Part shown: one piece after another, positions 1 through 64,000 of the stretch
How positions within the stretch are numbered: the stretch's first letter is position 1
Layout: every line of letters begins with the position of its first letter
DNA from: Nevskia sp.
GTDB taxonomy: Bacteria; Pseudomonadota; Gammaproteobacteria; Nevskiales; Nevskiaceae
Direction: 5' to 3'
Length of the DNA stretch: 64,000 nt
Assembly: GCA_019689635.1 (NCBI GenBank)
Contig: JADGHB010000005.1
Span: 1 to 64,000, forward strand
Position numbers and translations under genes: made by a program
Notes under the pieces: generated by a model
Told to the model about the DNA's origin: nothing
Seen by the model: the letters and a program-made list of their open reading frames with translations, nothing else
Database searches by the model: none

Positions 1-603
1 CTCCTGGCGCACGCCCGCGCCGGGCATGTGCGCTGGCGCGAAGGCGCGGTTTTCGCCGCAGCCGGGGTGGCCGGCGCCGCGGCTGGATCCGAACTCGGCC
101 AATGGATGGATGGCCAGCGGTTGCTGGCTTTGTTCGCCTTGCTGATGCTGGTGGTCGCCGCGTGGATGCTGCGACCGAGAGTGATCGCCGCCTGTGGCCC
201 GGTCCCACGACATGTGCGGACAAGGCTCGCGGTGACCGGCTTCGGCGCCGGTGCGCTTTCGGGATTTTTCGGCATCGGTGGCGGGTTTTTGATCGTTCCC
301 GGGCTGATGTACGCGGCGCGCATGCCGATTCTCGAGGCGATCGGTACTTCGCTGCTCGGCGTCGGCACGTTCGGATTGACGACCGCCGCCAACTATGCGC
401 GCTCCGGCCTGGTGGATTGGGCGCTGGCGGCGGTGTTCCTCGCCGGCGGCGTGGTCGGGGGCTGGTGCGGGGTGCGCACGGCGCGTTACCTGGCGAGTAC
501 TCGTGGCGCCTTGACCGCGGCGTTCTCCGCCATGATCGCGGGTGTGGCCGTGTACATGCTGATCCATGCCGCGCTGCCGGCCGCGGCTGCAGCCCAGCGC
601 TAG
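1..603 (+). CDS. TauE/SafE-family sulfite/sulfonate exporter, 5' truncated by window edge
   Basis: This is the C-terminal part (about 200 residues) of a membrane permease of the TauE/SafE family, which exports sulfite, sulfoacetate or other small anions. The frame is open from base 1, so the real start lies outside the window. Visible are alternating hydrophobic segments and the family's glycine-rich GxxSGFFGIGGG motif, which opens the second repeat. The context (sulfur permeases and sox genes downstream) makes sulfite export after sulfur oxidation the likely job; that substrate is inferred from neighbours. The next gene is convergent and ends 9 bases away. Confidence 0.85.
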   Translation, partial: LLAHARAGHVRWREGAVFAAAGVAGAAAGSELGQWMDGQRLLALFALLMLVVAAWMLRPRVIAACGPVPRHVRTRLAVTGFGAGALSGFFGIGGGFLIVPGLMYAARMPILEAIGTSLLGVGTFGLTTAANYARSGLVDWALAAVFLAGGVVGGWCGVRTARYLASTRGALTAAFSAMIAGVAVYMLIHAALPAAAAAQR

Positions 604-612
604 CTCGCGAAC

Positions 613-882
613 TCAACCGTATTTCGCCAGGATCCTGGCCACGTGCAGGCCCACCTGCCGCGCGGCATCCTTGCTGGACGCGTTGGAGATTTCCAGTTCC
701 ATGTTGCAGGCGAGCATCTCGTAGAACGCGCGATCGAGGGCTCGGCGTGCGGCAGCCACCTGCTGCACCACCGTTTCGCAATCCAGCTTGCGCTCGATCA
801 TCCCCTGGATGCCGCGCAACTGTCCCTCGATGCGACGCAGGCGCGCGAGCATGCTGCGACGATGGACTTCTTCCTGGTTCAC
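613..882 (-). CDS. CsoR/RcnR/FrmR-family (DUF156) transcriptional repressor, probable sulfur-island regulator
   Basis: A small all-helical DNA-binding protein with the family hallmark RLRRIEGQLRGI near its N-terminus. I chose a GTG start at 882, giving 89 residues, because GGAG lies 7 bases upstream (890-893) and the length matches the family. An in-frame ATG at 921 would add 13 residues but abuts the operator. With this start the sensing cysteine is Cys35, as in CsoR, CstR and FrmR. The usual His at 60/61 is Asn60, and the second CsoR/CstR cysteine is replaced by Glu64, as in FrmR; an extra Cys59 is present. Family members sense Cu(I), Ni/Co, formaldehyde or persulfides. The surrounding sulfur genes argue for a reactive-sulfur signal, which is inference. 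It is transcribed divergently from the first YeeE/YedE pair. Confidence 0.85.
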   Translation of the reverse strand: MNQEEVHRRSMLARLRRIEGQLRGIQGMIERKLDCETVVQQVAAARRALDRAFYEMLACNMELEISNASSKDAARQVGLHVARILAKYG

Positions 883-921
883 GCTGGTTCTCCGCTGCGA
901 GGGGCTCGCCCGTTTCGCCAT

Positions 922-937
922 ATACCCTACCTAGTAT
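922..937. promoter_or_regulatory. Operator-like site 1, ATACC-N6-AGTAT
   Basis: An imperfect inverted repeat in the divergent intergenic region. It matches three other sites in this window (2048-2066, 4272-4287, 10143-10158) with the same half-site spacing. On the minus strand TATACT (933-938) is a good -10 for the repressor gene. On the plus strand TATAGT (937-942) with a weak -35 at 914-919 would place the site in the 17-base spacer of a promoter for the first permease pair. The TACC/GGTA architecture resembles the TACT-tract-AGTA sites of RcnR. Autoregulation is inferred. Confidence 0.6.
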
Positions 938-1056
938 ATAGTGTTCGCGTCGCCGCCGGAGTTCCTTGAGATTATATCCATAGACCTTTTCGCGCTAAGC
1001 GGATGGTGCGCGGCGGGATCAATAACATTGCAATCGCAGACAGTGAGGAGGAGCCG

Positions 1057-1491
1057 ATGGTCTGGGATGCACATAGCGCCTTGAACGGTCTGGTCGGCGG
1101 CGTGATGATCGGCCTGGCCGCAGGCGTGTTGATGCTGTTCAATGGCCGGATCGCCGGCATCAGCGGGATTCTCAGCGGTCTAGCCTTCAACCGCGTGCCC
1201 GGCCAGCGCGGTTGGCAGGCGCTGTTCGCGTTCGGCCTGATCGCCGGTGCGGCGGCGTACGCGCTGCTGGCCGGGGAGCGCCTGGCGGTGCACCTGCAGA
1301 CGGGCTGGTTCGGCATGGGGCTGGCCGGGGTGCTGGTCGGCTTCGGAACCAGCATGGCGGGCGGCTGCACCTCGGGTCACGGCGTGTGCGGGCTCAGTCG
1401 CTTCTCGGTGCGCTCGCTGACGGCGACGCTGGTGTTCATGTCCGTCGCCGGCCTCACCGTATTTCTGATCCACGGGCGGGCCGGTCGATGA
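1057..1491 (+). CDS. YeeE/YedE-family sulfur permease, first half-protein
   Basis: A 144-residue integral membrane protein with about four hydrophobic segments and the signature GGCTSGHGVCG, the conserved Cys-Gly motif of YeeE/YedE (TsuA/PmpA-type) transporters that move thiosulfate or other sulfur species. The ATG at 1057 is preceded by a strong GAGGAGGAG ribosome site; an earlier in-frame GTG at 1003 lacks one. Its stop overlaps the start of the next gene (ATGA), so the two are translationally coupled and probably form one transporter from two half-proteins. The exact substrate cannot be read from sequence. Confidence 0.85.
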   Translation: MVWDAHSALNGLVGGVMIGLAAGVLMLFNGRIAGISGILSGLAFNRVPGQRGWQALFAFGLIAGAAAYALLAGERLAVHLQTGWFGMGLAGVLVGFGTSMAGGCTSGHGVCGLSRFSVRSLTATLVFMSVAGLTVFLIHGRAGR

Positions 1492-1955
1492 ACGCGGTGA
1501 CCGCAGCGATCGCAGGACTGCTGTTCGGTTTCGGCCTCTCCCTGTCGGGCATGGTCGATCCCGCCCGGGTGGTGGGGTTTCTCGACGTCGCCGGACGCTG
1601 GGATCCAACCTTGGCCTTCGTCATGGGTGGCGCAGTGCTGACCACCACCCCGATCTACTGGTTCGTGCGCCGCTTGCGGGCGCCGCTGCTAGCGCCGAGT
1701 TTCGTGTTGCCGACCAAGACCCGCGTGGACCGCAACTTGCTCGCCGGCGCCGCGATTTTCGGCGTCGGCTGGGGAATTTCCGGATTGTGCCCCGGTCCGG
1801 CGATCGCCGATCTCGCGCACCCCAGCGGACCGCTGGCCTTGTTCCTCGCCGGCATGCTCGCTGGGACCTGGCTGGACCGCCGTCTGCGCCAATCGGCCGA
1901 TACCAGACCGGCGCGCGGCGATCGGGCGGATCCGGCCCAGGCACCGATCTCCTGA
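1488..1955 (+). CDS. YeeE/YedE-family sulfur permease, second half-protein (DUF6691 type)
   Basis: A 155-residue membrane protein that partners the preceding half-permease; the genes overlap by 4 bases. It has the family motif GLCPGPAI in the second half and a GxxLSGMxDP motif near the N-terminus, typical of PmpB/DUF6691 subunits. Known relatives carry thiosulfate or related sulfur anions with relay cysteines. The C-terminal 25 residues are hydrophilic and Arg/Asp-rich, so they should be a cytoplasmic tail. Expression probably starts at the divergent promoter near 940. Confidence 0.82.
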   Translation: MNAVTAAIAGLLFGFGLSLSGMVDPARVVGFLDVAGRWDPTLAFVMGGAVLTTTPIYWFVRRLRAPLLAPSFVLPTKTRVDRNLLAGAAIFGVGWGISGLCPGPAIADLAHPSGPLALFLAGMLAGTWLDRRLRQSADTRPARGDRADPAQAPIS

Positions 1956-2040
1956 TCGTCGCCTCGATTCCTGGCGGACGAGGTGCGCGTTCCGCGTGCG
2001 GGCAATATAAATTTTTAACGGGGGGCAAAAATCATTTGAA

Positions 2041-2069
2041 TCGATAGTACCTACCCAGGTAGGTATATT
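2041..2069 (+). promoter_or_regulatory. Promoter with perfect operator palindrome (site 2) for the transketolase-like gene
   Basis: TACCTACC-CA-GGTAGGTA at 2048-2065 is a perfect inverted repeat with 8-base arms. It contains two overlapping copies of TACC-N6-GGTA, starting at 2048 and 2052. A plausible promoter brackets it: TCGATA (2041-2046), a 17-base spacer, and TATATT (2064-2069). Repressor binding would cover both the spacer and the -10 box. This is the most symmetrical of the four sites in the window. Confidence 0.65.
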
Positions 2070-2119
2070 GGCCGCCAACGAGCATCCGCCGGCATCGTTC
2101 CGCGCGGAGAGGAGGAGGC

Positions 2120-4246
2120 ATGAAGATCGTGAGCGACGGCACGATCGCGCGGCCAAGTCACGGCGCCGGCGCCGCGGCGCACGCCGGTCCACTGGCGTAT
2201 GGCGTGGAAGTCGCCGGCCCTGGATTCGGCTTGGAACCTTGCCGGGTGGAGTATTCCGAACTGGCCCACGCGCTGCGCGTGCTGGCGCTGGACACCGTCG
2301 AATGCGTGGGATGCGACGGGGCGGCGTCCCTGGGTATGGCCGATGCCTTGAGCGTGCTGGCCGCGCGCTTTCTCAAGTTCGATCCGGACGATCCGGCCTG
2401 GCCGGACCGCGATCGCTTGCTGATCGCGGCCGGGGCGTGCGCGCCGCTGCGGTCGGCGCTGCTGCGTGTGACCGGCTATCCCGGCGCGACGGCGACGCCG
2501 CAGCGCGAGCTACCGCCGTGGATCGATTCCCCGGCGACGACGGGATCCGACTGCGCGCCCGGAGGGGAGGTTCCAAGCGGAACGCCCGGATTGGTGCTGG
2601 CGCATGCGGTGGGCATGGCGCTGGCCGAGCGCATGCTCGCTGCACGATACGGTTCCGATTTGATCGACCACTACACTTATGTCCTGGCCGACGAAGCCTG
2701 TTTGATGCAGGGCGTGGGGCACGAAGCCGCTTCGCTCGCCGGCCATCTGCGCCTCAACCGGCTGATCGTCCTGTTCGACGACCGCCGCGCGCCGCAGACC
2801 ACCGCCTGTTCGGACGACCACCTCGAGCACTTCGTGTCCATGGGCTGGTCGGTGAAGCGCGTCGATGGGCACGATCCCCACAGCATCGCGCAGGCCCTGG
2901 ACGCGGCGCGCGACGGCCATCGCCCCACGCTCATCGCCTGCTGCACACGAGGCGAACCTGCCGGGCGCAAAGAGACGGACGGCGAGTCGATCGTTGAGCG
3001 CGACGACGTGGCCACGGCGGCAGCCGAGCGCCGACGCCTCGGCTGGCCGCCGGCCGCCTTCGAAATCCCCCCGATGATCGCGCGGGCCTGGCGCAAAGTG
3101 GCCGAGCGCGGCGCGGCGGCTCGCGCAGCCTGGAACGCGCGATTGCATGCACTCGACGAAGGCGAACGCGCCAGCTTCCTGAATCGGCTCGCTGGCGAAC
3201 TCGCGCCGGCGATCGGCGAAACGCTGCGTCGCTATGCGCAGGGCGACACGGGTTCGTCGATGGAAATCTCGCCGGGTGCATGGAGTCGGGAGCTGCTCGA
3301 GGCTTTGGCGGCGGCGCAGGACAACGTGTTCGTGGCCACGAGTGGCCCGGCGGACGGCACGCACCGTCGCTTGGCAAATCTTCCTGCACTCGACGGCGAA
3401 GATTTCACCGGACGCTGTCTGCATCTTGGTGCGCGCGAGCAGGCGCTGCCCGCAGTGCTGACTGGCATCGCCTTGCACGGCGGTTTCATTCCCGTGGGCG
3501 CAAGCGCGCTGGCCACGGCGGACTTCGGCCGGGCGGCGATACGCCGGTCGGCGGCGCTGCGACGACGCGTCATCTATGCGATGAACGACGATGCAGGCGT
3601 CTGTGGCGAAGCCGTGGCGTCGTTGCCCGCGTTGCCTGTCGAGCAACTCGCCGCGCTGCGCACCATTCCGGGATTGATTGTCATCCGTCCGATGGACGCG
3701 GTCGAGACCGCCGAGGCCTGGGAGATGGTGCTGAATACGCTGCACGCGCCGACGGTCCTGTGTCTGTCGGAGCGGCCCTTGCCCCGCCTGCGCTCGACGC
3801 CGTCCGAAACCAACCGCACGGCACGCGGGGGCTATGTGCTACGGCACGCGCGGCAGCCGCGCCACGCCACGCTGCTCGCCACCGGGCCGGAAGTGGCCTT
3901 GGCAAGCCTGGCGGCGGAACGCCTGGAGGCGGAGGGCATCAACACCGCAGTGGTGTCGCTGCCGTGCTTCGCGCTGTTCGCGGCGCAGTCCGCCGACTAC
4001 CGTGCGCGCGTGCTGGGTGACGCGCCGCGTTTCGCGATCGAGGCCGGGACGCGCGACGGTTGGGATCGCTGGCTGGCCGCGGACGACGAGTTCATCGATG
4101 CGCAGCGCTGCGGTCCGCCCTCGACACTGGCAACCGCGGCCGGCCGTAGCCGTGCGGCGGAATACATCGCCGCCGTGGTGCGGCGGCGCATGGCCGATCG
4201 TCCCCGGCGCGCTGCCGCAAGCGGCGGTCCGCCCGCGCGCGCTTGA
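2120..4246 (+). CDS. Full-length transketolase homologue lacking cofactor and catalytic residues (probable pseudoenzyme)
   Basis: A 708-residue protein that aligns along its whole length with transketolase: N-terminal ThDP domain about 45-370, middle domain about 385-560, C-terminal domain about 565-690. Recognisable segments include LGMADALSVL, GMALAERMLAARY, DHYTYVL, GHEAASLAG and GIALHGGF. The working residues are gone. The ThDP/Mg GDG motif is ADE (190-192) and its partner Asn is Arg222. The active-site histidines known as 26, 66 and 100 in E. coli TktA align with Asp66, Ala106 and Thr140. The GPLGQG loop is GTPGLV, and the THDSIGLGEDGPTHQP region is rewritten without His. Only Glu439, matching the catalytic Glu411, remains. 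There is no stop or frameshift over 708 codons, and the gene has AGGAGG before its ATG and its own operator, so this looks selected rather than decaying. Its role is unknown; sensing or scaffolding in sulfur metabolism is speculation. Confidence 0.8.
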   Translation: MKIVSDGTIARPSHGAGAAAHAGPLAYGVEVAGPGFGLEPCRVEYSELAHALRVLALDTVECVGCDGAASLGMADALSVLAARFLKFDPDDPAWPDRDRLLIAAGACAPLRSALLRVTGYPGATATPQRELPPWIDSPATTGSDCAPGGEVPSGTPGLVLAHAVGMALAERMLAARYGSDLIDHYTYVLADEACLMQGVGHEAASLAGHLRLNRLIVLFDDRRAPQTTACSDDHLEHFVSMGWSVKRVDGHDPHSIAQALDAARDGHRPTLIACCTRGEPAGRKETDGESIVERDDVATAAAERRRLGWPPAAFEIPPMIARAWRKVAERGAAARAAWNARLHALDEGERASFLNRLAGELAPAIGETLRRYAQGDTGSSMEISPGAWSRELLEALAAAQDNVFVATSGPADGTHRRLANLPALDGEDFTGRCLHLGAREQALPAVLTGIALHGGFIPVGASALATADFGRAAIRRSAALRRRVIYAMNDDAGVCGEAVASLPALPVEQLAALRTIPGLIVIRPMDAVETAEAWEMVLNTLHAPTVLCLSERPLPRLRSTPSETNRTARGGYVLRHARQPRHATLLATGPEVALASLAAERLEAEGINTAVVSLPCFALFAAQSADYRARVLGDAPRFAIEAGTRDGWDRWLAADDEFIDAQRCGPPSTLATAAGRSRAAEYIAAVVRRRMADRPRRAAASGGPPARA

Positions 4247-4271
4247 CAGGCCGCTCGAATCCGAGTACCAA

Positions 4272-4287
4272 TTACCTAGAGGGGTAT
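4272..4287. promoter_or_regulatory. Operator-like site 3, TTACC-N6-GGTAT
   Basis: Located 66 bases before the second YeeE/YedE pair. It has the same half-sites and N6 spacing as sites 1, 2 and 4. A TATATA box at 4289-4294 follows directly and may be the -10, though no convincing -35 is visible at normal spacing. The intergenic gap is only about 100 bases, so the site most likely controls the permease pair. Confidence 0.58.
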
Positions 4288-4352
4288 GTATATAACCCCA
4301 GCGTCGAGCAGCGCGAGACTCGCCGCGGCGCAAATCGGAGGAGAAACATTCG

Positions 4353-4868
4353 ATGACCCCACAACCGCGTCCGCTATGGAATCCCTACCTGGCCGGCCTG
4401 GTGCTCGGCTTGGGATTGTTGTTGACGTTCGTGCTCACCGGTCACGGGCTCGGCGCGAGCGGTTTCACCACCGCGCTCGCGGCATCGGCGAGCAAGACGC
4501 TGGCCCCGTCGGCGACGGCGGCGAACGCCTACTTCGGCCCGATGACCGCGTCGCACAATCCGCTCGATTCCTGGATCACCTGGGAAGTGATCGGCCTGGC
4601 GCTGGGTGCTTTGGCCTCCGCCGTGTTCGCCGGCCGTTTTCGCCTGAGTCTGGATGGACCCTCGCGCTTGCCGCGTGCGCGCCGGCTCGCCTTGGCGCTC
4701 GTCGGCGGCGCGGTGTCGGGATTCGGCGCGCGCGTTTCGCTCGGCTGCACCAGCGGCCTGGGACTGTCCGGATCGGCGGTGCTGGCCACGGCGGGCTTTC
4801 TGTTTCTGATCGGGTTCTTCGGCGCCGGTGTCGGCATCGGCTTGCTCATGAAGAGGTACTGGCAATGA
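4353..4868 (+). CDS. YeeE/YedE-family sulfur permease, first half-protein (second pair)
   Basis: A 171-residue membrane protein with the motif SLGCTSGLGLSG, equivalent to GGCTSGHG in the first pair, and about four hydrophobic segments. It is longer than the first-pair protein and has an extra N-terminal hydrophobic stretch and periplasmic-looking loop (residues about 45-70). GGAGG lies 11 bases upstream of the ATG. It overlaps the next gene by four bases (ATGA), as in the first pair. The two pairs are divergent in sequence, so they may handle different sulfur substrates or act in opposite directions. Confidence 0.85.
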   Translation: MTPQPRPLWNPYLAGLVLGLGLLLTFVLTGHGLGASGFTTALAASASKTLAPSATAANAYFGPMTASHNPLDSWITWEVIGLALGALASAVFAGRFRLSLDGPSRLPRARRLALALVGGAVSGFGARVSLGCTSGLGLSGSAVLATAGFLFLIGFFGAGVGIGLLMKRYWQ

Positions 4869-5473
4869 CTTTCCCACTCGGATATACGGGCGTCGTTTCG
4901 GGGCTGGTCAGCGGCTTGATCTTCGGCTACGCGCTCGAGAACGCAGGATTCGCCAGCGCTTGCAAGCTGACCGCGCAACTGCGCTTTCAGGACTGGGCGG
5001 TATTCAAGGTCATGTTCACCGCCATCCTGGTCAGCGCGACCGGGTTGTACCTGCTGCAAGCCCTCGGTCTGATGAGCGCAAGCGACATCTACATTCCAAC
5101 GGTGTTCCTCTGGGCAACCTTGCTGGGCGGCGTCGGGGTGGGGGCCGGCATGAGTATCGGCGGTTATTGTCCCGGCACCTCGGTGGTGGCTTTTTGCTCG
5201 GGGCGGCTGGATGGATTGATGTTCTTCCTCGGACTGGTGCTGGGAACGGTGGTGTTTGCCGGCGCCTACGACTGGCTCAAACCCATGTTGGAAGCTCTGC
5301 CAGGACCGCAAGCGCAGACTTTGCCGCAGCTCTTGCACCTGCCGACGTGGGCCGTCCTGGCGATCTTGTTCCTGGTCGCCATCGCCGTCGGGCGTATGAC
5401 GCGCCGCGCTTCAGACGCCATGCCGGCCTCGCCGGCGACGGCCGCCCGCGGACCCATGCCCCAGGGTTCTTAA
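4865..5473 (+). CDS. YeeE/YedE-family sulfur permease, second half-protein (second pair)
   Basis: A 202-residue membrane protein with the family motif GGYCPGTSVVAFCSG, containing two nearby cysteines, plus Cys33 in the N-terminal GFASACKL segment. The ATG at 4865 overlaps the stop of the preceding half-protein. Relatives form the thiosulfate channel of TsuA-type carriers, in which conserved cysteines pass the substrate through the membrane. The hydrophilic C-terminus (about 30 residues, Ala/Pro/Arg-rich) is likely cytoplasmic. Confidence 0.83.
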   Translation: MTFPLGYTGVVSGLVSGLIFGYALENAGFASACKLTAQLRFQDWAVFKVMFTAILVSATGLYLLQALGLMSASDIYIPTVFLWATLLGGVGVGAGMSIGGYCPGTSVVAFCSGRLDGLMFFLGLVLGTVVFAGAYDWLKPMLEALPGPQAQTLPQLLHLPTWAVLAILFLVAIAVGRMTRRASDAMPASPATAARGPMPQGS

Positions 5474-5498
5474 GGGTTCGCTTTTTCAGGAGCAACTC

Positions 5499-5762
5499 AT
5501 GAAATCTCGCAAGAGCCTCCCGCGATCGCGAAAAAAATCTTTGGCAGACCGCCTCAGCGCGCTGACCGTGGCGTTGGCGGCGGTGGCGCCCTTGCCGATG
5601 GCGATCGGCGCCGCCGTCGCGCCGTTTCCCGCCTCGGCGGCTCAGAATCCTTGCGCCGGCAATCCTTGTGCGCCCAAGCCCTGCGCGCCCAAGCCGCCGG
5701 CCGGGCCGCAAAACCCCTGTGCCCCGGCGCCGAAAAAACCCACCAATCCTTGCGGGATCTGA
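5499..5762 (+). CDS. Small secreted Cys-Pro repeat protein (NPCAPK-type repeats)
   Basis: An 87-residue protein with a basic N-terminus, a long hydrophobic signal segment (about 20-47) ending in ASA, and a mature part built from Pro-Cys units: NPCAGNPCAPKPCAPK, then NPCAPAPKK and NPCGI. Six cysteines all follow proline. Such repeats are usually disordered, and the cysteines could bind soft metals or carry persulfide in the periplasm; this is inference. It lies 25 bases after the second permease pair with AGGAG upstream, so it probably belongs to the same operon. I do not recognise a named family with certainty. Confidence 0.72.
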   Translation: MKSRKSLPRSRKKSLADRLSALTVALAAVAPLPMAIGAAVAPFPASAAQNPCAGNPCAPKPCAPKPPAGPQNPCAPAPKKPTNPCGI

Positions 5763-5767
5763 TCGGT

Positions 5768-6526
5768 ATGGATGCGGCCGGCCCCGGTGTTCATGGAAGC
5801 AACGGCCGCATGAGTCTAAAAGGCGAGGAGTTGCTGGCGGTTCTACGCCAGTTGCCCCGCGACCGGCTGCTGAGGATGAGATCGGCGGGCGCGGAGGTGG
5901 TGGAGTGCATGAGGAGACTGGCCGCGCGCGGGAGCAGTGTCGCCGCGGAATTGATCGGCGGCCAGCGTCCAGCCCAAGCCTGGGATCATTATCCCAGCGG
6001 TGACGCCGTCGATCCACGGCGGCGCATCCGGTATTACTACCATTGTCACGGCCGCAGGCCGCCGCCTTTACCGGGCGAGCACGGGCATTTCCATTTGTTC
6101 TGCGAGAGTAATCCCTCGGCACGCGGCAGCGCGCCGACGCTGGTGCATCTGGCTGCGCTGTCGGTGGACGCGCACGGGCTGCCCATCCGCGTTTTCACCG
6201 CCAACCGTTGGGTCACGGATGGCGCGTGGCGATCCGCACGCACCCTTGCGCGTCACCTGGAAGGGTTCCGCGTACGCACGCGGCATTCTTCGGTGCTGGT
6301 CGACCGCTGGCTGTCCGCGGTGGTTCGCCTGTTCTACCCTCAGCTGTGCCTGATCCTTGAACGCCGTGATGCGCGCCTGCGGCGCCTGAGCACGGCGCGT
6401 TCCAGGCACCGCGTGTTCGCCGATCGCCGGATCCCGGTCTTGAGTGCCTGCCGCATCTCGCTGTCCTGGCAGTTTCAGGCGCTCGAGCGCGCGCTTGCGA
6501 AATCGCACACGGAGAGAATGACATGA
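5768..6526 (+). CDS. Conserved hypothetical protein with His/Cys motif (possibly DUF6969)
   Basis: A 252-residue, Arg-rich soluble protein. Its centre has the motif YYYHCHG, then PGEHGHFHLF about 10 residues later, which looks like a metal-binding cluster. The pattern reminds me of the family called DUF6969, a tentative recognition from memory. There is no signal peptide or membrane segment. An alternative ATG at 5810 (MSLKGEELL) has GGAAG upstream and may be the true start. The stop overlaps the start of the rhodanese gene, indicating one transcript with the sulfur genes around it. Function unknown. Confidence 0.65.
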   Translation: MDAAGPGVHGSNGRMSLKGEELLAVLRQLPRDRLLRMRSAGAEVVECMRRLAARGSSVAAELIGGQRPAQAWDHYPSGDAVDPRRRIRYYYHCHGRRPPPLPGEHGHFHLFCESNPSARGSAPTLVHLAALSVDAHGLPIRVFTANRWVTDGAWRSARTLARHLEGFRVRTRHSSVLVDRWLSAVVRLFYPQLCLILERRDARLRRLSTARSRHRVFADRRIPVLSACRISLSWQFQALERALAKSHTERMT

Positions 6527-7497
6527 AGCCGACATCCTGGCTGTTGTTGTTTGGTCTTTCGGTGGCCACAGCCGTCGCCCGCGCGGCCGGCGTGCCCGGC
6601 CCTGTGGTCAGCGCGGCTTGGCTGCACGATCACCTCGCGGAAGTGACCGTGGTAGACGTGCGCGACGAGCCGGAGACCTTCACCGTCGCACCGACCTATG
6701 AAACCGATCCTAAAACCGGTGCCCGCGCGCTGACCAAAGTCGGCGGCCACATTCCCGGCGCCCGATTGGTGGAGTTCGGGAAGATACGCGTCGATCGCGA
6801 AATCAACGGCAAGATGATCAAGGCCATGCTTCCGGATCGGGGATATTTCGAGAATCTCATGCGTGCGGCGGGAGTTTCCGGGAGCAAGCCGATCGTCATC
6901 ACCATGCCCGGCGAGACGCTCGATCAGGTGGACATGGCGACGCGTTTGTACTGGTCGTTGAAATATTACGGCACCGACGAGCTGGCGATTCTCGACGGCG
7001 GCAATGCCGCCTGGCTCGCCGCCGGTTACGAGGTCTCCACCGACCCGCCGGCGGCCGGCGGCGGCGATTGGAGCGCCACCGCGGAGCGTAAAAGTCTGCT
7101 GGCCGAGAGCGCCGACGTGTCCGCAGCGCAGAAATCGAAGAAGGTGCAACTGGTGGACGCAAGGCCGCTGCCGCAGTACCTCGGCCTGAGCAAGAAACCG
7201 GTCGTGCTGGCCGCCGGGCACATTCCTGGGGCGAAGAATTTGCCGACCGACGTGGTGACGCGCGCCGCTGGGCCCGCGCAGCATTTCCTCAGCGCCGCCG
7301 ATTATCGCGGCGTGCTGAACGCACTCGGTATCAAGCCGAGCGCAAGCACCATCACCTACTGCAACACCGGTCATCTCGCCTCTGGCGCCTGGTTCGTGAT
7401 GAGCGAAATCCTCGGCAATCCGCACGTGAAGCTTTACGATGGATCGATGACCGAATGGACCACCGAAAAGCAGCCGGTGGTCGCCGCGATCGAATGA
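6523..7497 (+). CDS. Periplasmic tandem-rhodanese sulfurtransferase
   Basis: A 324-residue protein with a signal peptide (1-22) and two rhodanese domains (about 27-175 and 195-320). The second domain has the catalytic loop CNTGHLAS with Cys280, the residue that carries the sulfane sulfur. In the first domain the equivalent loop is MPGETLDQ with no cysteine, so it is structural, as in thiosulfate sulfurtransferases. It should transfer sulfane sulfur from thiosulfate or polysulfide in the periplasm. The start overlaps the previous stop by 4 bases, and a GGAGAG site lies upstream. Confidence 0.88.
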   Translation: MKPTSWLLLFGLSVATAVARAAGVPGPVVSAAWLHDHLAEVTVVDVRDEPETFTVAPTYETDPKTGARALTKVGGHIPGARLVEFGKIRVDREINGKMIKAMLPDRGYFENLMRAAGVSGSKPIVITMPGETLDQVDMATRLYWSLKYYGTDELAILDGGNAAWLAAGYEVSTDPPAAGGGDWSATAERKSLLAESADVSAAQKSKKVQLVDARPLPQYLGLSKKPVVLAAGHIPGAKNLPTDVVTRAAGPAQHFLSAADYRGVLNALGIKPSASTITYCNTGHLASGAWFVMSEILGNPHVKLYDGSMTEWTTEKQPVVAAIE

Positions 7498-7619
7498 GCA
7501 TGCCGGCGCCTGCTTGAAACGCTCCGTAAGGGAGCGCCGAAAAGCCAGCCGCGCGGCTCACCCCGTCCGTAGACGACGAGGGCATAAAACTATTTTGGCT
7601 CGACGAGGGGAGGAGAGAG

Positions 7620-9119
7620 ATGAAACACGCCATGGCGACCCAAGCCGCGCGCGTCTGCGCGCTGGCTGCATTGAGCTTGCCGTTCGCCGGTTGGGCGACC
7701 AACGGCTATTTCGCGCACGGTTACAGCGTTTCCCAGGACGCCATGGGGGGCGCCGGAACGGCGATGGCGGAGGATGCGCTGGTCGCCGCGATCAATCCCG
7801 CCAACATCGTGTGGCTCGGCGACCGGCTCGACATCAACTTCAGCGACTTCGCGCCGCTGCGCGGCTTCACCGCCAGCCCGCGCGGCTCCAGTGCCGGCAA
7901 CGGCATTTTCACCATCGATCCGGGCACCCAGGACAGCCATCGCCGGCGCTACTACATTCCCGGTGTCGGCTACGCCCATCACATCGACGACGACTCGAGC
8001 TGGGGCATCGCGATGTACGGCAACGGCGGCTTGAACACGGTCTACCCGGGAGGTACCGCGACGTTCGGGCAGGGTGTCCCGCTATTGCAGGCGCAATGCG
8101 AGGGCAGCTTCGGCGGCGGCAAGAAGCTCAGCGCCACCGATACCTTCGGCCTGTGCGGCAACGGCGTGGCTACCGCCTCGGTGGACCTGATCCAGTTGTT
8201 CGTGGTGCCGACCTACGCGCGCAAGTTCGGGGATAGTTTTGCCATCGGCATTTCGCCGATCTTCGCCGTGCAGCAGTTCCACGCCCTGGGCTTGGCGGCG
8301 TTCGCGAAATTCTCGAACACGCCGAGCAACGTCAGCGACAACGGCTACACCCGCTCCTTCGGCGGTGGCTTCCGGGTCGGAGCTTTTTTCCACCCGATCC
8401 GGGGGGTGGGTATCGGTGCGTCCTACCAATCGCGTTTGCAAATGACCAAGTTCAAGCGCTATTCGGGTTTGTTCGCACAAAAGGGTGAGTTCGACATCCC
8501 CCAGAGCTGGAACGCCGGGATCACCTTCGCGCCGACCCATGCGCAGCTTCTCACCTTCGACTTCCAGCGCATCTACTTCCACCAGGTGAAGTCGGTCGGC
8601 AACGACTTCAATCCCAATGATTTCGTCAACAACTGCGCGTTCCCGCGCCTGTTCGGTAGCAGCGCGCCAAGTGAGTCTTGTCTGGGCGCCGACGGCGGGC
8701 CTGGCTTCGGTTGGCGCAACATGTCGATCTACAAGTTCGGCTATCAGTTCCGTTACGGCGATCTCAAGCTGCGCGCCGGTTACAGCTTCGCGCGCCAGCC
8801 GATCCCCTCCGACCAGGTGCTGTTCAACATCCTGGCGCCCGGTGTCATCGAGCGCCATATCACCGCCGGCTTGGCCTACCAGTTCACCCACGCGCTGGAG
8901 CTGGAAATGGCCTTCGCTTACATGCCGGACCACAAGGTCACGGGCAAGAATCCGCTCAGCAACTCGAGCGCGAATCTCGTGCAGTTACTGGCCGGCGGGG
9001 TACTGCCAGGGCCACAACCCGGCACCGCGAACGCCTTTGGGCCCGATCCCAACGATCAGGACATCACGCTGCACATGCACCAGTACCAGTTCACGCTGGG
9101 CGTCGGCTACCGCTTCTGA
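7620..9119 (+). CDS. FadL/TodX (OmpP1) family outer membrane channel
   Basis: A 499-residue outer membrane beta-barrel with a signal peptide (about 1-26) and the FadL N-terminal hatch sequence NGYFAHGYSVSQDAMGGAG. The C-terminus ends in the barrel signature TLGVGYRF. FadL proteins let hydrophobic compounds cross the outer membrane. In a sulfur-oxidation island, uptake of hydrophobic elemental sulfur or long polysulfides is an attractive but unproven role. GGGGAGGAGAGAG gives a strong ribosome site. A small hairpin (cgctcc/ggagcg) lies in the 122-base gap before it. Confidence 0.88.
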   Translation: MKHAMATQAARVCALAALSLPFAGWATNGYFAHGYSVSQDAMGGAGTAMAEDALVAAINPANIVWLGDRLDINFSDFAPLRGFTASPRGSSAGNGIFTIDPGTQDSHRRRYYIPGVGYAHHIDDDSSWGIAMYGNGGLNTVYPGGTATFGQGVPLLQAQCEGSFGGGKKLSATDTFGLCGNGVATASVDLIQLFVVPTYARKFGDSFAIGISPIFAVQQFHALGLAAFAKFSNTPSNVSDNGYTRSFGGGFRVGAFFHPIRGVGIGASYQSRLQMTKFKRYSGLFAQKGEFDIPQSWNAGITFAPTHAQLLTFDFQRIYFHQVKSVGNDFNPNDFVNNCAFPRLFGSSAPSESCLGADGGPGFGWRNMSIYKFGYQFRYGDLKLRAGYSFARQPIPSDQVLFNILAPGVIERHITAGLAYQFTHALELEMAFAYMPDHKVTGKNPLSNSSANLVQLLAGGVLPGPQPGTANAFGPDPNDQDITLHMHQYQFTLGVGYRF

Positions 9120-9165
9120 AGCCGACGGCCAAGGCTTGCGAAGCACAACGACCGGAGGAGAGCAC

Positions 9166-10089
9166 ATGGCTCAGATGGCGAAAGGGATGATGGCGGTTCT
9201 GTGGGTCCTGCTGATGGCGGGGCCGGGCAAAGTCTGGGCGCAAGGGGCCTTGCAGCCCTATGTCCTGGCCTACACCGCGCAGGGCGATTTGGCGGCCGAA
9301 GCCGCCAAGGTGAAAACCAAACTCGCCGCGGCGGGCTTCACCGTCCTCGGTGAATACACTCCCTATCCCGGCGCGTGGGTGGCCGGCGTCACCAACGATG
9401 CGCTGAAGCAAGCGGCGGCGAAAGACCCGCGCGGCGCGTTCGCCGCGGTCGAGCACGTGGCGGTCACCCAGGTCGGCGGAACGCTGCAGGTCAGCTATCT
9501 CAATCCGCAGTACATGGCCGCCGCCTATCAGCTTTCCTCCGACGATGCGGACGTGCTCGCGGCCTTGCAAAAGGCGCTCGGCGCGCAGCAGGCCTTCGGC
9601 ACCAAGGACGGCCGCAGCGCGGCGCAACTGCGCGACTACCACTACATGCTCGGCATGGAGTATTTCAAGGACGTTTACCGGCTCGGTCGGCACGCCAGCT
9701 ACGAAGACGCGGTGAAGACCGTCGAGGCGAATTTGCGCAAGGGCGTCGGCGGTACGGCCTTGGTGTACCGCCTCGACATTCCCGGCCGGCAGCAAACCTT
9801 GTTCGGAGTTTCGCGCGCGAACGTGCCCGATCCACGCGCCAACGATCGGCACATCATGGCCGACACGGTCGATCAGATGTTCCAGATCAAGACCACCGCC
9901 TACTTGCCGTACGACATGCTGGTCGATGGCAAGGAGGTCGTCGCCCTGCATATGCGCTTCCGCATGGCCGTGTGGCATCCCGATCTGACCATGGGCACGT
10001 TCGGCAAGCTGATCACCAGCCCGGGTGCGATCGAGGAGTTGCTGACTCAGGTCGCCGGAGGCAAGAAACGGAGCGATTCGCTGTACTGA
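9166..10089 (+). CDS. Periplasmic protein of unknown function next to FadL
   Basis: A 307-residue protein with a signal peptide (about 1-25, cleavage after VWA). The first half (residues 35-130) has a KLAAAGFTVLGEY ... LNPQYMAAAY pattern loosely like the DUF302 fold; the second half (about 150-300) has no domain I recognise. It has no cysteines, so it is not a sulfur carrier by thiol chemistry. It follows the FadL gene by 46 bases with GGAGGAG upstream and precedes the sox operon, so it may work with the porin. The start at 9166 was chosen for that ribosome site. Confidence 0.7.
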   Translation: MAQMAKGMMAVLWVLLMAGPGKVWAQGALQPYVLAYTAQGDLAAEAAKVKTKLAAAGFTVLGEYTPYPGAWVAGVTNDALKQAAAKDPRGAFAAVEHVAVTQVGGTLQVSYLNPQYMAAAYQLSSDDADVLAALQKALGAQQAFGTKDGRSAAQLRDYHYMLGMEYFKDVYRLGRHASYEDAVKTVEANLRKGVGGTALVYRLDIPGRQQTLFGVSRANVPDPRANDRHIMADTVDQMFQIKTTAYLPYDMLVDGKEVVALHMRFRMAVWHPDLTMGTFGKLITSPGAIEELLTQVAGGKKRSDSLY

Positions 10090-10131
10090 AACGGTACGCC
10101 GTGCGCGTCCGGGGTTGACGCGATGCGCGGC

Positions 10132-10161
10132 TTGTCCTATACATACCCCCATAGGTATATA
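10132..10161 (+). promoter_or_regulatory. Promoter and operator-like site 4 (ATACC-N6-GGTAT) for the sox operon
   Basis: The operator core is at 10143-10158. TTGTCC (10132-10137), an 18-base spacer and TATATA (10156-10161) make a plausible promoter whose spacer and -10 overlap the operator. A second possible -35, TTGACG, lies at 10114-10119. The site is identical in layout to sites 1-3 and lies 54 bases before soxC, linking sox expression to the same repressor. Confidence 0.65.
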
Positions 10162-10211
10162 AGCATTCGTCGCGCGCCACCCGACCGCGCGCAGGATGCG
10201 ACGGAGGAGGC

Positions 10212-11528
10212 ATGTCTGAACCCAAACCGCGCTACGGCCGCATCGTTCTGGCGCCGGAAGATTTCCTACCGACCCGGGGGTTGTCGCGGCGTGCGTTTTT
10301 CGATCTGCTGGCTGCGGGGGGCGCGGCCGCGGTGAGTGCGGCGGTGGCGGGACGCGCGCAAGCCGACGACGCGAATCTGCCGCCGCACGTGCCGCCTTGG
10401 TCCAAACGCCTGGGCGCACCGGTCAATGCCGCATATGGGCAACCATCTCCTTACGAGCGCAACATCATTCGGCGCGAAGATCCGGGACTGACGCCGACCC
10501 GAGAAGCATCGGTGGTGTTCACGCCGCTGCAGAACCTGTTCGGCATCATCACCCCGAGCGGGTTGCATTTCGAGCGCGATCACGGGGGGCGGCCGGACAT
10601 CAATCCGTACGAGCACCGGCTGATGATCCACGGCCTGGTGCGCCAGCCCAAGATTTATACCGTGGAGGACATTTTGCGCTTCCCCTCGGTATCGCGGATC
10701 CACTTCATCGAGTGCGGGGCCAACAGCGCGATGGAGGTGCGCAACGTCTCGGTCCCGACCGTGCAGTACACCCACGGCATGCTGGGCTGCAGCGAATTCA
10801 CCGGTGTGCTCCTGTCCACCTTGCTCGACGACGTGGGCTACGACAAGAAGCGGGCGAGGTTCATCCTCGCCGAAGGCGCCGACGCAGCCAGCCTGACGCG
10901 CACCATCCCGATCGAGGCCGCCCTCGACGACGCCATGGTGGTGTATGGGCAGAACGGCGAGATGCTACGCCCCGAGAACGGCTACCCGCTGCGCTTGCTG
11001 GTGCCGGGCTTTCAGGGCATCTCCAACGTGAAATGGCTGCGCCGGCTCAAGGTGGGCGACCAGCCGTTCAACACCCGCGAGGAGACGCTGCATTACTCCG
11101 ACCTCATGCCCGACGGTAAAACCCGCCAGTACACCTGGATCCAGGAAGCCAAGTCGGTGATCACTTCGCCTTCCGGTGGACAGCAGTTGCTCGACCGCGG
11201 GTATTACCAGATCACCGGCCTGGCCTGGTCCGGTCGCGGCAAGATCCGCCGCGTCGATGTGTCCACCGACGGTGGACGCAACTGGCACCCGGCGCGGTTA
11301 CAAGATCCCATCTTGTCCAAGGCGCTGACGCGATTCCGCTTCGATTGGCACTGGGACGGTAGTCCGGCGTTATTGCAAAGCCGCTGCATCGATGAAACTG
11401 GCTACGTGCAGCCCACGGTGACGCAATGGCGCGCCGTGCGCGGCACGCGCTCGATTTACCACTACAACGCCATTCAGACCTGGAAAGTCGATCCGGATGG
11501 GAAAGTCAGCAATGTCCAAGTGGCTTGA
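10212..11528 (+). CDS. soxC: SoxC, molybdoenzyme subunit of sulfur (sulfane) dehydrogenase
   Basis: A 438-residue sulfite-oxidase-fold protein. It has a Tat signal (LSRRAFFDLLAAGG, with Arg26-Arg27), a molybdopterin domain with the Mo-coordinating Cys168 in HFIECGANS, and a C-terminal dimerisation domain. With SoxD it oxidises the cysteine-bound sulfane of SoxYZ in the periplasm, releasing six electrons. GGAGGAGGC precedes the ATG. It heads the operon soxC-D-Y-Z-(dsrE-like)-A-X-B, a known order. The presence of soxCD predicts complete oxidation of thiosulfate to sulfate without sulfur globules. Confidence 0.95.
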   Translation: MSEPKPRYGRIVLAPEDFLPTRGLSRRAFFDLLAAGGAAAVSAAVAGRAQADDANLPPHVPPWSKRLGAPVNAAYGQPSPYERNIIRREDPGLTPTREASVVFTPLQNLFGIITPSGLHFERDHGGRPDINPYEHRLMIHGLVRQPKIYTVEDILRFPSVSRIHFIECGANSAMEVRNVSVPTVQYTHGMLGCSEFTGVLLSTLLDDVGYDKKRARFILAEGADAASLTRTIPIEAALDDAMVVYGQNGEMLRPENGYPLRLLVPGFQGISNVKWLRRLKVGDQPFNTREETLHYSDLMPDGKTRQYTWIQEAKSVITSPSGGQQLLDRGYYQITGLAWSGRGKIRRVDVSTDGGRNWHPARLQDPILSKALTRFRFDWHWDGSPALLQSRCIDETGYVQPTVTQWRAVRGTRSIYHYNAIQTWKVDPDGKVSNVQVA

Positions 11529-12528
11529 GTTCATGCCCCGCGCGCTGCTCGCGACCCAGATCGTCCTTGTGTTCGGATTCACGCCCCAAGTGACTGCGGC
11601 AACCGGCTATGGTCTCGGTCGGCCCGCCACTCCGGCAGAGATCGCGGGCTGGGACATCGACGTGCGTCCGGATGGCCAGGGATTGCCGCCCGGACGCGGT
11701 TCGGTCGCGGAGGGCGAGAAGATTTACGGAGAGAAATGCGCAAGTTGCCACGGCGATTTTGGCGATAATCCCCAATACGCCCAGCTTGCGGGCGGCGTGG
11801 GCAGCCTTGCAGGATCCTCGCCCGTGTGGACGGTGGGCAGCGCCTTGAATAACGCCACCACGCTGTTCGACTATATCAACCGGGCCATGCCCTTTCCCAA
11901 TCCGAAATCCCTGACGCCGGACGAGGTGTACGCGCTGTCCGCCTACATCCTCAACCTGAGCAACATCGTTCCCGCCGACGCCGTACTCGACCAGAAAACC
12001 TTGCCGCAGGTGAAGATGCCCAACCGCGACGGGTTCATCTTGTTTCCCGGGCTCATGACGGCGCATGGCAAGTCCGACATCCACGCCGTCGCCTGTATGC
12101 ACGATTGCGTCAAGCAGGTCAAAGTCATCTCCGAGCTGCCTGCGGGGTTCACGGAGAAATTCTTCGGCGACATCTCGCAGGAGTTTCGCGGCTTGAATAC
12201 CATGAACCAGACGGGCGAACCGCAGTGGGTGCGTGTGGCGCTCAACGATTCCAGTGCTGCGCCTCCATCGGGTTACGCGCTGGCGCAGAAAAACGGCTGT
12301 ACGGCTTGCCATGCGACCGACCACAAGATCGTCGGACCCGCATACCGAGACGTCGCTGCCAAATACCAAGGAGACGCACAGGCGCTGGAGAAACTCAAAG
12401 CGAAAGTGCGCAAGGGCGGGGCGGGGGTCTGGGGCGAGGTGCCCATGCCGCCCCAGACTCAAGTCAGCGACGGCGATCTAGACGCCATTTTGAAGTGGGT
12501 GCTCAGCGGCGGTGCCACCACGCCTTGA
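11512..12528 (+). CDS. soxD: SoxD, dihaem cytochrome c subunit of sulfur dehydrogenase
   Basis: A 338-residue secreted cytochrome with two c-haem sites, CASCH (76-80) and CTACH (263-267), as in dihaem SoxD. A hydrophobic signal segment spans about 8-30. The ATG at 11512 overlaps the end of soxC by 17 bases and has GGGA at a reasonable distance; an in-frame ATG at 11497 would add five residues. SoxD takes electrons from the Mo centre of SoxC and passes them to the respiratory chain. Four further cysteines, including Cys195 and Cys199 (CMHDC), may form disulfides. Confidence 0.93.
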   Translation: MSKWLEFMPRALLATQIVLVFGFTPQVTAATGYGLGRPATPAEIAGWDIDVRPDGQGLPPGRGSVAEGEKIYGEKCASCHGDFGDNPQYAQLAGGVGSLAGSSPVWTVGSALNNATTLFDYINRAMPFPNPKSLTPDEVYALSAYILNLSNIVPADAVLDQKTLPQVKMPNRDGFILFPGLMTAHGKSDIHAVACMHDCVKQVKVISELPAGFTEKFFGDISQEFRGLNTMNQTGEPQWVRVALNDSSAAPPSGYALAQKNGCTACHATDHKIVGPAYRDVAAKYQGDAQALEKLKAKVRKGGAGVWGEVPMPPQTQVSDGDLDAILKWVLSGGATTP

Positions 12529-12565
12529 AACGACGGACGACGAACATTCCAGGAGCATGAGACGT

Positions 12566-13027
12566 ATGAACGTGTCGCGCAGGATTTTTCTCAAAGCCAG
12601 CGGTGGCGTCGGAGCGGCCTTGCTGCTCGCCGGATGGCCGCGCGGAGTATTGGCCGACGAGGCCTGGAACGCCAAGGCCTTCGCCGGCAAGTCGCTCGAC
12701 GACGTGGTCAAGGCGCTCGGCGGCGCTGCCGCGCAGCCGTCGGCCGACATCGCGCTCACCGCGCCGGACATCGCCGAGAACGGCGCCGTGGTCCCGGTCG
12801 AGATCGAAAGCAAGCTTCCCAACACTCGGTCGATTTCCATTCTGGTCGAGAAAAATCCCAATGCGCTGTCGGCGGATTTCTCCATTCCGGCAGGGACCGA
12901 CCCATATATCAGCACGCGCGTGAAGATGGCCGAGACCTCCAACCTCTACGCCCTGGTGCAGACCGACGGCGGTTTCTTCTACGCCAAGAAAGAAGTCAAG
13001 GTCACTCTGGGCGGCTGCGGCGGCTGA
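12566..13027 (+). CDS. soxY: SoxY, substrate-carrying protein
   Basis: A 153-residue periplasmic protein with a Tat-type signal (SRRIFLKASGG) and the C-terminal GGCGG tail whose cysteine carries the sulfur intermediates through the Sox cycle. It forms a heterodimer with SoxZ, encoded 26 bases downstream. AGGAG lies 10 bases before the chosen ATG; an ATG at 12557 is too close to that site. Confidence 0.95.
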   Translation: MNVSRRIFLKASGGVGAALLLAGWPRGVLADEAWNAKAFAGKSLDDVVKALGGAAAQPSADIALTAPDIAENGAVVPVEIESKLPNTRSISILVEKNPNALSADFSIPAGTDPYISTRVKMAETSNLYALVQTDGGFFYAKKEVKVTLGGCGG

Positions 13028-13053
13028 AAAGACCTAAGGATACGGAGAAGAAC

Positions 13054-13365
13054 ATGGCTGATCCGATGAGAATCCGGGCGACGCTCGAAGGCGGCAAAGT
13101 GATCGTCAAAGTGCTCATGGCCCACGAAATGGAAACCGGTTATCGCAAGGACGCCAACGGCAACCTCATTCCTGCGCACTACATCCAGGAAGTGAACGCG
13201 ACCTGCAACGGCAAGACCGTGCTGTCTGCGCAATGGGGCCCTTCGGTGTCCAAGAATCCCTTTCTGGCGTTCCGCTTCTCGGGAGCCAACAAGGGCGACA
13301 AGGTGGTGATCAGTTGGAAAGACAACAAGGGTGAATCACGCACCGATGAAGCGGTGATTGCTTGA
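13054..13365 (+). CDS. soxZ: SoxZ, partner of SoxY
   Basis: A 103-residue immunoglobulin-like protein without signal peptide, exported as a complex with SoxY. The sequence MRIRATLEGGKVIVKVLMAHEMETGYRKD contains the typical SoxZ opening, with the MAHEMETGYRKD segment matching the family, followed by IPAHYIQEV. GGAGAAG precedes the ATG. Length is normal for the family. Confidence 0.95.
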   Translation: MADPMRIRATLEGGKVIVKVLMAHEMETGYRKDANGNLIPAHYIQEVNATCNGKTVLSAQWGPSVSKNPFLAFRFSGANKGDKVVISWKDNKGESRTDEAVIA

Positions 13366-13373
13366 GCGGGCAG

Positions 13374-13802
13374 ATGCGCACCCGGCATGCGAGGCTCATG
13401 CTAACCGCAGCGTTCGCGACGCTGTTGGCAGCGGGCTGCGCAACCGGACCGATCAAGGCCGCTTATCAGATCAGCGAGGGAAACGAGCAGGCCTCGCGCG
13501 CGCTGGAACACATCCGCAACCAGCTCGCCGTCGATCCGCAGGCGCAGATCGTGGTGGTGGCCTTCGGCAAGGGGCTCGATTTCCTGTTGCAGGATGCCAA
13601 GGACGCCGGCGGTTATCCCTATGCGCTGGTGGTCGAAGACCTGCACGGCCAAGGCGTGCGCTTCGAGGCCTGCGCCATCACCTTGCGCACGCGCGGCATC
13701 GACCCGGGACGCCTCGATCCCGAGACGGTCGTGGTGCCCTCCGGCATGGACGAGCTGGCACGGCTGCAGACGCGCGAAGGTTATGCCTACCTCAAACCGT
13801 GA
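13374..13802 (+). CDS. DsrE-like lipoprotein inside the sox operon
   Basis: A 142-residue protein with a lipoprotein signal (LLAAGC, lipid Cys22) and a DsrE/DsrF-type fold. The segment VRFEACAITLRTRGI is the DsrE-like motif, with Cys100 in the position used by sulfur-carrying relatives. A membrane-anchored periplasmic DsrE-like protein could accept or donate sulfane sulfur beside SoxYZ; this role is inferred. A TTG at 13362 overlaps the soxZ stop and would add four residues. Such a gene between soxZ and soxA is not part of the minimal Sox set. Confidence 0.75.
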   Translation: MRTRHARLMLTAAFATLLAAGCATGPIKAAYQISEGNEQASRALEHIRNQLAVDPQAQIVVVAFGKGLDFLLQDAKDAGGYPYALVVEDLHGQGVRFEACAITLRTRGIDPGRLDPETVVVPSGMDELARLQTREGYAYLKP

Positions 13803-13831
13803 CAAACCGTGATTCGCCCGGGAGGAGACTC

Positions 13832-14656
13832 GTGAAACGCAAACTGACCGCCGCACGCTCGCTGCTCTGGGCCTTGGCCGCCGTCACGGTTGCCGGTAGT
13901 GCCGTCGCGCAATCATCCTCGCCCGAGGACGAGATCGCCCAGTACCGGGCGATGTTCGGCGACGACAATCCTGCCGAGCTGTGGCAGACCCGCGGCGAAG
14001 CGCTATGGAAACAACCGCGCGGGCCGAAGAACGTCGCCTTGGCCCAGGTTTGCGATCTTGGTCTTGGCGTCGGAGTGGCGGCGGGCGCTTACGCCCAGTT
14101 GCCGCGTTATTTCTCCGACACGGGGCAGGTGCAGGATCTGGAATCGCGCCTCGTCACCTGCATGGTGCGCGGTCAAGGATTCACCGAACCAGAGGCGATC
14201 CAGCAGCATTTCGGCAAAGGCGACGCGAAGTCCGATCTCGAAGCGCTTTCCGCCTACCTCGTTGCTCAGTCGGACGGCAAGCCGATGCACGTGCCTTTCG
14301 ATCGCCCCGAAGAGCGTGCCGCCTACGAACTCGGCAAACAGGTTTTCTTCTACCGCGCCGGCACGCATGATTTTTCCTGCGCGACCTGCCACAGCCAGAC
14401 CGGCAAGCGCATCCGCCTCCAGATCTTGCCCAATCTGACCACGGCCGAAGGCGCAACCGCGGCCTACACCACCTGGCCGGCGTATCGCATCTCCGAAGGC
14501 GAGTTCCGCACCATGGAATGGCGGATTCAGGATTGCTTCCGCCAGCAGCGTCTGCCGCAGCTCAAGTACCTCTCCCCGGTCGCCATCGCGCTCACCGAAT
14601 ATCTCGCCAGGAACGCCGATGGCGGCGTGATCAAGGCCCCGGGCCTCAAGCGTTAG
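13832..14656 (+). CDS. soxA: SoxA, catalytic subunit of L-cysteine S-thiosulfotransferase SoxAX
   Basis: A 274-residue secreted cytochrome starting at GTG with GGAGGAG 5 bases upstream. It has a signal peptide (1-27), one c-haem site CATCH (183-187), and Cys235 in QDCFRQQRLP, the ligand/active cysteine that is persulfidated. Cys74 and Cys110 stand where dihaem SoxA proteins carry the second haem, but no CxxCH is present, so this is the monohaem type. With SoxX it couples thiosulfate to the SoxY cysteine. Confidence 0.93.
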   Translation: MKRKLTAARSLLWALAAVTVAGSAVAQSSSPEDEIAQYRAMFGDDNPAELWQTRGEALWKQPRGPKNVALAQVCDLGLGVGVAAGAYAQLPRYFSDTGQVQDLESRLVTCMVRGQGFTEPEAIQQHFGKGDAKSDLEALSAYLVAQSDGKPMHVPFDRPEERAAYELGKQVFFYRAGTHDFSCATCHSQTGKRIRLQILPNLTTAEGATAAYTTWPAYRISEGEFRTMEWRIQDCFRQQRLPQLKYLSPVAIALTEYLARNADGGVIKAPGLKR

Positions 14657-14665
14657 GAGCGCATC

Positions 14666-15298
14666 ATGCCGCAACGCAAATTCTCCTTACTTCTCGCGCT
14701 GGCGACCACGCTCGCCGCCTGCAGCGCGCTGGCGAAAGACAAAGCGTCGCCCGCGGCCGGGCCCGCGGCGGTCAAACAGGCCTTGCTCGCTTCGTTCGAA
14801 GCCAAAGGCCAGGCGGGGCTCGATCGGCTCGACCAGGACGAAACCCAGGCGCTGTGCAGCCGCGATCCGGATCATCCTCTGAGCTCGGACGAAGTCCAGA
14901 AGATCGTTTCGGCCAACACGGCGGCGATTCGCTACCCAGCGGATGGTCGCTATCTGGGCGATTGGAGAGAAGGCGAAAAGATCGCCCAGACCGGCACCGG
15001 CAAGCAGTTCAGCGACGATCCCGCCAAGCCCGCCGGCGGCAATTGCTACGCCTGTCACCAATTGGCCAAGGGCGAAATCGCCTATGGCACGCTGGGTCCG
15101 AGCCTCTATCGGTATGGCAAGCTGCGCGGTCAGGGCGAAGCCATGCTCAAGTACACCTGGGGCAAGATCTACGATGCCGAAGCGAGCATGCCTTGCTCGA
15201 TCATGCCGCGCTTCGGGCACAAGGGGATCCTCACCGAGCAGCAGATCCGCGACGTGATGGCCCTGCTGTTCGATCCCCAGTCGCCGGTCAACCAGTAG
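14666..15298 (+). CDS. soxX: SoxX, monohaem cytochrome c of SoxAX
   Basis: A 210-residue secreted protein with haem site CYACH (127-131) and axial Met180 in CSIMPRFGH. The N-terminal signal ends in TLAACS, which could also be a lipobox. Residues about 25-100 form an N-terminal extension before the cytochrome fold, seen in longer SoxX proteins. A TAGGAGC ribosome site is formed at the soxA stop. SoxX accepts the electrons released when SoxA joins thiosulfate to SoxY. Confidence 0.92.
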   Translation: MPQRKFSLLLALATTLAACSALAKDKASPAAGPAAVKQALLASFEAKGQAGLDRLDQDETQALCSRDPDHPLSSDEVQKIVSANTAAIRYPADGRYLGDWREGEKIAQTGTGKQFSDDPAKPAGGNCYACHQLAKGEIAYGTLGPSLYRYGKLRGQGEAMLKYTWGKIYDAEASMPCSIMPRFGHKGILTEQQIRDVMALLFDPQSPVNQ

Positions 15299-15316
15299 CG
15301 CGGGGCGCGAGGCTCG

Positions 15317-17047
15317 ATGTCGCTCAGCCGCAGGGAATTCCTGCACCTCCTCGCGGTTGCCGCGGCGGCCGGCTTGCCGCTCGCTTCGCGCCGCGCGCTG
15401 GCCGGAGAGGCGGGCGCGGATGCGCTCTACGAACTGCCGCCTTTCGGCGACCTGAGCCTGTTGCATTTCACCGATTGCCACGCGCAGTTGCTGCCGATCT
15501 ATTTCCGCGAGCCGAGCGTGAACATCGGCGTGGGCGAGAGCGCCAATCAGCCTCCGCATCTGGTGGGGCAGGCGTTCCTGCGCCGTTACGGGTTCAAACC
15601 CGGCTCCGCCGAGGCCTATGCCTTCACCAGCCTCGATTTCGCGCAGGCGGCCAAGATTTACGGCAAGGTCGGCGGCTTCGCCCACCTGGCCACGCTGGTC
15701 AAGCGCCTGCGCGCCAGCCGGCCGCATTCCCTGCTGCTCGACGGTGGCGACACCTGGCAGGGTTCCGCCACGGCCTTGTGGACGCAGGGCCAGGACATGA
15801 TCGAGGCGCAGCTCGCGCTGGGCGTGGACGTGATGACGGCGCACTGGGAGTTCACCTACGGCGCCGACCGCGTCCAGCAGGCCGTCGCCGGTCCGCTCAA
15901 GGATCGCGTCGCCTTCCTCGCGCAGAACGTGAGAACCGCCGACTTCGGCGATCCGGTGTTCGAGGCGTTCACGATCCGTGAGCTGGGCGGCGTGCCGGTG
16001 GCGGTGATCGGCCAGGCCTTCCCGTATACGCCGATCGCGCATCCGCGCCGCTTCGTCGAGCAGTGGACATTCGGGATCGAGGAGCAGCGCCTGCAGCAGA
16101 ACATCGACCGCGCGCGCGCCAAGGGCGCCCAGGTCGTGGTGCTACTGTCCCACAACGGCATGGACGTCGATCTCAAGCTCGCCGGGCGGGTGCGCGGCCT
16201 CGACGCCATCCTCGGCGGCCACACGCACGACGGCGTGCCGCAGCCGGTGGTGGTGAAAAACGGCGGCGGCCAAACCCTGGTGACCAATGCCGGCAGCAAC
16301 GGTAAGTTTCTCGCCGTGCTCGATCTCCAGGTCAAGGACGGGCGCGTGCGCGACTGGCGCTATCGTCTGTTGCCGGTTTTCGCCAATCTCCTGCCGGCGG
16401 ATCCGGACATGGACGCCCTGATCCGCAAGCAGCGCGCGCCGCATCTGGCACGACTCGGCGCAACGCTGGCGACCACGGAATCGCTGCTTTACCGTCGCGG
16501 CAATTTCAACGGCAGCTTCGACCAGTTGATCCTCGAGGCGATGATGGCGGTCAAGGACGCCGAGATCGCCTTTTCGCCGGGCTTCCGTTGGGGCACCACG
16601 CTGCTGCCGGGCGAGGCGATCACCTACGAGCACCTGCTCGACCAGACGGCGATCACCTATCCGCAAACCACGGTCAACGAATTCACCGGGGCGCAGATCA
16701 AGAACATCTTCGAGGACGTCTGCGACAACCTGTTCAACCCCGATCCCTATATGCAGCAGGGCGGTGACATGGTGCGCGTCGGCGGCCTGACTTATTCCTG
16801 CGCACCATACGAAACCATGGGCAAGCGCATCTCCGATCTGCGCCTGCACGGCCAGCCGCTGAAGGCGGACAAGAAATACAAGGTCGCCGGCTGGGCGCCG
16901 GTCGCCCCGGGCGCGCAAGGGGAGCCGATCTGGGAAGTGGTCGCGACCTATCTGCGCGACCGCAAGACGGTTAACGTCGTGCACGTCAACACCCCGCGGC
17001 TGGTCGGCGTCGAGCACAACGAGGGCATCGTCGCCGGCGAGTCGTAG
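15317..17047 (+). CDS. soxB: SoxB, Mn-dependent S-sulfosulfanyl-L-cysteine sulfohydrolase
   Basis: A 576-residue calcineurin-like phosphoesterase/5'-nucleotidase-fold enzyme with a Tat signal (SRREFLHLLAVAAAAG). Metal motifs are visible: HFTDCHAQ, GGDTWQGS, AHWEFTYG, LLSHNG and GGHTHD. The C-terminal nucleotidase domain begins near residue 380. It hydrolyses the terminal sulfone from SoxY-bound thiosulfate, releasing sulfate. It is the last gene of the sox operon; no hairpin terminator is seen immediately after it. Confidence 0.95.
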   Translation: MSLSRREFLHLLAVAAAAGLPLASRRALAGEAGADALYELPPFGDLSLLHFTDCHAQLLPIYFREPSVNIGVGESANQPPHLVGQAFLRRYGFKPGSAEAYAFTSLDFAQAAKIYGKVGGFAHLATLVKRLRASRPHSLLLDGGDTWQGSATALWTQGQDMIEAQLALGVDVMTAHWEFTYGADRVQQAVAGPLKDRVAFLAQNVRTADFGDPVFEAFTIRELGGVPVAVIGQAFPYTPIAHPRRFVEQWTFGIEEQRLQQNIDRARAKGAQVVVLLSHNGMDVDLKLAGRVRGLDAILGGHTHDGVPQPVVVKNGGGQTLVTNAGSNGKFLAVLDLQVKDGRVRDWRYRLLPVFANLLPADPDMDALIRKQRAPHLARLGATLATTESLLYRRGNFNGSFDQLILEAMMAVKDAEIAFSPGFRWGTTLLPGEAITYEHLLDQTAITYPQTTVNEFTGAQIKNIFEDVCDNLFNPDPYMQQGGDMVRVGGLTYSCAPYETMGKRISDLRLHGQPLKADKKYKVAGWAPVAPGAQGEPIWEVVATYLRDRKTVNVVHVNTPRLVGVEHNEGIVAGES

Positions 17048-17159
17048 CGCGCGGCGGCTCGGGAATTGTGCGATCATGCCGCCGTGGTCGCATCGAACCG
17101 GACACTGACGCCCGGCGGCCGAGCCGCTGCGGGACCGGTCCGCTCCCCGCTGCTCACGC

Positions 17160-17188
17160 AAAAAAGGCCGCAGTCGCTGCGGCCTTTT
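17160..17188 (-). terminator. Rho-independent terminator for tRNA-Leu (bidirectional shape)
   Basis: A 12-base stem (17162-17173 with 17177-17188) around a TCG loop. Read on the minus strand it ends in six T residues, just after the tRNA gene. Read on the plus strand it ends in TTTT and may also stop transcripts from the sox operon. Confidence 0.85.
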
Positions 17189-17204
17189 CCGGGATCCTTA
17201 AGCT

Positions 17205-17289
<85 letters not shown>

Positions 17290-17328
17290 AGCGGGCGTGC
17301 AGACTACTGGCGCACCCCTACTTTGTCA

Positions 17329-19626
17329 ATGAAACGAAACCCCAAGCAAAAACGGCCGCCGCCGGCCAAGGCGGCGCAAGCTCGCCGCGAACGCGGCAAA
17401 CCCGCCGCACCCGTGCGCGTCGCCGCTGTGCCGGAGCGCGCAGCGATTCTGGACTTCCTGCGCGCCAGCGGCGGCGCGTTCACGCTCGACGAGCTGATCG
17501 CGCATTTCGATCTCAAGCGCCTGAGCGAGCAGGAGGCTTTTGCCCGCCGCATCGCGGCGATGACGCGCGAAGGCCAGCTCGCCCCCGCCGAGCGGCCCGG
17601 CGCGCTGCGGGCCGCGGAGCCTGCGGTGCCGGGGCAGCGCGCCGTGCCCCAGGAAGTGCAGGGCAAGGTCACCGCGCATCCGCAGGGCTATGGCTTCCTC
17701 GCCTCGGAATCCGGCGGGCCGGACGTGTTCCTGCCGCCGCCGCAGATGCGCGGCCTGATGCACGGCGATCGCGCCCGGGTGCGCATCACGCAGGAGGACG
17801 CGCGCGGCCGCCGCGAAGGCGCGCTGCTGGAAGTGCTGGAGCGCGGCACGACGCGCGTGGTCGGCCGCCTGCAGGGCCGCCAGGGGGCCTTCACCGTGAT
17901 CCCCTCCAGTCCGCGCCAGCCGGAGGTGCTCATCCCGCCGGCCGAGCGCGGCGGTGCGCGCCACGGCCAGATGGTGGTGGCGGAGCTGATGACGCCGCCC
18001 TCGGGACGCAGTCTCGCGGTCGGGCGCGTGGTGGAGGTTCTCGGCGAACACCTAGCGCCGGGCATGGAGATCCAGGCGGCGATCCGCGCGCACGACCTGC
18101 CGCACGAATGGCCGGCCGCCGTGTTGCGCGAGGCCGCGGCGTTTCCGGCCGAAGTGCTGCCGGAGCAGATCGCCGGCCGCGCCGACCTGCGGCATCTGGG
18201 CCTGGTCACGATCGACGGCGCCGACGCCCGCGACTTCGACGACGCGGTGTACGCCGAAAAAGTGCGCGGCGGCTGGACGCTGTGGGTGGCCATCGCCGAC
18301 GTGTCCGCTTATGTCGCGCCGGGCAGCGCGCTCGACGCCGAGGCCGCCAAGCGCGGCAACTCGGTGTACTTTCCACAGACCGTCATCCCCATGCTGCCGG
18401 AAGCGCTATCCAATGGCCTGTGCTCGCTCAATCCGCAGGTCGATCGCCTGTGCCTAGTGTGCGAGATGCAGGTGAATCGCGAGGGACAAGTGAGCCAGTC
18501 GCGCTTCTATCCGGCGGTGATGCGCTCGCGCGCGCGGCTGGTGTACGAAGAGGTGGCGGAATGGCTGGAAAAGCCCGGGGGCAAGACGGGCGTCGCCGCC
18601 GAGCGGCTCGCCGCGCTCAAGACCTTGCATGAGGTGTTCCAAGCGCTGTACGCGGCGCGTATGCGGCGCGGCGCGATCGACTTCGAGGGCGTCGAGACCA
18701 AGATCGTGTTCGGCCCGGGCCGCAAGATCGAGAAGATCGTGCCGGTGCGGCGCACCGTCGCCCATCGCCTGGTCGAGGAGTGCATGATCGCCGCCAACGT
18801 CGAGGCGGCCAAGCTGGTGGAGCGGCACCGGATCCCGACGCTGTACCGCGTGCACGCCGAGCCGGACCCGGACAAGGTGGCGCTGCTGCGCGAGTTCCTC
18901 GCCGGCCGCGGCCTGCATCTGCCCGGTGGCGCCCGGCCGCGGGCGGCCGACTATGCCGTGACCCTGGCGCAACTGGCCGGCCGCGAGGACGCCGGCGTGA
19001 TCCAGACCGTGATGCTGCGCTCGCTGATGCAGGCGCGCTACAGCCCGGACAACACCGGCCACTTCGGCCTGGCGCTCACGCACTACGCGCACTTCACCAG
19101 CCCGATCCGCCGCTATCCCGACTTGCTGTTGCACCGCGCGATCAAACACGTGCTGGCACACGGCCGGCCGGAAACCTTCGGCTACAGCGTGCAGGAGCTG
19201 GAGCTGCTCGGCGCGCACTGCTCGGCCACCGAACGCCGCGCCGACGAGGCCACGCGCGAGGTCTCCGCCTGGCTCAAGTGCGAATTCATGCAGCACCGCC
19301 TGGGCGAGGAATACACCGGCATCGTCAGCAGCGTCGCGCCCTTCGGCTTGTTCGTGGAGCTGGAGGACCTGTACATCGAAGGCCTGGTGCACGTGTCCAC
19401 GCTCGGCGACGATTACTACGAGTTCGATCCGCGTCACCAGCGCCTGGTCGGCGCACGCAGCCAGCGCGTCTACGGTCTGGGCCAGGCGCTGCGCGTCAAA
19501 GTGGCGCGCGTGAACCTCGACGAGCGCAAGATCGACCTGCTGATCGTCGGCCAGCCGAGGGAGAAAAAGCCCGCCGCCCGTGGTCGAAAGGCGCAGGCGC
19601 CGGCACCGCGCAAGCGCCGGCGCTGA
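17329..19626 (+). CDS. rnr: Ribonuclease R
   Basis: A 765-residue 3'-5' exoribonuclease. The order is a Lys/Arg/Ala-rich N-terminal tail, a winged-helix region (about 45-85), cold-shock domains (about 105-240), the RNB catalytic domain (about 260-590, with TIDGADARDFDDAV holding the Mg-binding aspartates), S1 domain (about 660-745) and a basic tail. It degrades structured RNA and acts with tmRNA. The ATG at 17329 is used; a TTG two codons earlier is possible. rlmB follows 13 bases later, as in E. coli. Confidence 0.95.
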   Translation: MKRNPKQKRPPPAKAAQARRERGKPAAPVRVAAVPERAAILDFLRASGGAFTLDELIAHFDLKRLSEQEAFARRIAAMTREGQLAPAERPGALRAAEPAVPGQRAVPQEVQGKVTAHPQGYGFLASESGGPDVFLPPPQMRGLMHGDRARVRITQEDARGRREGALLEVLERGTTRVVGRLQGRQGAFTVIPSSPRQPEVLIPPAERGGARHGQMVVAELMTPPSGRSLAVGRVVEVLGEHLAPGMEIQAAIRAHDLPHEWPAAVLREAAAFPAEVLPEQIAGRADLRHLGLVTIDGADARDFDDAVYAEKVRGGWTLWVAIADVSAYVAPGSALDAEAAKRGNSVYFPQTVIPMLPEALSNGLCSLNPQVDRLCLVCEMQVNREGQVSQSRFYPAVMRSRARLVYEEVAEWLEKPGGKTGVAAERLAALKTLHEVFQALYAARMRRGAIDFEGVETKIVFGPGRKIEKIVPVRRTVAHRLVEECMIAANVEAAKLVERHRIPTLYRVHAEPDPDKVALLREFLAGRGLHLPGGARPRAADYAVTLAQLAGREDAGVIQTVMLRSLMQARYSPDNTGHFGLALTHYAHFTSPIRRYPDLLLHRAIKHVLAHGRPETFGYSVQELELLGAHCSATERRADEATREVSAWLKCEFMQHRLGEEYTGIVSSVAPFGLFVELEDLYIEGLVHVSTLGDDYYEFDPRHQRLVGARSQRVYGLGQALRVKVARVNLDERKIDLLIVGQPREKKPAARGRKAQAPAPRKRRR

Positions 19627-19639
19627 TCCGAAATCCGCG

Positions 19640-20374
19640 ATGAGCGAGACTTACATCGGCGGTTTCCACGCCGTCATCGCCGCCTTGGAAGAGGGTGGCG
19701 AGCGGTTGCGCGAAATCCTGCTGGCGGACACGCGGCGCGACGCCCGCGCGCAGCGCCTGCTCGCGCTCGCCGCCCAGCGTGGCGTGACGGTGCGCCAGGT
19801 GGCGCGCGACACGCTGGACATTTACGCGCCGGGTTTGCGTCACCAGGGCGTGCTGGCGGCGATCGAGGCCGCCGCGCTCGCCGGCGAGGCGCTGCTCGAC
19901 GTGCCGGCCACGGACGAGCGCTTGCTGCTCGCGCTGGACGGCGTGCAGGACCCGCACAACCTCGGGGCCTGCCTGCGCACCGCGGAAGCCGTGGGTGTAT
20001 CCGCCGTGATCGTGCCCAAGGACCGCGCGGCGGGCCTGACGCCGGCCGCGCGCAAGGCCGCCGCGGGCGCCGCCGAGCGCGTGCCGCTGGTCGCGGTCAC
20101 CAATCTTGCGCGCCGGCTCGCGAAGCTCAAGACGCTGGGGTACTGGATCACGGGCCTGACGGGCGAAGGAAGCGAGTCGATCTACGCGCTCGATTTCACC
20201 GGACCGCAGGTGATCGTGCTCGGCGGCGAGGGCGGCGGGCTGCGGCGGTTGACGGCGGAACATTGCGATCGCCTGGCGCGCATTCCCATGCTGGGGCGGA
20301 TCGAAAGCCTCAACGTCTCGGTGGCGGCCGCGGTATGCCTGTACGAAGCCTACCGCCAGCGCCAGCCGCGCTGA
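19640..20374 (+). CDS. rlmB: 23S rRNA (guanosine-2'-O)-methyltransferase RlmB
   Basis: A 244-residue SPOUT-class methyltransferase that methylates G2251 of 23S rRNA. The N-terminal substrate-binding domain begins ETYIGGFHAV. The C-terminal knot carries DGVQDPHNLGACLRTAEAVGV, split by the family as the N-motif, then GEGGGLRRLT and RIESLNVSVAAAV. It is adjacent to rnr in the same direction. Confidence 0.95.
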   Translation: MSETYIGGFHAVIAALEEGGERLREILLADTRRDARAQRLLALAAQRGVTVRQVARDTLDIYAPGLRHQGVLAAIEAAALAGEALLDVPATDERLLLALDGVQDPHNLGACLRTAEAVGVSAVIVPKDRAAGLTPAARKAAAGAAERVPLVAVTNLARRLAKLKTLGYWITGLTGEGSESIYALDFTGPQVIVLGGEGGGLRRLTAEHCDRLARIPMLGRIESLNVSVAAAVCLYEAYRQRQPR

Positions 20375-20379
20375 GCGCC

Positions 20380-21330
20380 ATGCGTCGCCGTGCGGCCTGG
20401 GGGCTGCTCGCCGCAGCGTTGCTGTGCGCGCTGATCGGCGGGCGGTTGTCGCGTTCGACGGGGCCTGCCCCCGCCGCTGCGCTCCCGCCCCGCGCAGTGG
20501 AAAATCCGCAGGCGGCGCAAACCCCCATCGCGGACACGCCGGCGCCAGAGCGCGCGCAAACCGCGCAGCCGGCGACCGTGTCCTCCGGCATCCCGATCCG
20601 CTTGGTCCGCCGCCCGCCGCTGACCGTGCCTGCGTCGCCCTACGGACCCGCCTACGCGCGCCTGTTGCCGCAGGCGCAGGCCGGCGACCGCACGGCGCAG
20701 TACCGGCTCGGCCTGTTGCTCTATCAGTGCCGCGACATTCCCGCGGATCCGGCCGCGCTCGACCGGCAAGTCGAGCGCGTGTACGAAACCCGCCGCCGCG
20801 AGGGCTGGGATGTGGACGACCCCGCCGCGGAAGAACAGAGCCTGCGCCGGCAATACGCCGAATGCGCCGGCGTGCCGGAGGACGCGCGCGGCCGTTACCG
20901 CGACTGGCTGAAGGCCGCCGCCGATGCCGGCCTGCTGGAAGCCGAGCTCGACCTGCCGCTGCACCTGCCGCCCGGGGACTACTGCCAGTACCTGTCCGAG
21001 TGCTCGCCGGAACAGCGCGCCCGGCAGGAAGCCTTGCAGCAGGAAGCGGTCGAGTATTTCGGCCGCGCGCTCGACCAGGGCAGCGCGCAGGCGCTGTGGA
21101 CGTTCGGCGCCTGGTATTCCGAAGGCGAGGTGTTGCCGGAAAACGACGTCGAGGCCTACGCCGACTTCGAGGCGCTCAACCAGATCTTCGCCGCCGCCGG
21201 CGACCCGCGGAACTTCGACGCGATCCTCGCCGAGCTGCGCGGCCGCCTGCGCCCCGCCGATCTCCAGCAGGCCGAGGCGCGGGCGAAGGAGATTCTTTCC
21301 AACCCGAAGTGCTGCGTGTTGCCGCCGTGA
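20380..21330 (+). CDS. Hypothetical exported protein with SEL1/TPR-like features
   Basis: A 316-residue protein with an N-terminal hydrophobic segment (about 5-22) that could be a signal anchor, a Pro/Ala-rich linker (about 25-80), and a helical region with sentences such as [12 protein letters not shown] and [16 protein letters not shown] that look like SEL1-type repeats. Cysteines in [24 protein letters not shown] and SNPKCCVLP may form disulfides, which fits a periplasmic location. It starts 6 bases after rlmB. I do not recognise the family. Confidence 0.7.
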
Positions 21331-21427
21331 CGAGCGTGGCCCGCGCGCCGTTGTGGTCGCTGGGGCGGGCAGACGGTCAGGTTTCGGCAGAGGGAGAATC
21401 GGCGCGGCCGATGCGTTCGCGCTGCGG

Positions 21428-21456
21428 TTGCGCCGCAGTCAGTCATCCACTAGAAT
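21428..21456 (+). promoter_or_regulatory. Predicted sigma-70 promoter for the rpsF operon
   Basis: TTGCGC (21428-21433), a 17-base spacer and TAGAAT (21451-21456), about 105 bases before rpsF. The 232-base gap before rpsF may also hold an S6:S18-type autoregulatory leader in its GC-rich 3' half, but I could not identify the diagnostic motif. Confidence 0.55.
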
Positions 21457-21562
21457 CCGCGCCCTTCCGACGCAAGTCGGGAATCCCCTTGTCCCACCGC
21501 CTGACGCCGCGGGGGACTGTCCGGCGCCGGCATGGCCTTCGCCTCATCCACAAGGAGATCGC

Positions 21563-22000
21563 ATGCGTCACTACGAAATCGTGGTCATGGTGCACCCGGA
21601 CCAGAGCGAACAGGTGCCGGCCATGATCGAGCGCTACAAGAGCATGGTCGAGTCCGACGGCGGCAAGGTCCACCGCGTCGAGGACTGGGGCCGTCGCCAG
21701 CTCGCTTATCCCGTCGCCAAGCTGCACAAGGCGCACTACGTGCTGATGAACGTGGAGTGCTCCGAGCGCGCGCTGGGCGAGCTGGAGAGCGCCTTCCGCT
21801 TCAACGACGCGGTGATCCGCAAGCTGGTGATCCGGATGCCGGGACCGGAGACCGGCCAGTCGCCGCTGTTCAAGGTTCCGGAAGAGGACAAGAAGCCGGA
21901 GTACAAGTCCCGCCAGACCGAAGCCGCGGCGGAAACCGCCGAGGCGGAGGAGTCTGCGCAGACTACGGAAGCCGGTGAAACCGCAGGCGAGGAGGCTTGA
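21563..22000 (+). CDS. rpsF: 30S ribosomal protein bS6
   Basis: A 145-residue protein opening [19 protein letters not shown], standard for bS6, followed by an acidic Glu/Ala tail (about 115-145) longer than in many species. AAGGAG precedes the ATG. In the 30S platform it dimerises with bS18, whose gene follows 3 bases later. The priB gene of enteric bacteria is absent from this operon. Confidence 0.97.
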
Positions 22001-22003
22001 ACC

Positions 22004-22231
22004 ATGGCGCGTTACTTCCGTAAGAAGAAATCCTGCAAGTTCACCGCCGAGGGCGCGGTGGGCATCGACTACAAGGATCTGGCGACGCTCAAGCAGTACA
22101 TCTCGGAGAACGGCAAGATCGTGCCCAGCCGCATCACCGGCACGCGCAGCCGTTACCAGCGCCAGCTCGCGGTGGCGATCAAGCGCGCGCGCTATCTCGC
22201 GCTGCTGCCGTACACCGACCGGCACGAGTGA
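22004..22231 (+). CDS. rpsR: 30S ribosomal protein bS18
   Basis: A 75-residue basic protein ([12 protein letters not shown] ... [16 protein letters not shown]) typical of bS18. The single cysteine is Cys9; the four-Cys zinc form is not present. It is translated directly after rpsF and followed by rplI after 10 bases. Confidence 0.97.
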
Positions 22232-22241
22232 GGAGCGCGCG

Positions 22242-22694
22242 ATGGAAGTCATCCTGCTGGAGAAAGTCAAGAACCTCGGCGACCTCGGCGACACGGTCAA
22301 GGTCAAGCCGGGCTACGGCCGCAACTGGCTGTTGCCGCAGGGCAAGGCGCTGCCGGCCACCGAGGCCAACCGCAAGCTCTTCGAGGCGCGCAAGGCGGAG
22401 CTGATCCGCAAGGCGCAGGACTCGCTCAACGCCGCCAAGATGCGCGCCGAGAAACTGGCCGGCGCGGTGATCACGGTCAAGGCGCTGGCGGCGGAAGAAG
22501 GCCGGCTCTACGGCTCGGTGGGCCCCAACGACATCGCTCGCGCTGCCGAAGCGCAGGGCTTCGAGATCAAGAAGAGCGAGATCGACATGCCCGACGGCGT
22601 CATCCGCCAGATCGGCACCTACTCGGTCGTCGCGCGGCTGCATACCGAGGTGGAGGTCGCGCTGACCGTGGTGGTGGAGGAAGAAAAAGGCTGA
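22242..22694 (+). CDS. rplI: 50S ribosomal protein bL9
   Basis: A 150-residue protein with the N-terminal bL9 motif EVILLEKVKNLGDLGD and GYGRNWLLPQGKA, the long connecting helix and a C-terminal domain. GAGGAGCG precedes the start. It ends the ribosomal operon and is followed by a terminator hairpin. Confidence 0.97.
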   Translation: MEVILLEKVKNLGDLGDTVKVKPGYGRNWLLPQGKALPATEANRKLFEARKAELIRKAQDSLNAAKMRAEKLAGAVITVKALAAEEGRLYGSVGPNDIARAAEAQGFEIKKSEIDMPDGVIRQIGTYSVVARLHTEVEVALTVVVEEEKG

Positions 22695-22712
22695 CGGTGT
22701 CGATACGCCGCT

Positions 22713-22738
22713 GAAAAAGTCCATCCGTGGACTTTTTC
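22713..22738 (+). terminator. Rho-independent terminator after rplI
   Basis: An 11-base stem GAAAAAGTCCA/TGGACTTTTTC with TCCG loop, followed by C rather than a longer T-run; the T5 is in the stem. It should stop the rpsF-rpsR-rplI transcript. The hairpin is also one arm of the structured repeat at 22713-22827. Confidence 0.75.
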
Positions 22739-22827
22739 GCAGTCGCTTCGAACAGACGCGAATTTTCTACGCTCCCGGGAATCAGGGCGGGTCCGCAGCT
22801 GATTCCTTTGGCACCTCCATAGTGCCA
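22713..22827 (-). repeat. Structured intergenic repeat, copy A
   Basis: A 115-base element that aligns, as reverse complement, with copy B at 25468-25581. Read on the minus strand it has hairpins TGGCAC/GTGCCA, GGAATCAG/CTGATTCC, a weak TTCG/CGAA hairpin and the 11-base terminator-like stem. The linkers CGGGAGCG and GCGAC are shared with copy B, while stem sequences differ but stay paired. It lies between rplI and dnaB. Confidence 0.65.
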
Positions 22828-22934
22828 GGCGCCCGCGTCACGGACGGCCCGTCGGGCTTGCGCACAGCTTATCCAGAGGATCCGAACCGGTTTGCCGCAT
22901 TGCGTCGCCATGCGGCATGGCGGAGGATAGGTCC

Positions 22935-24317
22935 ATGGCCACTCCGCTCAACCCTCCCGCCGCCGCCAAGAGCGCGCCCAGCCCCAAGACGCCGCCGCAT
23001 TCGATGGAAGCCGAGCAGTCGGTGCTCGGCGGCCTCTTGCTCAACAACCGCGCCTGGTTCGAGCTGGCCGACTTCCTCTCCGAGGAGGATTTCTACACCC
23101 AGGACCACCGACTGATCTTTCGCGCCATCGGCGAGCTGCTGGCGGCCAACCAGCCCTGCGACTTCGTCACCCTGTCCGAGCACCTGCGCGCGCGCAACCT
23201 GCTGGACCAGGCCGGCGGCCTGGCCTACCTGGGCATGCTCGCCGCCGACACGCCGGGCGCGTCCAACATCCGCGCCTACGCGGACATCGTGCGCAGTCAC
23301 GCGGTGTTGCGCGGCTTGATCGCCGCCGGCCAGGACATCGCCGGGATGGGCTACAACCCCGAGGGCCGTACGCCGGCGCAGTTGATCGACGACGCCGAGC
23401 AGAAGGTGTTCGCCATCCGCAGCCGCACCGAGAAGGCGGCCAGTGCCTACCACGACATGCCGCGGCTCATCGAGCGCGTGGAACAGCGGATCGAGGCGCT
23501 GCGCCGCAACCCGGAAAGCTTCAGCGGCCTGTCCACCGGCTTCACCGAATTCGACAAGCTCACCACCGGCCTGCATCCCGGCGATCTGGTCGTCGTCGCC
23601 GGACGACCGGGCATGGGCAAGACGTCTTTTGCCATGAACATCGCCGAGCACGTGGCGATCGAGCGCAAGCTGCCGACCGCGGTGTTCAGCATGGAAATGA
23701 GCGCCGACCAGCTCGCGCTGCGCATCCTGTCCTCGTTCGGGCGCATCGACCAGCAGCGGCTGCGCAGCGGTAATCTCGAGGATCACGACTGGAGCCGGCT
23801 GGTGTCGGCCGGGGGCCTGCTGCGCGAGGCGCCGCTGTACATCGACGAGACCGGCGCGCTCAACCCCCTGGAGCTGCGCGCGCGCGCGCGGCGCATGGCC
23901 GCGCGCCACCAGATCAAACTGGTGGTGGTGGACTATATCCAGCTCATGCAGGTGCCGAACACGCGCGAGAACCGCACCAACGAGATCTCCGAGATCTCGC
24001 GCAGCTTGAAGGCGCTGGCCAAGGAGCTGGCGGTGCCCTTGATCGCCATCTCGCAGCTTTCGCGCGGCGTCGAGAACCGCGACAACAAGCGCCCGCGCAT
24101 GTCGGATCTGCGCGAGTCCGGCGGCATCGAGCAGGATGCCGATCTGGTGGTGTTCGTGTACCGCGACGAGTACTACAACAAGGATTCGCCGGACAAGGGC
24201 ACCGCCGAGATCATCATCGCCAAGCAGCGCAACGGCCCCACCGGCATGGTCAAGACCGCCTTCCTCGGCCAGTACACGCGCTTCGACAACCTGGCGCCCG
24301 GATACGCCTACCCGTAA
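22935..24317 (+). CDS. dnaB: Replicative DNA helicase DnaB
   Basis: A 460-residue hexameric helicase with an N-terminal primase-interacting domain (PHSMEAEQSVLGGLL) and a RecA-like domain with Walker A GRPGMGKTSF and Walker B VVVDYIQLM. The start at 22935 has GGAGG 8 bases upstream; an ATG at 22917 overlaps that site and is less likely. No intein is present. alr follows 27 bases later. Confidence 0.96.
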   Translation: MATPLNPPAAAKSAPSPKTPPHSMEAEQSVLGGLLLNNRAWFELADFLSEEDFYTQDHRLIFRAIGELLAANQPCDFVTLSEHLRARNLLDQAGGLAYLGMLAADTPGASNIRAYADIVRSHAVLRGLIAAGQDIAGMGYNPEGRTPAQLIDDAEQKVFAIRSRTEKAASAYHDMPRLIERVEQRIEALRRNPESFSGLSTGFTEFDKLTTGLHPGDLVVVAGRPGMGKTSFAMNIAEHVAIERKLPTAVFSMEMSADQLALRILSSFGRIDQQRLRSGNLEDHDWSRLVSAGGLLREAPLYIDETGALNPLELRARARRMAARHQIKLVVVDYIQLMQVPNTRENRTNEISEISRSLKALAKELAVPLIAISQLSRGVENRDNKRPRMSDLRESGGIEQDADLVVFVYRDEYYNKDSPDKGTAEIIIAKQRNGPTGMVKTAFLGQYTRFDNLAPGYAYP

Positions 24318-24344
24318 CAGCGATTCCACGGTGCAGGCCCCGCC

Positions 24345-25439
24345 ATGAGTGCGCCCTACGTCCCGCGCGTGATCGCCACGATCGATCTGGGCGCGATCCG
24401 CCACAACCTCGCTTGCGTGCGCGAACGCGCCGCTCCCGCGCGGGTGATGGCGGCGATCAAGGCCGACGCCTACGGCCACGGCGCCGTGCCGGTGGCGCGC
24501 GCCTTGGAGGCGACCGGCGTGGACGCCCTCGCGGTCGCCTGCATCGAGGAGGCGCTGGCGCTGCGCGAGGCCTATCTGCGCGCGCCGATCGTGCTGCTGG
24601 AAGGCGTGCTCTCGTTCGCCGAAGCGCAGCTCGCCGTGGAGCAGGGCGTGGAAGTCGTGGTGCACTCCGCCTGGCAACTGGATCTGCTGCAACGGCTACC
24701 TGCGGCCGCGCCCTTGCGGCTGTGGTTCAAGCTCGACACCGGCATGCACCGCCTCGGCCTGCCGCCGCACGCGGCGCCTGCGCTGCATGCCGCCGTGCGG
24801 TCGCGGCCGAGCTGGCGGTTTTGCGGCTGGATGACGCACCTGGCTTGCGCCGACGAGCCCGACAATCCGATGACGGCGCGGCAGCTCGAAGCTTTCGAGC
24901 GTGCGCTGCGCGAGCTGCCGGGTCCCCGCTCGATCGCCAACTCCGCCGGGCTGCTCGCCTGGCCGCAGGCGCGCGCCGACTGGGTGCGGCCGGGGCTGAT
25001 GCTCTACGGCGCGAGCCCGCTGCCCGGCAAGCTCGGGGCCGAGCTCGGCCTGAAACCGGCGATGCGTCTGGAGAGCCTGCTGATCGCGGTCAACGAGCTT
25101 GCCGCCGGCGAGACCATCGGCTACGGCGCCAGCTACCGCTGTCCGCGCGCCATGCGCGTCGGCGTGGCGGCCGTGGGTTATGCCGACGGTTTGCATCGCG
25201 CGCTGCCCAGCGGTTCGCCGGTGCTGGTGCGCGGCCGCCGCGTTTCCCTGGTGGGCCGCGTGTCGATGGACATGATCAGCCTGGACCTCTCCGAGGTGCC
25301 GGACGCCCGGGTCGGCGATACGGTGCAGCTCTGGGGGCCGGAGCTCCCCGTGGAGGAGATCGCCGCCCGGGCCAACACCATTCCCTACGAGCTGTTCTGC
25401 GGCCTGACGCGCCGCGTGCACTTCGTTTACGCAGACTGA
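24345..25439 (+). CDS. alr: Alanine racemase
   Basis: A 364-residue PLP enzyme that interconverts L- and D-alanine for peptidoglycan. The PLP lysine lies in AIKADAYGHG, and the second catalytic residue, a tyrosine, in GYGASYRC. The C-terminal beta domain carries RVSMDMISLDL. Length and the dnaB-alr order are standard for gammaproteobacteria. Confidence 0.96.
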   Translation: MSAPYVPRVIATIDLGAIRHNLACVRERAAPARVMAAIKADAYGHGAVPVARALEATGVDALAVACIEEALALREAYLRAPIVLLEGVLSFAEAQLAVEQGVEVVVHSAWQLDLLQRLPAAAPLRLWFKLDTGMHRLGLPPHAAPALHAAVRSRPSWRFCGWMTHLACADEPDNPMTARQLEAFERALRELPGPRSIANSAGLLAWPQARADWVRPGLMLYGASPLPGKLGAELGLKPAMRLESLLIAVNELAAGETIGYGASYRCPRAMRVGVAAVGYADGLHRALPSGSPVLVRGRRVSLVGRVSMDMISLDLSEVPDARVGDTVQLWGPELPVEEIAARANTIPYELFCGLTRRVHFVYAD

Positions 25440-25467
25440 GCGCTTGTGAATTTTTCGAGCCCTCAGG

Positions 25468-25581
25468 CCGGCCAGGGAGGGCCGGACGCGAATCAGGGCC
25501 GCAGAAGCTTGATTCGCGGGAGCGAGTCCGGGCGTATCCCGGACTTGCGACGGAAGAAATGCACGGGACGTGCATTTCTTC
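25468..25581 (+). repeat. Structured intergenic repeat, copy B
   Basis: A 114-base element with four hairpins in order: CCGGCC/GGCCGG, GCGAATCA/TGATTCGC, AGTCCGGG/CCCGGACT, and a 12-base stem GAAGAAATGCAC/GTGCATTTCTTC (25553-25581). Copy A (22713-22827) has the same order in inverted orientation. The last hairpin fills the alr/DoxX convergent gap and overlaps the DoxX stop codon, so it probably serves as the terminator there. Confidence 0.65.
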
Positions 25582-26050
25582 ACGAGCTCTGAGCCGCCGC
25601 GCCCGATCCAGCCCAGCGCCGCAAGCCATGATCGAGCGATAGCCGTCCCGCGCCCGCGACCGCAAGCCAGAAGAACAGGGCGAAGTAGGCGGTTTCCTCG
25701 AAGCCGAGCAGGGTTTCCAGCGAATCCACCTGGTCCCACAGCGCGGAGCGGATCGCCACGAGCATGGTGATGGCCAGCGCCGCCGCCGACACGCGGGTGA
25801 GCAGGCCTAGCATCAGGAACGCGCCGCCGAAGAATTCCACGCCGGAGACGAACGGGGTGAGGATCTGCGGAAAGGGAATGCCCCAGCCGATGAAGTTCTG
25901 CGTGACTTCCGGCAGGTGGTGGAGCTTGCCCCAGCCGCTGAGCAGGAAGACGTCGCCGACCACGAGGCGCGCGATCAGCGGCGCCAGCCCGTCGAAGCGG
26001 CGCGCGACGCGCTCGGTCCAGCCGAGCAGAAAGCCGATCAGCCACCGCAT
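25580..26050 (-). CDS. DoxX-family membrane protein
   Basis: A 156-residue protein with four predicted membrane helices and the DoxX pattern RLVVGDVFLLSGWGKL ... GGAFLMLGLLTR. DoxX relatives include subunits of archaeal thiosulfate:quinone oxidoreductase, but most bacterial members have no proven reaction. GAGGG lies 8 bases before the ATG. A link to sulfur metabolism is possible but not supported by the neighbours here. Confidence 0.88.
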   Translation of the reverse strand: MRWLIGFLLGWTERVARRFDGLAPLIARLVVGDVFLLSGWGKLHHLPEVTQNFIGWGIPFPQILTPFVSGVEFFGGAFLMLGLLTRVSAAALAITMLVAIRSALWDQVDSLETLLGFEETAYFALFFWLAVAGAGRLSLDHGLRRWAGSGAAAQSS

Positions 26051-26147
26051 GACGAATCCCTCCGTAACCAGGGCGTCAGGATACGCAGCGGCACGACGCG
26101 CGGCTATGCCGCCGCGTTCGCGCTTCGTGACCGTTCGTTCCGCGGTC

Positions 26148-26600
26148 TTATCTCTCGGGCGACCGGCTGATCAGGGCGACGATCTTGGGCGAGCGGATCG
26201 CACGCACCTGCAACAGCGCGCCGAGCAGATCGGCCTGGGTCCAGCGCTCGATGCAGCGTCCGCCGGAGAAGCGCAGCAGCGAGACGCCGGCCGAGGTCAC
26301 CGTGCGCCCGGTGGCGGCGATGCCGAGGAAATCGCCGCGGTGCGTGCCCTGGATCCAGGAGCAGAAAGCGAGCTTCTCGTGCTCGCCGATGACGTTGTCG
26401 ATGCGCACGCGCAGGTCGGGAAAGGCGCTCCACAGCGCGTGGTAGAACTTGCGCAGGCTGTCGAGGCCCGGCCCGACGCCGGGATAGCCGTGCACCACCG
26501 CGTCGTCGGCGTAGAGCTGGAAATACTGCGCCCGTCGGGCGGGATCGTTGAAGTTCTCGACCGCCCGCAGCAAGACGACCTTGTTGGCTTCGACCGACAT
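26148..26600 (-). CDS. SnoaL/NTF2-like polyketide-cyclase-family protein
   Basis: A 150-residue alpha+beta barrel protein of the NTF2-like superfamily, with the SnoaL-type pattern VVHGYPGVGPGLDSLRKFY, FPDLRVRID and WIQGTHRGDFLGI. Members bind small hydrophobic ligands or act as cyclases or isomerases; the substrate here is unknown. The ATG at 26600 is used; a GTG two codons upstream is possible. Confidence 0.8.
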   Translation of the reverse strand: MSVEANKVVLLRAVENFNDPARRAQYFQLYADDAVVHGYPGVGPGLDSLRKFYHALWSAFPDLRVRIDNVIGEHEKLAFCSWIQGTHRGDFLGIAATGRTVTSAGVSLLRFSGGRCIERWTQADLLGALLQVRAIRSPKIVALISRSPER

Positions 26601-26664
26601 TTTCACCGTCCGTGATCGGTGATGGACGGATTGTAGGAGATCGGCCGTCGGGGGCGCGAGGCGT

Positions 26665-27354
26665 TCAGCTTGCGAGTTCGAAAGTCATTTTCGTGCCCGC
26701 CAGCTCGATCGTGTCGCCGGGTGCGAGGCGGCGGGCGCTGGCGTCGATTTCCGCGCCATTGACTTTCGGCCGGTTGCCGGCGGAGCCGCCGACGCTGACG
26801 ATGTAATAGCCGTCGGCGCGGCGCGTGATGGCCGCGACCTGCACGCCGGGACGGCCGAGGGTGGTGAGCGCCTTGGTCAGCTCCAGCGTCTTGCCGGCGT
26901 TGGGGCCGCTGGTCACGCGCAACCGGCCCGACCAGGGCTTGTGGGCGGGCGGCGTCTGCGCACCGTGAGCGGCCTGCGTCGCTGGGTCGGACGGCGCACC
27001 GAACGCAGCACCCACCTGCGCCGGGCGCAGGATCATGGTCTTCTCGAAATCGTCCTCGGCTCCGGGGGCCGCGCTGCGATACTTGAGCGTGTTGCGGCCG
27101 ATGGCGATCACGTCGCCGTCCGCCAAGGGGTGCTTGGCGACCGGTTTGCCGTTGACCTGGGTGCCGTTGGTGCTGTTGAGGTCTTCGAGGAAGGAATCGC
27201 GCAGGATGGTGATGATGACCGCGTGCCGGCCCGAGACCGCCTTGTCGTTGAAGGCGATGTCGTTGTCGGGATGGCGGCCGATGGTGACGCGCTCCTTGTC
27301 GAGCGCGAACTCGCGCGACTTGCCGTCGGCTTCGGTGATGAACAGCTTGGCCAT
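26665..27354 (-). CDS. Tandem FHA-domain protein
   Basis: A 229-residue cytoplasmic protein with two forkhead-associated domains: the first (about 20-95) has the phosphothreonine-binding residues GRHPDN, SGRHA and NSTNGT; the second (about 140-225) is degenerate (LGRPG, KVNGAEI). FHA domains bind proteins phosphorylated by Hanks-type kinases. It lies next to a PP2C phosphatase and a Ser/Thr kinase on the same strand, so the three form a signalling set. The start at MAKLFITEADG was chosen because the upstream extension is out of character for the fold. Confidence 0.88.
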   Translation of the reverse strand: MAKLFITEADGKSREFALDKERVTIGRHPDNDIAFNDKAVSGRHAVIITILRDSFLEDLNSTNGTQVNGKPVAKHPLADGDVIAIGRNTLKYRSAAPGAEDDFEKTMILRPAQVGAAFGAPSDPATQAAHGAQTPPAHKPWSGRLRVTSGPNAGKTLELTKALTTLGRPGVQVAAITRRADGYYIVSVGGSAGNRPKVNGAEIDASARRLAPGDTIELAGTKMTFELAS

Positions 27355-27401
27355 GTGCAGGACTCCCCCTTGCCCTGGTCCGCGTGTCTTGCCGGTACCC
27401 G

Positions 27402-28223
27402 CTAAAACCATTCGCTCAAACGTTCCCACCACGGGCGCTTGTGGGGGAACGGCGCATCGATGCGCGCGAGCGCGACCGAGATGTTGTCGCGGCCGCCGCG
27501 CGCGTTCGCTAGGCCGACAAGCGTTTCCGCGGCGCCTTCGAGATTATCAGTAAACTGCATCAGCGTTAAGCGGATCGCCTCGTCGTCCACCATGTCCGTG
27601 AGGCCGTCCGAGCACAGCAGCAGGAGATCGCCGACTTCCAGTCCTTCCTCGATCAGGTCGATCTCCACTTTCGGTTCCACGCCCAGCGCGCGGGTGACGA
27701 TATTCCGGCGCACGAGCGCGACGGCTTCCTCGCGCGTGTAGTGTCCGCGCGCGACCAGCTCCTCGGCCAGCGAGTGGTCGCGCGTGATCTGCTCCAGCCG
27801 GCCGCGGCGCAGGCGGTAGAGCCGCGAATCGCCAGCGTAGGCGATGGACACGCGGTCGTCGTGCAGCAGGCAGGCCACCGCGGTGGTGCCCATGCCAGCA
27901 CATTGCGGCTGGCTCTGCGCCGCCCGCCAGATGGTGTCGTGCGCGGTTTCCAGGGCCTCGCGCAGCAGCAGCGATTCCAGGGCGTAGCCGGTGGCGGCGT
28001 CGATCTGGCCTTTCCTGAGCTTGGGCCAGGCGCGGCGCACCACGTCGAGCACGGTGGCGATGGCGATGTGGCTCGCGATCTCGCCCGCGTTGTAACCGCC
28101 CATGCCGTCGGCGAGGATCAGCAGGCCGACGTCGGGCTCCTCGGCGACTGCGTCCTCGTTGTTGTCGCGCACGCGGCCGACGTCGGTTTTGAGCACCGTC
28201 GCGACCTTGCCCTTGAGCGCCAC
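27402..28223 (-). CDS. PP2C-family Ser/Thr protein phosphatase
   Basis: A 273-residue metal-dependent phosphatase with family motifs VGRVRDNNEDAV, LILADGMGGYNAGE, AYAGDSRLY and LLLCSDGLTDMV, which supply the Mg/Mn-binding aspartates. It starts at GTG 10 bases after the kinase stop. It should reverse phosphorylation by that kinase, as in Stp/PknB pairs. No membrane segment. Confidence 0.92.
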   Translation of the reverse strand: MALKGKVATVLKTDVGRVRDNNEDAVAEEPDVGLLILADGMGGYNAGEIASHIAIATVLDVVRRAWPKLRKGQIDAATGYALESLLLREALETAHDTIWRAAQSQPQCAGMGTTAVACLLHDDRVSIAYAGDSRLYRLRRGRLEQITRDHSLAEELVARGHYTREEAVALVRRNIVTRALGVEPKVEIDLIEEGLEVGDLLLLCSDGLTDMVDDEAIRLTLMQFTDNLEGAAETLVGLANARGGRDNISVALARIDAPFPHKRPWWERLSEWF

Positions 28224-28233
28224 GGGTGCGTGC

Positions 28234-30879
28234 TCAGCCGAGCAGGGCGCGCAGCGCCTGCGCGAACTCGGCGCCGCGGGCGTAACGCGCGTCCGCCGAT
28301 TTTTGCAGGGCGCGGGCCAGCACCAGATCGATGCCCGAGGGCAGGTCGGGGCGCACCCGCTCGGCCGGCGCCGGTGGCTCGTTGGCGATCTTGTACATCA
28401 GCGTCGCCATCGATTCGGCCTGGAACGGCAGCGTGCCGGTGAGGAGCTGGTACAGCGTCACGCCCAGCGAGAACAGGTCGGAGCGGCCGTCCACTTTCTT
28501 GCCCGCCAGCTGTTCGGGCGACATGTAGCTGGGCGTGCCCAGCACCATGCCGGTCTTGGTCTTGGACGAGTCGGTGATGCGCGCGATGCCGAAGTCGGTG
28601 AGCTTGAGGGTGCGCGAACCCGGCAGCCACATCATGTTCGCCGGCTTGATGTCGCGATGCACCACGCCCTGGCCGTGCGCGTAGTCCAGGGCCGCCGCGG
28701 CGTCGGCCACGATCTTGAGGACCTCGCGCACGTCGAGCAGCGCGTCGGGTTTGGTATGGCGCGTGAGATCGTAGCCTTCGAGGAATTCCATGGCGATGTA
28801 GGCGAGGTCCTGTTCCTCGCCGGCGTCGAAGATCTGCACGATGTTGGGATGCGACAGCCGACCGGCGGTCTCCGCCTCGCGGAAAAAGCGCGTCTTGACC
28901 TCTTCGAGCTCGTCGGGCTCGAACTCCTGCGACAGCGCCATGGTCTTGATCGCCACCTTGCGGCCGATCTTGGGATCGCGCCCCAGATACACCACGCCCA
29001 TCGCGCCCTTGCCCAGTTCGCGCTCGATCTGATAGCGGCCGAGCATGGGCTTTTCGACCGCAGCGTCGTTTACGATCAGCGTGCCGCTCGCCGTGGTGCG
29101 CGTCCCGCCGCCCAGGATCACGGTGTTTTCCAGCTTGCGCGCCCGCGCCAGCTTGTCCTGCACGTCCTTGAACTTTGGGTCGTGGCCGGCGATGAACTCG
29201 TACACCGCCGCCGACTTGTTGAACTGGCGCTTGCGTTCGAAATCCAGCGCCAGGTTGTACATCAGATCCAGCAGGCGGGCGTCCACCGGCTGCACCCGCT
29301 TGAACTTCTCGAAGGCCATGTCGAGCTGGCCCTGGCCCTGGAAGGCCAGACCCAGCATTTTGTTGCTCTCGGCGCTCTCCAGATCCGCGCTCTGTTTGAG
29401 GCGTTCGGTGATGCGGAATTTCTTCACCGTCATGAACAGATGTCCCGCGGCGAGCAGCAAGACCGGCGTGGTGAGCTTGAGCCACAGCGCCTGGCCGGCC
29501 ATCAGATAAAGCTGGGCGGCCACCAGCGCGACCGCCAGCGTCACGGTGATCAGCGCCGCCGGCGCGGCGCGCAGCGCCGGCAGGGCGAAGGCGAGATAGA
29601 GTGCCAGCGCGAGATACACTGCGAGCTCGGCCCAGGGTGCCCACGCCGGGCGGGTGTAGAAATCGCCTTGCAGGATGCTGGACACGGTGTGCGCCAGGAT
29701 CAGCACCGGCGCCATCGCGGGCGAGATGGGCGTGGGAAAACTGTTGCCCACGCCGCGCGCGGTGGCGCCGATCAGCACGATCTTGTCCTGGTATTTTTGG
29801 GCCGGAATCTTGCCGGCGTAGACGTCGTAAAACGAATCGACGGGGAACGGCGGCTGTCCGTCCTGCGCGCCGTAGAAATGGGGGGCCACGCGCAGCCAGG
29901 GATCGGTGGGGATGGAAAGGCCGCCCAGCCCCACGCCTTCGCCGAGCCGCACTTGGAGGTCGGCAGGTTTGAGGTTGAGCGCGCGCGCCGCGATCAGCAG
30001 CGACAGCGACGGATAGAACTCGTCGTACCAGCGCAGCACCAGCGGCTCTTGCCGCACCGCGCCGTCCACGTCCAGCGTGGACACCAGCGCGCCGATGCCG
30101 GCGGCGGGCGCGCCCAGTTCGGGCACCGGCGGCTGCGCGTCCATCACCGGCAGCGGCAGCGCGCCGCGGTTTTTCGCATCCACCCGATCGACGATGTCGG
30201 TGAGGGCGTTGCGACGCACGTCGTCCGGAAGCGGGCGATCCGGCCGGCCCTGAGGGCGGCCGAGGGTGAAACCCATCGGCAGCAGCACGTTGCCGGCCGC
30301 GGCGATGGCCTGCGCCAGGGCGTTGTCCGAAGCCAGCCGCCGACGGCCTTCTTCGATGGTCGCCTGGAGCGCTTCCAGATCCTTGCCGTACTCGGTGGCG
30401 AGCGCGGACTGATTGTAGGCCTTGGCGATGGCGGCGAGCTTGCGGTCCTTGCGCGCGCCGTCGTTGAGCATCACGCCGAAGCTTTCGATCTCGGCCGGAA
30501 TCTGCTGGCTGAGCGCGGACTGGCGCAGGGTTTGCGCCAGTTCGTCCAGAACCCGCCCGCCGGCCTCCTGTTCCTGCTCGGAATAAAAAACGGTGCTGGC
30601 GATGAGCTTGGCGCCGCCGGCGCGCAGCTTGTCGATCAGCGCCGCATGCAGGCTGCGCGGCCACGGCCAGCGGCCGAGATTGGCGATGCTGGCGTCGTCG
30701 ATGGCGATGATCGCGATGCGGTCGGAAGGCGTGCGGTCGCGCAGCCGCACGCCCAAGTCGTAGGCCACGCGTTCCACGCCCTGGAAGCCGCTGGCGAACA
30801 CGCCGTAGGCTAGCACGGCGAAGACCGCCGCGAAGGCCAGGCCCGCGAACCAGTCCTGCGTCCAGATCCCCTTGCGCAT
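28234..30879 (-). CDS. CHASE2-TPR-Ser/Thr protein kinase (Hanks type)
   Basis: An 881-residue membrane receptor kinase. It has an N-terminal helix, an extracytoplasmic CHASE2 sensor domain (about 30-400, IAIIAIDDASIANLGRWPWPR), membrane helices about 412-480, a TPR-like region (about 505-585), and a kinase domain (613-880) with GKGAMG loop, Lys645, HRDIKPANM and DFG. All catalytic residues are present. It is followed by genes for a PP2C phosphatase and an FHA protein, giving a complete phospho-signalling cassette. The signal sensed is not known. Confidence 0.93.
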   Translation of the reverse strand: MRKGIWTQDWFAGLAFAAVFAVLAYGVFASGFQGVERVAYDLGVRLRDRTPSDRIAIIAIDDASIANLGRWPWPRSLHAALIDKLRAGGAKLIASTVFYSEQEQEAGGRVLDELAQTLRQSALSQQIPAEIESFGVMLNDGARKDRKLAAIAKAYNQSALATEYGKDLEALQATIEEGRRRLASDNALAQAIAAAGNVLLPMGFTLGRPQGRPDRPLPDDVRRNALTDIVDRVDAKNRGALPLPVMDAQPPVPELGAPAAGIGALVSTLDVDGAVRQEPLVLRWYDEFYPSLSLLIAARALNLKPADLQVRLGEGVGLGGLSIPTDPWLRVAPHFYGAQDGQPPFPVDSFYDVYAGKIPAQKYQDKIVLIGATARGVGNSFPTPISPAMAPVLILAHTVSSILQGDFYTRPAWAPWAELAVYLALALYLAFALPALRAAPAALITVTLAVALVAAQLYLMAGQALWLKLTTPVLLLAAGHLFMTVKKFRITERLKQSADLESAESNKMLGLAFQGQGQLDMAFEKFKRVQPVDARLLDLMYNLALDFERKRQFNKSAAVYEFIAGHDPKFKDVQDKLARARKLENTVILGGGTRTTASGTLIVNDAAVEKPMLGRYQIERELGKGAMGVVYLGRDPKIGRKVAIKTMALSQEFEPDELEEVKTRFFREAETAGRLSHPNIVQIFDAGEEQDLAYIAMEFLEGYDLTRHTKPDALLDVREVLKIVADAAAALDYAHGQGVVHRDIKPANMMWLPGSRTLKLTDFGIARITDSSKTKTGMVLGTPSYMSPEQLAGKKVDGRSDLFSLGVTLYQLLTGTLPFQAESMATLMYKIANEPPAPAERVRPDLPSGIDLVLARALQKSADARYARGAEFAQALRALLG

Positions 30880-30959
30880 CGGAACGTTCCCCGGACGTCC
30901 GCTTTGCCCGCATACTACCGTCTTTCCCGCTCGGCCACGCCCCGCATTCGGGTTCGAAC

Positions 30960-32321
30960 GTGAAGTCCCTCACACCGCGGAAAACGGCTTACGTCTGCCA
31001 AAGCTGCGGCGCCCGCTTCGCCAAGTGGGCCGGGCAGTGCGGCGAGTGTGGCGCCTGGAACACCCTGGTCGAAACCGTCGTCGCCCGACCGCGCGCCGGC
31101 GGCGTCACGGCCACGGCGGGCCTTGCGCAAGTGCAGCGCCTGGACCGCGTCGGAGCCGAGGAGCAGCCGCGCATCCCCACCGGCATCGCCGAACTCGACC
31201 GCGTGCTGGGCGGCGGCATCGTCGGCGGCAGCGCGATCCTGATCGGCGGCGATCCGGGCATCGGCAAGTCCACGCTGTTGCTGCAGGCGCTGGCTGCGGT
31301 GGGCGATCGCGTGGAGACGCTCTACGTCACCGGCGAGGAATCGCTGTCGCAAGTCAGCCTGCGTGCCCGGCGACTGGACCTGCCGCGGCTGGACCTGCCG
31401 GTGCTGGCGGAGACTTCCCTGGAAGCGATTCTGGCGGTGCTGGAGCGCAGCGCGCCGCGGCTGCTGGTGCTGGACTCCATCCAGACGCTCTACACCGGAG
31501 ACCTCGACGCAGCGCCGGGCTCGGTCTCGCAGTTGCGCGAATGCGCGGCGCGGCTGGTGCGCTACGCCAAGACCCGCGGCTGCGCCGTGGTGCTGGTCGG
31601 GCACGTCACCAAGGAGGGCGCCATCGCCGGTCCGCGCGTACTCGAGCACATGGTCGATACGGTGCTCTATTTCGAGCAGGACGCGGGCAGCCGCTTTCGC
31701 ATCGTGCGCGCCGTCAAGAACCGTTACGGCGCGGTCAACGAGCTGGGCGTGTTCGCCATGACCGACGGCGGCCTGCGCGAAGTCAGCAATCCCTCCGCGC
31801 TGTTTCTCTCGCGCCACGGCGCGCCGGTGCCCGGCAGCGTCGTGACCGTCACCCGCCAGGGCACGCGGCCGCTGCTGGTGGAAGTGCAGGCGCTGGTGGA
31901 CACGGCGGCGGGCGGCCAACCGCGGCGTGTCGCCTTGGGCCTGGAGGGCAATCGCCTGGCGATGCTGCTCGCCGTGCTCCACCGTCACGCCGGCGTGCAG
32001 CTCGCCGATCAGGACGTGTTCGCCAACGTGGTCGGCGGTCTGCGCATCCAGGAAACGGCCGCGGATCTGCCGCTGCTCATGGCGACGCTGTCCTCCTTCC
32101 GCGGACGGCCGGTGGATGCGGGCGTGGCGGTCTTCGGCGAGGTGGGGCTGGCCGGCGAGATCCGGCCGGTGGCCGGCGGCGAGGAACGTCTGGCCGAGGC
32201 GGCCAAGCACGGCTTCAAGCGCGCGATCGTGCCGGAGGCCAACCGCCCGCGCCGCGGCGCCAAACTGGAGATCGAGGTGCAGCCGGTGGCACGACTGGAT
32301 CAGGCTTTGGCCGCGCTTTGA
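30960..32321 (+). CDS. radA: DNA repair protein RadA
   Basis: A 453-residue RecA-like branch-migration helicase. It has an N-terminal zinc finger (CQSCGARFAKWAGQCGEC), Walker A GDPGIGKS, the RadA-specific KNRYG motif (residues about 245) and a Lon-like C-terminal domain. Starts at GTG. It acts in recombinational repair. Transcribed divergently from the kinase gene. Confidence 0.95.
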   Translation: MKSLTPRKTAYVCQSCGARFAKWAGQCGECGAWNTLVETVVARPRAGGVTATAGLAQVQRLDRVGAEEQPRIPTGIAELDRVLGGGIVGGSAILIGGDPGIGKSTLLLQALAAVGDRVETLYVTGEESLSQVSLRARRLDLPRLDLPVLAETSLEAILAVLERSAPRLLVLDSIQTLYTGDLDAAPGSVSQLRECAARLVRYAKTRGCAVVLVGHVTKEGAIAGPRVLEHMVDTVLYFEQDAGSRFRIVRAVKNRYGAVNELGVFAMTDGGLREVSNPSALFLSRHGAPVPGSVVTVTRQGTRPLLVEVQALVDTAAGGQPRRVALGLEGNRLAMLLAVLHRHAGVQLADQDVFANVVGGLRIQETAADLPLLMATLSSFRGRPVDAGVAVFGEVGLAGEIRPVAGGEERLAEAAKHGFKRAIVPEANRPRRGAKLEIEVQPVARLDQALAAL

Positions 32322-32351
32322 GCGGTCCTCCGCTTTCCAAGAGCCCCGCGT

Positions 32352-33641
32352 TCAAGAGACCCGCGCCGCGGGCGTCGCCGCCGGCGCGGGCAGCGGCCGG
32401 ATGCGCACGGTCTTGACGGCGTTGGCGCGCACGTCGGTGATCTCGATCTGGTAGTCGCCGACCGACAGCCGCTTGCCCGCCTTGGGCAGTTCCTGGAGTT
32501 TTTCCAGCACCAAGCCGTTGAGCGTCTTGGGTCCGCCGGTGGGCAGCTTCCAGCCCAGCGAGCGGTTGAGGCTACGCAAGGTCACCGAGCCGTTGACCAG
32601 CACACTGCCGTCGGCATCGAAATAGACGTTCTTCAAGCGGGTCGCGGGATCGGTGGTGAACTCGCCGACCACTTCTTCGAGGATGTCCTCCAGCGTCACC
32701 AGGCCCTGGATGTCTCCATACTCGTCCACCACGAAGCCGATGCGCCGCTTCTGGTCCTGGAAGTTGAGGAGCTGCTGGTTGAGCGGCGTGCCTTCGGGTA
32801 TGTAGTAGGGCTCGCGCACCTGGGCGAGCAGGGTGTCCAGGCGCAGCGCGTTCTGGGCGGCCAGACGCACCAGCTTGCGCAGGTGCACCACGCCCTTGAG
32901 GTTGTCGATGGAGCCTTCGAACACCGGCAGGCGCGTGTGCTGGCTGGCGACGATGGTTTCGTGGATGCGTTCCCAAGGATCGGACACATCGATGCCGACG
33001 ATCTCGTTGCGCGGCACCATGATGTCCTCGACCGTGGCCTTTTCCAGGTCCAGGATGGACAGCAGCATGCGTTGATGGCGCTGCGGGATCATGGCGCCGG
33101 CTTCGGCGACGACGGCCCGCAGTTCCTCGCTCGACAGCGAGTGCTGGGCGGCGTCTTCCGGCGTCACGCCGAACAGCCGCAGCAGGCCGTTGCCGATCAG
33201 GTTCACCAGCCAGACGAAGGGGAACAGCACCCAGCGCAGCACCGAATAAACGTAGGCCGCGGGCAGGCCCACGCGCTCGGGGTAGAGGGCCGCCAGAGTC
33301 TTGGGGGCGGCTTCGCCGAAGATCAGCAGGACGAAGGTGAGCGCCACCGGCGCGATCGCGGCGCCCACGTCGCCAGCCAGGCGGTAGCCGATCACCAGCG
33401 CCACCGAAGCCGCCAGGGTGTTGGCCAGTACGTTGCCGAGCAGGATCAGGCCGATGAGCCGGTCGGGACGTTCCAGCAGCGCTTGCGCCAGACGCGCCGA
33501 GCGTTCGCCGGACTTGGCGCGGTGCTTGAGACGGTAGCGGTTGAGCGTCATCAGGCCCGTTTCCGAGCCCGAGAAGAACGCCGACAGGCCCACCAGCAGG
33601 GCCAACAGGGCGAACAGGGCGGTTAAGGGAATACTGTCCAA
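32352..33641 (-). CDS. CNNM/CorC-type protein (DUF21, CBS pair, CorC_HlyC domain)
   Basis: A 429-residue protein with an N-terminal DUF21 transmembrane domain (about 1-190), two CBS domains (about 205-330) and a CorC/HlyC domain (about 345-420). Relatives take part in Mg2+/Co2+ efflux or resistance. The TTG at 33641 is the only start available because an in-frame stop lies three codons upstream. It is followed upstream in the same direction by a CcsA/YpjD-like gene, a frequent pairing. Confidence 0.92.
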   Translation of the reverse strand: MDSIPLTALFALLALLVGLSAFFSGSETGLMTLNRYRLKHRAKSGERSARLAQALLERPDRLIGLILLGNVLANTLAASVALVIGYRLAGDVGAAIAPVALTFVLLIFGEAAPKTLAALYPERVGLPAAYVYSVLRWVLFPFVWLVNLIGNGLLRLFGVTPEDAAQHSLSSEELRAVVAEAGAMIPQRHQRMLLSILDLEKATVEDIMVPRNEIVGIDVSDPWERIHETIVASQHTRLPVFEGSIDNLKGVVHLRKLVRLAAQNALRLDTLLAQVREPYYIPEGTPLNQQLLNFQDQKRRIGFVVDEYGDIQGLVTLEDILEEVVGEFTTDPATRLKNVYFDADGSVLVNGSVTLRSLNRSLGWKLPTGGPKTLNGLVLEKLQELPKAGKRLSVGDYQIEITDVRANAVKTVRIRPLPAPAATPAARVS

Positions 33642-33714
33642 CGACCGTCAACGGTGGCGGCGGACTTCCATAACTACGGAAGCGCGCCGCCGCCGTCAAG
33701 TTGCGCGGCGCGGC

Positions 33715-34503
33715 CTACATCCAGTGCACGTCGAAAAACTGCTGCAGCAGCAGCTTGCTGCCGAAATACGCGGCGACCAGGGTCAGATAGCCCGACAGCG
33801 TCCAGCGGATCGCGGTGCGGCCGCGCCAGCCGTAGCGGCGGCGGCCCCATAGCAGCACGCCGAAGATCAGCCAGGCGCCGGCGGTGAGCACGATCTGTGC
33901 CAGATGCTCGCCGCCGAGGCTGCGGATCACCAGCAGTCCGCTGCACAAGGTGAGGCTCAACAGGAAGAAACCGACGGCGATGAGCTGGAACAGGAGTTTT
34001 TCCAGCGTTTGCAGCGGCGGCAACCGGCGCGCCAGCGCGAGGCTGTCCGGACGGTGGAGGATGCGGTCCAGGATCGCGGCGCCCAGCGCGTTGATCGCCG
34101 CCAGCGTCAGCAGGCCGGCGGACAGCAGCGACAGCACGATGTGCAAACCCAGGCGCCAGTCGTCGAGCGGGATCGGCGCGCCGCGGTTGGTGGCAAGCGC
34201 CGGCCACAGCGCGCAGAGGGCGGCCAGGGGGTAATCCGCCACGCCCAACGCCTGCAACGGTTCGCGCAGACAGAAGGCCCACAACATCAGAGCCGAAAGG
34301 AAGGCCAGCAGCGAGGCCGCCTCCGCCACGCCGATGACGAGCTGGTGCGCGACGACCGTCTGCTGCACGAGCGCGGCCGCGTGCGCGACCAGCGCCAGGG
34401 GCACCAGCGCGCGCTGGGAAAGCGCGTCCTGCGCCATGCGCCAAGCACGCCAGGCGGCGGCAAGGTAGAGCGCGGCGGCGATCAGACTGAAAGCGAAGGA
34501 CAT
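33715..34503 (-). CDS. ypjD: CcsA/YpjD-like inner membrane protein (cytochrome c assembly domain)
   Basis: A 262-residue protein with about eight membrane helices and the cytochrome-c-assembly pattern GLHIVLSLLSAGLLTLAAI ... GEHLAQIVLTAGAWLIFG ... GRTAIRWTLSGYLTLVAAYFGSK. Related to E. coli YpjD and to CcsA/HemX proteins that handle haem. It is the usual neighbour of corC-like and ffh genes in gammaproteobacteria. Confidence 0.85.
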   Translation of the reverse strand: MSFAFSLIAAALYLAAAWRAWRMAQDALSQRALVPLALVAHAAALVQQTVVAHQLVIGVAEAASLLAFLSALMLWAFCLREPLQALGVADYPLAALCALWPALATNRGAPIPLDDWRLGLHIVLSLLSAGLLTLAAINALGAAILDRILHRPDSLALARRLPPLQTLEKLLFQLIAVGFFLLSLTLCSGLLVIRSLGGEHLAQIVLTAGAWLIFGVLLWGRRRYGWRGRTAIRWTLSGYLTLVAAYFGSKLLLQQFFDVHWM

Positions 34504-34595
34504 GCGCAGGCCATGGGAAATTGCGTGGAAGATAGCATCGCGGCGCGGCCTTTGACACGAGCGCGCGGGCGCGGGAAAGGCTCTAATATCACGCC

Positions 34596-35360
34596 ATGCG
34601 GATAAAAGTCCTGGGGTGCAGCGGTGGCGTAGGGCCGGGGCTGCGAACCACCAGTCTGCTGATCGACGATACGCTGCTGATCGACGCCGGCACCGGCGTG
34701 GGCGATCTTTCGCTGGCGCAGATGAGCCGCATCGGCGATCTGTTGCTGACTCACGCGCATCTGGACCATGTCTGCGGCCTGGCGTTCATGGCCGACAACC
34801 TGTTCGGTCTCGTCGATCGGCCGCTGTCCGTGCACGCCACCGCCGAAACCCTGGCCACGCTGCGCGAGCATTTGTTCAACTGGCGGTTGTGGCCGGATTT
34901 TACCCGCCTGCCCGACGCCGACCATCCGCTGGTGGTGTTCCGGGAACTGGAACCCGGGGTGGCGAAGTCTTTCGGCGGACTGCGCATCACGCCGTTTCCC
35001 GTGCTGCACACGGTGCCGGCCGTGGGCTATCTGATCGACAGCGGCGAAGGCGTGTTCGCGTTCAGCGGCGACAGCTACGCCGACGACCGGCTGTGGGAGT
35101 TTCTCAACCGCCAACCGCGGCTTGACCGGCTGATGGTCGAAGTCGCCTTTCCCGACGAGGAGGGGGAGCTGGCGCGGGTCTCGCGTCACTTCACGCCCGC
35201 GCTGCTGGCCGCCGAGCTGCGCAAGCTCCGCCACCGGCCCAAGCTGTTCTTGACGCATCACAAGCCCGGTTGCGAGCGCGCCATCGAGCACGAATGTCTC
35301 AGCGCCCTGGAAGGTTGGGATTACAGCCATCTCAAGCGCGGCGACATCATTCTGTCTTGA
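34596..35360 (+). CDS. MBL-fold class II 3',5'-cyclic-nucleotide phosphodiesterase-like protein
   Basis: A 254-residue metallo-beta-lactamase-fold hydrolase. The zinc motif LLLTHAHLDHVCGL is typical of class II cyclic nucleotide phosphodiesterases (CpdP/PDE1), and further ligands are FPVLHTVPAVG, FSGDSYADD and LTHHKPG. It probably hydrolyses cAMP or a related phosphodiester; the substrate is inferred from family. Divergent from ypjD and 33 bases before ffh. Confidence 0.85.
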   Translation: MRIKVLGCSGGVGPGLRTTSLLIDDTLLIDAGTGVGDLSLAQMSRIGDLLLTHAHLDHVCGLAFMADNLFGLVDRPLSVHATAETLATLREHLFNWRLWPDFTRLPDADHPLVVFRELEPGVAKSFGGLRITPFPVLHTVPAVGYLIDSGEGVFAFSGDSYADDRLWEFLNRQPRLDRLMVEVAFPDEEGELARVSRHFTPALLAAELRKLRHRPKLFLTHHKPGCERAIEHECLSALEGWDYSHLKRGDIILS

Positions 35361-35393
35361 CGTAAACTACGCCGCCGCGCTCCTCGTCTTCCC

Positions 35394-36758
35394 ATGTTCG
35401 AAAACCTGAGTCATCGTCTGACGCGCACGCTCGACGCGCTGCGCGGCGCGGGACGCCTCACCGAAAACCAGGTGGAGCAGGCCGCGCGCGAGCTGCGCAT
35501 GGCGCTGCTGGAGGCCGACGTCGCCCTGCCGGTGGTGCGCGAGTTCGTCGAGCGCGTCAAGGCGCGCGCGGTGGGCGCCGAAGTCGCGGACAGCATGACG
35601 CCGGGCCAGACGCTGCTGCGCATCGTGCAGCAGGAGCTGACGCAGGCGCTGGGCGGCGCGGCCGTGCCCTTGAACCTGCGCGTCCAGCCCCCGGCGGTGA
35701 TCCTCATGGCCGGCCTGCAGGGTTCGGGCAAGACCACCACCACCGGCAAGCTGGCATTGCGTCTGCGGGAAGTCGAACGCAAGAAGGTGCTGGTGGTGTC
35801 CTGCGACGTTTACCGTCCGGCAGCCATCGAGCAGCTCAAGCTCATTGCCGGCAGCGTCGGCGTCGAATGGTTCCCCAGCGCGGCAGGTCAGGATCCGGTG
35901 GCCATCGCGCGCGCCGCGCTGGAGCACGCCCGGCGGCAGTACCTCGACGTGCTGATCGTCGACACCGCCGGCCGCCTGGCGATCGACCAGCCGATGATGG
36001 AGGAGATCGCCGCGCTGCACGCGGCCCTCGATCCCGTCGAGACGCTGTTCGTGGTGGATGCCATGACCGGCCAGGACGCGGCGCGCACCGCCAAGGCGTT
36101 TGCCGACGCGCTGCCGCTGACCGGCGTGGTGCTGACCAAGGCCGATGGCGACGCGCGCGGCGGCGCGGCGCTGTCGGTGCACCACGTGACCGGCCGACCG
36201 ATCAAGTTCATCGGCGTGGGCGAAAAGCCGGCGGCGCTGGACGCGTTCCACCCCGATCGCATCGCGGCGCGCATCCTCGGCCAGGGCGATGTGCTGGGTC
36301 TGATCGAGGAGACCGCGCGCAAGGTGGACCTGGACTCGGCCGCCAAACTGGTCGGCAAGCTCAAGTCCAAGAAGGGCTTCGACCTCGAGGATTTCCGCGA
36401 GCAGATGCGGCAGATGCAGAAGATGGGCGGCGTGGCTTCGCTGCTGGAAAAACTGCCCGGGGGCGTCAAACTTCAGGCGCAGTTCCAGAAGGTGCAACCG
36501 GAACGCGAGATCAAACGCGCCATTGCCCTCATCGACTCCATGACGCCGCAGGAACGCCGTTTCCCCGATCTCATCAAGGCCTCGCGCAAGCGCCGCATCG
36601 CCGCGGGCGCCGGCTTACAGGTGCAGGACGTCAACCAGTTGCTGCGCCAATACGAACAAGCGCGCGACATGATGAAGAAAATGATGGGCGGGGGCATGGC
36701 CAAGGTGATGCGCAGCCTGGCCGGAAGAATCCCGCCTGGGATGCGTCCTCCGCGCTGA
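35394..36758 (+). CDS. ffh: Signal recognition particle protein Ffh
   Basis: A 454-residue SRP GTPase: N domain (1-90), G domain with P-loop GLQGSGKTTTTGKL, DTAGR and TKADGDARGG, and methionine-rich M domain (from about 325; MRQMQKMGG, MMKKMMGGGMAKVM). It binds the SRP RNA (also in this window, minus strand near 62.1 kb) and targets nascent membrane proteins. Followed by the rpsP operon as in most gammaproteobacteria. Confidence 0.96.
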   Translation: MFENLSHRLTRTLDALRGAGRLTENQVEQAARELRMALLEADVALPVVREFVERVKARAVGAEVADSMTPGQTLLRIVQQELTQALGGAAVPLNLRVQPPAVILMAGLQGSGKTTTTGKLALRLREVERKKVLVVSCDVYRPAAIEQLKLIAGSVGVEWFPSAAGQDPVAIARAALEHARRQYLDVLIVDTAGRLAIDQPMMEEIAALHAALDPVETLFVVDAMTGQDAARTAKAFADALPLTGVVLTKADGDARGGAALSVHHVTGRPIKFIGVGEKPAALDAFHPDRIAARILGQGDVLGLIEETARKVDLDSAAKLVGKLKSKKGFDLEDFREQMRQMQKMGGVASLLEKLPGGVKLQAQFQKVQPEREIKRAIALIDSMTPQERRFPDLIKASRKRRIAAGAGLQVQDVNQLLRQYEQARDMMKKMMGGGMAKVMRSLAGRIPPGMRPPR

Positions 36759-36787
36759 GCCGACTGGCAATTCGGCGGCCGTGTCAC

Positions 36788-36793
36788 TACAAT
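36788..36793 (+). promoter_or_regulatory. Predicted -10 box for the rpsP operon
   Basis: TACAAT matches 5 of 6 consensus positions and lies 53 bases before rpsP; the -35 region (36765-36770, TGGCAA) is weak. Confidence 0.45.
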
Positions 36794-36845
36794 TGCGCGC
36801 TTTCGCGCCACAGGCGCGGATCGTCGGAAAAAGAGCTTAAACCCT

Positions 36846-37145
36846 ATGGTCAAGATTCGTCTGGCCCGAGCCGGCGCCAAGAAGCGCCCGTTCTATCACG
36901 TGGTCGCCACGGAAAGCCGTTCGGCGCGCGACGGCCGCTTCATCGAGCGGCTGGGCTATTACAACCCCAACGCCCAGGGCGGCGAGAAGAAGATGGTCGT
37001 CGATATCGCCCGCATCGAGTACTGGAAGGGCCGCGGCGCACAAGTGTCGGAACGCGTGGACTACCTCGTCAAGCACGTGCCGAATTCCGCACCCGCGGCG
37101 CCGCAGGTCAAGGCGGGTGCTGCGGCCGAGTCGCCCGCGGCCTGA
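36846..37145 (+). CDS. rpsP: 30S ribosomal protein bS16
   Basis: A 99-residue protein with the bS16 opening [20 protein letters not shown] and the segment [14 protein letters not shown]. The C-terminus has an Ala/Pro-rich extension. It begins the rpsP-rimM-trmD-rplS operon. Confidence 0.97.
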
Positions 37146-37146
37146 A

Positions 37147-37710
37147 GTGAACCGCGGGCCGCGCCGGGTGACGCTCGGGCGCGTCGCCGGCGTGTATGGA
37201 GTCAAAGGCTGGGTCAAAGTGCAGTCCTACACCCGCCCGGAGGACAACATCCTGAACTATCCGCGCTGGTATCTTGCGGCGCGGGGTGCCGGATTCGAAG
37301 CCGGCTTGATCGAGGCGCGCGCGCACGGCCGCGGCTTCGTCGCCTGGCTTCGCGGTCCGGACGGACTGCCGATCAAGGATCGCGAGGCCGCCGCCGCGCT
37401 GGTCGGCGCCGAGATCCAGGTCGAGCGCGCGGCGCTCCCGGACCCGGCGCCGGGCACCTGGTACTGGTGCGATCTGATCGGTTTGCAGGTGGAGTCGGAT
37501 CGCGGCGCTACGTTGGGCACGGTGACCGCCGTGACCAGCAACGGCGCGCAGGAGGTGCTGGTCGTCGAGGCCGCGTGCGCGGCCGACGCCAGGGTCGGCG
37601 GTACGGAGGATCGGATCCGGCGCCTGATCCCCTTCGTGCCCGGCGCGATCATCGAGAAGGTGGAGCTGGAGCGCGGGCGCATCGTCGCGCGCTGGGCGCC
37701 GGATTGGTGA
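37147..37710 (+). CDS. rimM: Ribosome maturation factor RimM
   Basis: A 187-residue protein with N-terminal RimM domain (VTLGRVAGVYGVKGWVKV, ending SYT) and a C-terminal PRC-barrel. It binds uS19 and is needed for 16S rRNA processing. The GTG at 37147 lies one base after the rpsP stop; GTG at 37168 is an alternative start. Confidence 0.95.
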   Translation: MNRGPRRVTLGRVAGVYGVKGWVKVQSYTRPEDNILNYPRWYLAARGAGFEAGLIEARAHGRGFVAWLRGPDGLPIKDREAAAALVGAEIQVERAALPDPAPGTWYWCDLIGLQVESDRGATLGTVTAVTSNGAQEVLVVEAACAADARVGGTEDRIRRLIPFVPGAIIEKVELERGRIVARWAPDW

Positions 37711-37713
37711 GCG

Positions 37714-38487
37714 GTGCTGAACGTCGAAGTCTTGACGCTGTTCCCCGAACTGGTGGAGCAGGTCGTGCGTCACGGCATTCCGCGCAAGGCGGTGGAATGC
37801 GGAGCGCTGGCGCTGCGCACGCGGAACTTCCGCGACTACGGCGCGGCCGGCGATCGCCGGGTGGACGATCGGACCTACGGCGGCGGTCCCGGCATGGTGC
37901 TGGACGCGGAGAGCCTGGCGCGCACCGTCGCGGCGGCGAAAGCCGCGCTGGGACCGGCGGCGAAAGTGATCGCGCTGTCGCCGCAGGGCGCCAGGCTCGA
38001 CCAGCACTGGGTGCGGCGTCTGGCGACCGAGACGGCGCTGGTGCTGGTGTGCGGCCGCTACGAGGGCTGGGACGAGCGCGCGGCGGGTTTGTTCGACGCG
38101 GAAGTCTCGCTGGGGGACTTCGTCCTTTCCGGCGGCGAGCTGGCCGCGATGGCGATGGTGGATGCGCTGGCGCGCCTGCTGCCGGGCGCGGTGGGCGACC
38201 AGGCCTCGGTGGAGTACGATTCGTTCTCCGCCGGGCTGCTCGACCATCCGCACTACACGCGGCCGGAGGTCTGGCGCGGCGCGGCGGTGCCGGAAGTGCT
38301 GCTGTCGGGCGATCACGCGCGCATCGCGCGCTGGCGCCTGAAGCAGGCGCTGGGGGTGACCTGGCTCAAGCGTCCGGATTTGTTGGCGGACCTGGAATTG
38401 AGCGATGAGCAGCGCCGGCTGCTGCGCGAGTACATCGCGGAAACCGGCATGGACCAGCCCGGCGCGGCGGCGCCGGCCAAGGATTAA
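37714..38487 (+). CDS. trmD: tRNA (guanine-N1)-methyltransferase TrmD
   Basis: A 257-residue SPOUT methyltransferase that makes m1G37 in tRNA. The knot has CGRYEGWDERA and GDFVLSGGELAA, and the N-terminal segment has YGGGPGMVL. It starts with GTG three bases after rimM. Confidence 0.96.
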   Translation: MLNVEVLTLFPELVEQVVRHGIPRKAVECGALALRTRNFRDYGAAGDRRVDDRTYGGGPGMVLDAESLARTVAAAKAALGPAAKVIALSPQGARLDQHWVRRLATETALVLVCGRYEGWDERAAGLFDAEVSLGDFVLSGGELAAMAMVDALARLLPGAVGDQASVEYDSFSAGLLDHPHYTRPEVWRGAAVPEVLLSGDHARIARWRLKQALGVTWLKRPDLLADLELSDEQRRLLREYIAETGMDQPGAAAPAKD

Positions 38488-38511
38488 CGCGGCATGCGTA
38501 CGAGGTGAATC

Positions 38512-38865
38512 ATGGGCGGCAACATCATCCAGCAAGTCGAAGCCGAGCAGATGCAGGGCAAGAAGATTCCCGAATTCCGCGCCGGCGATACGGTCGAGGT
38601 CAAGGTCAAGGTCAAGGAGGGCGACCGCGAGCGCCTGCAGGCTTTCGAGGGCGTGGTCATCGCCAAGCGCACGCGCGGGTTGAACTCCTCCTTCACCGTG
38701 CGCAAGGTCAGCCATGGCGAGGGCGTGGAGCGCGTGTTCCAGACTTACAGCCCGCAGGTGGCGGAGATCGTGGTCAAGCGCAAGGGCGACGTCGCCCGCG
38801 CCAAGCTCTACTACCTGCGCGACCGCGCCGGCAAGGCGGCCCGCATCAAGGAAAAGCTGTCCTGA
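38512..38865 (+). CDS. rplS: 50S ribosomal protein bL19
   Basis: A 117-residue protein with the bL19 pattern [34 protein letters not shown] and [19 protein letters not shown]. Last gene of the rpsP operon; no clear hairpin terminator follows within the 48-base gap. Confidence 0.97.
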
Positions 38866-38913
38866 GCCGAGCGAGCGCGACGGCGCGAGTCGCCATGGCG
38901 TGCGGGCCAGCGT

Positions 38914-39366
38914 TCAGTTGAGAACGCGCACCACGCTGACCAGCCGTTCGCGCCAGTAGTCGTTGTCCACGCGGGTGACGGTGACGGTCTGGCCGCTGGC
39001 CGGCGCGTGCACCACGCGGTCGTCGCCGACGTAGATCGTTGCGTGCAGCGTGTTGCCGAAACGGTAGAACACCAGATCGCCCGGCGCGGCATCGCGGAAA
39101 TCGATCGCGCGGCCCGCACGGCGCTGTTCGGCGGCGGTGCGCGGCAGCTCCACGCCGGCTTGCTCGAACACGTAGTGCACCAGCCCGCTGCAATCGAAGC
39201 CGTCGGCGTCGCCGCCGCCGTAGCGGTAGGGCCGGCCGATTTCCCCCAGCGCTTCTTCCAGCACCGCCTGGCGCGTGGCGAAATCCGTCACCGGCGGCGG
39301 TGCGGTCGCGCAGGCGGCGAGCGACAAAGCGAGTAGCGGAATTCCGATCCTGAGCGTCGCGCTCAT
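38914..39366 (-). CDS. NlpC/P60 (C40) lipoprotein endopeptidase
   Basis: A 150-residue lipoprotein (lipobox SLAAC, Cys19) with an NlpC/P60 domain. Catalytic Cys lies in DGFDCSGLV, His in NTLHATIYVG, and the third polar residue is His in RVVHAPA. Such enzymes cleave peptidoglycan cross-bridge peptides. It starts 1 base after the stop of the GST gene, so the two form an operon. Confidence 0.9.
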   Translation of the reverse strand: MSATLRIGIPLLALSLAACATAPPPVTDFATRQAVLEEALGEIGRPYRYGGGDADGFDCSGLVHYVFEQAGVELPRTAAEQRRAGRAIDFRDAAPGDLVFYRFGNTLHATIYVGDDRVVHAPASGQTVTVTRVDNDYWRERLVSVVRVLN

Positions 39367-39367
39367 C

Positions 39368-39979
39368 TCAGCCGGCGGGCTGCGTGCGCTGCATCGAGGG
39401 GCGCAGCGAAAATGCCTGATACCAGCGCGCCAGGCGCTCGTGCTCGCGGCGCCATTCGAGGTGCGGCAAGCGAAAGTCGAGATAAGCCAGCGCGACGCCG
39501 ACGGTGATCTCGGCCACGCGGACCGCGTCCGCGTGCAAAAACTCGGCGGCCTCCGGCTCCAGCGCATCGAGGGCGCGCCGGATGGCGGCGGCCTGGCGCT
39601 CGAGCCAGGGCCGATAGACGAACTCCGGCGGCCGCCGCAGTTCCAGCCGGCTGGCGACGGCCGCCGTCAGGATGCCTTCGCCGAGCTGCTGGCGGCGCAT
39701 GAGCGTCCAGCGCTGGCCGCCGCGCGGCAGCGGCGCGAGCCCGCTCCCGCGGGTCTGCAGGTATTCCACGATCAGGGCGCTGTCCGGAAGGCACTCGCCC
39801 TTTTCGGTGACGAGCGCCGGGATTTTGGACAGCGGGTTGGCCGCCAGGAACTCCGCTTGCGGCTCGAACGGATCGGTGGGCACTTCCTCGATCAGATCCG
39901 CCAGGCCCAGCTCGTGCGCGACCACCCACACCTTGCGGGCGTAAGGCGAGGTCTTGCTCGAATAGAGCTTCATTTTCAT
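39368..39979 (-). CDS. Glutathione S-transferase family protein
   Basis: A 203-residue GST with thioredoxin-like N-terminal domain (MKLYSSKTSPYARKVWVVAHELG, with the typical SPxxRKV glutathione site and PLSKIPAL cis-proline) and an all-helical C-terminal domain. The ATG at 39979 has AGGA 8 bases upstream; further in-frame starts lie up to 39997. Confidence 0.88.
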   Translation of the reverse strand: MKMKLYSSKTSPYARKVWVVAHELGLADLIEEVPTDPFEPQAEFLAANPLSKIPALVTEKGECLPDSALIVEYLQTRGSGLAPLPRGGQRWTLMRRQQLGEGILTAAVASRLELRRPPEFVYRPWLERQAAAIRRALDALEPEAAEFLHADAVRVAEITVGVALAYLDFRLPHLEWRREHERLARWYQAFSLRPSMQRTQPAG

Positions 39980-40041
39980 CGTGTACATCCTATACAAGAC
40001 CGCGCCCTCCCTGGCGCGGACTTTTCAGAAAAGCAGGCGCG

Positions 40042-41091
<1,050 letters not shown>

Positions 41092-41697
41092 TTACAGCTC
41101 GGCGGCGTGTTCGGCCAGATACCGGGCCACGCCCTCGGCGGTGGCTTTCATGCCGGCGGCGCCCTTGCGCCAGCCGGCCGGGCAGACTTCGCCGTGCTGC
41201 TCGGTGAACTGGAGCGCGTCCACCAGCCGCAGCATCTCGTCCACTTCACGGCCCAGCGGCAGGTTGTTGACCACCTGATGCTGCACCACGCCCTGCTTGT
41301 CGATCAGGAAGGACGCGCGCAAGGCCACGCCCTCGGTGGGGTGCTCGACGCCATAGGCGCGCATGATTTCGCGCTTGACGTCGGCGACCATGGGGAAGCC
41401 GACCGGGCCGATGCCTCCTTTCTCGACCGGCGTGTTGCGCCAGGCGTAGTGAGTGAAGGCGGAATCGATGGACACGCCGACGAGCTGCACGCCGCGTTCC
41501 TCGAAGCGCTTGAGGCGGTTATTGTGAGCGATGATCTCGGACGGGCACACGAAGGTGAAATCCAGTGGCCAGAAGAACAGCACCACGTACTTCCGACCCT
41601 GATAATCGGACAGGCGGAAGTTTTCCTTGATGCTGCCGTCCGCCATCACGGCGGCGGCGGTAAAGTCGGGGGCAGGGCGGCCGACGAGCACGGACAT
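41092..41697 (-). CDS. 2-Cys peroxiredoxin (AhpC/Prx1 type)
   Basis: A 201-residue peroxiredoxin. The peroxidatic cysteine is in DFTFVCPSEI and the resolving cysteine in GEVCPAGW, the Prx1-type arrangement. It reduces hydrogen peroxide and organic or sulfur hydroperoxides using thioredoxin. The thioredoxin reductase gene is about 100 bases downstream in the same direction. Confidence 0.93.
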   Translation of the reverse strand: MSVLVGRPAPDFTAAAVMADGSIKENFRLSDYQGRKYVVLFFWPLDFTFVCPSEIIAHNNRLKRFEERGVQLVGVSIDSAFTHYAWRNTPVEKGGIGPVGFPMVADVKREIMRAYGVEHPTEGVALRASFLIDKQGVVQHQVVNNLPLGREVDEMLRLVDALQFTEQHGEVCPAGWRKGAAGMKATAEGVARYLAEHAAEL

Positions 41698-41824
41698 CTT
41701 GACGACTCCTTGAGAAAAATGGTCGAACGGGTTGTTGGGATTGAAGGTCGAAGCGCGAAACGCCCGACGCGAGACGCATGGTAAGGGTCAGTAGACGATA
41801 AATCCATCAAAACGTTTTTATTCG

Positions 41825-42958
41825 ATGAATAGACGGTTGCTATTGGTTGCCTGGGCTGCTGTCACCGTGCTCGGTGCGAGCGCCGGCGTCGCGGCCGGGT
41901 CGCTGCTGAGGGATTTCGAGCTGCCGCCCGGGTTCCGCATCGAGCGCTACGCGGCGGACGTGCCCGGCGCGCGCTCGTTGACGCTGGGTGCCGCGGGCGT
42001 GGTCTATGTCGGTAGCCGCGAGGCCGGCAAGGTCTACGCCCTCGTGCCGCGTGCCGGCCAGGCACCGCAGGTCCGCATCGTCGCCGAAGGCTTGAATCGC
42101 CCCAACGGCGTGGCCTGGCACGAGGGCGCGCTCTACGTGGCCGAGACCCGCCGCATCCTGCGCTATCCCGACCTCGACCGTCATCTCGACGCGCCGCCCG
42201 CGGCGCAGATCGTACGCGACGATCTGCCCACGGAAACCTGGCATGGCCTGCGCTACATCGGTTTCGGTCCGGACGGCAAGCTGTATCTGTCCATCGGCGC
42301 ACCCTGCAACGTCTGCGTTCCCGCTGCCTTCACCCGCGGCGACGCGACGCTGGAATACGGCAGCATCACCCGCATGAACCCCGACGGCAGCCGCTGGGAG
42401 GTGGTGGCGCGCGGCGTGCGCAATTCGGTGGGCTTCGACTGGCGGCCGGGCAGCGGCGAACTGTGGTTCACCAGCAACGGCCGCGACTGGCTGGGCGACG
42501 ACGCGCCACCCGACACGCTCAACCGCCTGCGGCGCATCGGGGAAAACTTCGGCTTTCCTTACTGCCACGCGGGCACGATCCCCGATCCCAAGTACGGCGG
42601 CCTGCACGCCTGTTCCGAGTTCGCGCCGCCGGCGCTGGCGTTGCCCGCGCACGTCGCCGCGCTCGGCATGCGCTTTTACACCGGGACGATGTTCCCGCCC
42701 CAGTATCGCGGGCGCATCTTCATCGCCGAACATGGCTCCTGGAACCGTTCCACGCGCATCGGTTACCGCGTGGTCAGCGTGCCCATCGACGGCCAGGGTC
42801 GCGCGGGTCCCGAGGAGGTCTTCGCCAGCGGCTGGCTCTCGGGCGAGACGGTCCGCGGCCGGCCCGTGGACGTGCTGACGATGCCCGACGGCGCGCTGCT
42901 GGTGTCGGACGACCTTGCCGGTTGCGTGTACCGCATCGTCTACGCGCCAGGCACGTAA
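41825..42958 (+). CDS. Sorbosone dehydrogenase-like six-bladed beta-propeller protein
   Basis: A 377-residue secreted protein (signal peptide about 1-25) of the PQQ-dependent soluble glucose/sorbosone dehydrogenase family. The repeats include LTLGAAGVVYVGSR, GVAWHEGALYVAET, GFGPDGKLYLSIG and GVRNSVGFDWRPGSGELWFTSNGRD. A short haem-free Cys pair (APCNVCVPA) is notable. The natural substrate cannot be predicted. Confidence 0.85.
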   Translation: MNRRLLLVAWAAVTVLGASAGVAAGSLLRDFELPPGFRIERYAADVPGARSLTLGAAGVVYVGSREAGKVYALVPRAGQAPQVRIVAEGLNRPNGVAWHEGALYVAETRRILRYPDLDRHLDAPPAAQIVRDDLPTETWHGLRYIGFGPDGKLYLSIGAPCNVCVPAAFTRGDATLEYGSITRMNPDGSRWEVVARGVRNSVGFDWRPGSGELWFTSNGRDWLGDDAPPDTLNRLRRIGENFGFPYCHAGTIPDPKYGGLHACSEFAPPALALPAHVAALGMRFYTGTMFPPQYRGRIFIAEHGSWNRSTRIGYRVVSVPIDGQGRAGPEEVFASGWLSGETVRGRPVDVLTMPDGALLVSDDLAGCVYRIVYAPGT

Positions 42959-43015
42959 CGCAGCCTGCGGCGGTGGCGTGCGATACTTGCACGCTCACGT
43001 CACCCGCAATGGCTT

Positions 43016-44866
43016 ATGAACGACTCGAAATCGGGGCTTACGCGCCTGTTCGGCTGGATCTGGCGGCTGCTGCTGGGCATCTACCGCGGATTGGCGGTGC
43101 TGTTCACGCTGGCGGCGCTGGTCGCCTTGTGGTTTGCGCTGACCGGCGGACCGCCGGTGCGCGTGGAGAACAACGTCGCCCTGACCCTGGTCCCCTACGG
43201 CAGGCTGGTGGATCAGATCGACGAGGCCGGTCAGACCCTGATCCGCCAGTTCGGCGGCGCGCGGCCGACGCAGACGCTGCTGCGCGACCTCATCGAGGCG
43301 CTGGACGACGGCGCCCAGGACCCGCGCATCAAGCTCGCGGTGTTCAAGCTCGACGACCTCAGCGCCGCCGGACTCCCGCAACTGCAGGAGCTCGCCGCCG
43401 CGATGCAGCGCTTCCGCGCCGCCGGCAAGCGCATCGAGGTGTACGGCGAGTCCTTCGACCAGAACCAGTATTTCATCGCCGCCCAGGCCGACGAAGTCTC
43501 GCTCGACCCGCTGGGCGAGGTGCTGCTGACCGGCTACGGCGTGTACAACAACTATTTCAAGGACGCGCTGGACAAACTCGGCGTGCAGGTCAACGTGTTC
43601 CGCGTCGGCGAGTACAAGTCGGCGGTGGAGCCCTTCATCCGCAACGACATGTCGCCGGAAGCGCGCCTCGCCAACCAGGCCTGGCTCGCCGACCTGTGGC
43701 AGGTCTATAACCGCGCGGTGTCGGAGGCGCGCAAGCTGCCTCCCGATGCGGCGGACCGCTATGCACGCGGCTTCGCCCCGGCGCTGCAGCAGCGCGCCGG
43801 GGATGCGGCCGCCTATGCGCTGGATGCGCATTTGGTGACGCGCGTGGAGACGCTCGCGCAGTTCCGCAAGCGCATCGCCGCGGAAGTCGGCTGGGACAAG
43901 GACAAGATCAGCTTCCGCCAGATCGATGCCGACAGCTATCTGCGCGCCATGCACCGTGAGCATCCCGACCGCGCCGCCGACAAGATCGGGCTGGTCGTGG
44001 TGCAGGGCGAGATCGTGGACGGCGACAGCGACCTCGGCACCGCCGGCGGCGACACCATCAGCCATCTGCTGGATGAGGCCCGCGCCGACGACCGCGTGAA
44101 AGCGGTGGTGCTGCGGGTGGATTCTCCGGGCGGCAGCGCCTTCGCCGCGGAGCAGATCCGGCGCAGCGTGGAAGCGCTGGAAGATGCCGGCAAGCCGGTG
44201 GTGGTGTCGATGTCCACGCTGGCGGCTTCCGGCGGCTACTGGATCTCGATGTCCGCCGATCAGATCTGGGCCGAGCCTTCGACCGTCACCGGCTCGATCG
44301 GCATCTTCGGCCTACTGCCGACCATCGACCAACCGCTGGCCAAGCTCGGCATCCACACCGACGGCGTCGGGACCACGCCGCTGGCCGGCGCGCTGCGCAT
44401 CGACCGCCCGCTGTCGCCGGAGGTCAAGACCATCCTGCAGTCCGAGATCGAGCACGGTTACCACGAGTTCATCGCCGGGGTGGCCAAGGGACGCAAGCTG
44501 CCGGTGGACAAAGTGGACGAGATTGCCCAAGGGCGAGTCTGGAGCGGTGCCGCCGCCAAGAGCCTCGGCCTGGTCGATGCGTTCGGCGGGCTGCGCCAGG
44601 CCGTAGATGCGGCCGCCAAGCTGGCCCAGCTTGCGCCCGGAACCTGGCGGCTGGAGGAATTCGAACCGCAGCGCGGCTGGCTGTCCCAGATTCGCCAGCT
44701 GCTCGGGATGAGCGCCCGGCTCGACGAGTTCGTCCTGGGTGCCGCGCGGCCGCACGATGCCGCGCTACAAAGCGGCGCGCGCGCGGCGCTGGATTGGCTG
44801 CGCCGTCTCAACGACCCGCGCGGCGTTTATGCCTATTGCTTCTGCACCCCGGTCGCGGCGCGCTGA
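43016..44866 (+). CDS. sppA: Signal peptide peptidase SppA, 67K type
   Basis: A 616-residue inner membrane serine protease with one N-terminal membrane helix (about 25-45) and two SppA repeats. The catalytic Ser is in STLAASGGYWISM and the general-base Lys in the first repeat (VGEYKSAVEP). It degrades cleaved signal peptides. The length fits the fused double-domain E. coli type. Confidence 0.94.
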   Translation: MNDSKSGLTRLFGWIWRLLLGIYRGLAVLFTLAALVALWFALTGGPPVRVENNVALTLVPYGRLVDQIDEAGQTLIRQFGGARPTQTLLRDLIEALDDGAQDPRIKLAVFKLDDLSAAGLPQLQELAAAMQRFRAAGKRIEVYGESFDQNQYFIAAQADEVSLDPLGEVLLTGYGVYNNYFKDALDKLGVQVNVFRVGEYKSAVEPFIRNDMSPEARLANQAWLADLWQVYNRAVSEARKLPPDAADRYARGFAPALQQRAGDAAAYALDAHLVTRVETLAQFRKRIAAEVGWDKDKISFRQIDADSYLRAMHREHPDRAADKIGLVVVQGEIVDGDSDLGTAGGDTISHLLDEARADDRVKAVVLRVDSPGGSAFAAEQIRRSVEALEDAGKPVVVSMSTLAASGGYWISMSADQIWAEPSTVTGSIGIFGLLPTIDQPLAKLGIHTDGVGTTPLAGALRIDRPLSPEVKTILQSEIEHGYHEFIAGVAKGRKLPVDKVDEIAQGRVWSGAAAKSLGLVDAFGGLRQAVDAAAKLAQLAPGTWRLEEFEPQRGWLSQIRQLLGMSARLDEFVLGAARPHDAALQSGARAALDWLRRLNDPRGVYAYCFCTPVAAR

Positions 44867-44869
44867 GCG

Positions 44870-45676
44870 ATGCCCTACGCCCGGCTGCCCGGCGTGCGGT
44901 TGTACTACGAGCAAGCCGGACGCGGATTCCCGCTGCTCCTGGTGCATGGCATCGGCAACAGCCATCGCGACTGGGAATTCCAGATTCCCGCCTTCTCGCG
45001 CTGGCGCCGCGTGATCGCGCCGGATCTGCGTGGCTACGGTCAGAGCGAGCGCGCCGGCGACTACCGGGTGGAGCGCTTCGCCGCCGACTGCTGGGCGCTG
45101 CTCGACCAACTGGGCGTGCGCCGCTGCGAGCTGCTCGGTCATTCGATGGGCGGCGCAGTGGTGCTGCAGATGGCGGTGGATCAGCCGCAGCGCGTGCGCC
45201 GTCTGGTCGCCGCCGATACCTTGCCGAGCTTCGCGCTCGACACTTTCGACAAGGCCCTGATGTTCGCGTTCCGCTACGCGCTGATGGGCCTGTTCGGTCC
45301 GCGCCGGCTGGCCGGCCGCGTGGCGAAGAAGCTGTATCCCGAGCCCGGCCAGGCGGCGCTGCGCGCACGCGCACTGGCCCGTTCGCGCTCCGTCGACCGC
45401 GCGGTCTATCTCGAAACGCTGCGGCGGCTGGTTTCCTGGAGCGTGGCCGAACGGCTCGATCGTCTGTCCATGCCGGTGCTGGTGACCGTGGCGGAACACG
45501 ACTATTTCCCGCTCTCCGAGGCGCGGGCCTTCGCTGCCGCCTTGCCGCACGGGCGGTTCAAGCTGTTCCGCGGGCGGCACCACGAGGTGCCGCTGGAGGC
45601 GCCGCGGGCGTTCAACGCCGCCGTGCTGCGTTTCTTGCGCGAGCCGGCGCCGCGCCGGACGCGTGCGCGTGCTTAA
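44870..45676 (+). CDS. Alpha/beta-fold hydrolase
   Basis: A 268-residue hydrolase with oxyanion region LLLVHGIGNSHRDW, nucleophile elbow GHSMGGAV (Ser), acid Asp/Glu in VTVAEHDYFP and His in GRHHEVPLEAP. Specific substrate unknown. It starts 3 bases after sppA and its stop overlaps that of the convergent nadC gene at a palindromic TTAA. Confidence 0.88.
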   Translation: MPYARLPGVRLYYEQAGRGFPLLLVHGIGNSHRDWEFQIPAFSRWRRVIAPDLRGYGQSERAGDYRVERFAADCWALLDQLGVRRCELLGHSMGGAVVLQMAVDQPQRVRRLVAADTLPSFALDTFDKALMFAFRYALMGLFGPRRLAGRVAKKLYPEPGQAALRARALARSRSVDRAVYLETLRRLVSWSVAERLDRLSMPVLVTVAEHDYFPLSEARAFAAALPHGRFKLFRGRHHEVPLEAPRAFNAAVLRFLREPAPRRTRARA

Positions 45677-46530
45677 AGAAAGCGCAGCGACAGGTCCACG
45701 GCGCGCAGGTGCTTGGTGAGCGCGCCGATCGAGATGCGATCCACGCCGGTTTCGGCGATGGCGCGCACGCGCTCCAGCGTGGTGCCCCCGGAATATTCGA
45801 GCAAGGTGCGCCCGCCGTGGGCGCGATGCGCGTGCACCCGGCGCACCGCGGCGCGCAAGGTCTCGAGCGGAAAATCGTCCACCAGCACCAGGTCCACGTC
45901 GGCGGCCAGCGCGGCTTCGAGCTCGTCCAGGTTTTCCGCCTCGCACATCAGCGGCACGCCCGCGGCGCCCGCGCGCGCGCGCGCGATCGCTTGCGCCACG
46001 CCGCCGGCCGCGGCGACGTGGTTTTCCTTGATGAGGATGGCGTCGTACAGGCCCATGCGGTGATTGACGCCGCCGCCGCAGCGCACCGCGTACTTTTGCG
46101 CGCTGCGCAGGCCGGGCAGGGTCTTGCGCGTGTCGACGATCTGCGCGCCGGTTCCGGCGACCGCGCGCACGAAAGCGCGGGTGGTTGTGGCGGTGCCCGA
46201 CAGCGTCTGCAAGAAATTGAGCGCGGTGCGCTCGCCGCTCAGGATCGGCCGCGCCGGACCGCGCAGCGTGCACAGGCGCTGCGCGGGAACGCTTTCCGCG
46301 CCTTCGGCGATTTCCCAGTCCACGGCGATCCGCGGGTCGAGCTGGCGAAACACTTCGTCGAACCACGGCCGGCCGCAGATCACCGCCGCTTCGCGCGCGA
46401 TCAGCGCCGCGCGGGCGTCCTGCTGCGCCGGCACCAGCTGCGCGGTCAGGTCGCCGGCGCCGAGATCCTCCGCCAGCGCGCGCTCGACCGTCGCGCGCAG
46501 ATCGTCAGGGACCGGCGCGGCTGCGTTCAC
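45673..46530 (-). CDS. nadC: Nicotinate-nucleotide pyrophosphorylase (carboxylating)
   Basis: A 285-residue quinolinate phosphoribosyltransferase of NAD synthesis. It has ALNFLQTLSGTAT, the phosphate-binding DTRKTLPGLR, KYAVRCGGGVNHR and LLEYSGG. It starts at GTG overlapping the argF stop by 4 bases (GTGA). Low-complexity CG repeats near 45970 are within the coding frame. Confidence 0.95.
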   Translation of the reverse strand: MNAAAPVPDDLRATVERALAEDLGAGDLTAQLVPAQQDARAALIAREAAVICGRPWFDEVFRQLDPRIAVDWEIAEGAESVPAQRLCTLRGPARPILSGERTALNFLQTLSGTATTTRAFVRAVAGTGAQIVDTRKTLPGLRSAQKYAVRCGGGVNHRMGLYDAILIKENHVAAAGGVAQAIARARAGAAGVPLMCEAENLDELEAALAADVDLVLVDDFPLETLRAAVRRVHAHRAHGGRTLLEYSGGTTLERVRAIAETGVDRISIGALTKHLRAVDLSLRFL

Positions 46531-47426
46531 GCGAGCAGGAATTCCAGCAACGCCATCTGCGCCCACAGGCGGTTTTCGGCCTCGTCCCACACCACGCTCT
46601 GCGGTCCGTCGATCACCTCGGCCGTGACTTCCTCGCCGCGGTGCGCGGGCAGGCAGTGCATGAAGACCGCGTCCGGGGCCGCGCGGGCCATGAGCCGCGT
46701 GTCCACCTGGAAGGCGGCGAGCACCTGCATGCGCTCGGCCGCTTCCGCCTCGCGTCCCATGCTGGTGAAGGTGTCGGTGACCACGAGCTGGGCGCCGGCG
46801 GCCGCGGCCGCAGGATCGTCGAACAGCCGCACTGCTTTCCCGGCGTAGGCCAATGCCGCCGCGGCCGGGCGGTACTGGTGGGGCGTGGCCACGTGGAGCG
46901 TGAAGCCGAAGAGCCTGGCCGCCTCGATCCAGGAATTGCACACGTTGTTGCCGTCGCCGATCCAGGCCGCGGTCTTGCCGCGCGGGTCGCCGCCATGCTC
47001 GAACCAGGTCTGCACGTCGGCGAGGAGCTGGCAGGGGTGATGCAATTCCGACAGGCCGTTAATCACCGGCACGCGCGAATGCGCGGCGAATTCCTCCTGA
47101 TCGGCCTGCGAATCGTTGCGGATCATCACGGCGTCGCACATGCGCGAAATCACGCGCGCGGTGTCGGCCAGGGGTTCCTCACGGCCGAGCTGGGTCTGCG
47201 CCGTGGGCAGCATCAGGGCGTGACCGCCGAGTTTGTGCATGCCGACTTCGAACGACACGCGGGTACGGGTCGAGCTCTTGGCGAAGATCATCGCCAGGGT
47301 GCGGCCCGTGAACGGCCGCGGCAAGGCATCGCGCTGCGCTTTCAGCTCGCGCGCACGCTGCACCAGCCGCCGCGCCTCCTCGGGCGCGAGATCGCTGAGC
47401 TTGAGGAAATGACGCGGTCGTTTCAT
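46527..47426 (-). CDS. argF: Ornithine carbamoyltransferase
   Basis: A 299-residue enzyme that forms citrulline in arginine synthesis. It has the carbamoyl-phosphate motif SSTRTRVSFE, HPCQLLAD and the ornithine site HCLPAHRG. The ATG at 47426 gives MKRPRHFLKL, the usual opening; a TTG at 47444 would add six residues but lies in the T-run of the sodB terminator. Coupled to nadC. Confidence 0.95.
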   Translation of the reverse strand: MKRPRHFLKLSDLAPEEARRLVQRARELKAQRDALPRPFTGRTLAMIFAKSSTRTRVSFEVGMHKLGGHALMLPTAQTQLGREEPLADTARVISRMCDAVMIRNDSQADQEEFAAHSRVPVINGLSELHHPCQLLADVQTWFEHGGDPRGKTAAWIGDGNNVCNSWIEAARLFGFTLHVATPHQYRPAAAALAYAGKAVRLFDDPAAAAAGAQLVVTDTFTSMGREAEAAERMQVLAAFQVDTRLMARAAPDAVFMHCLPAHRGEEVTAEVIDGPQSVVWDEAENRLWAQMALLEFLLA

Positions 47427-47442
47427 GGCAGGGGCATCGGTC

Positions 47443-47470
47443 AAAAAGTTCGGGGCCGCAGCGCGGCCCC
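47443..47470 (-). terminator. Terminator between sodB and argF
   Basis: GGGGCCGC/GCGGCCCC stem (47452-47459 with 47463-47470) followed on the minus strand by TTTTT, directly after sodB. A second perfect inverted repeat CTCGGGCTT-T-AAGCCCGAG lies at 47481-47499. Confidence 0.8.
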
Positions 47471-47514
47471 GGTGATGCGGCTCGGGCTTTAAGCCCGAGA
47501 GTGCGCCGCAGGGT

Positions 47515-48090
47515 TCAGCCCAGGTTTTTCTCTGCGAAGTCCCAGTTCACCAGGCTCCAGAAATGCTCCAGGTAGGTGGGGCGCGCGTTGCGGTAGTCGA
47601 TGTAGTAGGCGTGCTCCCACACGTCGCAGGTCAAAAGCGGCGTGTCGCCCGCGGTCAGCGGATTGCCGGCGTTGGAGGTGCTGGTCACGGCCAGCGTGCC
47701 ATCGGCCTTTTTCACCAGCCAGGTCCAGCCGGAGCCGAAGGTGCCGACGGCGGTCTCGGTGAACAGCTTCTTGAAATCCTCGATGCCGCCGAACTGCTTG
47801 ACCAGCGCATCCGCCAGCTTCTTGCCCGGCGCGTGCTGCTTGGGCGTCAGGCTGTGCCAGAAGAAAGTGTGGTTCCAGATCTGAGCGACGTTGTTGAAGA
47901 TCTTGCCGGAGGATTTCCGGATGACGTCCTCGATCGGCAGGTTTTCGAACTCGGTGCCGGCGACCAGCTTGTTGGCGTTGTCGACGTAGGCTTTGTGGTG
48001 TTTGCCGTAGTGATAGTCCAGCGTCTCGCGCGACATGTGCGGTTCCAGCGCATCGCGTGCATAGGGAAGTTCGGGGAGTGTGAAAGCCAT
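47515..48090 (-). CDS. sodB: Superoxide dismutase (Fe type)
   Basis: A 191-residue Fe/Mn-superoxide dismutase. Metal ligands are His in HYGKHHKAYV, His in WNHTFFWHSL, and Asp and His in CDVWEHAYYIDY. Details such as AQIWNHTFFW suggest the iron form. It converts superoxide to hydrogen peroxide in the cytoplasm. Followed by a strong terminator. Confidence 0.95.
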   Translation of the reverse strand: MAFTLPELPYARDALEPHMSRETLDYHYGKHHKAYVDNANKLVAGTEFENLPIEDVIRKSSGKIFNNVAQIWNHTFFWHSLTPKQHAPGKKLADALVKQFGGIEDFKKLFTETAVGTFGSGWTWLVKKADGTLAVTSTSNAGNPLTAGDTPLLTCDVWEHAYYIDYRNARPTYLEHFWSLVNWDFAEKNLG

Positions 48091-48295
48091 GACGTTCCTC
48101 GTCTGCATGGATTTGTTCTTGCAGCGGCACATTAGGACAGCACGGCGGCAAATTCAAGCTCGCGTGAAGCGCCACGGTGCCGCGCGCCGGAGGCCAGCGC
48201 TGCTGCGCGCTATCGCACCGCCGCGGTGTGCGGCGCGGCCGCGCAGGTGCAGCCGTGGTAAAATCTTTTCCCGACGTTTTTTCGGCAGCATTCCC

Positions 48296-48625
48296 ATGGA
48301 TGTCCTCGAACGCATCAAGAAACAGGTCACCGAAAACCCGGTCATCATTTATATGAAGGGCACGCCGGACTTTCCGCAATGCGGGTTCTCCGCGCGCGCG
48401 GTGGCGGCCTTGAACGACTGCGGGGTGGAGTACGCCTACGTCAATATCTACGAGGACGAGGAGATCTACCGCGCGCTTCCCAAGTTCGCCAACTGGCCGA
48501 CGTTCCCGCAGCTCTACGTCAAGGGCGAGCTGGTCGGCGGCTGCGACATCACCCTGGACCTGCACGCCTCGGGCGAATTGAAGAAGATGCTCGAGGAAGC
48601 GGTCGGCAAGAAGCAGGCGGCCTGA
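48296..48625 (+). CDS. grxD: Monothiol glutaredoxin Grx4
   Basis: A 109-residue CGFS glutaredoxin (MKGTPDFPQCGFSARAV, with cis-Pro in WPTFPQLYV and GGCDI glutathione site). Such proteins carry [2Fe-2S] clusters for Fe-S delivery. TAAAAT at 48259-48264 is a plausible -10. Divergent from sodB; the 205-base gap also holds the sodB promoter region. Confidence 0.94.
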   Translation: MDVLERIKKQVTENPVIIYMKGTPDFPQCGFSARAVAALNDCGVEYAYVNIYEDEEIYRALPKFANWPTFPQLYVKGELVGGCDITLDLHASGELKKMLEEAVGKKQAA

Positions 48626-48635
48626 GCCAGATCGC

Positions 48636-49187
48636 TCACTCGAAAATCATCTGGCGCGCGACCTCGCGCGACTTGGCCGCGCCGGCGAGCAGTTCCACCA
48701 GCTTGAGCGCGAAGGGCAGCGCGGTGCCGGCACCTTGACTGGTCACGCAGCAGCCGTCGACCACCACCGGTTGGTTCACGTACTTCGGCAGCCGATCCTT
48801 GAAGGCGGGATAGCAGGTCGCCTGACGGCCATCGAGCAAGCCGTGCGGCGCCAGCGTCAGCGCCGGGGCGGCGCAGATCGCGGCGAACCAGCGGCCGGCG
48901 TCGCTCTGGCCTTCGAGTTTCTCGATCAAAGGCATGTTGCGGTTGAGCGCTTCGGCGCCCTTTTCGCCGCCCGGCACCGCGATCAGGTCGTAGTGCGTGT
49001 CCAGCGTATCGATGAAACGCCGGTCGGCGGTGAGGCGCACGCCGCGCGTGCCGGTGACGGTCAGGTCGGATTCCACGCTGGCCACCGTGACTTCCAGGCC
49101 AGCGCGACGCAGCACGTTGATCAGGGTGACGCATTCCAGGCTTTCGGAGCCGTGGGCGATCGGAATCAGCACGGTGGCAGCTTTCAT
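48636..49187 (-). CDS. DJ-1/PfpI family protein (YajL-like)
   Basis: A 183-residue flavodoxin-like protein. The nucleophile cysteine is in AAICAAPAL and the acid is in GSESLECV. Relatives act as chaperones, deglycases or oxidative-stress sensors. It starts 149 bases from the divergent isocitrate dehydrogenase gene. Confidence 0.9.
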   Translation of the reverse strand: MKAATVLIPIAHGSESLECVTLINVLRRAGLEVTVASVESDLTVTGTRGVRLTADRRFIDTLDTHYDLIAVPGGEKGAEALNRNMPLIEKLEGQSDAGRWFAAICAAPALTLAPHGLLDGRQATCYPAFKDRLPKYVNQPVVVDGCCVTSQGAGTALPFALKLVELLAGAAKSREVARQMIFE

Positions 49188-49335
49188 GGTCGTATCCGCT
49201 TGCGATCCTTGAAACACTCTGGCAGGCGCTCCTAGGTTAGCGCACCGACGTCGGAGCGCCAGCGCTCGGATGATAGAATGCCGCCCCGATCGAGGCCGCA
49301 TGCCCCGCGCGGCCGGACCAGGAGATGCCGCATCC

Positions 49336-51111
49336 ATGAGCACCGCTTACCGCCACATCAAAATCCCGGCTGCCGGAGAGAAAATCACGGTCAGGAACGG
49401 CAAGCTGCATGTGCCGGACCAGCCGATCATCGGCTACATCGAAGGCGACGGCATCGGGCCGGACATCACGCGCGCCTGTCTGCGCGTGTGGGACGCGGCC
49501 GTGGCGAAAGCCTACGGCGGCAAGCGCAAGATCCACTGGTGCGAATGCTTCCTCGGCGAGAAGGCGGCGGGCCTCTACGACGGCAACTACTGTCCCGAGG
49601 AAACGCTCGCGGTGCTGCGCGACCTGGTGGTTTCCATCAAGGGGCCGCTGACCACCCCGGTCGGCGGGGGATTCCGCTCGCTCAACGTGGCGCTGCGCCA
49701 GGAGCTGGACCTCTACGCCTGCGTGCGGCCGGTGCGCCACTATGCCGGCGTGCCCAGTCCCCTCAAGCGGCCGGACAAGGTGGACGTGGTGATCTTCCGC
49801 GAGAACACGGAGGACGTCTACGCCGGCATCGAGTACAAGGCCGGTACGCCGGAGAACGCCAAACTCGCCGACTTCCTGCGTAAGGAGCTGAAGGCCAAGT
49901 TCTTCGAAGGCGCCGGCCTCGGCGTCAAGCCGATCTCGGAGTTTGGCACCAAGCGGCTGGTGCGCAAGGCGATCCGCTACGCGATCGACAACGGTCGCGA
50001 GTCGGTGACCCTGGTGCACAAGGGCAACATCCAGAAATTCACCGAGGGCGCGTTCCGCAACTGGGGCTACGAGGTCGCGCGCGAGGAGTTCGGCGCGGTG
50101 ACCATCACCGAAGAGCAGCTCTACGGCGAATACAAAGGCAAGTTGCCGGAAGGCAAGATCGTCATCAAGGACCGCATCGCCGACATCATGTTCCAGATGA
50201 TGCTGCTGCGGCCCGAGGAGTTCGACGTCATCGCCACTCCCAATCTGAACGGCGACTACTTGTCCGACGCGATCGCGGCCGAGGTGGGCGGCGTGGGCAT
50301 CGCGCCCGGCGCCAACATCGCCGACTTCGTGGCGGTCTTCGAAGCCACCCACGGCACGGCTCCGAAATACGCCAACCAGAACAAGGTCAATCCGGGCTCG
50401 CTGCTGTTCTCGGGCGTGATGATGCTGGAGTACATGGGCTGGAAGGAGGCCGCCGACCTCATCACCCTGGTCTATCCGGAAGTGGTCAGCGATGGCATCG
50501 TCACGTACGACTTCGCCCGCCAGATCGAGGGGGCCACGGAAGTCGGAACCTCCCAGTTCGCGGACGCGCTGATCGAGCGCATCGCGGGGGGTGTCGATCT
50601 GGAAGCCAAGCGCCGCGCGCAACAGGAGCAGCTCGCCAAGGAGCGCAAGCAGCGCGAAATCCGTCGCCTGCTGCAGCCGCTGGAAGAGATGGTCGAGACC
50701 GGCCGCGTACCGACCACCGTGGCCGATCTGATGACGCGCTCGCTGATCACGGTGACCGACGACGACACGGTGGAGAGCGCGATGCACCTGATGACCGACA
50801 ACGACATCAGCTCGGTGGTGGTGGAACCCGATCGCGACGGGGTGTGGGGCATCCTGACGCGGCGCGACATCGTCACCAAGATCGTGCGCGCCGGCAGGAA
50901 TCCCGCGACCACCAAGGTGCGCGAGGTCGCCAGCCGGCCGGTCGTGTCGGTGCCGGCCGAGATGAGCATCCGCGAGGCCGCCGACAAGGTCTCCGAGAGC
51001 AACTACAGCCGCTTCACCGTCGCCCAGGGCGACCGCATCATCGGCATCGTCACCGAAACCGACATCTTCCAGGCAGTGGAAAAGTTCGGCTGGGCCGGCG
51101 AAGCGGTGTGA
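49336..51111 (+). CDS. icd: NADP-dependent isocitrate dehydrogenase fused to a CBS domain pair
   Basis: A 591-residue fusion. Residues 1-418 are an E. coli-type isocitrate dehydrogenase: GDGIGPDI, the substrate segment RSLNVALRQ with Ser115 (the Ser that AceK phosphorylates in E. coli), and HGTAPKYA. Lys344, Tyr345, Tyr391 and Arg395 match NADP-binding residues, even in numbering. Residues about 422-455 form a charged helical linker and 460-585 two CBS domains ([18 protein letters not shown] and [18 protein letters not shown]). CBS pairs usually bind adenine nucleotides, so the TCA-cycle enzyme may be tuned by AMP/ATP. An ordinary IDH stops near residue 418. No aceK is in the window. Confidence 0.93.
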
Positions 51112-51157
51112 GATTAAGCGCACGGGCGATTGCGATGACTGGCGGCAGGCGGCCGCT

Positions 51158-51955
51158 ATGCGCCATCCGCCAGCAGCGACGGAGCGCTCGCCGGTGCTGA
51201 TCAATCTCTTCGTCGTGGGCGACGAGATCCTTTCCGGCCGCCGCCAGGATCGGCATCTTGCCAAGGTGATCGAACTGCTGGCCGCGCGCGGCATGGAGCT
51301 GTTCGGCGCCGAATTCCTGCCGGACCACGAAGCGCGCATCGCCGAGAGCATCGCGCGCGTCCGGGCGCGCGACGAGGTGCTGCTGTGCTGCGGTGGTATC
51401 GGTGCCACTCCGGACGACCTCACTCGCCAGGCGGCGGCGCGCGCCTTCGGGGTGCCCCTGGCGCGGCACGGCGAGGCCGAAGCCCTGATCGTGGCGCAGT
51501 ACGGCGAGCGCGCGCGGCCGCACCGCGTGCGGATGGCCGACTTTCCGGCGGGCAGCGGGCTGATTCCCAATCCGGTCAACCGCGTACCTGGTTTTTTTCT
51601 CGGCCATTGCTACTTCGTGCCCGGCTTTCCGGAGATGGCCTGGCCGATGCTGGAATGGGTGCTGGACGGACCGCTGGCGGGCTTGCATCGCCCGCAACCG
51701 CCGGCGCAATACGCACTGCGCGTGTATGGTGCGGCGGGCGAGGGTGACCTGTTGCCCATGATGGAGCAGCTGCTGCGCGAGTTTCCCGAGGTCAAACTAT
51801 CGAGCCTGCCGTTCCGCGGCGATGCGGCGCGGCCGCCTCACATCGAACTCGGCGTCAAAGGACCGCCGCCGGCAGCCACCGCGGCCTGGCACTGGTTGCG
51901 GGCACGATTGGCGCACATGCCGGAATTGCGGGTCGAAGTCTTGCGCGCACCTTGA
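51158..51955 (+). CDS. CinA N-terminal-like (molybdopterin-binding fold) protein
   Basis: A 265-residue protein of the competence/damage-inducible CinA MoaB/MogA-like domain: VVGDEILSGRRQDRH, the CCGGIGATPDD motif and RVPGFFLGHCYFVPGFPEM. It lacks the C-terminal deamidase domain. Relatives include pyrophosphatases that clear damaged NAD precursors. A GTG at 51194 (VLINLFVVG) is an alternative start. Confidence 0.85.
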   Translation: MRHPPAATERSPVLINLFVVGDEILSGRRQDRHLAKVIELLAARGMELFGAEFLPDHEARIAESIARVRARDEVLLCCGGIGATPDDLTRQAAARAFGVPLARHGEAEALIVAQYGERARPHRVRMADFPAGSGLIPNPVNRVPGFFLGHCYFVPGFPEMAWPMLEWVLDGPLAGLHRPQPPAQYALRVYGAAGEGDLLPMMEQLLREFPEVKLSSLPFRGDAARPPHIELGVKGPPPAATAAWHWLRARLAHMPELRVEVLRAP

Positions 51956-52071
51956 AGCGCCGCTCGTTGGCGTGTTGCGCGCGAGGGCGAACGAGCCCTG
52001 CGCCGGCCGAGTCGCCGAGGCGTGTGCGCGCCGTTGAATGATACGACCCGCGCCGCTTTTCGCAGCGGCGA

Positions 52072-53507
52072 TTAAAACTGCATGCCCAGCGCCTTGCCGA
52101 TGTCCCAGATGTCTTTGTCCACCCGTTCGGCCATGTTGACCACCACCGCACGATCCTTGGGCAGGCGCATCGCGGCCTGCGCAGCCCAGGCGATCACTTG
52201 CGCGGTCTGAATCGCGGGGATGATGCCTTCCAGGCGGCTGAAGTCCTGGATGGCGTGCTTGGTTTCTTCGAGCGTGACGCTGCCGTACTCGACGCGGCCG
52301 CTGGCCTTGAGTGCGCGATGCTCGCGCTCGACGCTGGGGTACTCGAGTCCTTCGAGGATCGCCTCGGCGCGGCGCCGGCGCGACTCGTCCATTTCCACTG
52401 GCACCACCTCGCCCTGGCGGGTCATGACCGTTCCCGCGCCTTCTTCCCAGGCCGTGCATTCCACGCACACCAGCCTGACCGCCGACTCGTTGAGGAAGGG
52501 ATGCAAGAAACCGATGGCGTCGGCATTGTTGCCGGCGCGCGCCACCAGAACATCCGGCGGACGCTGCGCCTGGCCGCGCACTTGCAAGCGGCATTCGCGG
52601 CCGATGGCCGAAACCGCGTCCAGCGCCAGTTCGGGATAGGGCGCGGGAGCGGCGTCCAGACCCAGCACGGGCAGGCAGTGTTCGGGATCGCGCAGCCAGT
52701 GGCGCAGTGCCGCCTCGCGGATATCGCCGCCGGGCAGCCGGTCGCGGTCCGTGATGGTTTCCACGGCCGCGCCGGTCAACCACATGCGGAAGACGTTGGT
52801 GCCCTGGCGGTGCAGATCGTGGCCGTCCATGTACACCGTGGCGCGCAGCCCCAGGCGCGCGGCGATGGCGGCGGTGATCACTCCGCGCTGGCCGTCGCGG
52901 CTGGCGGTCACGAGGTGCTGCTTGCCCAAGCGCTTGGCGAACAGGGCCTGGGCGATGACCGCCATCAGCAGGCGCCCGCCGGCTGGCACCAGATCCTCGC
53001 GTTTGACGTAGATCTGCGCACCGCCCAGGCGCTCGGACAGCCGCTGGGCATGGAACAGGGAGGACGGCCGGCCGGCGAAGCGGATCAACTCGCGGTCGAA
53101 TTCGGACAGGAACGCCGAGCCCGTGCGCAGCTTCTCGTACTCGCGGGCAAGGTTTTCGAACAGCGGCGCATATTCCTTGCTCTCGCCCAGCCGGCGATGG
53201 CGCACCGCCGGCGTCGGCTGCGAGTCCGGCGACAGCGCCAGCCGCCGGTATCGAAGAACAGCGGCGAGGAGGGCGCGAATTTGCGTCCGATGCTCGCCAC
53301 CAGCCGCCATTCGTTGCTGTCCAGCCGTCCCTTGAGGCTGTCGTGCAGGGCCTGCGCCTCGCGCAGGAATTCGCGCTCGCGGTCGGTTTCGAAATACAGC
53401 TCGATCAACTCCACCCGAGCCTTGAGATTCTGAGGGTCGCGGCGCAGTTGTTCGAGCAGGCTCTGCTCGAGGTGATCGTGATAGGCGCTGCTGGCTTGTG
53501 GTGGCAT
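52072..53507 (-). pseudogene. Frameshifted gene: TPR/FimV-like N-terminus joined to a TrpB-like domain lacking the PLP lysine
   Basis: Two frames overlap. The first (start 53507, MPPQASSAYHDH) encodes a helical TPR/FimV-like part (LKARVELIELYFETDRE ... IGRKFAPSSPLF); near 53247 it must shift by one base to enter the frame LALSPDSQPTP ... that runs to 52072. One missing base would restore about 478 residues. The second part matches tryptophan synthase beta throughout (FENLAREYEKL, GRPSSLFHAQRL, KREDL, RLEGIIPAIQTAQ, VVNMAERVDKD). Residues that make TrpB work are gone: the HK of GAHKINN (PLP lysine) reads RL, the ETGAGQHG catalytic Glu is Ala, the phosphate loop GGGSNA is AGNNAD, and the serine of VNLSGRGDKD is Ala. 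The frameshift may be a sequencing error; the lost residues are not explained by it. Confidence 0.7.
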
Positions 53508-53529
53508 GGCCTTCACCCTGAGTTATGCA

Positions 53530-55908
53530 TTAGCTTAGCGCGGTCGGGCGATCCTGCGCCAAGAACAGCCAGGTCTGCACCACGCTGTCGGGGTTGAGGC
53601 TCAAGCTTTCGATGCCCTGTTCGACCAGCCAGCGCGCGAGATCGGGATGGTCCGACGGTCCCTGACCGCAGATGCCGATGTACTTGTTCTTTTTGCGGCA
53701 GGCGGCGATGGCCATCGCCAGCAGTTTCTTCACCGCCGGGTCGCGTTCGTCGAACGCGCCGGCCACCAGTCCGGAATCGCGGTCCAGTCCCAGGGTGAGC
53801 TGGGTCAGATCGTTGGAACCGATGGAGAAACCGTCGAAGTAATCGAGGAATTCCTCCGCCAGCAGGGCGTTGCTGGGCAGCTCGCACATCATCACGATCT
53901 GCAGGCCGTTGGCGCCGCGTTTGAGTCCGTTCTCCTCCAAAATCCCGATCACGCGCCGGGCCTCGGCGAGCGTGCGCACGAAGGGCACCATGAGCCTGAC
54001 GTTGGTCAGGCCCATCTCGTCGCGCACGTACTTGAGCGCGCGGCATTCCAGGTCGAAGCACGGACGGAAGGCATCGGCGATGTAGCGCGAGGCGCCGCGG
54101 AACCCGAGCATGGGGTTTTCCTCGTGCGGCTCGTAGCGCGTGCCGCCGATCAGGTTGGCGTATTCGTTGGACTTGAAGTCCGACAGGCGCACGATCACCG
54201 GCTGCGGGGCGAAGGCGGCGGCGATGGTGGCGATGCCTTCGGCCAGGCGCATCCAGAAATAATCGACCGGCGAGGGATAGGCCGCGATCATCGGCTCCAC
54301 CAGGCGGCGCACTTCCGCCGGCTGCTGCGGCAGTTCCAGCAGCGCGCGCGGATGGATGCCGATCTGGCGGTTGACGATGAACTCCAGCCGCGCCAGGCCC
54401 ACGCCGCGGTGCGGCAGGGCGGCGAAGTCGAAGGCCTGCTCCGGCGTGCCCACGTTCATCATGATCTTGACCGGGAGCTCCGGCATGCGGTCCAGCGCGA
54501 CCTCGTCCACCGCGTAGTCGATGCGGCCCTGGTACACATAGCCCGTGTCGCCCTCGGCGCAGGACACGGTGACTTCGTCGCCGTCGGCGAGTCTCTGCGT
54601 GGCGTCGCCGCAGCCCACGATGGCGGGAATGCCCAGCTCGCGCGCGATGATCGCGGCATGGCAGGTGCGCCCGCCGCGGTCGGTGACGATGGCGGCGGCC
54701 TTCTTCATGACCGGCTCCCAGTCGGGATCGGTCATGTCGGTGACCAGCACGTCGCCGGGCCGCACGCGGTGGATCTCGTCGATGCCGCGCAGACGGCGCA
54801 CGCGGCCGACGGCGATCTTCTGGCCGATGGCGCGGCCCTGCGCGAGCACGCGGCCGCGCGATTTGAGCTGGTAGCGGCGCAGCACTTGCGCGCCGGCGCG
54901 CGATTTCACGGTTTCCGGGCGCGCTTGAAGGATGTAGAGCTGCCCGTCGCTGCCGTCCTTGCCCCACTCGATGTCCATGGGACGGCCGTAGTGTTCCTCG
55001 ATCGCCAGCGCCTGACGGGCCAGCTCGGTGACTTCGGCATCGTCGAGGCAGAAGCGCAGCCGCTCGGCTGCGGGCACGTCCACCGTCGCCACGCCCTGGC
55101 CGGTCTCGGCGTAGACCATCTTGCGCGCCTTCTCGCCCCGGTTGCGGCGCAAAATCGCGGGACGGCCCGCGCGCAAGGCCGGTTTGTACACGTAGAACTC
55201 GTCCGGATTCACCGCGCCCTGCACCACCGCTTCGCCGAGGCCGTATGCGGCGGTGATGAACACCGCCTCGCGGAAACCGGACTCGGTGTCCATAGTGAAC
55301 ATCACGCCGGAGGCGCCGAGATCGGAACGCACCATGCGCTGCACGCCGGCGGACAGCGCCACCGCGGCGTGGTCGTAGCCGTGGTGCGCGCGGTAAGCGA
55401 TGGCGCGATCGTTGAACAGGCTGGCGAAGACCTCCTTGACCGCGGTCAACACCGAGTCGATGCCGCGCACATTGAGAAAGGTCTCCTGCTGGCCGGCGAA
55501 AGAAGCCTCCGGCAGATCCTCGGCGGTGGCCGAGGAGCGCACCGCGACCGCGATCGCGCCACCGGCCTCTTCGCACAGCCGCGCATACGCGGCGCGAATC
55601 TCGGTTTCCAGCGCGGGCGGGAACGGCGCCTGGCGGACCGCCTCGCGCAAGGCCTTGCCGGTGCGGGTCAGGGCACCGATGTCGTCCACGTCGAGCCGCG
55701 CCAGTTCCTCGTGGATGCGCTGCGCGAGTCCGTTGCCGGCGAGGAACTCGCGAAACGCGCTCGCGGTGGTGGCAAAACCGGACGGCACGCGCACGCCGGC
55801 CGCGCGCAAATGGCGCGTCATCTCGCCCAAAGAAGCGTTCTTGCCGCCGACGCGTTCGAGATCGGCGATGCCCAACTGGTCGAACCACTCCACCCGCGAC
55901 ACGGTCAT
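53530..55908 (-). CDS. ppsA: Phosphoenolpyruvate synthase
   Basis: A 792-residue enzyme making PEP from pyruvate with ATP. N-terminal ATP-binding domain ([15 protein letters not shown]), the phosphohistidine domain with [15 protein letters not shown], and the C-terminal PEP/pyruvate barrel ending [11 protein letters not shown]. It feeds gluconeogenesis in autotrophs. Divergent from its regulator ppsR; the gap is 56 bases. Confidence 0.95.
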
Positions 55909-55964
55909 TGCCCCATTCCGTCGTTTACACTGGATTCTCAAGTCAAGCTGGCCGCGCTCGCCGC

Positions 55965-56795
55965 ATGGAATCAGCCGCCGCTACCGAACAACGCGCCGTG
56001 TTCTTCGTCTCCGACGGCACCGGCATCACCGCCGAAACTCTCGGCAACACGCTGCTGACGCAATTCGAAGGGGTGGCCTTCCGCAAAACCACGCTGCCCT
56101 TCATCACTACGCCGGAGCGCGCGCGCGCGGCAGTGGACTATATCAACCACGTCGCCAGCGCCGCCAGCCGGCGACCGATCGTGTTTTCCACCACGGTCAA
56201 CGACGAGGTGCGCGCGATTCTGCGCGGCGTGCAGGGCCTGTTCCTCGATCTGTTCGACACCTACATCGCGCCGATCGAGCACGAGCTGGGCCAGAAATCC
56301 ACCCACGCCGCCGGCCGCGCCCACGGCCTCGCCGATCCGGTGCGCTATCACGCCCGCATCGCGGCGATGAACTACGCGATGGAGCACGACGACGGCGCCA
56401 GCACCAAGGATCTGACGCGCGCCGACGTAATCCTGATCGCTCCCTCGCGCTGCGGCAAGACTCCGACCACGCTGTATCTGGCTTTGCAGCACGGCGTGTT
56501 CGCCACCAATTTCCCGCTGACCGAGGACGATCTCGAAGCTCAGCGCTTGCCGCGCGCGCTGGCCGGCCTGGAGTCCAGGCTATTCGGGCTGATCTCCGAG
56601 CCCGAGCGCCTGGCGCAAGTGCGCGGCGAGCGCCGGCCCGGCTCCCGATACGCCTCGCTGGCCCAGTGCGCTTTCGAGTTGCGTCAGGCGGAGGCGCTGT
56701 ACCGCCGTCACCGCATCCCGTTCGTCAATTCCGCCCACATGTCGATCGAGGAGATCGCGGCGGTGGTCATGCAGGAAAAGAATTTGCAGCGTTAG
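55965..56795 (+). CDS. ppsR: PEP synthase regulatory kinase/pyrophosphorylase
   Basis: A 276-residue DUF299-family bifunctional enzyme. It inactivates PpsA by ADP-dependent phosphorylation and reactivates it by phosphorolysis. It has the opening [17 protein letters not shown] and the P-loop-like [15 protein letters not shown]. Divergent from ppsA as in other proteobacteria. A terminator follows it. Confidence 0.94.
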
Positions 56796-56876
56796 CGCGC
56801 GTTCATTCCACGTTCATCCGGCGCGCATAGGCTGGACGTCAGGGACCAGCGCCCAGGGACGGGCTCTTCTCCCTCG

Positions 56877-56909
56877 GGAGCCTCCGGAATCCACTTCGGA
56901 GGCTCCTTT
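56877..56909 (+). terminator. Rho-independent terminator after ppsR
   Basis: A perfect 10-base stem GGAGCCTCCG/CGGAGGCTCC with a 10-base loop, followed by TTTA, in the convergent gap between ppsR and the SpmA/SpmB-like gene. Confidence 0.8.
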
Positions 56910-56923
56910 ATGTTTGGCCGCGG

Positions 56924-58156
56924 TCAGCGGAACAGCAGCACGGCCACCGCGATGGCGGCGGCGAAACCCGCCGCGTCCGCGGCGAGCGCGCAGGGCAGGG
57001 TGTGGCGCAAGCGCTTGAGCCCGGCGGCCCCGGAATACAGCGTGACGACATACAGCGTCGTGTCCGTGCTGCCCTGGAACAGCGCGGACAGCCGCGCGGT
57101 GAAAGAGTCCGGGCCGTAGGCGCGCATGGCATCGACCATCAGTCCGCGCGCGGCGGAGCCGGACAGCGGCTTCATCAGCAGGGTCGGGATGGCCGGCGCC
57201 GCGGCATCCGGCAGCCCGGTCCAGGCGAGCAGCGGCCAGAGCGCATGGACGATGGCCTCGAGCGCGCCCGAGGCGCGGAACACCCCGACCGCCGCGAGCA
57301 TGCCGACCAGATAGGGCGCGACGCGCAGGCTGGTCTCCAGGCCTTCCTTGGCGCCGTCGAGAAACAGGCTCCAGGCGTCGAGCCGCTTGATCGCGGCCAA
57401 GGCGAGGAACCACAGCAGCGCGGCGAACAGCAGCGCGCCGCCGAGCTGAGAGGAAAAGGCCTGCACCTGCGGCGCCGGCATCCGCGCCAGTCCCCACAGG
57501 GCGCCGCCGATCAGTGCGGCGGCGCCCAAAAGCCAGGCGAGCAACACCGGATCGAACAACCGCAGGCGCTGGACCGCCGCCGCGGCGAGAAAGCCTCCCA
57601 GCGCGGAGCAAAAGCTGGCGACCAGGAGGGGCAGGAATACGTCGGCGGGATCTGCGGCGCCCGCCGCCGCGCGCAGGGCGATGATGCCGATCGGGAACAA
57701 GGTCAGGCTGGCCGCGTGCAGCACCATGAACATCGCCTGGTGATCGGTCGCCGTGTCCGGATGCGGATTGAGCTCCTGCAGCAGGCGCATCGCGCGCAGG
57801 CCGGCCGGCGTGGCGGCGTTGTCCAGACCCAGCGCATTGGCGGCGAAGTTCAGCACCATCGCCCCGGCGGCGGGATGTTCCGGCGGCAACCCGGGAAACA
57901 CGCGGCGCAGCAACGGCGCAACAGCGCGCGCCAGCAGGCGCACCGCGCCGCCAGCCTCTGCCAGCTTGAGCAGTCCCATCCACAGCGTCAGGGCACCGGC
58001 CATGCCGATCACCAGCTCGATCGCGGACTGCGCCGACTCGAACAACGCGGTGCTCATCGAGGCGAACACTTGCGGATCGGTGCCGCTGGCCCAGCGCAAA
58101 GCCCCGCTCAATGCGGCGATGAAGAACAAGCCCAGCCAGATCGAGTTGAGAACCAA
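56924..58156 (-). CDS. SpmA-SpmB-like (nucleoside-recognition) inner membrane protein
   Basis: A 410-residue membrane protein in which SpmA-like (about 1-190) and SpmB-like (about 225-410) halves are fused. The pattern LNFAANALGLDNAATPAGLRAM is SpmA-type; SDTTLYVV-like and MVDAMRAYGPDSF segments are SpmB-type. No ATG start is in frame near the family's first helix, so a TTG at 58156 (LVLNSIWLGLFF) is the best choice. Function in non-sporeformers is unknown; a transport role is guessed. Confidence 0.8.
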   Translation of the reverse strand: MVLNSIWLGLFFIAALSGALRWASGTDPQVFASMSTALFESAQSAIELVIGMAGALTLWMGLLKLAEAGGAVRLLARAVAPLLRRVFPGLPPEHPAAGAMVLNFAANALGLDNAATPAGLRAMRLLQELNPHPDTATDHQAMFMVLHAASLTLFPIGIIALRAAAGAADPADVFLPLLVASFCSALGGFLAAAAVQRLRLFDPVLLAWLLGAAALIGGALWGLARMPAPQVQAFSSQLGGALLFAALLWFLALAAIKRLDAWSLFLDGAKEGLETSLRVAPYLVGMLAAVGVFRASGALEAIVHALWPLLAWTGLPDAAAPAIPTLLMKPLSGSAARGLMVDAMRAYGPDSFTARLSALFQGSTDTTLYVVTLYSGAAGLKRLRHTLPCALAADAAGFAAAIAVAVLLFR

Positions 58157-58351
58157 AGGGGGTTTCGGATCGCGGTGTGTGCCGCCATTGTGCCCGTGTC
58201 GCGGCACGGGCGCTGGCGCATTGCGCGTTCCCGGTCTTCGCGCTGCGAGGCTTAAGCCTACGCCGCGATCCTCATGCGCACAGACGAAGCCGCGGCGGAC
58301 GCGGCCGGGTAAAATCGCAACGCGATTTAGCCGCGAACGAAAACTTCTCCG

Positions 58352-59377
58352 ATGACGATCGAAACCGATGTGACCATCATTGGCGCCGGGCCCTGCGGCC
58401 TGTTCCAGGTGTTCGAGCTGGGCCTGCTGGATCTGCGCGCGCACCTGATCGACGCGCTGCCGATCGTCGGCGGCCAGTGCGCCGAGCTGTATCCCGACAA
58501 GCCGATTTACGACATCCCCGGTTTCCCGGTGGTTGGCGCGCTGGAGTTGGTGGAGCGTCTGCAACAGCAGATCAAGCCGTTTTCGCCGACGTTCCATCTC
58601 GGCCAGCAGGTGCAGGAACTCAGGGCGATCGAGGGCGGGGGGTTCGAGCTGCGCACGTCCGCCGGTACCGAGTTCAGGGCCAAGGCGGTGGTCATCGCCG
58701 GTGGCGTCGGCGCGTTCCAGCCGGTGCAGTTGCGCCTGCCGGGCATCGAGAAATACGAGGACCGCCAGTTATTCTACAAAGTGCGCGATCCCGCGCAGTT
58801 CCACGGCAAGAAAGTCGTGGTGCTGGGCGGCGGCGATTCCGCACTGGACTGGGCGCTCAATCTCGTCGGCAAGGCCAGCGAGCTGACCTTGATCCATCGG
58901 TCCGCGCAGTTCCGGGCCGCGCCGGCCTCGGTGTCCAAGTTCCAGGAGCTGGCCCAGGCCGGCAAGGCGCGGCTGTTGCTCGGCAGCGTGCTCGGTTACC
59001 GCGAAGAGGCGGGGCGCCTGTCCGCGCTGGAGGTCACGGACATCCAGCAACACAAGCATGTGATCGAGGCGGAATACGTGCTGGCGTTCTACGGCCTGTC
59101 GCCCAAACTGGGCCCGATCGCGGAGTGGGGTCTGACGCTCAACAAACACCAGATCGTGGTCGATCCCGAGAAATTCCAGACTTCCACGCCGGGGATCTAC
59201 GCGGTGGGCGACATCAACTGGTATCCGGGCAAGAAGAAGCTGATCCTGTCCGGTTTCCACGAGGCGGCGCTGGCGGCCTTCGCCATCAAGCAGCAGCTCT
59301 TTCCCGGCGAGAAAATCCACCTCCAGTACACCACCACCAGCCCGGCCATGCACCGCAAGCTGGGCGTGCCGGACTGA
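58352..59377 (+). CDS. Ferredoxin/flavodoxin--NADP reductase, thioredoxin-reductase-like (YumC/TrxR-like type)
   Basis: A 341-residue FAD/NADPH enzyme with GAGPCGLFQVFELG (FAD), GGGDSALDWALNL (NADPH) and GIYAVGDINWYPGKKKLI. It lacks the CxxC of thioredoxin reductase, which marks the ferredoxin-NADP reductase type (IVGGQCAELYPDKPIYDIPGFP). It moves electrons between ferredoxin and NADP in the cytoplasm. Confidence 0.92.
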   Translation: MTIETDVTIIGAGPCGLFQVFELGLLDLRAHLIDALPIVGGQCAELYPDKPIYDIPGFPVVGALELVERLQQQIKPFSPTFHLGQQVQELRAIEGGGFELRTSAGTEFRAKAVVIAGGVGAFQPVQLRLPGIEKYEDRQLFYKVRDPAQFHGKKVVVLGGGDSALDWALNLVGKASELTLIHRSAQFRAAPASVSKFQELAQAGKARLLLGSVLGYREEAGRLSALEVTDIQQHKHVIEAEYVLAFYGLSPKLGPIAEWGLTLNKHQIVVDPEKFQTSTPGIYAVGDINWYPGKKKLILSGFHEAALAAFAIKQQLFPGEKIHLQYTTTSPAMHRKLGVPD

Positions 59378-59462
59378 CGAAACCCGGAAGCCCCGGGGTC
59401 TTCTGCCGACATGCGGCGAGGGCATAATTAACCGCGCGTCACACGATCACGGAGGATGGACC

Positions 59463-59780
59463 ATGAGCTTCGACCGACGCATGGCCGTTGCACTGACCCT
59501 CGGCTTGTTCGCCTCGGCGGTGTGGGCCCAGGATGCAAAGACCGCCGCGGCTGACGATCAAGCCGCCACCCCCGCAGCGCAAGCGGCCCATTCCGGGCAT
59601 CGGCATCACGCCGCCCGGTCGCACCGCGCGGGTTTCGATTATCGCCAGTGCGTCAAGGAGAACCTGGCCGACGCCGAGTATTTCTGCAGTTCGCATCCCG
59701 GCGCGGCCTGCGACGCAGAGAAGAAAGGCGCCGTCAAGCAGTGCAAAGAAGAAGCGCGGGGCGTGAGATTTTCTGGCTGA
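59463..59780 (+). CDS. Small His/Cys-containing periplasmic protein, unknown family
   Basis: A 105-residue protein with a signal peptide (cleavage after VWAQ, about residue 22), a His-rich stretch (HSGHRHHAARSH, 49-60) and a C-terminal part with four cysteines (QCVKEN, FCSSHPG, ACDAEKK, QCKEEARG). GGAGG lies upstream of the ATG. The four cysteines suggest two disulfides or a metal site. I do not recognise the family. Confidence 0.65.
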   Translation: MSFDRRMAVALTLGLFASAVWAQDAKTAAADDQAATPAAQAAHSGHRHHAARSHRAGFDYRQCVKENLADAEYFCSSHPGAACDAEKKGAVKQCKEEARGVRFSG

Positions 59781-59808
59781 CTCGCCGCGGCGGCGAATGC
59801 CTGGCCGC

Positions 59809-61440
59809 TCAGGTCACCAGACTCGGCGCGCGCCGGCCGGTGAGCTCGGCGATGTGGGCGCACTCTTCGGCAATGTGGGCCAGCGGCGCCAGCGCGTCGG
59901 CGGGATTCCAGTCCAGCGCGGTCTCGCGGTTTTCGTAGCGCTCCAGGTAGAGGCGTAACACCGCGCCTTCGGTGCCGGTCCCGGACTGGCGCAAGACGAT
60001 GCGCGCGCGCTCGCCGAAGATCACGCGCAGGCCCTGGTTGACGGCGAGGCTGCCGTCCACCGGATCGCGATAGCTGAATTCGTCGGCCTGGGTCACCGTC
60101 CACTCGCCAAAGGACTTTCCGACCAGGTGGGCGTTGGCGTCGGTCAAGGTTTGTAAGACGCGCAGCGCCGCGCTGCTGGGCAGGCCTTCGTAGTCGTGGC
60201 GCGCGTAGTAATGGCGGCCGAAGCGGCGCCAGTGCGCTTCCACGAGCTCGCGCACCGAGCGGCCGGTGGCCGCCAGCACGTTGAGCCAGGCGAGCACCGC
60301 CCACAGTCCGTCTTTCTCGCGCGTGTGCGAGGACGAGGTGCCGAAGCTTTCTTCGCCGCACAGCGTGAGGCGGCCGGCGTCGAACAGTTGGGTGAAGAAC
60401 TTCCAGCCGGTCGGCGTTTCATGGCATTCGACGTTGAGCGCGCGCGCGACGCGGTCCACGGCGCGGCTGGTCGGCATCGAGCGCGCCACGCCGCGTAGAC
60501 CGTCGCGGTAGCCCGGCAGCTTGTGCAGATGTTCGGCCAGCAGGGCCAGCGAGTCGCCGGGCGAGACGAAGATGCCGCGGCCGAGGATCATGTTGCGGTC
60601 GCCGTCGCCGTCGCTGGCGGCGATCAGATCGGGCGCATCGGCGCGCTGGGCGAGTTCGACCAGGGGGCGGGCGTAGATCAGATTGGGATCGGGATGACCG
60701 CCGCCGAAGTCTTCCAGCGGGCTGCCGTTGTCCACCGCATCCGGCGGCGCGCCGAGGGTCTCCACCAGGATGCGCTGTGCGTAGGGGCCGGTGACCGCGT
60801 GCATGGCGTCGAAGCGCAGACGATGGCCATTGCGCAGCCAGTCGCGGATGCGATCGAAGTCGAACAAGCTTTGCATCAGCGCGGCGTAGTCCGCCACGCC
60901 GTCGATCACCTCGATCTCGCACTCCTCCAGTTTCTGGACACCGCGGCGATCGATGTCGATGTCCGCGCCCTCGACGATACGGTAGCGCTGGATCGTACGG
61001 CTGTGCTCGTAAATGCGCGCGGTGAGGGCCTCGGTCGCCTGACCGCCGCTGGCGACGTTGTACTTGAGGCCGAAATCGCCGTCCGGTCCAGCCGGGTTGT
61101 GGCTGGCGGTAAAGATCAGGCCGCCGCCGGCGCGGCGCAGGCGGATGAGATGCGAGGCGGCGGGCGTGGACAACAGCCCGCCCTGGCCCACGATCACCCG
61201 CGCGATCCCGTTGGCCGCGGCCATGGCGATGGCGATGCGGATCGCCTCGCGGTTGTAATAGCGGCCGTCGCCGCCGATGACCAGACTCTGGCCGCGCAGG
61301 CCGCTTTCGACGTCGAAAATGGATTGCAGGAAATTCTCGAGATAGTGCGGTTGCTGGAACACCGCGACCTTCTTGCGCAGCCCTGCGGTGCCCGGCTTTT
61401 GGTCGTTGTAGGGGCGGGTGGAAATTTCCCGGATCGGCAC
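59809..61440 (-). CDS. pgm: Phosphoglucomutase (alpha-D-glucose-1,6-bisphosphate dependent)
   Basis: A 543-residue four-domain phosphohexomutase. The phosphoserine lies in TASHNPAG, the metal loop in DGDGDRNM, and the sugar loop in CGEESFG. It interconverts glucose 1- and 6-phosphate. The GTG start at 61440 has GGAG 6 bases upstream. Confidence 0.93.
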   Translation of the reverse strand: MPIREISTRPYNDQKPGTAGLRKKVAVFQQPHYLENFLQSIFDVESGLRGQSLVIGGDGRYYNREAIRIAIAMAAANGIARVIVGQGGLLSTPAASHLIRLRRAGGGLIFTASHNPAGPDGDFGLKYNVASGGQATEALTARIYEHSRTIQRYRIVEGADIDIDRRGVQKLEECEIEVIDGVADYAALMQSLFDFDRIRDWLRNGHRLRFDAMHAVTGPYAQRILVETLGAPPDAVDNGSPLEDFGGGHPDPNLIYARPLVELAQRADAPDLIAASDGDGDRNMILGRGIFVSPGDSLALLAEHLHKLPGYRDGLRGVARSMPTSRAVDRVARALNVECHETPTGWKFFTQLFDAGRLTLCGEESFGTSSSHTREKDGLWAVLAWLNVLAATGRSVRELVEAHWRRFGRHYYARHDYEGLPSSAALRVLQTLTDANAHLVGKSFGEWTVTQADEFSYRDPVDGSLAVNQGLRVIFGERARIVLRQSGTGTEGAVLRLYLERYENRETALDWNPADALAPLAHIAEECAHIAELTGRRAPSLVT

Positions 61441-61487
61441 GCTGGTCTCCGTTGTGGTCGTCCGCAGGCCTATCTTATAGTTCGACC

Positions 61488-61979
61488 ATGCTACTGGACA
61501 CCGTGTTCGCCGATCGTTGTCCCTGCTGCGGCCAGCCGCGCCGGCTGGCGCACCTGATCGATCTGTACGAGCGCAACTACCGGCTGCTCGAGCGGCTGAT
61601 CCCGGAGCTGGAGCTGCCGTTCGAGCGGGCGGTCTCGCGCAGCGCAACCGATCTACCGCTGGTGCTCACCGTGGTCGAGCGCGCGCCATATACCGCCGAG
61701 CTGCGCCTCACCTACGAATTCGACACCCCCGAGGGCCGCGTGCTCGCCCCGGATCTGTGGATCAAGCTCTATCGCGATGCACGGGTGGCCGAGGTCTTGC
61801 ACTGCGGTCGCCGCTTGCCCTGGCTGGCCGCGGAGGAAGGCGATCCGCAGGCGGCGCGCTTCCTTCACGACCAATGGACGCGCAATCACCTGCTGGCGAA
61901 GTGGCTGGAGTATCTGCTGGAACACGGCCACGGCTTTTCCGTCGCCGCGCGACCACGGCAGGCGACGCTGCGAGCGTGA
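61488..61979 (+). CDS. DUF1249 family protein (YqiB-like)
   Basis: A 163-residue protein with the DUF1249 pattern: N-terminal NYRLLERLIPEL, then LRLTYEF, PDLWIKLYRDARVAEV and FLHDQWTRNHLLAKWLEYLLEHGH. An N-terminal CPCCGQP motif may bind zinc. Usually found beside nudix or cpdA genes in other bacteria; the function is unknown. Confidence 0.85.
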   Translation: MLLDTVFADRCPCCGQPRRLAHLIDLYERNYRLLERLIPELELPFERAVSRSATDLPLVLTVVERAPYTAELRLTYEFDTPEGRVLAPDLWIKLYRDARVAEVLHCGRRLPWLAAEEGDPQAARFLHDQWTRNHLLAKWLEYLLEHGHGFSVAARPRQATLRA

Positions 61980-62044
61980 TGGCCGCGGGCCCGGTCGGCA
62001 CGACCACGCCGCGGCGCTGCGACAGAGATCGAGGCGGCCCGCGC

Positions 62045-62141
62045 CAGCGTCACCCCGGCGCCCGTTCGCACCGTTACCGTTGCTCCCTTCCGGGCCTGGC
62101 GGGGTTCACGGCTGAACGTCGCGGGGGCACCGGCGCGGACC
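62045..62141 (-). ncRNA. ffs: Signal recognition particle RNA (4.5S, small type)
   Basis: Read on the minus strand the conserved SRP hairpin is present: CCAGGCCCGGAAGGGAGCA holds the GGAA tetraloop and the symmetric internal loop bound by Ffh. Flanking segments pair progressively outward: CCGT/ACGG, CGTTC/GAACG and CCGGTGCC/GGCGCCGG. Exact ends are approximate. The RNA partner protein Ffh is encoded at 35.4 kb. Confidence 0.88.
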
Positions 62142-62195
62142 GGTGCGCATTGTCCCCTGCGCGGAGCGCGCCGGCAAGGCGCGGCGCGCGGATGC

Positions 62196-63836
62196 TCAAG
62201 AGGGCGGCGACACGCTGGGCGCCGGTGGATACAGCAGCAGCGCCACGCCGCCTTTCTTGAATTCCGGCACCAGCGTGACTTTTCCGGCGAGTTCCTGCTC
62301 GAGCTGCGCAAGGCGGTCGAGCCGCACGAACACCAGTTCGCCGGGCTGTGGCAGGCGGTCGGGCGTGATGGCGCCGCGATAGACCGAAAAGCTCGGCAGG
62401 TAAGTGCGATAGCTGACCGTCGGCAGCGCCAGTTCGCGCGAGCGCAAGGCCGCTTCGCGCACGGGCGCTTGTTGCGCGGCGGCGACCACCGGCACCACGC
62501 CGAACCACACCAGCGCGCCGAGTGCGAAAGCGCCTCCCAGCAGGGCGCCGTCCGCTTCGAGGCGCGGTCGCAGGAGTAGGTAGAGAATGGCCGTTAGCGC
62601 GGCGCCGGTCCAGGCCTTGTAGCTCCAGCCGAAGGAGCCGGCCGCCAGCGTGAGAATGCCGCCTTCGTAGGGCCGTGCGGCGAGCTGCGGCCAGTGCGCG
62701 AGCCCCCAGGGCAGGACCCAGGGCAGGCTGCCCAGGAACAAGACCAGCAGCAAGGCGGGCAACAAGGCCCAGAAACGCGCCGGGGTTTGCCTGGCGCTGC
62801 GACCGAACAGGATGAACAAGGGCGTGCACCCGTACAGCAGGTAATGGGGCAGCTGCGTGCTCGAGAACGAGAAGAACACGAACACCGCGAGAAACCACAG
62901 CCACAGATAAGCGTCCAGCGCGTCGCCGCGCGCGCGTCGCCAGGCCGCCGGCAGCAGCGCGGTGAAGGGGGCCACGATCAGCGGCAGCCAGGCCAGGTAA
63001 TACCAGGGATGGCCGCCGTGGCCTTGCAGGGTATGTTGGTAGCGGCCGAGGTTTTGTTCGAGCAGGAAATGGCGCAGGAACGCGCCGTGATCGCGCCGCC
63101 ACAGCGGGTAAACCCAGGTGGCCGTCACGGCGAGGAACACGAGCCAGCCCAGCGGATTGAACGCTGCCTTGAGCCAGTCCCGCGCGCGTTTCTGCCAGAG
63201 GAAGAACGCCAGGCTCACCGCCAAGGGCAGTGCGACCGCGATGGGGCCTTTGGCGAGGAAGCCCAGGCCCATCCCCAGATAGACGAACAGGATCTTGCCC
63301 AGACTCGGGGCCGTGAAATAAGCGTAGATCCCGAGCATGGTCGCCGCGATCAGAAGATTGAGCAGGGCGTCGGCGATGGCGGCGTGGCCGACGAGCCCGA
63401 CCATGGGCGTGAGCGCCAGACTACCGGCCGCGAGCAAGGCCGCTCTGCGGTCGGCGAGCGAGCGCAGACAGAAGCAGTAGACCCACAGCATCCACAGCGT
63501 GGCGCAGACCGCCGAAGGCAGGCGGAAGGCGAATTCCTTCACGCCCAGCAGCTTGACCGCCGCCGCCTGCAGCCAGTAGATCAGGATCGGTTTGTCGTAA
63601 CGCGGCTCGCCGTTGAGCGTCGGGGCGAGATAATCCTGGCTGCGCAGCATCTCGACGGTGGCCTCGCTGAAGGCGCCCTCGTCGAGGTCGAACAGCGGAA
63701 GCGCGCCGAGCTGGCTCCAGAAGCCGAGCAGCGCGGCGGCCAGCAGGATGAACAGGTGGCTGGCGTTGGGACTCGAAGCCATCTCGGAAGCTGCTGCGCT
63801 CGCGACGCTTCTGAGATGGCTGGTGCGCGCGCTCAC
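62196..63836 (-). CDS. ArnT-like (GT39/GT83) lipid-linked glycosyltransferase
   Basis: A 546-residue membrane glycosyltransferase with about 11-12 hydrophobic segments. The N-terminal acidic loop (FDLDEGAFSEATVEML) and RYDKPILIYWLQ match the ArnT/PMT superfamily, which transfers sugars from polyprenyl phosphate in the periplasm. Starts at GTG overlapping the preceding gene's stop (GTGA). Confidence 0.88.
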   Translation of the reverse strand: MSARTSHLRSVASAAASEMASSPNASHLFILLAAALLGFWSQLGALPLFDLDEGAFSEATVEMLRSQDYLAPTLNGEPRYDKPILIYWLQAAAVKLLGVKEFAFRLPSAVCATLWMLWVYCFCLRSLADRRAALLAAGSLALTPMVGLVGHAAIADALLNLLIAATMLGIYAYFTAPSLGKILFVYLGMGLGFLAKGPIAVALPLAVSLAFFLWQKRARDWLKAAFNPLGWLVFLAVTATWVYPLWRRDHGAFLRHFLLEQNLGRYQHTLQGHGGHPWYYLAWLPLIVAPFTALLPAAWRRARGDALDAYLWLWFLAVFVFFSFSSTQLPHYLLYGCTPLFILFGRSARQTPARFWALLPALLLVLFLGSLPWVLPWGLAHWPQLAARPYEGGILTLAAGSFGWSYKAWTGAALTAILYLLLRPRLEADGALLGGAFALGALVWFGVVPVVAAAQQAPVREAALRSRELALPTVSYRTYLPSFSVYRGAITPDRLPQPGELVFVRLDRLAQLEQELAGKVTLVPEFKKGGVALLLYPPAPSVSPPS

Positions 63837-64000
63837 TGGCGCACGGCTTCCGTGCGTTGCGCCGCCGGCTGCCGCCAGCCGATGTCGCCGCGCGGCGGGC
63901 TGAGCACCATCGGGCCTTCATGCTGCTGGTAGAAGATGCGGCTCATCATCTCCGCCAGCACGCCGGTGGTCAGAAACTGGATCGAGAACACCAACAGCAG
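63833..64000 (-). CDS. C-terminus of a GT2 (DPM/ArnC-like) glycosyltransferase, truncated by window edge
   Basis: The last 55 residues of a protein whose start lies beyond the window. The visible part is a membrane helix segment (LLLVFSIQFLTTGVLAEMM) followed by SRIFYQQ and a short hydrophilic tail, the usual C-terminus of polyprenyl-phosphate glycosyltransferases. Coupled to the ArnT-like gene by a 4-base overlap, so the pair probably makes and uses a lipid-linked sugar. Confidence 0.75.
   Translation of the reverse strand: MLLVFSIQFLTTGVLAEMMSRIFYQQHEGPMVLSPPRGDIGWRQPAAQRTEAVRQ

Follow-up and report, generated by a model that had tools for sequence, protein, structure and literature searches.

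The available part of PMC12918733 places a second TPR of P. putida FimV within the cytoplasmic region of the protein (residues 487-556), apart from the C-terminal FimV domain. A PLP-enzyme relative serving as a binding protein is described in the accessible sections of PMC5562914, in which CysK binds the C-termini of partners in its active site and CYSL-1, a CysK homologue without biosynthetic activity, binds EGL-9. Among tryptophan synthases, the plant TSB-like protein is presented in the excerpts of PMC12727527 as a dead TrpB that activates TSA, and it is marked by the replacement of the catalytic glutamate by Ala (Ser or Pro in Solanaceae) and by an Asp to Glu change at the position of Thermotoga D300. 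In TrpB itself, C170 is a tunnel-wall position where bulky residues restrict passage and N171 is an alpha-contact residue (PMC5573416, partial text). Our literature searches, which covered open-licence papers, found no description of a fusion between FimV and TrpB. By these searches, a FimV-derived protein with a pseudoenzyme instead of its usual C-terminus appears to be new.

We analysed a stretch of 64,000 nucleotides from Nevskia sp. (contig JADGHB010000005.1), which is referred to as the window and to whose numbering all coordinates belong unless another contig or locus is named. On its minus strand lies a gene in which a FimV-type TPR part precedes a TrpB-like domain. The features of the locus are as follows, with the method in brackets and residue positions in the numbering of Salmonella TrpB.

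52072..53205, minus strand: TrpB-fold pseudoenzyme domain (PALP, AlphaFold2, VIA-align to 2dh6)
52126..52131, minus strand: Ala-Glu at the S377-G378 positions (alignment)
52324..52326, minus strand: family-specific Arg at the P311 position (alignment)
52519..52539, minus strand: former phosphate-binding loop, with Arg at C230, Ala at Ser235 and Asp at N236 (alignment)
52717..52719, minus strand: Arg codon at the indole-tunnel wall position C170 (alignment)
52903..52905, minus strand: Ala codon at the catalytic glutamate position E109 (alignment)
52969..52971, minus strand: Leu codon at the PLP-lysine position K87 (alignment)
53222..53312, minus strand: frame-change stretch holding one shift of one base, in or close to the variable linker between TPR and TrpB (GC by codon position)
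53240..53507, minus strand: N-terminal TPR frame, homologue of the FimV internal TPR (FimV-internal-TPR HMM and family HMM A4)
53530..55941, minus strand: ppsA (PEP synthase), upstream of the fusion and on the same strand (TIGR01418, 1186.9 bits)
55908..56795, plus strand: ppsR (PEP synthase regulator), divergent from ppsA (NF049928, 372.2 bits)

The open reading frame at 52072-53310 (minus strand) encodes a TrpB-like protein (Pfam PALP, E 4.6e-25), and the score of the domain against the NCBIfam trpB model TIGR00263, 269 bits, lies under the equivalog cut-off of 392.45 bits. An AlphaFold2 model of 52072-53205 (minus strand), made from a 23-row alignment, reached a pLDDT of 86.1 and a pTM of 0.83. 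When solved structures were ranked by VIA-align over the 1000 best Foldseek chains, the top structure was apo-TrpB 2dh6 (Z 36.5, 326 residues, rmsd 3.7, 34% identity), and the titles of the best 50 rows all name tryptophan synthase, whether natural, engineered or ancestral. The identity to solved TrpB among the best rows was 32-40%. A sequence search against solved structures agreed with the fold match, giving 48 distinct sequences, nearly all of them TrpB. The genome of the window also has an intact trpB on a separate contig (C97), with 41% identity to the window domain. We read the residue losses by alignment to this intact TrpB and assigned the Salmonella numbers via motif alignment. Specifically, the PLP lysine is replaced by Leu (codon 52971-52969, minus strand), the catalytic glutamate by Ala (codon 52905-52903, minus strand), the Ser-Asn of the phosphate loop by Ala-Asp (52524-52519, minus strand) and the Ser of SGRGDKD by Ala (52131-52129, minus strand), and the N-terminal GPYGGRFV motif of TrpB is absent. 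These results confirm a TrpB fold over the full length of the domain without PLP lysine or catalytic glutamate. The initial annotation had described a clear TrpB fold with the PLP lysine, catalytic glutamate, phosphate loop and serine all replaced, and it was right on each of these points.

The family was gathered from 61 relatives and from 85 genomes of the window's order, with flanks fetched for the loci; the criteria for membership were similarity and a fused TPR, and the lysine played no part in them. Among the matches listed, 31 TPR-TrpB fusions were found in the order, including that of the window, in 26 of the 85 genomes and in 11 genera; L003 and L084, the same protein from two collections, were counted once. 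In these same matches, all 30 other fusions read from the TPR into TrpB in a single open frame (165-266 bits) and the window copy alone is split, with 121.9 and 83.9 bits in two frames. Apart from these two frames, the next row below the fusions had 106.2 bits. Start codons, membrane spans and the labels short, membrane and FimV were assigned to the relatives by eye. With these labels, 22 members, that of the window included, are short forms and three (L096, L116 and L117) join a membrane span to the TPR and the dead TrpB. In six members (L112, L113, L114, L115, L119 and L198), FimV_N and PALP occur within a single open reading frame; in L119, PALP is below the Pfam cut-off (E 2.7e-4) and the trpB match is 2.5e-24. 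PALP was detected in 30 of the 31 members when the TPR-TrpB part was scanned. A model of the intact relative L083 (pLDDT 83.1) presented four N-terminal helices (residues 16-86) followed by the TrpB fold, and its best PDB matches by Foldseek were TrpB. Five genomes carry two fusions. Within the window's genus, the paralogues of G008 are both short forms (L085 and L120), and those of G001 are a short form (L089) and a FimV-type form (L113).

Outside the order, no match at the fusion level appeared among the matches listed for a class sample of 369 genomes or for a phylum sample of 398 genomes, two samples that overlap, and the best scores of the junction HMM (109.8 and 106.5 bits among the matches listed) came from the TrpB part only. 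In a wider contig scan, 79 of 80 stretches, out of 110 confirmed, carried the HKxN lysine motif, the exception being the family member L003. As far as searched, the family is confined to one gammaproteobacterial order.

The TPR part of the window comprises 89 residues from the ATG at 53507, and 22 bases separate it from the ppsA stop. An HMM built on nine canonical FimV proteins, from their internal TPR segments, matched this frame with 39.8 bits (E 1.9e-11). When the same HMM was applied to the 530 window open reading frames of at least 60 codons, the single match was 53088-53522 (minus strand), in the same frame as the TPR part. The family HMM A4 aligned to it over columns 3-97 (83.9 bits, E 1.5e-23). 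The nine FimV proteins gave a significant TPR match at one place, about residues 560-790 of open reading frames of 811-1161, before the C-terminal region; these segments were found using the family HMM, so only their letters, and not their borders, are independent. The FimV-internal-TPR HMM matched 28 of the 30 relatives at E 5.7e-4 or better, missing L093 and L094. A TPR control with 125 TrpB was weak because trimming had left only 85 residues ahead of the lysine motif in their sequences. A better control, with whole open reading frames of at least 200 codons at the 80 loci of the wider scan, returned two matches, the family member L003 and a separate FimV open reading frame in L004. FimV_N was not found in either part of the window gene in a Pfam scan with E up to 1. 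Together with the six relatives that are FimV proteins ending in a dead TrpB, the TPR match bears out the earlier reading of a TPR/FimV-like N-terminus in another frame.

A maximum-likelihood tree of the 31 family members and 35 of 125 canonical TrpB separated the family from the canonical sequences by a branch with support 100/99. Within it, a FimV clade of 10 (support 99/93) comprised the six FimV forms, two membrane forms and two short forms, and a clade of 21 (support 100/99), referred to as the short clade, comprised the membrane form L096 and 20 short forms, which group without it at only 82/82. The FimV clade has long branches, which leave its inner order unsure.

We then compared residue columns between the 31 members and the 125 canonical TrpB. 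The canonical set was chosen by the motifs GAHKxN and SGRGDKD, so its counts for the lysine, Ser377 and Gly378 hold by construction, and those at E109, S235, N236 and P311 are independent of the selection; the filter excluded 27 other TrpB with variants such as GSHKxN, all 27 of which keep the lysine and the ETGAG motif. Neither the PLP lysine nor the catalytic glutamate was present in any family member (0/31 each). At the lysine column the short clade has Leu (18), Ile (2) or Met (1), and the FimV clade Glu (4), Ala (3), Pro (2) or Val (1); L093 (G049) and L094 (G043) have a Lys one residue before it. A clade member with an intact PLP lysine, which the initial annotation had named as refuting its reading, did not turn up among the 31. 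Of the 121 columns conserved at 95% or more in TrpB, 23 were kept in at least 85% of the family and 32 in at most 10%. Ser377 remains Ser in seven of the 31 members. The P311 position is Arg throughout the family (31/31) and Pro throughout the canonical set (125/125).

The TrpA interface and tunnel positions, which are not retained in the family, bear on a first alternative, in which the protein would be a bacterial counterpart of eudicot TSB-like that binds and activates TrpA so that free indole escapes as a signal. We take the two TSB-like marker positions to be E109 and D305 of Salmonella TrpB, and if so, the window carries Ala and Glu there. The double marker of a lost glutamate and Asp to Glu at D305 is found in the window and not in all members, the short clade having Glu in 13, Asp in 7 and Ser in 1 at D305, and R141 is kept in 18 of its 21 members. 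Against this stand the loss of the PLP lysine as well as of the GPYGGRFV motif, the absence of most of the 256-305 loop from the FimV clade, an Arg at the C170 position in 28 of the 31 members, where bulky residues restrict passage (PMC5573416, partial text), and the alpha-contact position N171 of the same source, where 124 of the 125 canonical TrpB have Asn or Asp and the short clade has Glu, Lys, Asp, Tyr or others. Because of the tunnel Arg, the changed N171 and the missing N-terminal motif, this route is less likely than a role as a binding module, and we regard it as improbable.

A second alternative is a new enzyme, in which new invariant residues in the cleft catalyse a PLP-free reaction. 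The loops around 230, 236 and 378 hold the PLP phosphate and ring in canonical TrpB, and it is in these loops that all 21 members of the short clade share Arg at C230, Asp at N236 and Glu at G378. The ten members of the FimV clade do not conserve these three residues, the loci have no recurrent metabolic neighbour, and the attached TPR, with FimV in six members, favours a binding role. We consider new catalysis slightly less probable still than activation of TrpA.

The third alternative is simple decay, with a duplicated trpB drifting to a pseudogene and the frameshift as one sign of it. In its favour are the window frameshift together with the loss of all catalytic residues, the long end branches of the FimV clade, and the FimV-type match in G022:C55 (L114), which reads through a TGA near its C-terminus. 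Selection was estimated by dN/dS (Nei-Gojobori, own script) in 13 family pairs, which have sequences in common and in two cases a dS > 2, and 12 of them gave 0.06-0.28; the remaining pair, L116/L117 of the FimV clade, gave 0.47 and would also suit decay. When five pairs were split by domain, the TrpB part gave 0.06-0.19 and the TPR part 0.07-0.42, the TPR part being faster in some of them (0.42 and 0.37 in two of the five). Against decay, the same positions are replaced in 31 of 31 members, there are new invariant residues, the junction is open in 30 of 30 relatives among the matches listed, and the window copy itself retains all six of the family-specific residues checked. Selection, shared replacements and open junctions therefore led us to reject decay of a trpB duplicate for the family, a reading to which we assign only a slight chance. 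Altogether, the shared losses, the new invariants, the single fully supported branch and the purifying selection seen in the low dN/dS indicate a conserved loss of catalysis and not decay, and the fusion seems to persist under selection in a non-catalytic role.

In the window gene, the frame from 53507 is free of stops until 53087 and the C-terminal frame is free of stops from 53532 to its stop at 52074. GC by codon position, in 120-base steps, located the frame switch between about 53312 and about 53222. With one switch and stop-free frames on both sides, there is therefore one shift and not many, consistent with the one-base shift that the initial annotation had placed near 53247; further stops or shifts, which it had named as a sign of decay, are absent from the window gene, and the TGA of L114, at the far end, is the exception in the family. 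No run of at least four identical bases occurs within 53320-53190, and the length of the junction linker differs among the relatives. We conclude that a single frameshift breaks the gene in this genome and that it reflects either recent mutation or faulty assembly. That the gene is truly split in this species, as two proteins or as one joined by programmed frameshifting, is the least probable alternative, for although the C-terminal frame is open from 53532 and has, within the TPR region, an ATG at 53310, there is no such identical run, no clear ribosome-binding site upstream of 53310 (by eye) and no relative among the matches listed that shares the split.

The initial annotation had also pointed to the neighbouring ppsA. 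This gene does adjoin the fusion in the window, but tblastn of the flanks found the ppsR-ppsA-fusion arrangement in only three of the 26 genomes (G000, G022 and G065; flanks of about 1.5 to 8 kb, with several loci cut by contig ends), so the neighbour is no hallmark of the family, and a conserved operon with ppsA was rejected. On the other side of the fusion, 49270-51111 (plus strand) is an isocitrate dehydrogenase open reading frame that extends at its C-terminus into two CBS domains (Iso_dh, E 7e-83; CBS, E 2.6e-26), and between it and the fusion lies a stand-alone molybdopterin-binding-domain protein (51158-51955, plus strand; MoCF_biosynth, E 1.5e-24). Clustering of neighbouring open reading frames at 29 loci revealed nothing common to more than nine loci, mostly close relatives, after large clusters had been set aside that, from their position, we took for the fusion itself read in other frames. 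Single loci have a glutamine synthetase near the fusion (L261), an adjoining carbamoyl-phosphate synthase small chain (L269) or three tandem GGDEF genes nearby (L263). Nine GGDEF open reading frames lie near fusions at five of the 31 loci, compared with about two loci expected from 552 GGDEF matches in the 26 genomes; the Poisson p of 0.048 is rough, as it assumes that each locus spans 12 kb and that the genomes, by rounded sizes, add up to about 105 Mb. GGDEF enrichment near the family is thus at most a weak lead. The GGDEF loci are L263:2213-6315 (minus strand), L268:3388-6423 (plus strand), L274:7476-10808 (minus strand) and the flanks of L270 and L120; two of the GGDEF genes have EAL motifs. 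PilB was rejected as a correlate of carriers, since it is over the cut-off in 78 of the 85 genomes of the order and does not single them out.

The position of canonical fimV genes offers a possible route to the fusion. In L157 the gene order is asd-fimV-truA-trpF-trpB-trpA-accD, with every gene confirmed by NCBIfam. In nine loci, fetched because their FimV_N and trpB matches were close together, fimV and trpB lie a few kilobases apart (by eye), and in the genome of the window FimV_N (C97:17516-17836) and trpB (C97:12721-13824) have trpF in between. In L004, a contig titled Pseudomonadota, a FimV-type TPR open reading frame (1836-4448, plus strand) lies shortly upstream of a canonical trpB (5986-7281, plus strand), so the closeness of the two genes extends beyond the genomes studied. 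The proximity in the nine loci suggests that the fusion arose by deletion: in a duplicated copy, a deletion from the middle of fimV into the nearby trpB may have produced the FimV-type fusion, and shorter soluble forms such as that of the window would then have lost the periplasmic and membrane parts. No deletion intermediate was seen among the genomes examined, and the maximum-likelihood tree does not pick out which TrpB is the source of the fusion domain.

We propose, as the account that fits best and is probably correct, a conserved family in which a FimV TPR is joined to a PLP-dead TrpB, which would have originated by deletion, undergone later losses and come to act as a non-catalytic binding module. 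The most likely role would be that of a binding module tied to the FimV pole hub. Here, the TPR may recruit, or be recruited by, the hub or its clients, and the TrpB fold, with its emptied cofactor cleft lined in the short forms by invariant Arg, Asp and Glu, could hold a small ligand or a partner peptide. The part that anchors FimV in the membrane is absent from most members, so placing the short form at the pole is conjecture. More speculatively, and with clearly lower confidence, a pole landmark may have absorbed an enzyme as a built-in sensor, so that a ligand or peptide in the cleft gates recruitment by the TPR and couples metabolism to type IV pili or polar signalling.

The family presents a metabolic enzyme apparently captured by a scaffold protein and frozen into it, with the likely route visible in the proximity of fimV and trpB. 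FimV-length, membrane and short versions are all available, so that one can trace how catalysis was lost and in what sequence the events took place. For the field of cell polarity, it adds a class of FimV without the usual C-terminal client-binding domain, and for that of pseudoenzymes, a bacterial TrpB case alongside the recent plant case.

Compared with TrpB (TIGR00263), the window domain has the whole fold and the family is without the PLP lysine and the catalytic glutamate, the window also being without the phosphate-loop Ser and the N-terminal motif. Eudicot TSB-like is likewise a dead TrpB, and if the positions correspond as assumed above, the window shares both of its marker changes, but the plant protein acts via TSA (excerpts of PMC12727527), whereas here the PLP lysine, the N-terminal motif and the tunnel position are also changed and the protein carries a FimV TPR. 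CYSL-1 and CysK resemble the family in that a PLP-enzyme relative serves as a regulatory peptide-binding protein (accessible sections of PMC5562914), and they differ in belonging to the cysteine synthase lineage, not to TrpB, and in having no TPR or FimV. With FimV/HubP (FimV_N PF25800, FimV_core TIGR03505) the fusions have the internal TPR in common and, in six members, the in-frame FimV N-terminal domain; most of them, including that of the window, are without the periplasmic part, and in the family everything that follows the internal TPR, the C-terminal FimV domain included, has given way to a dead TrpB.
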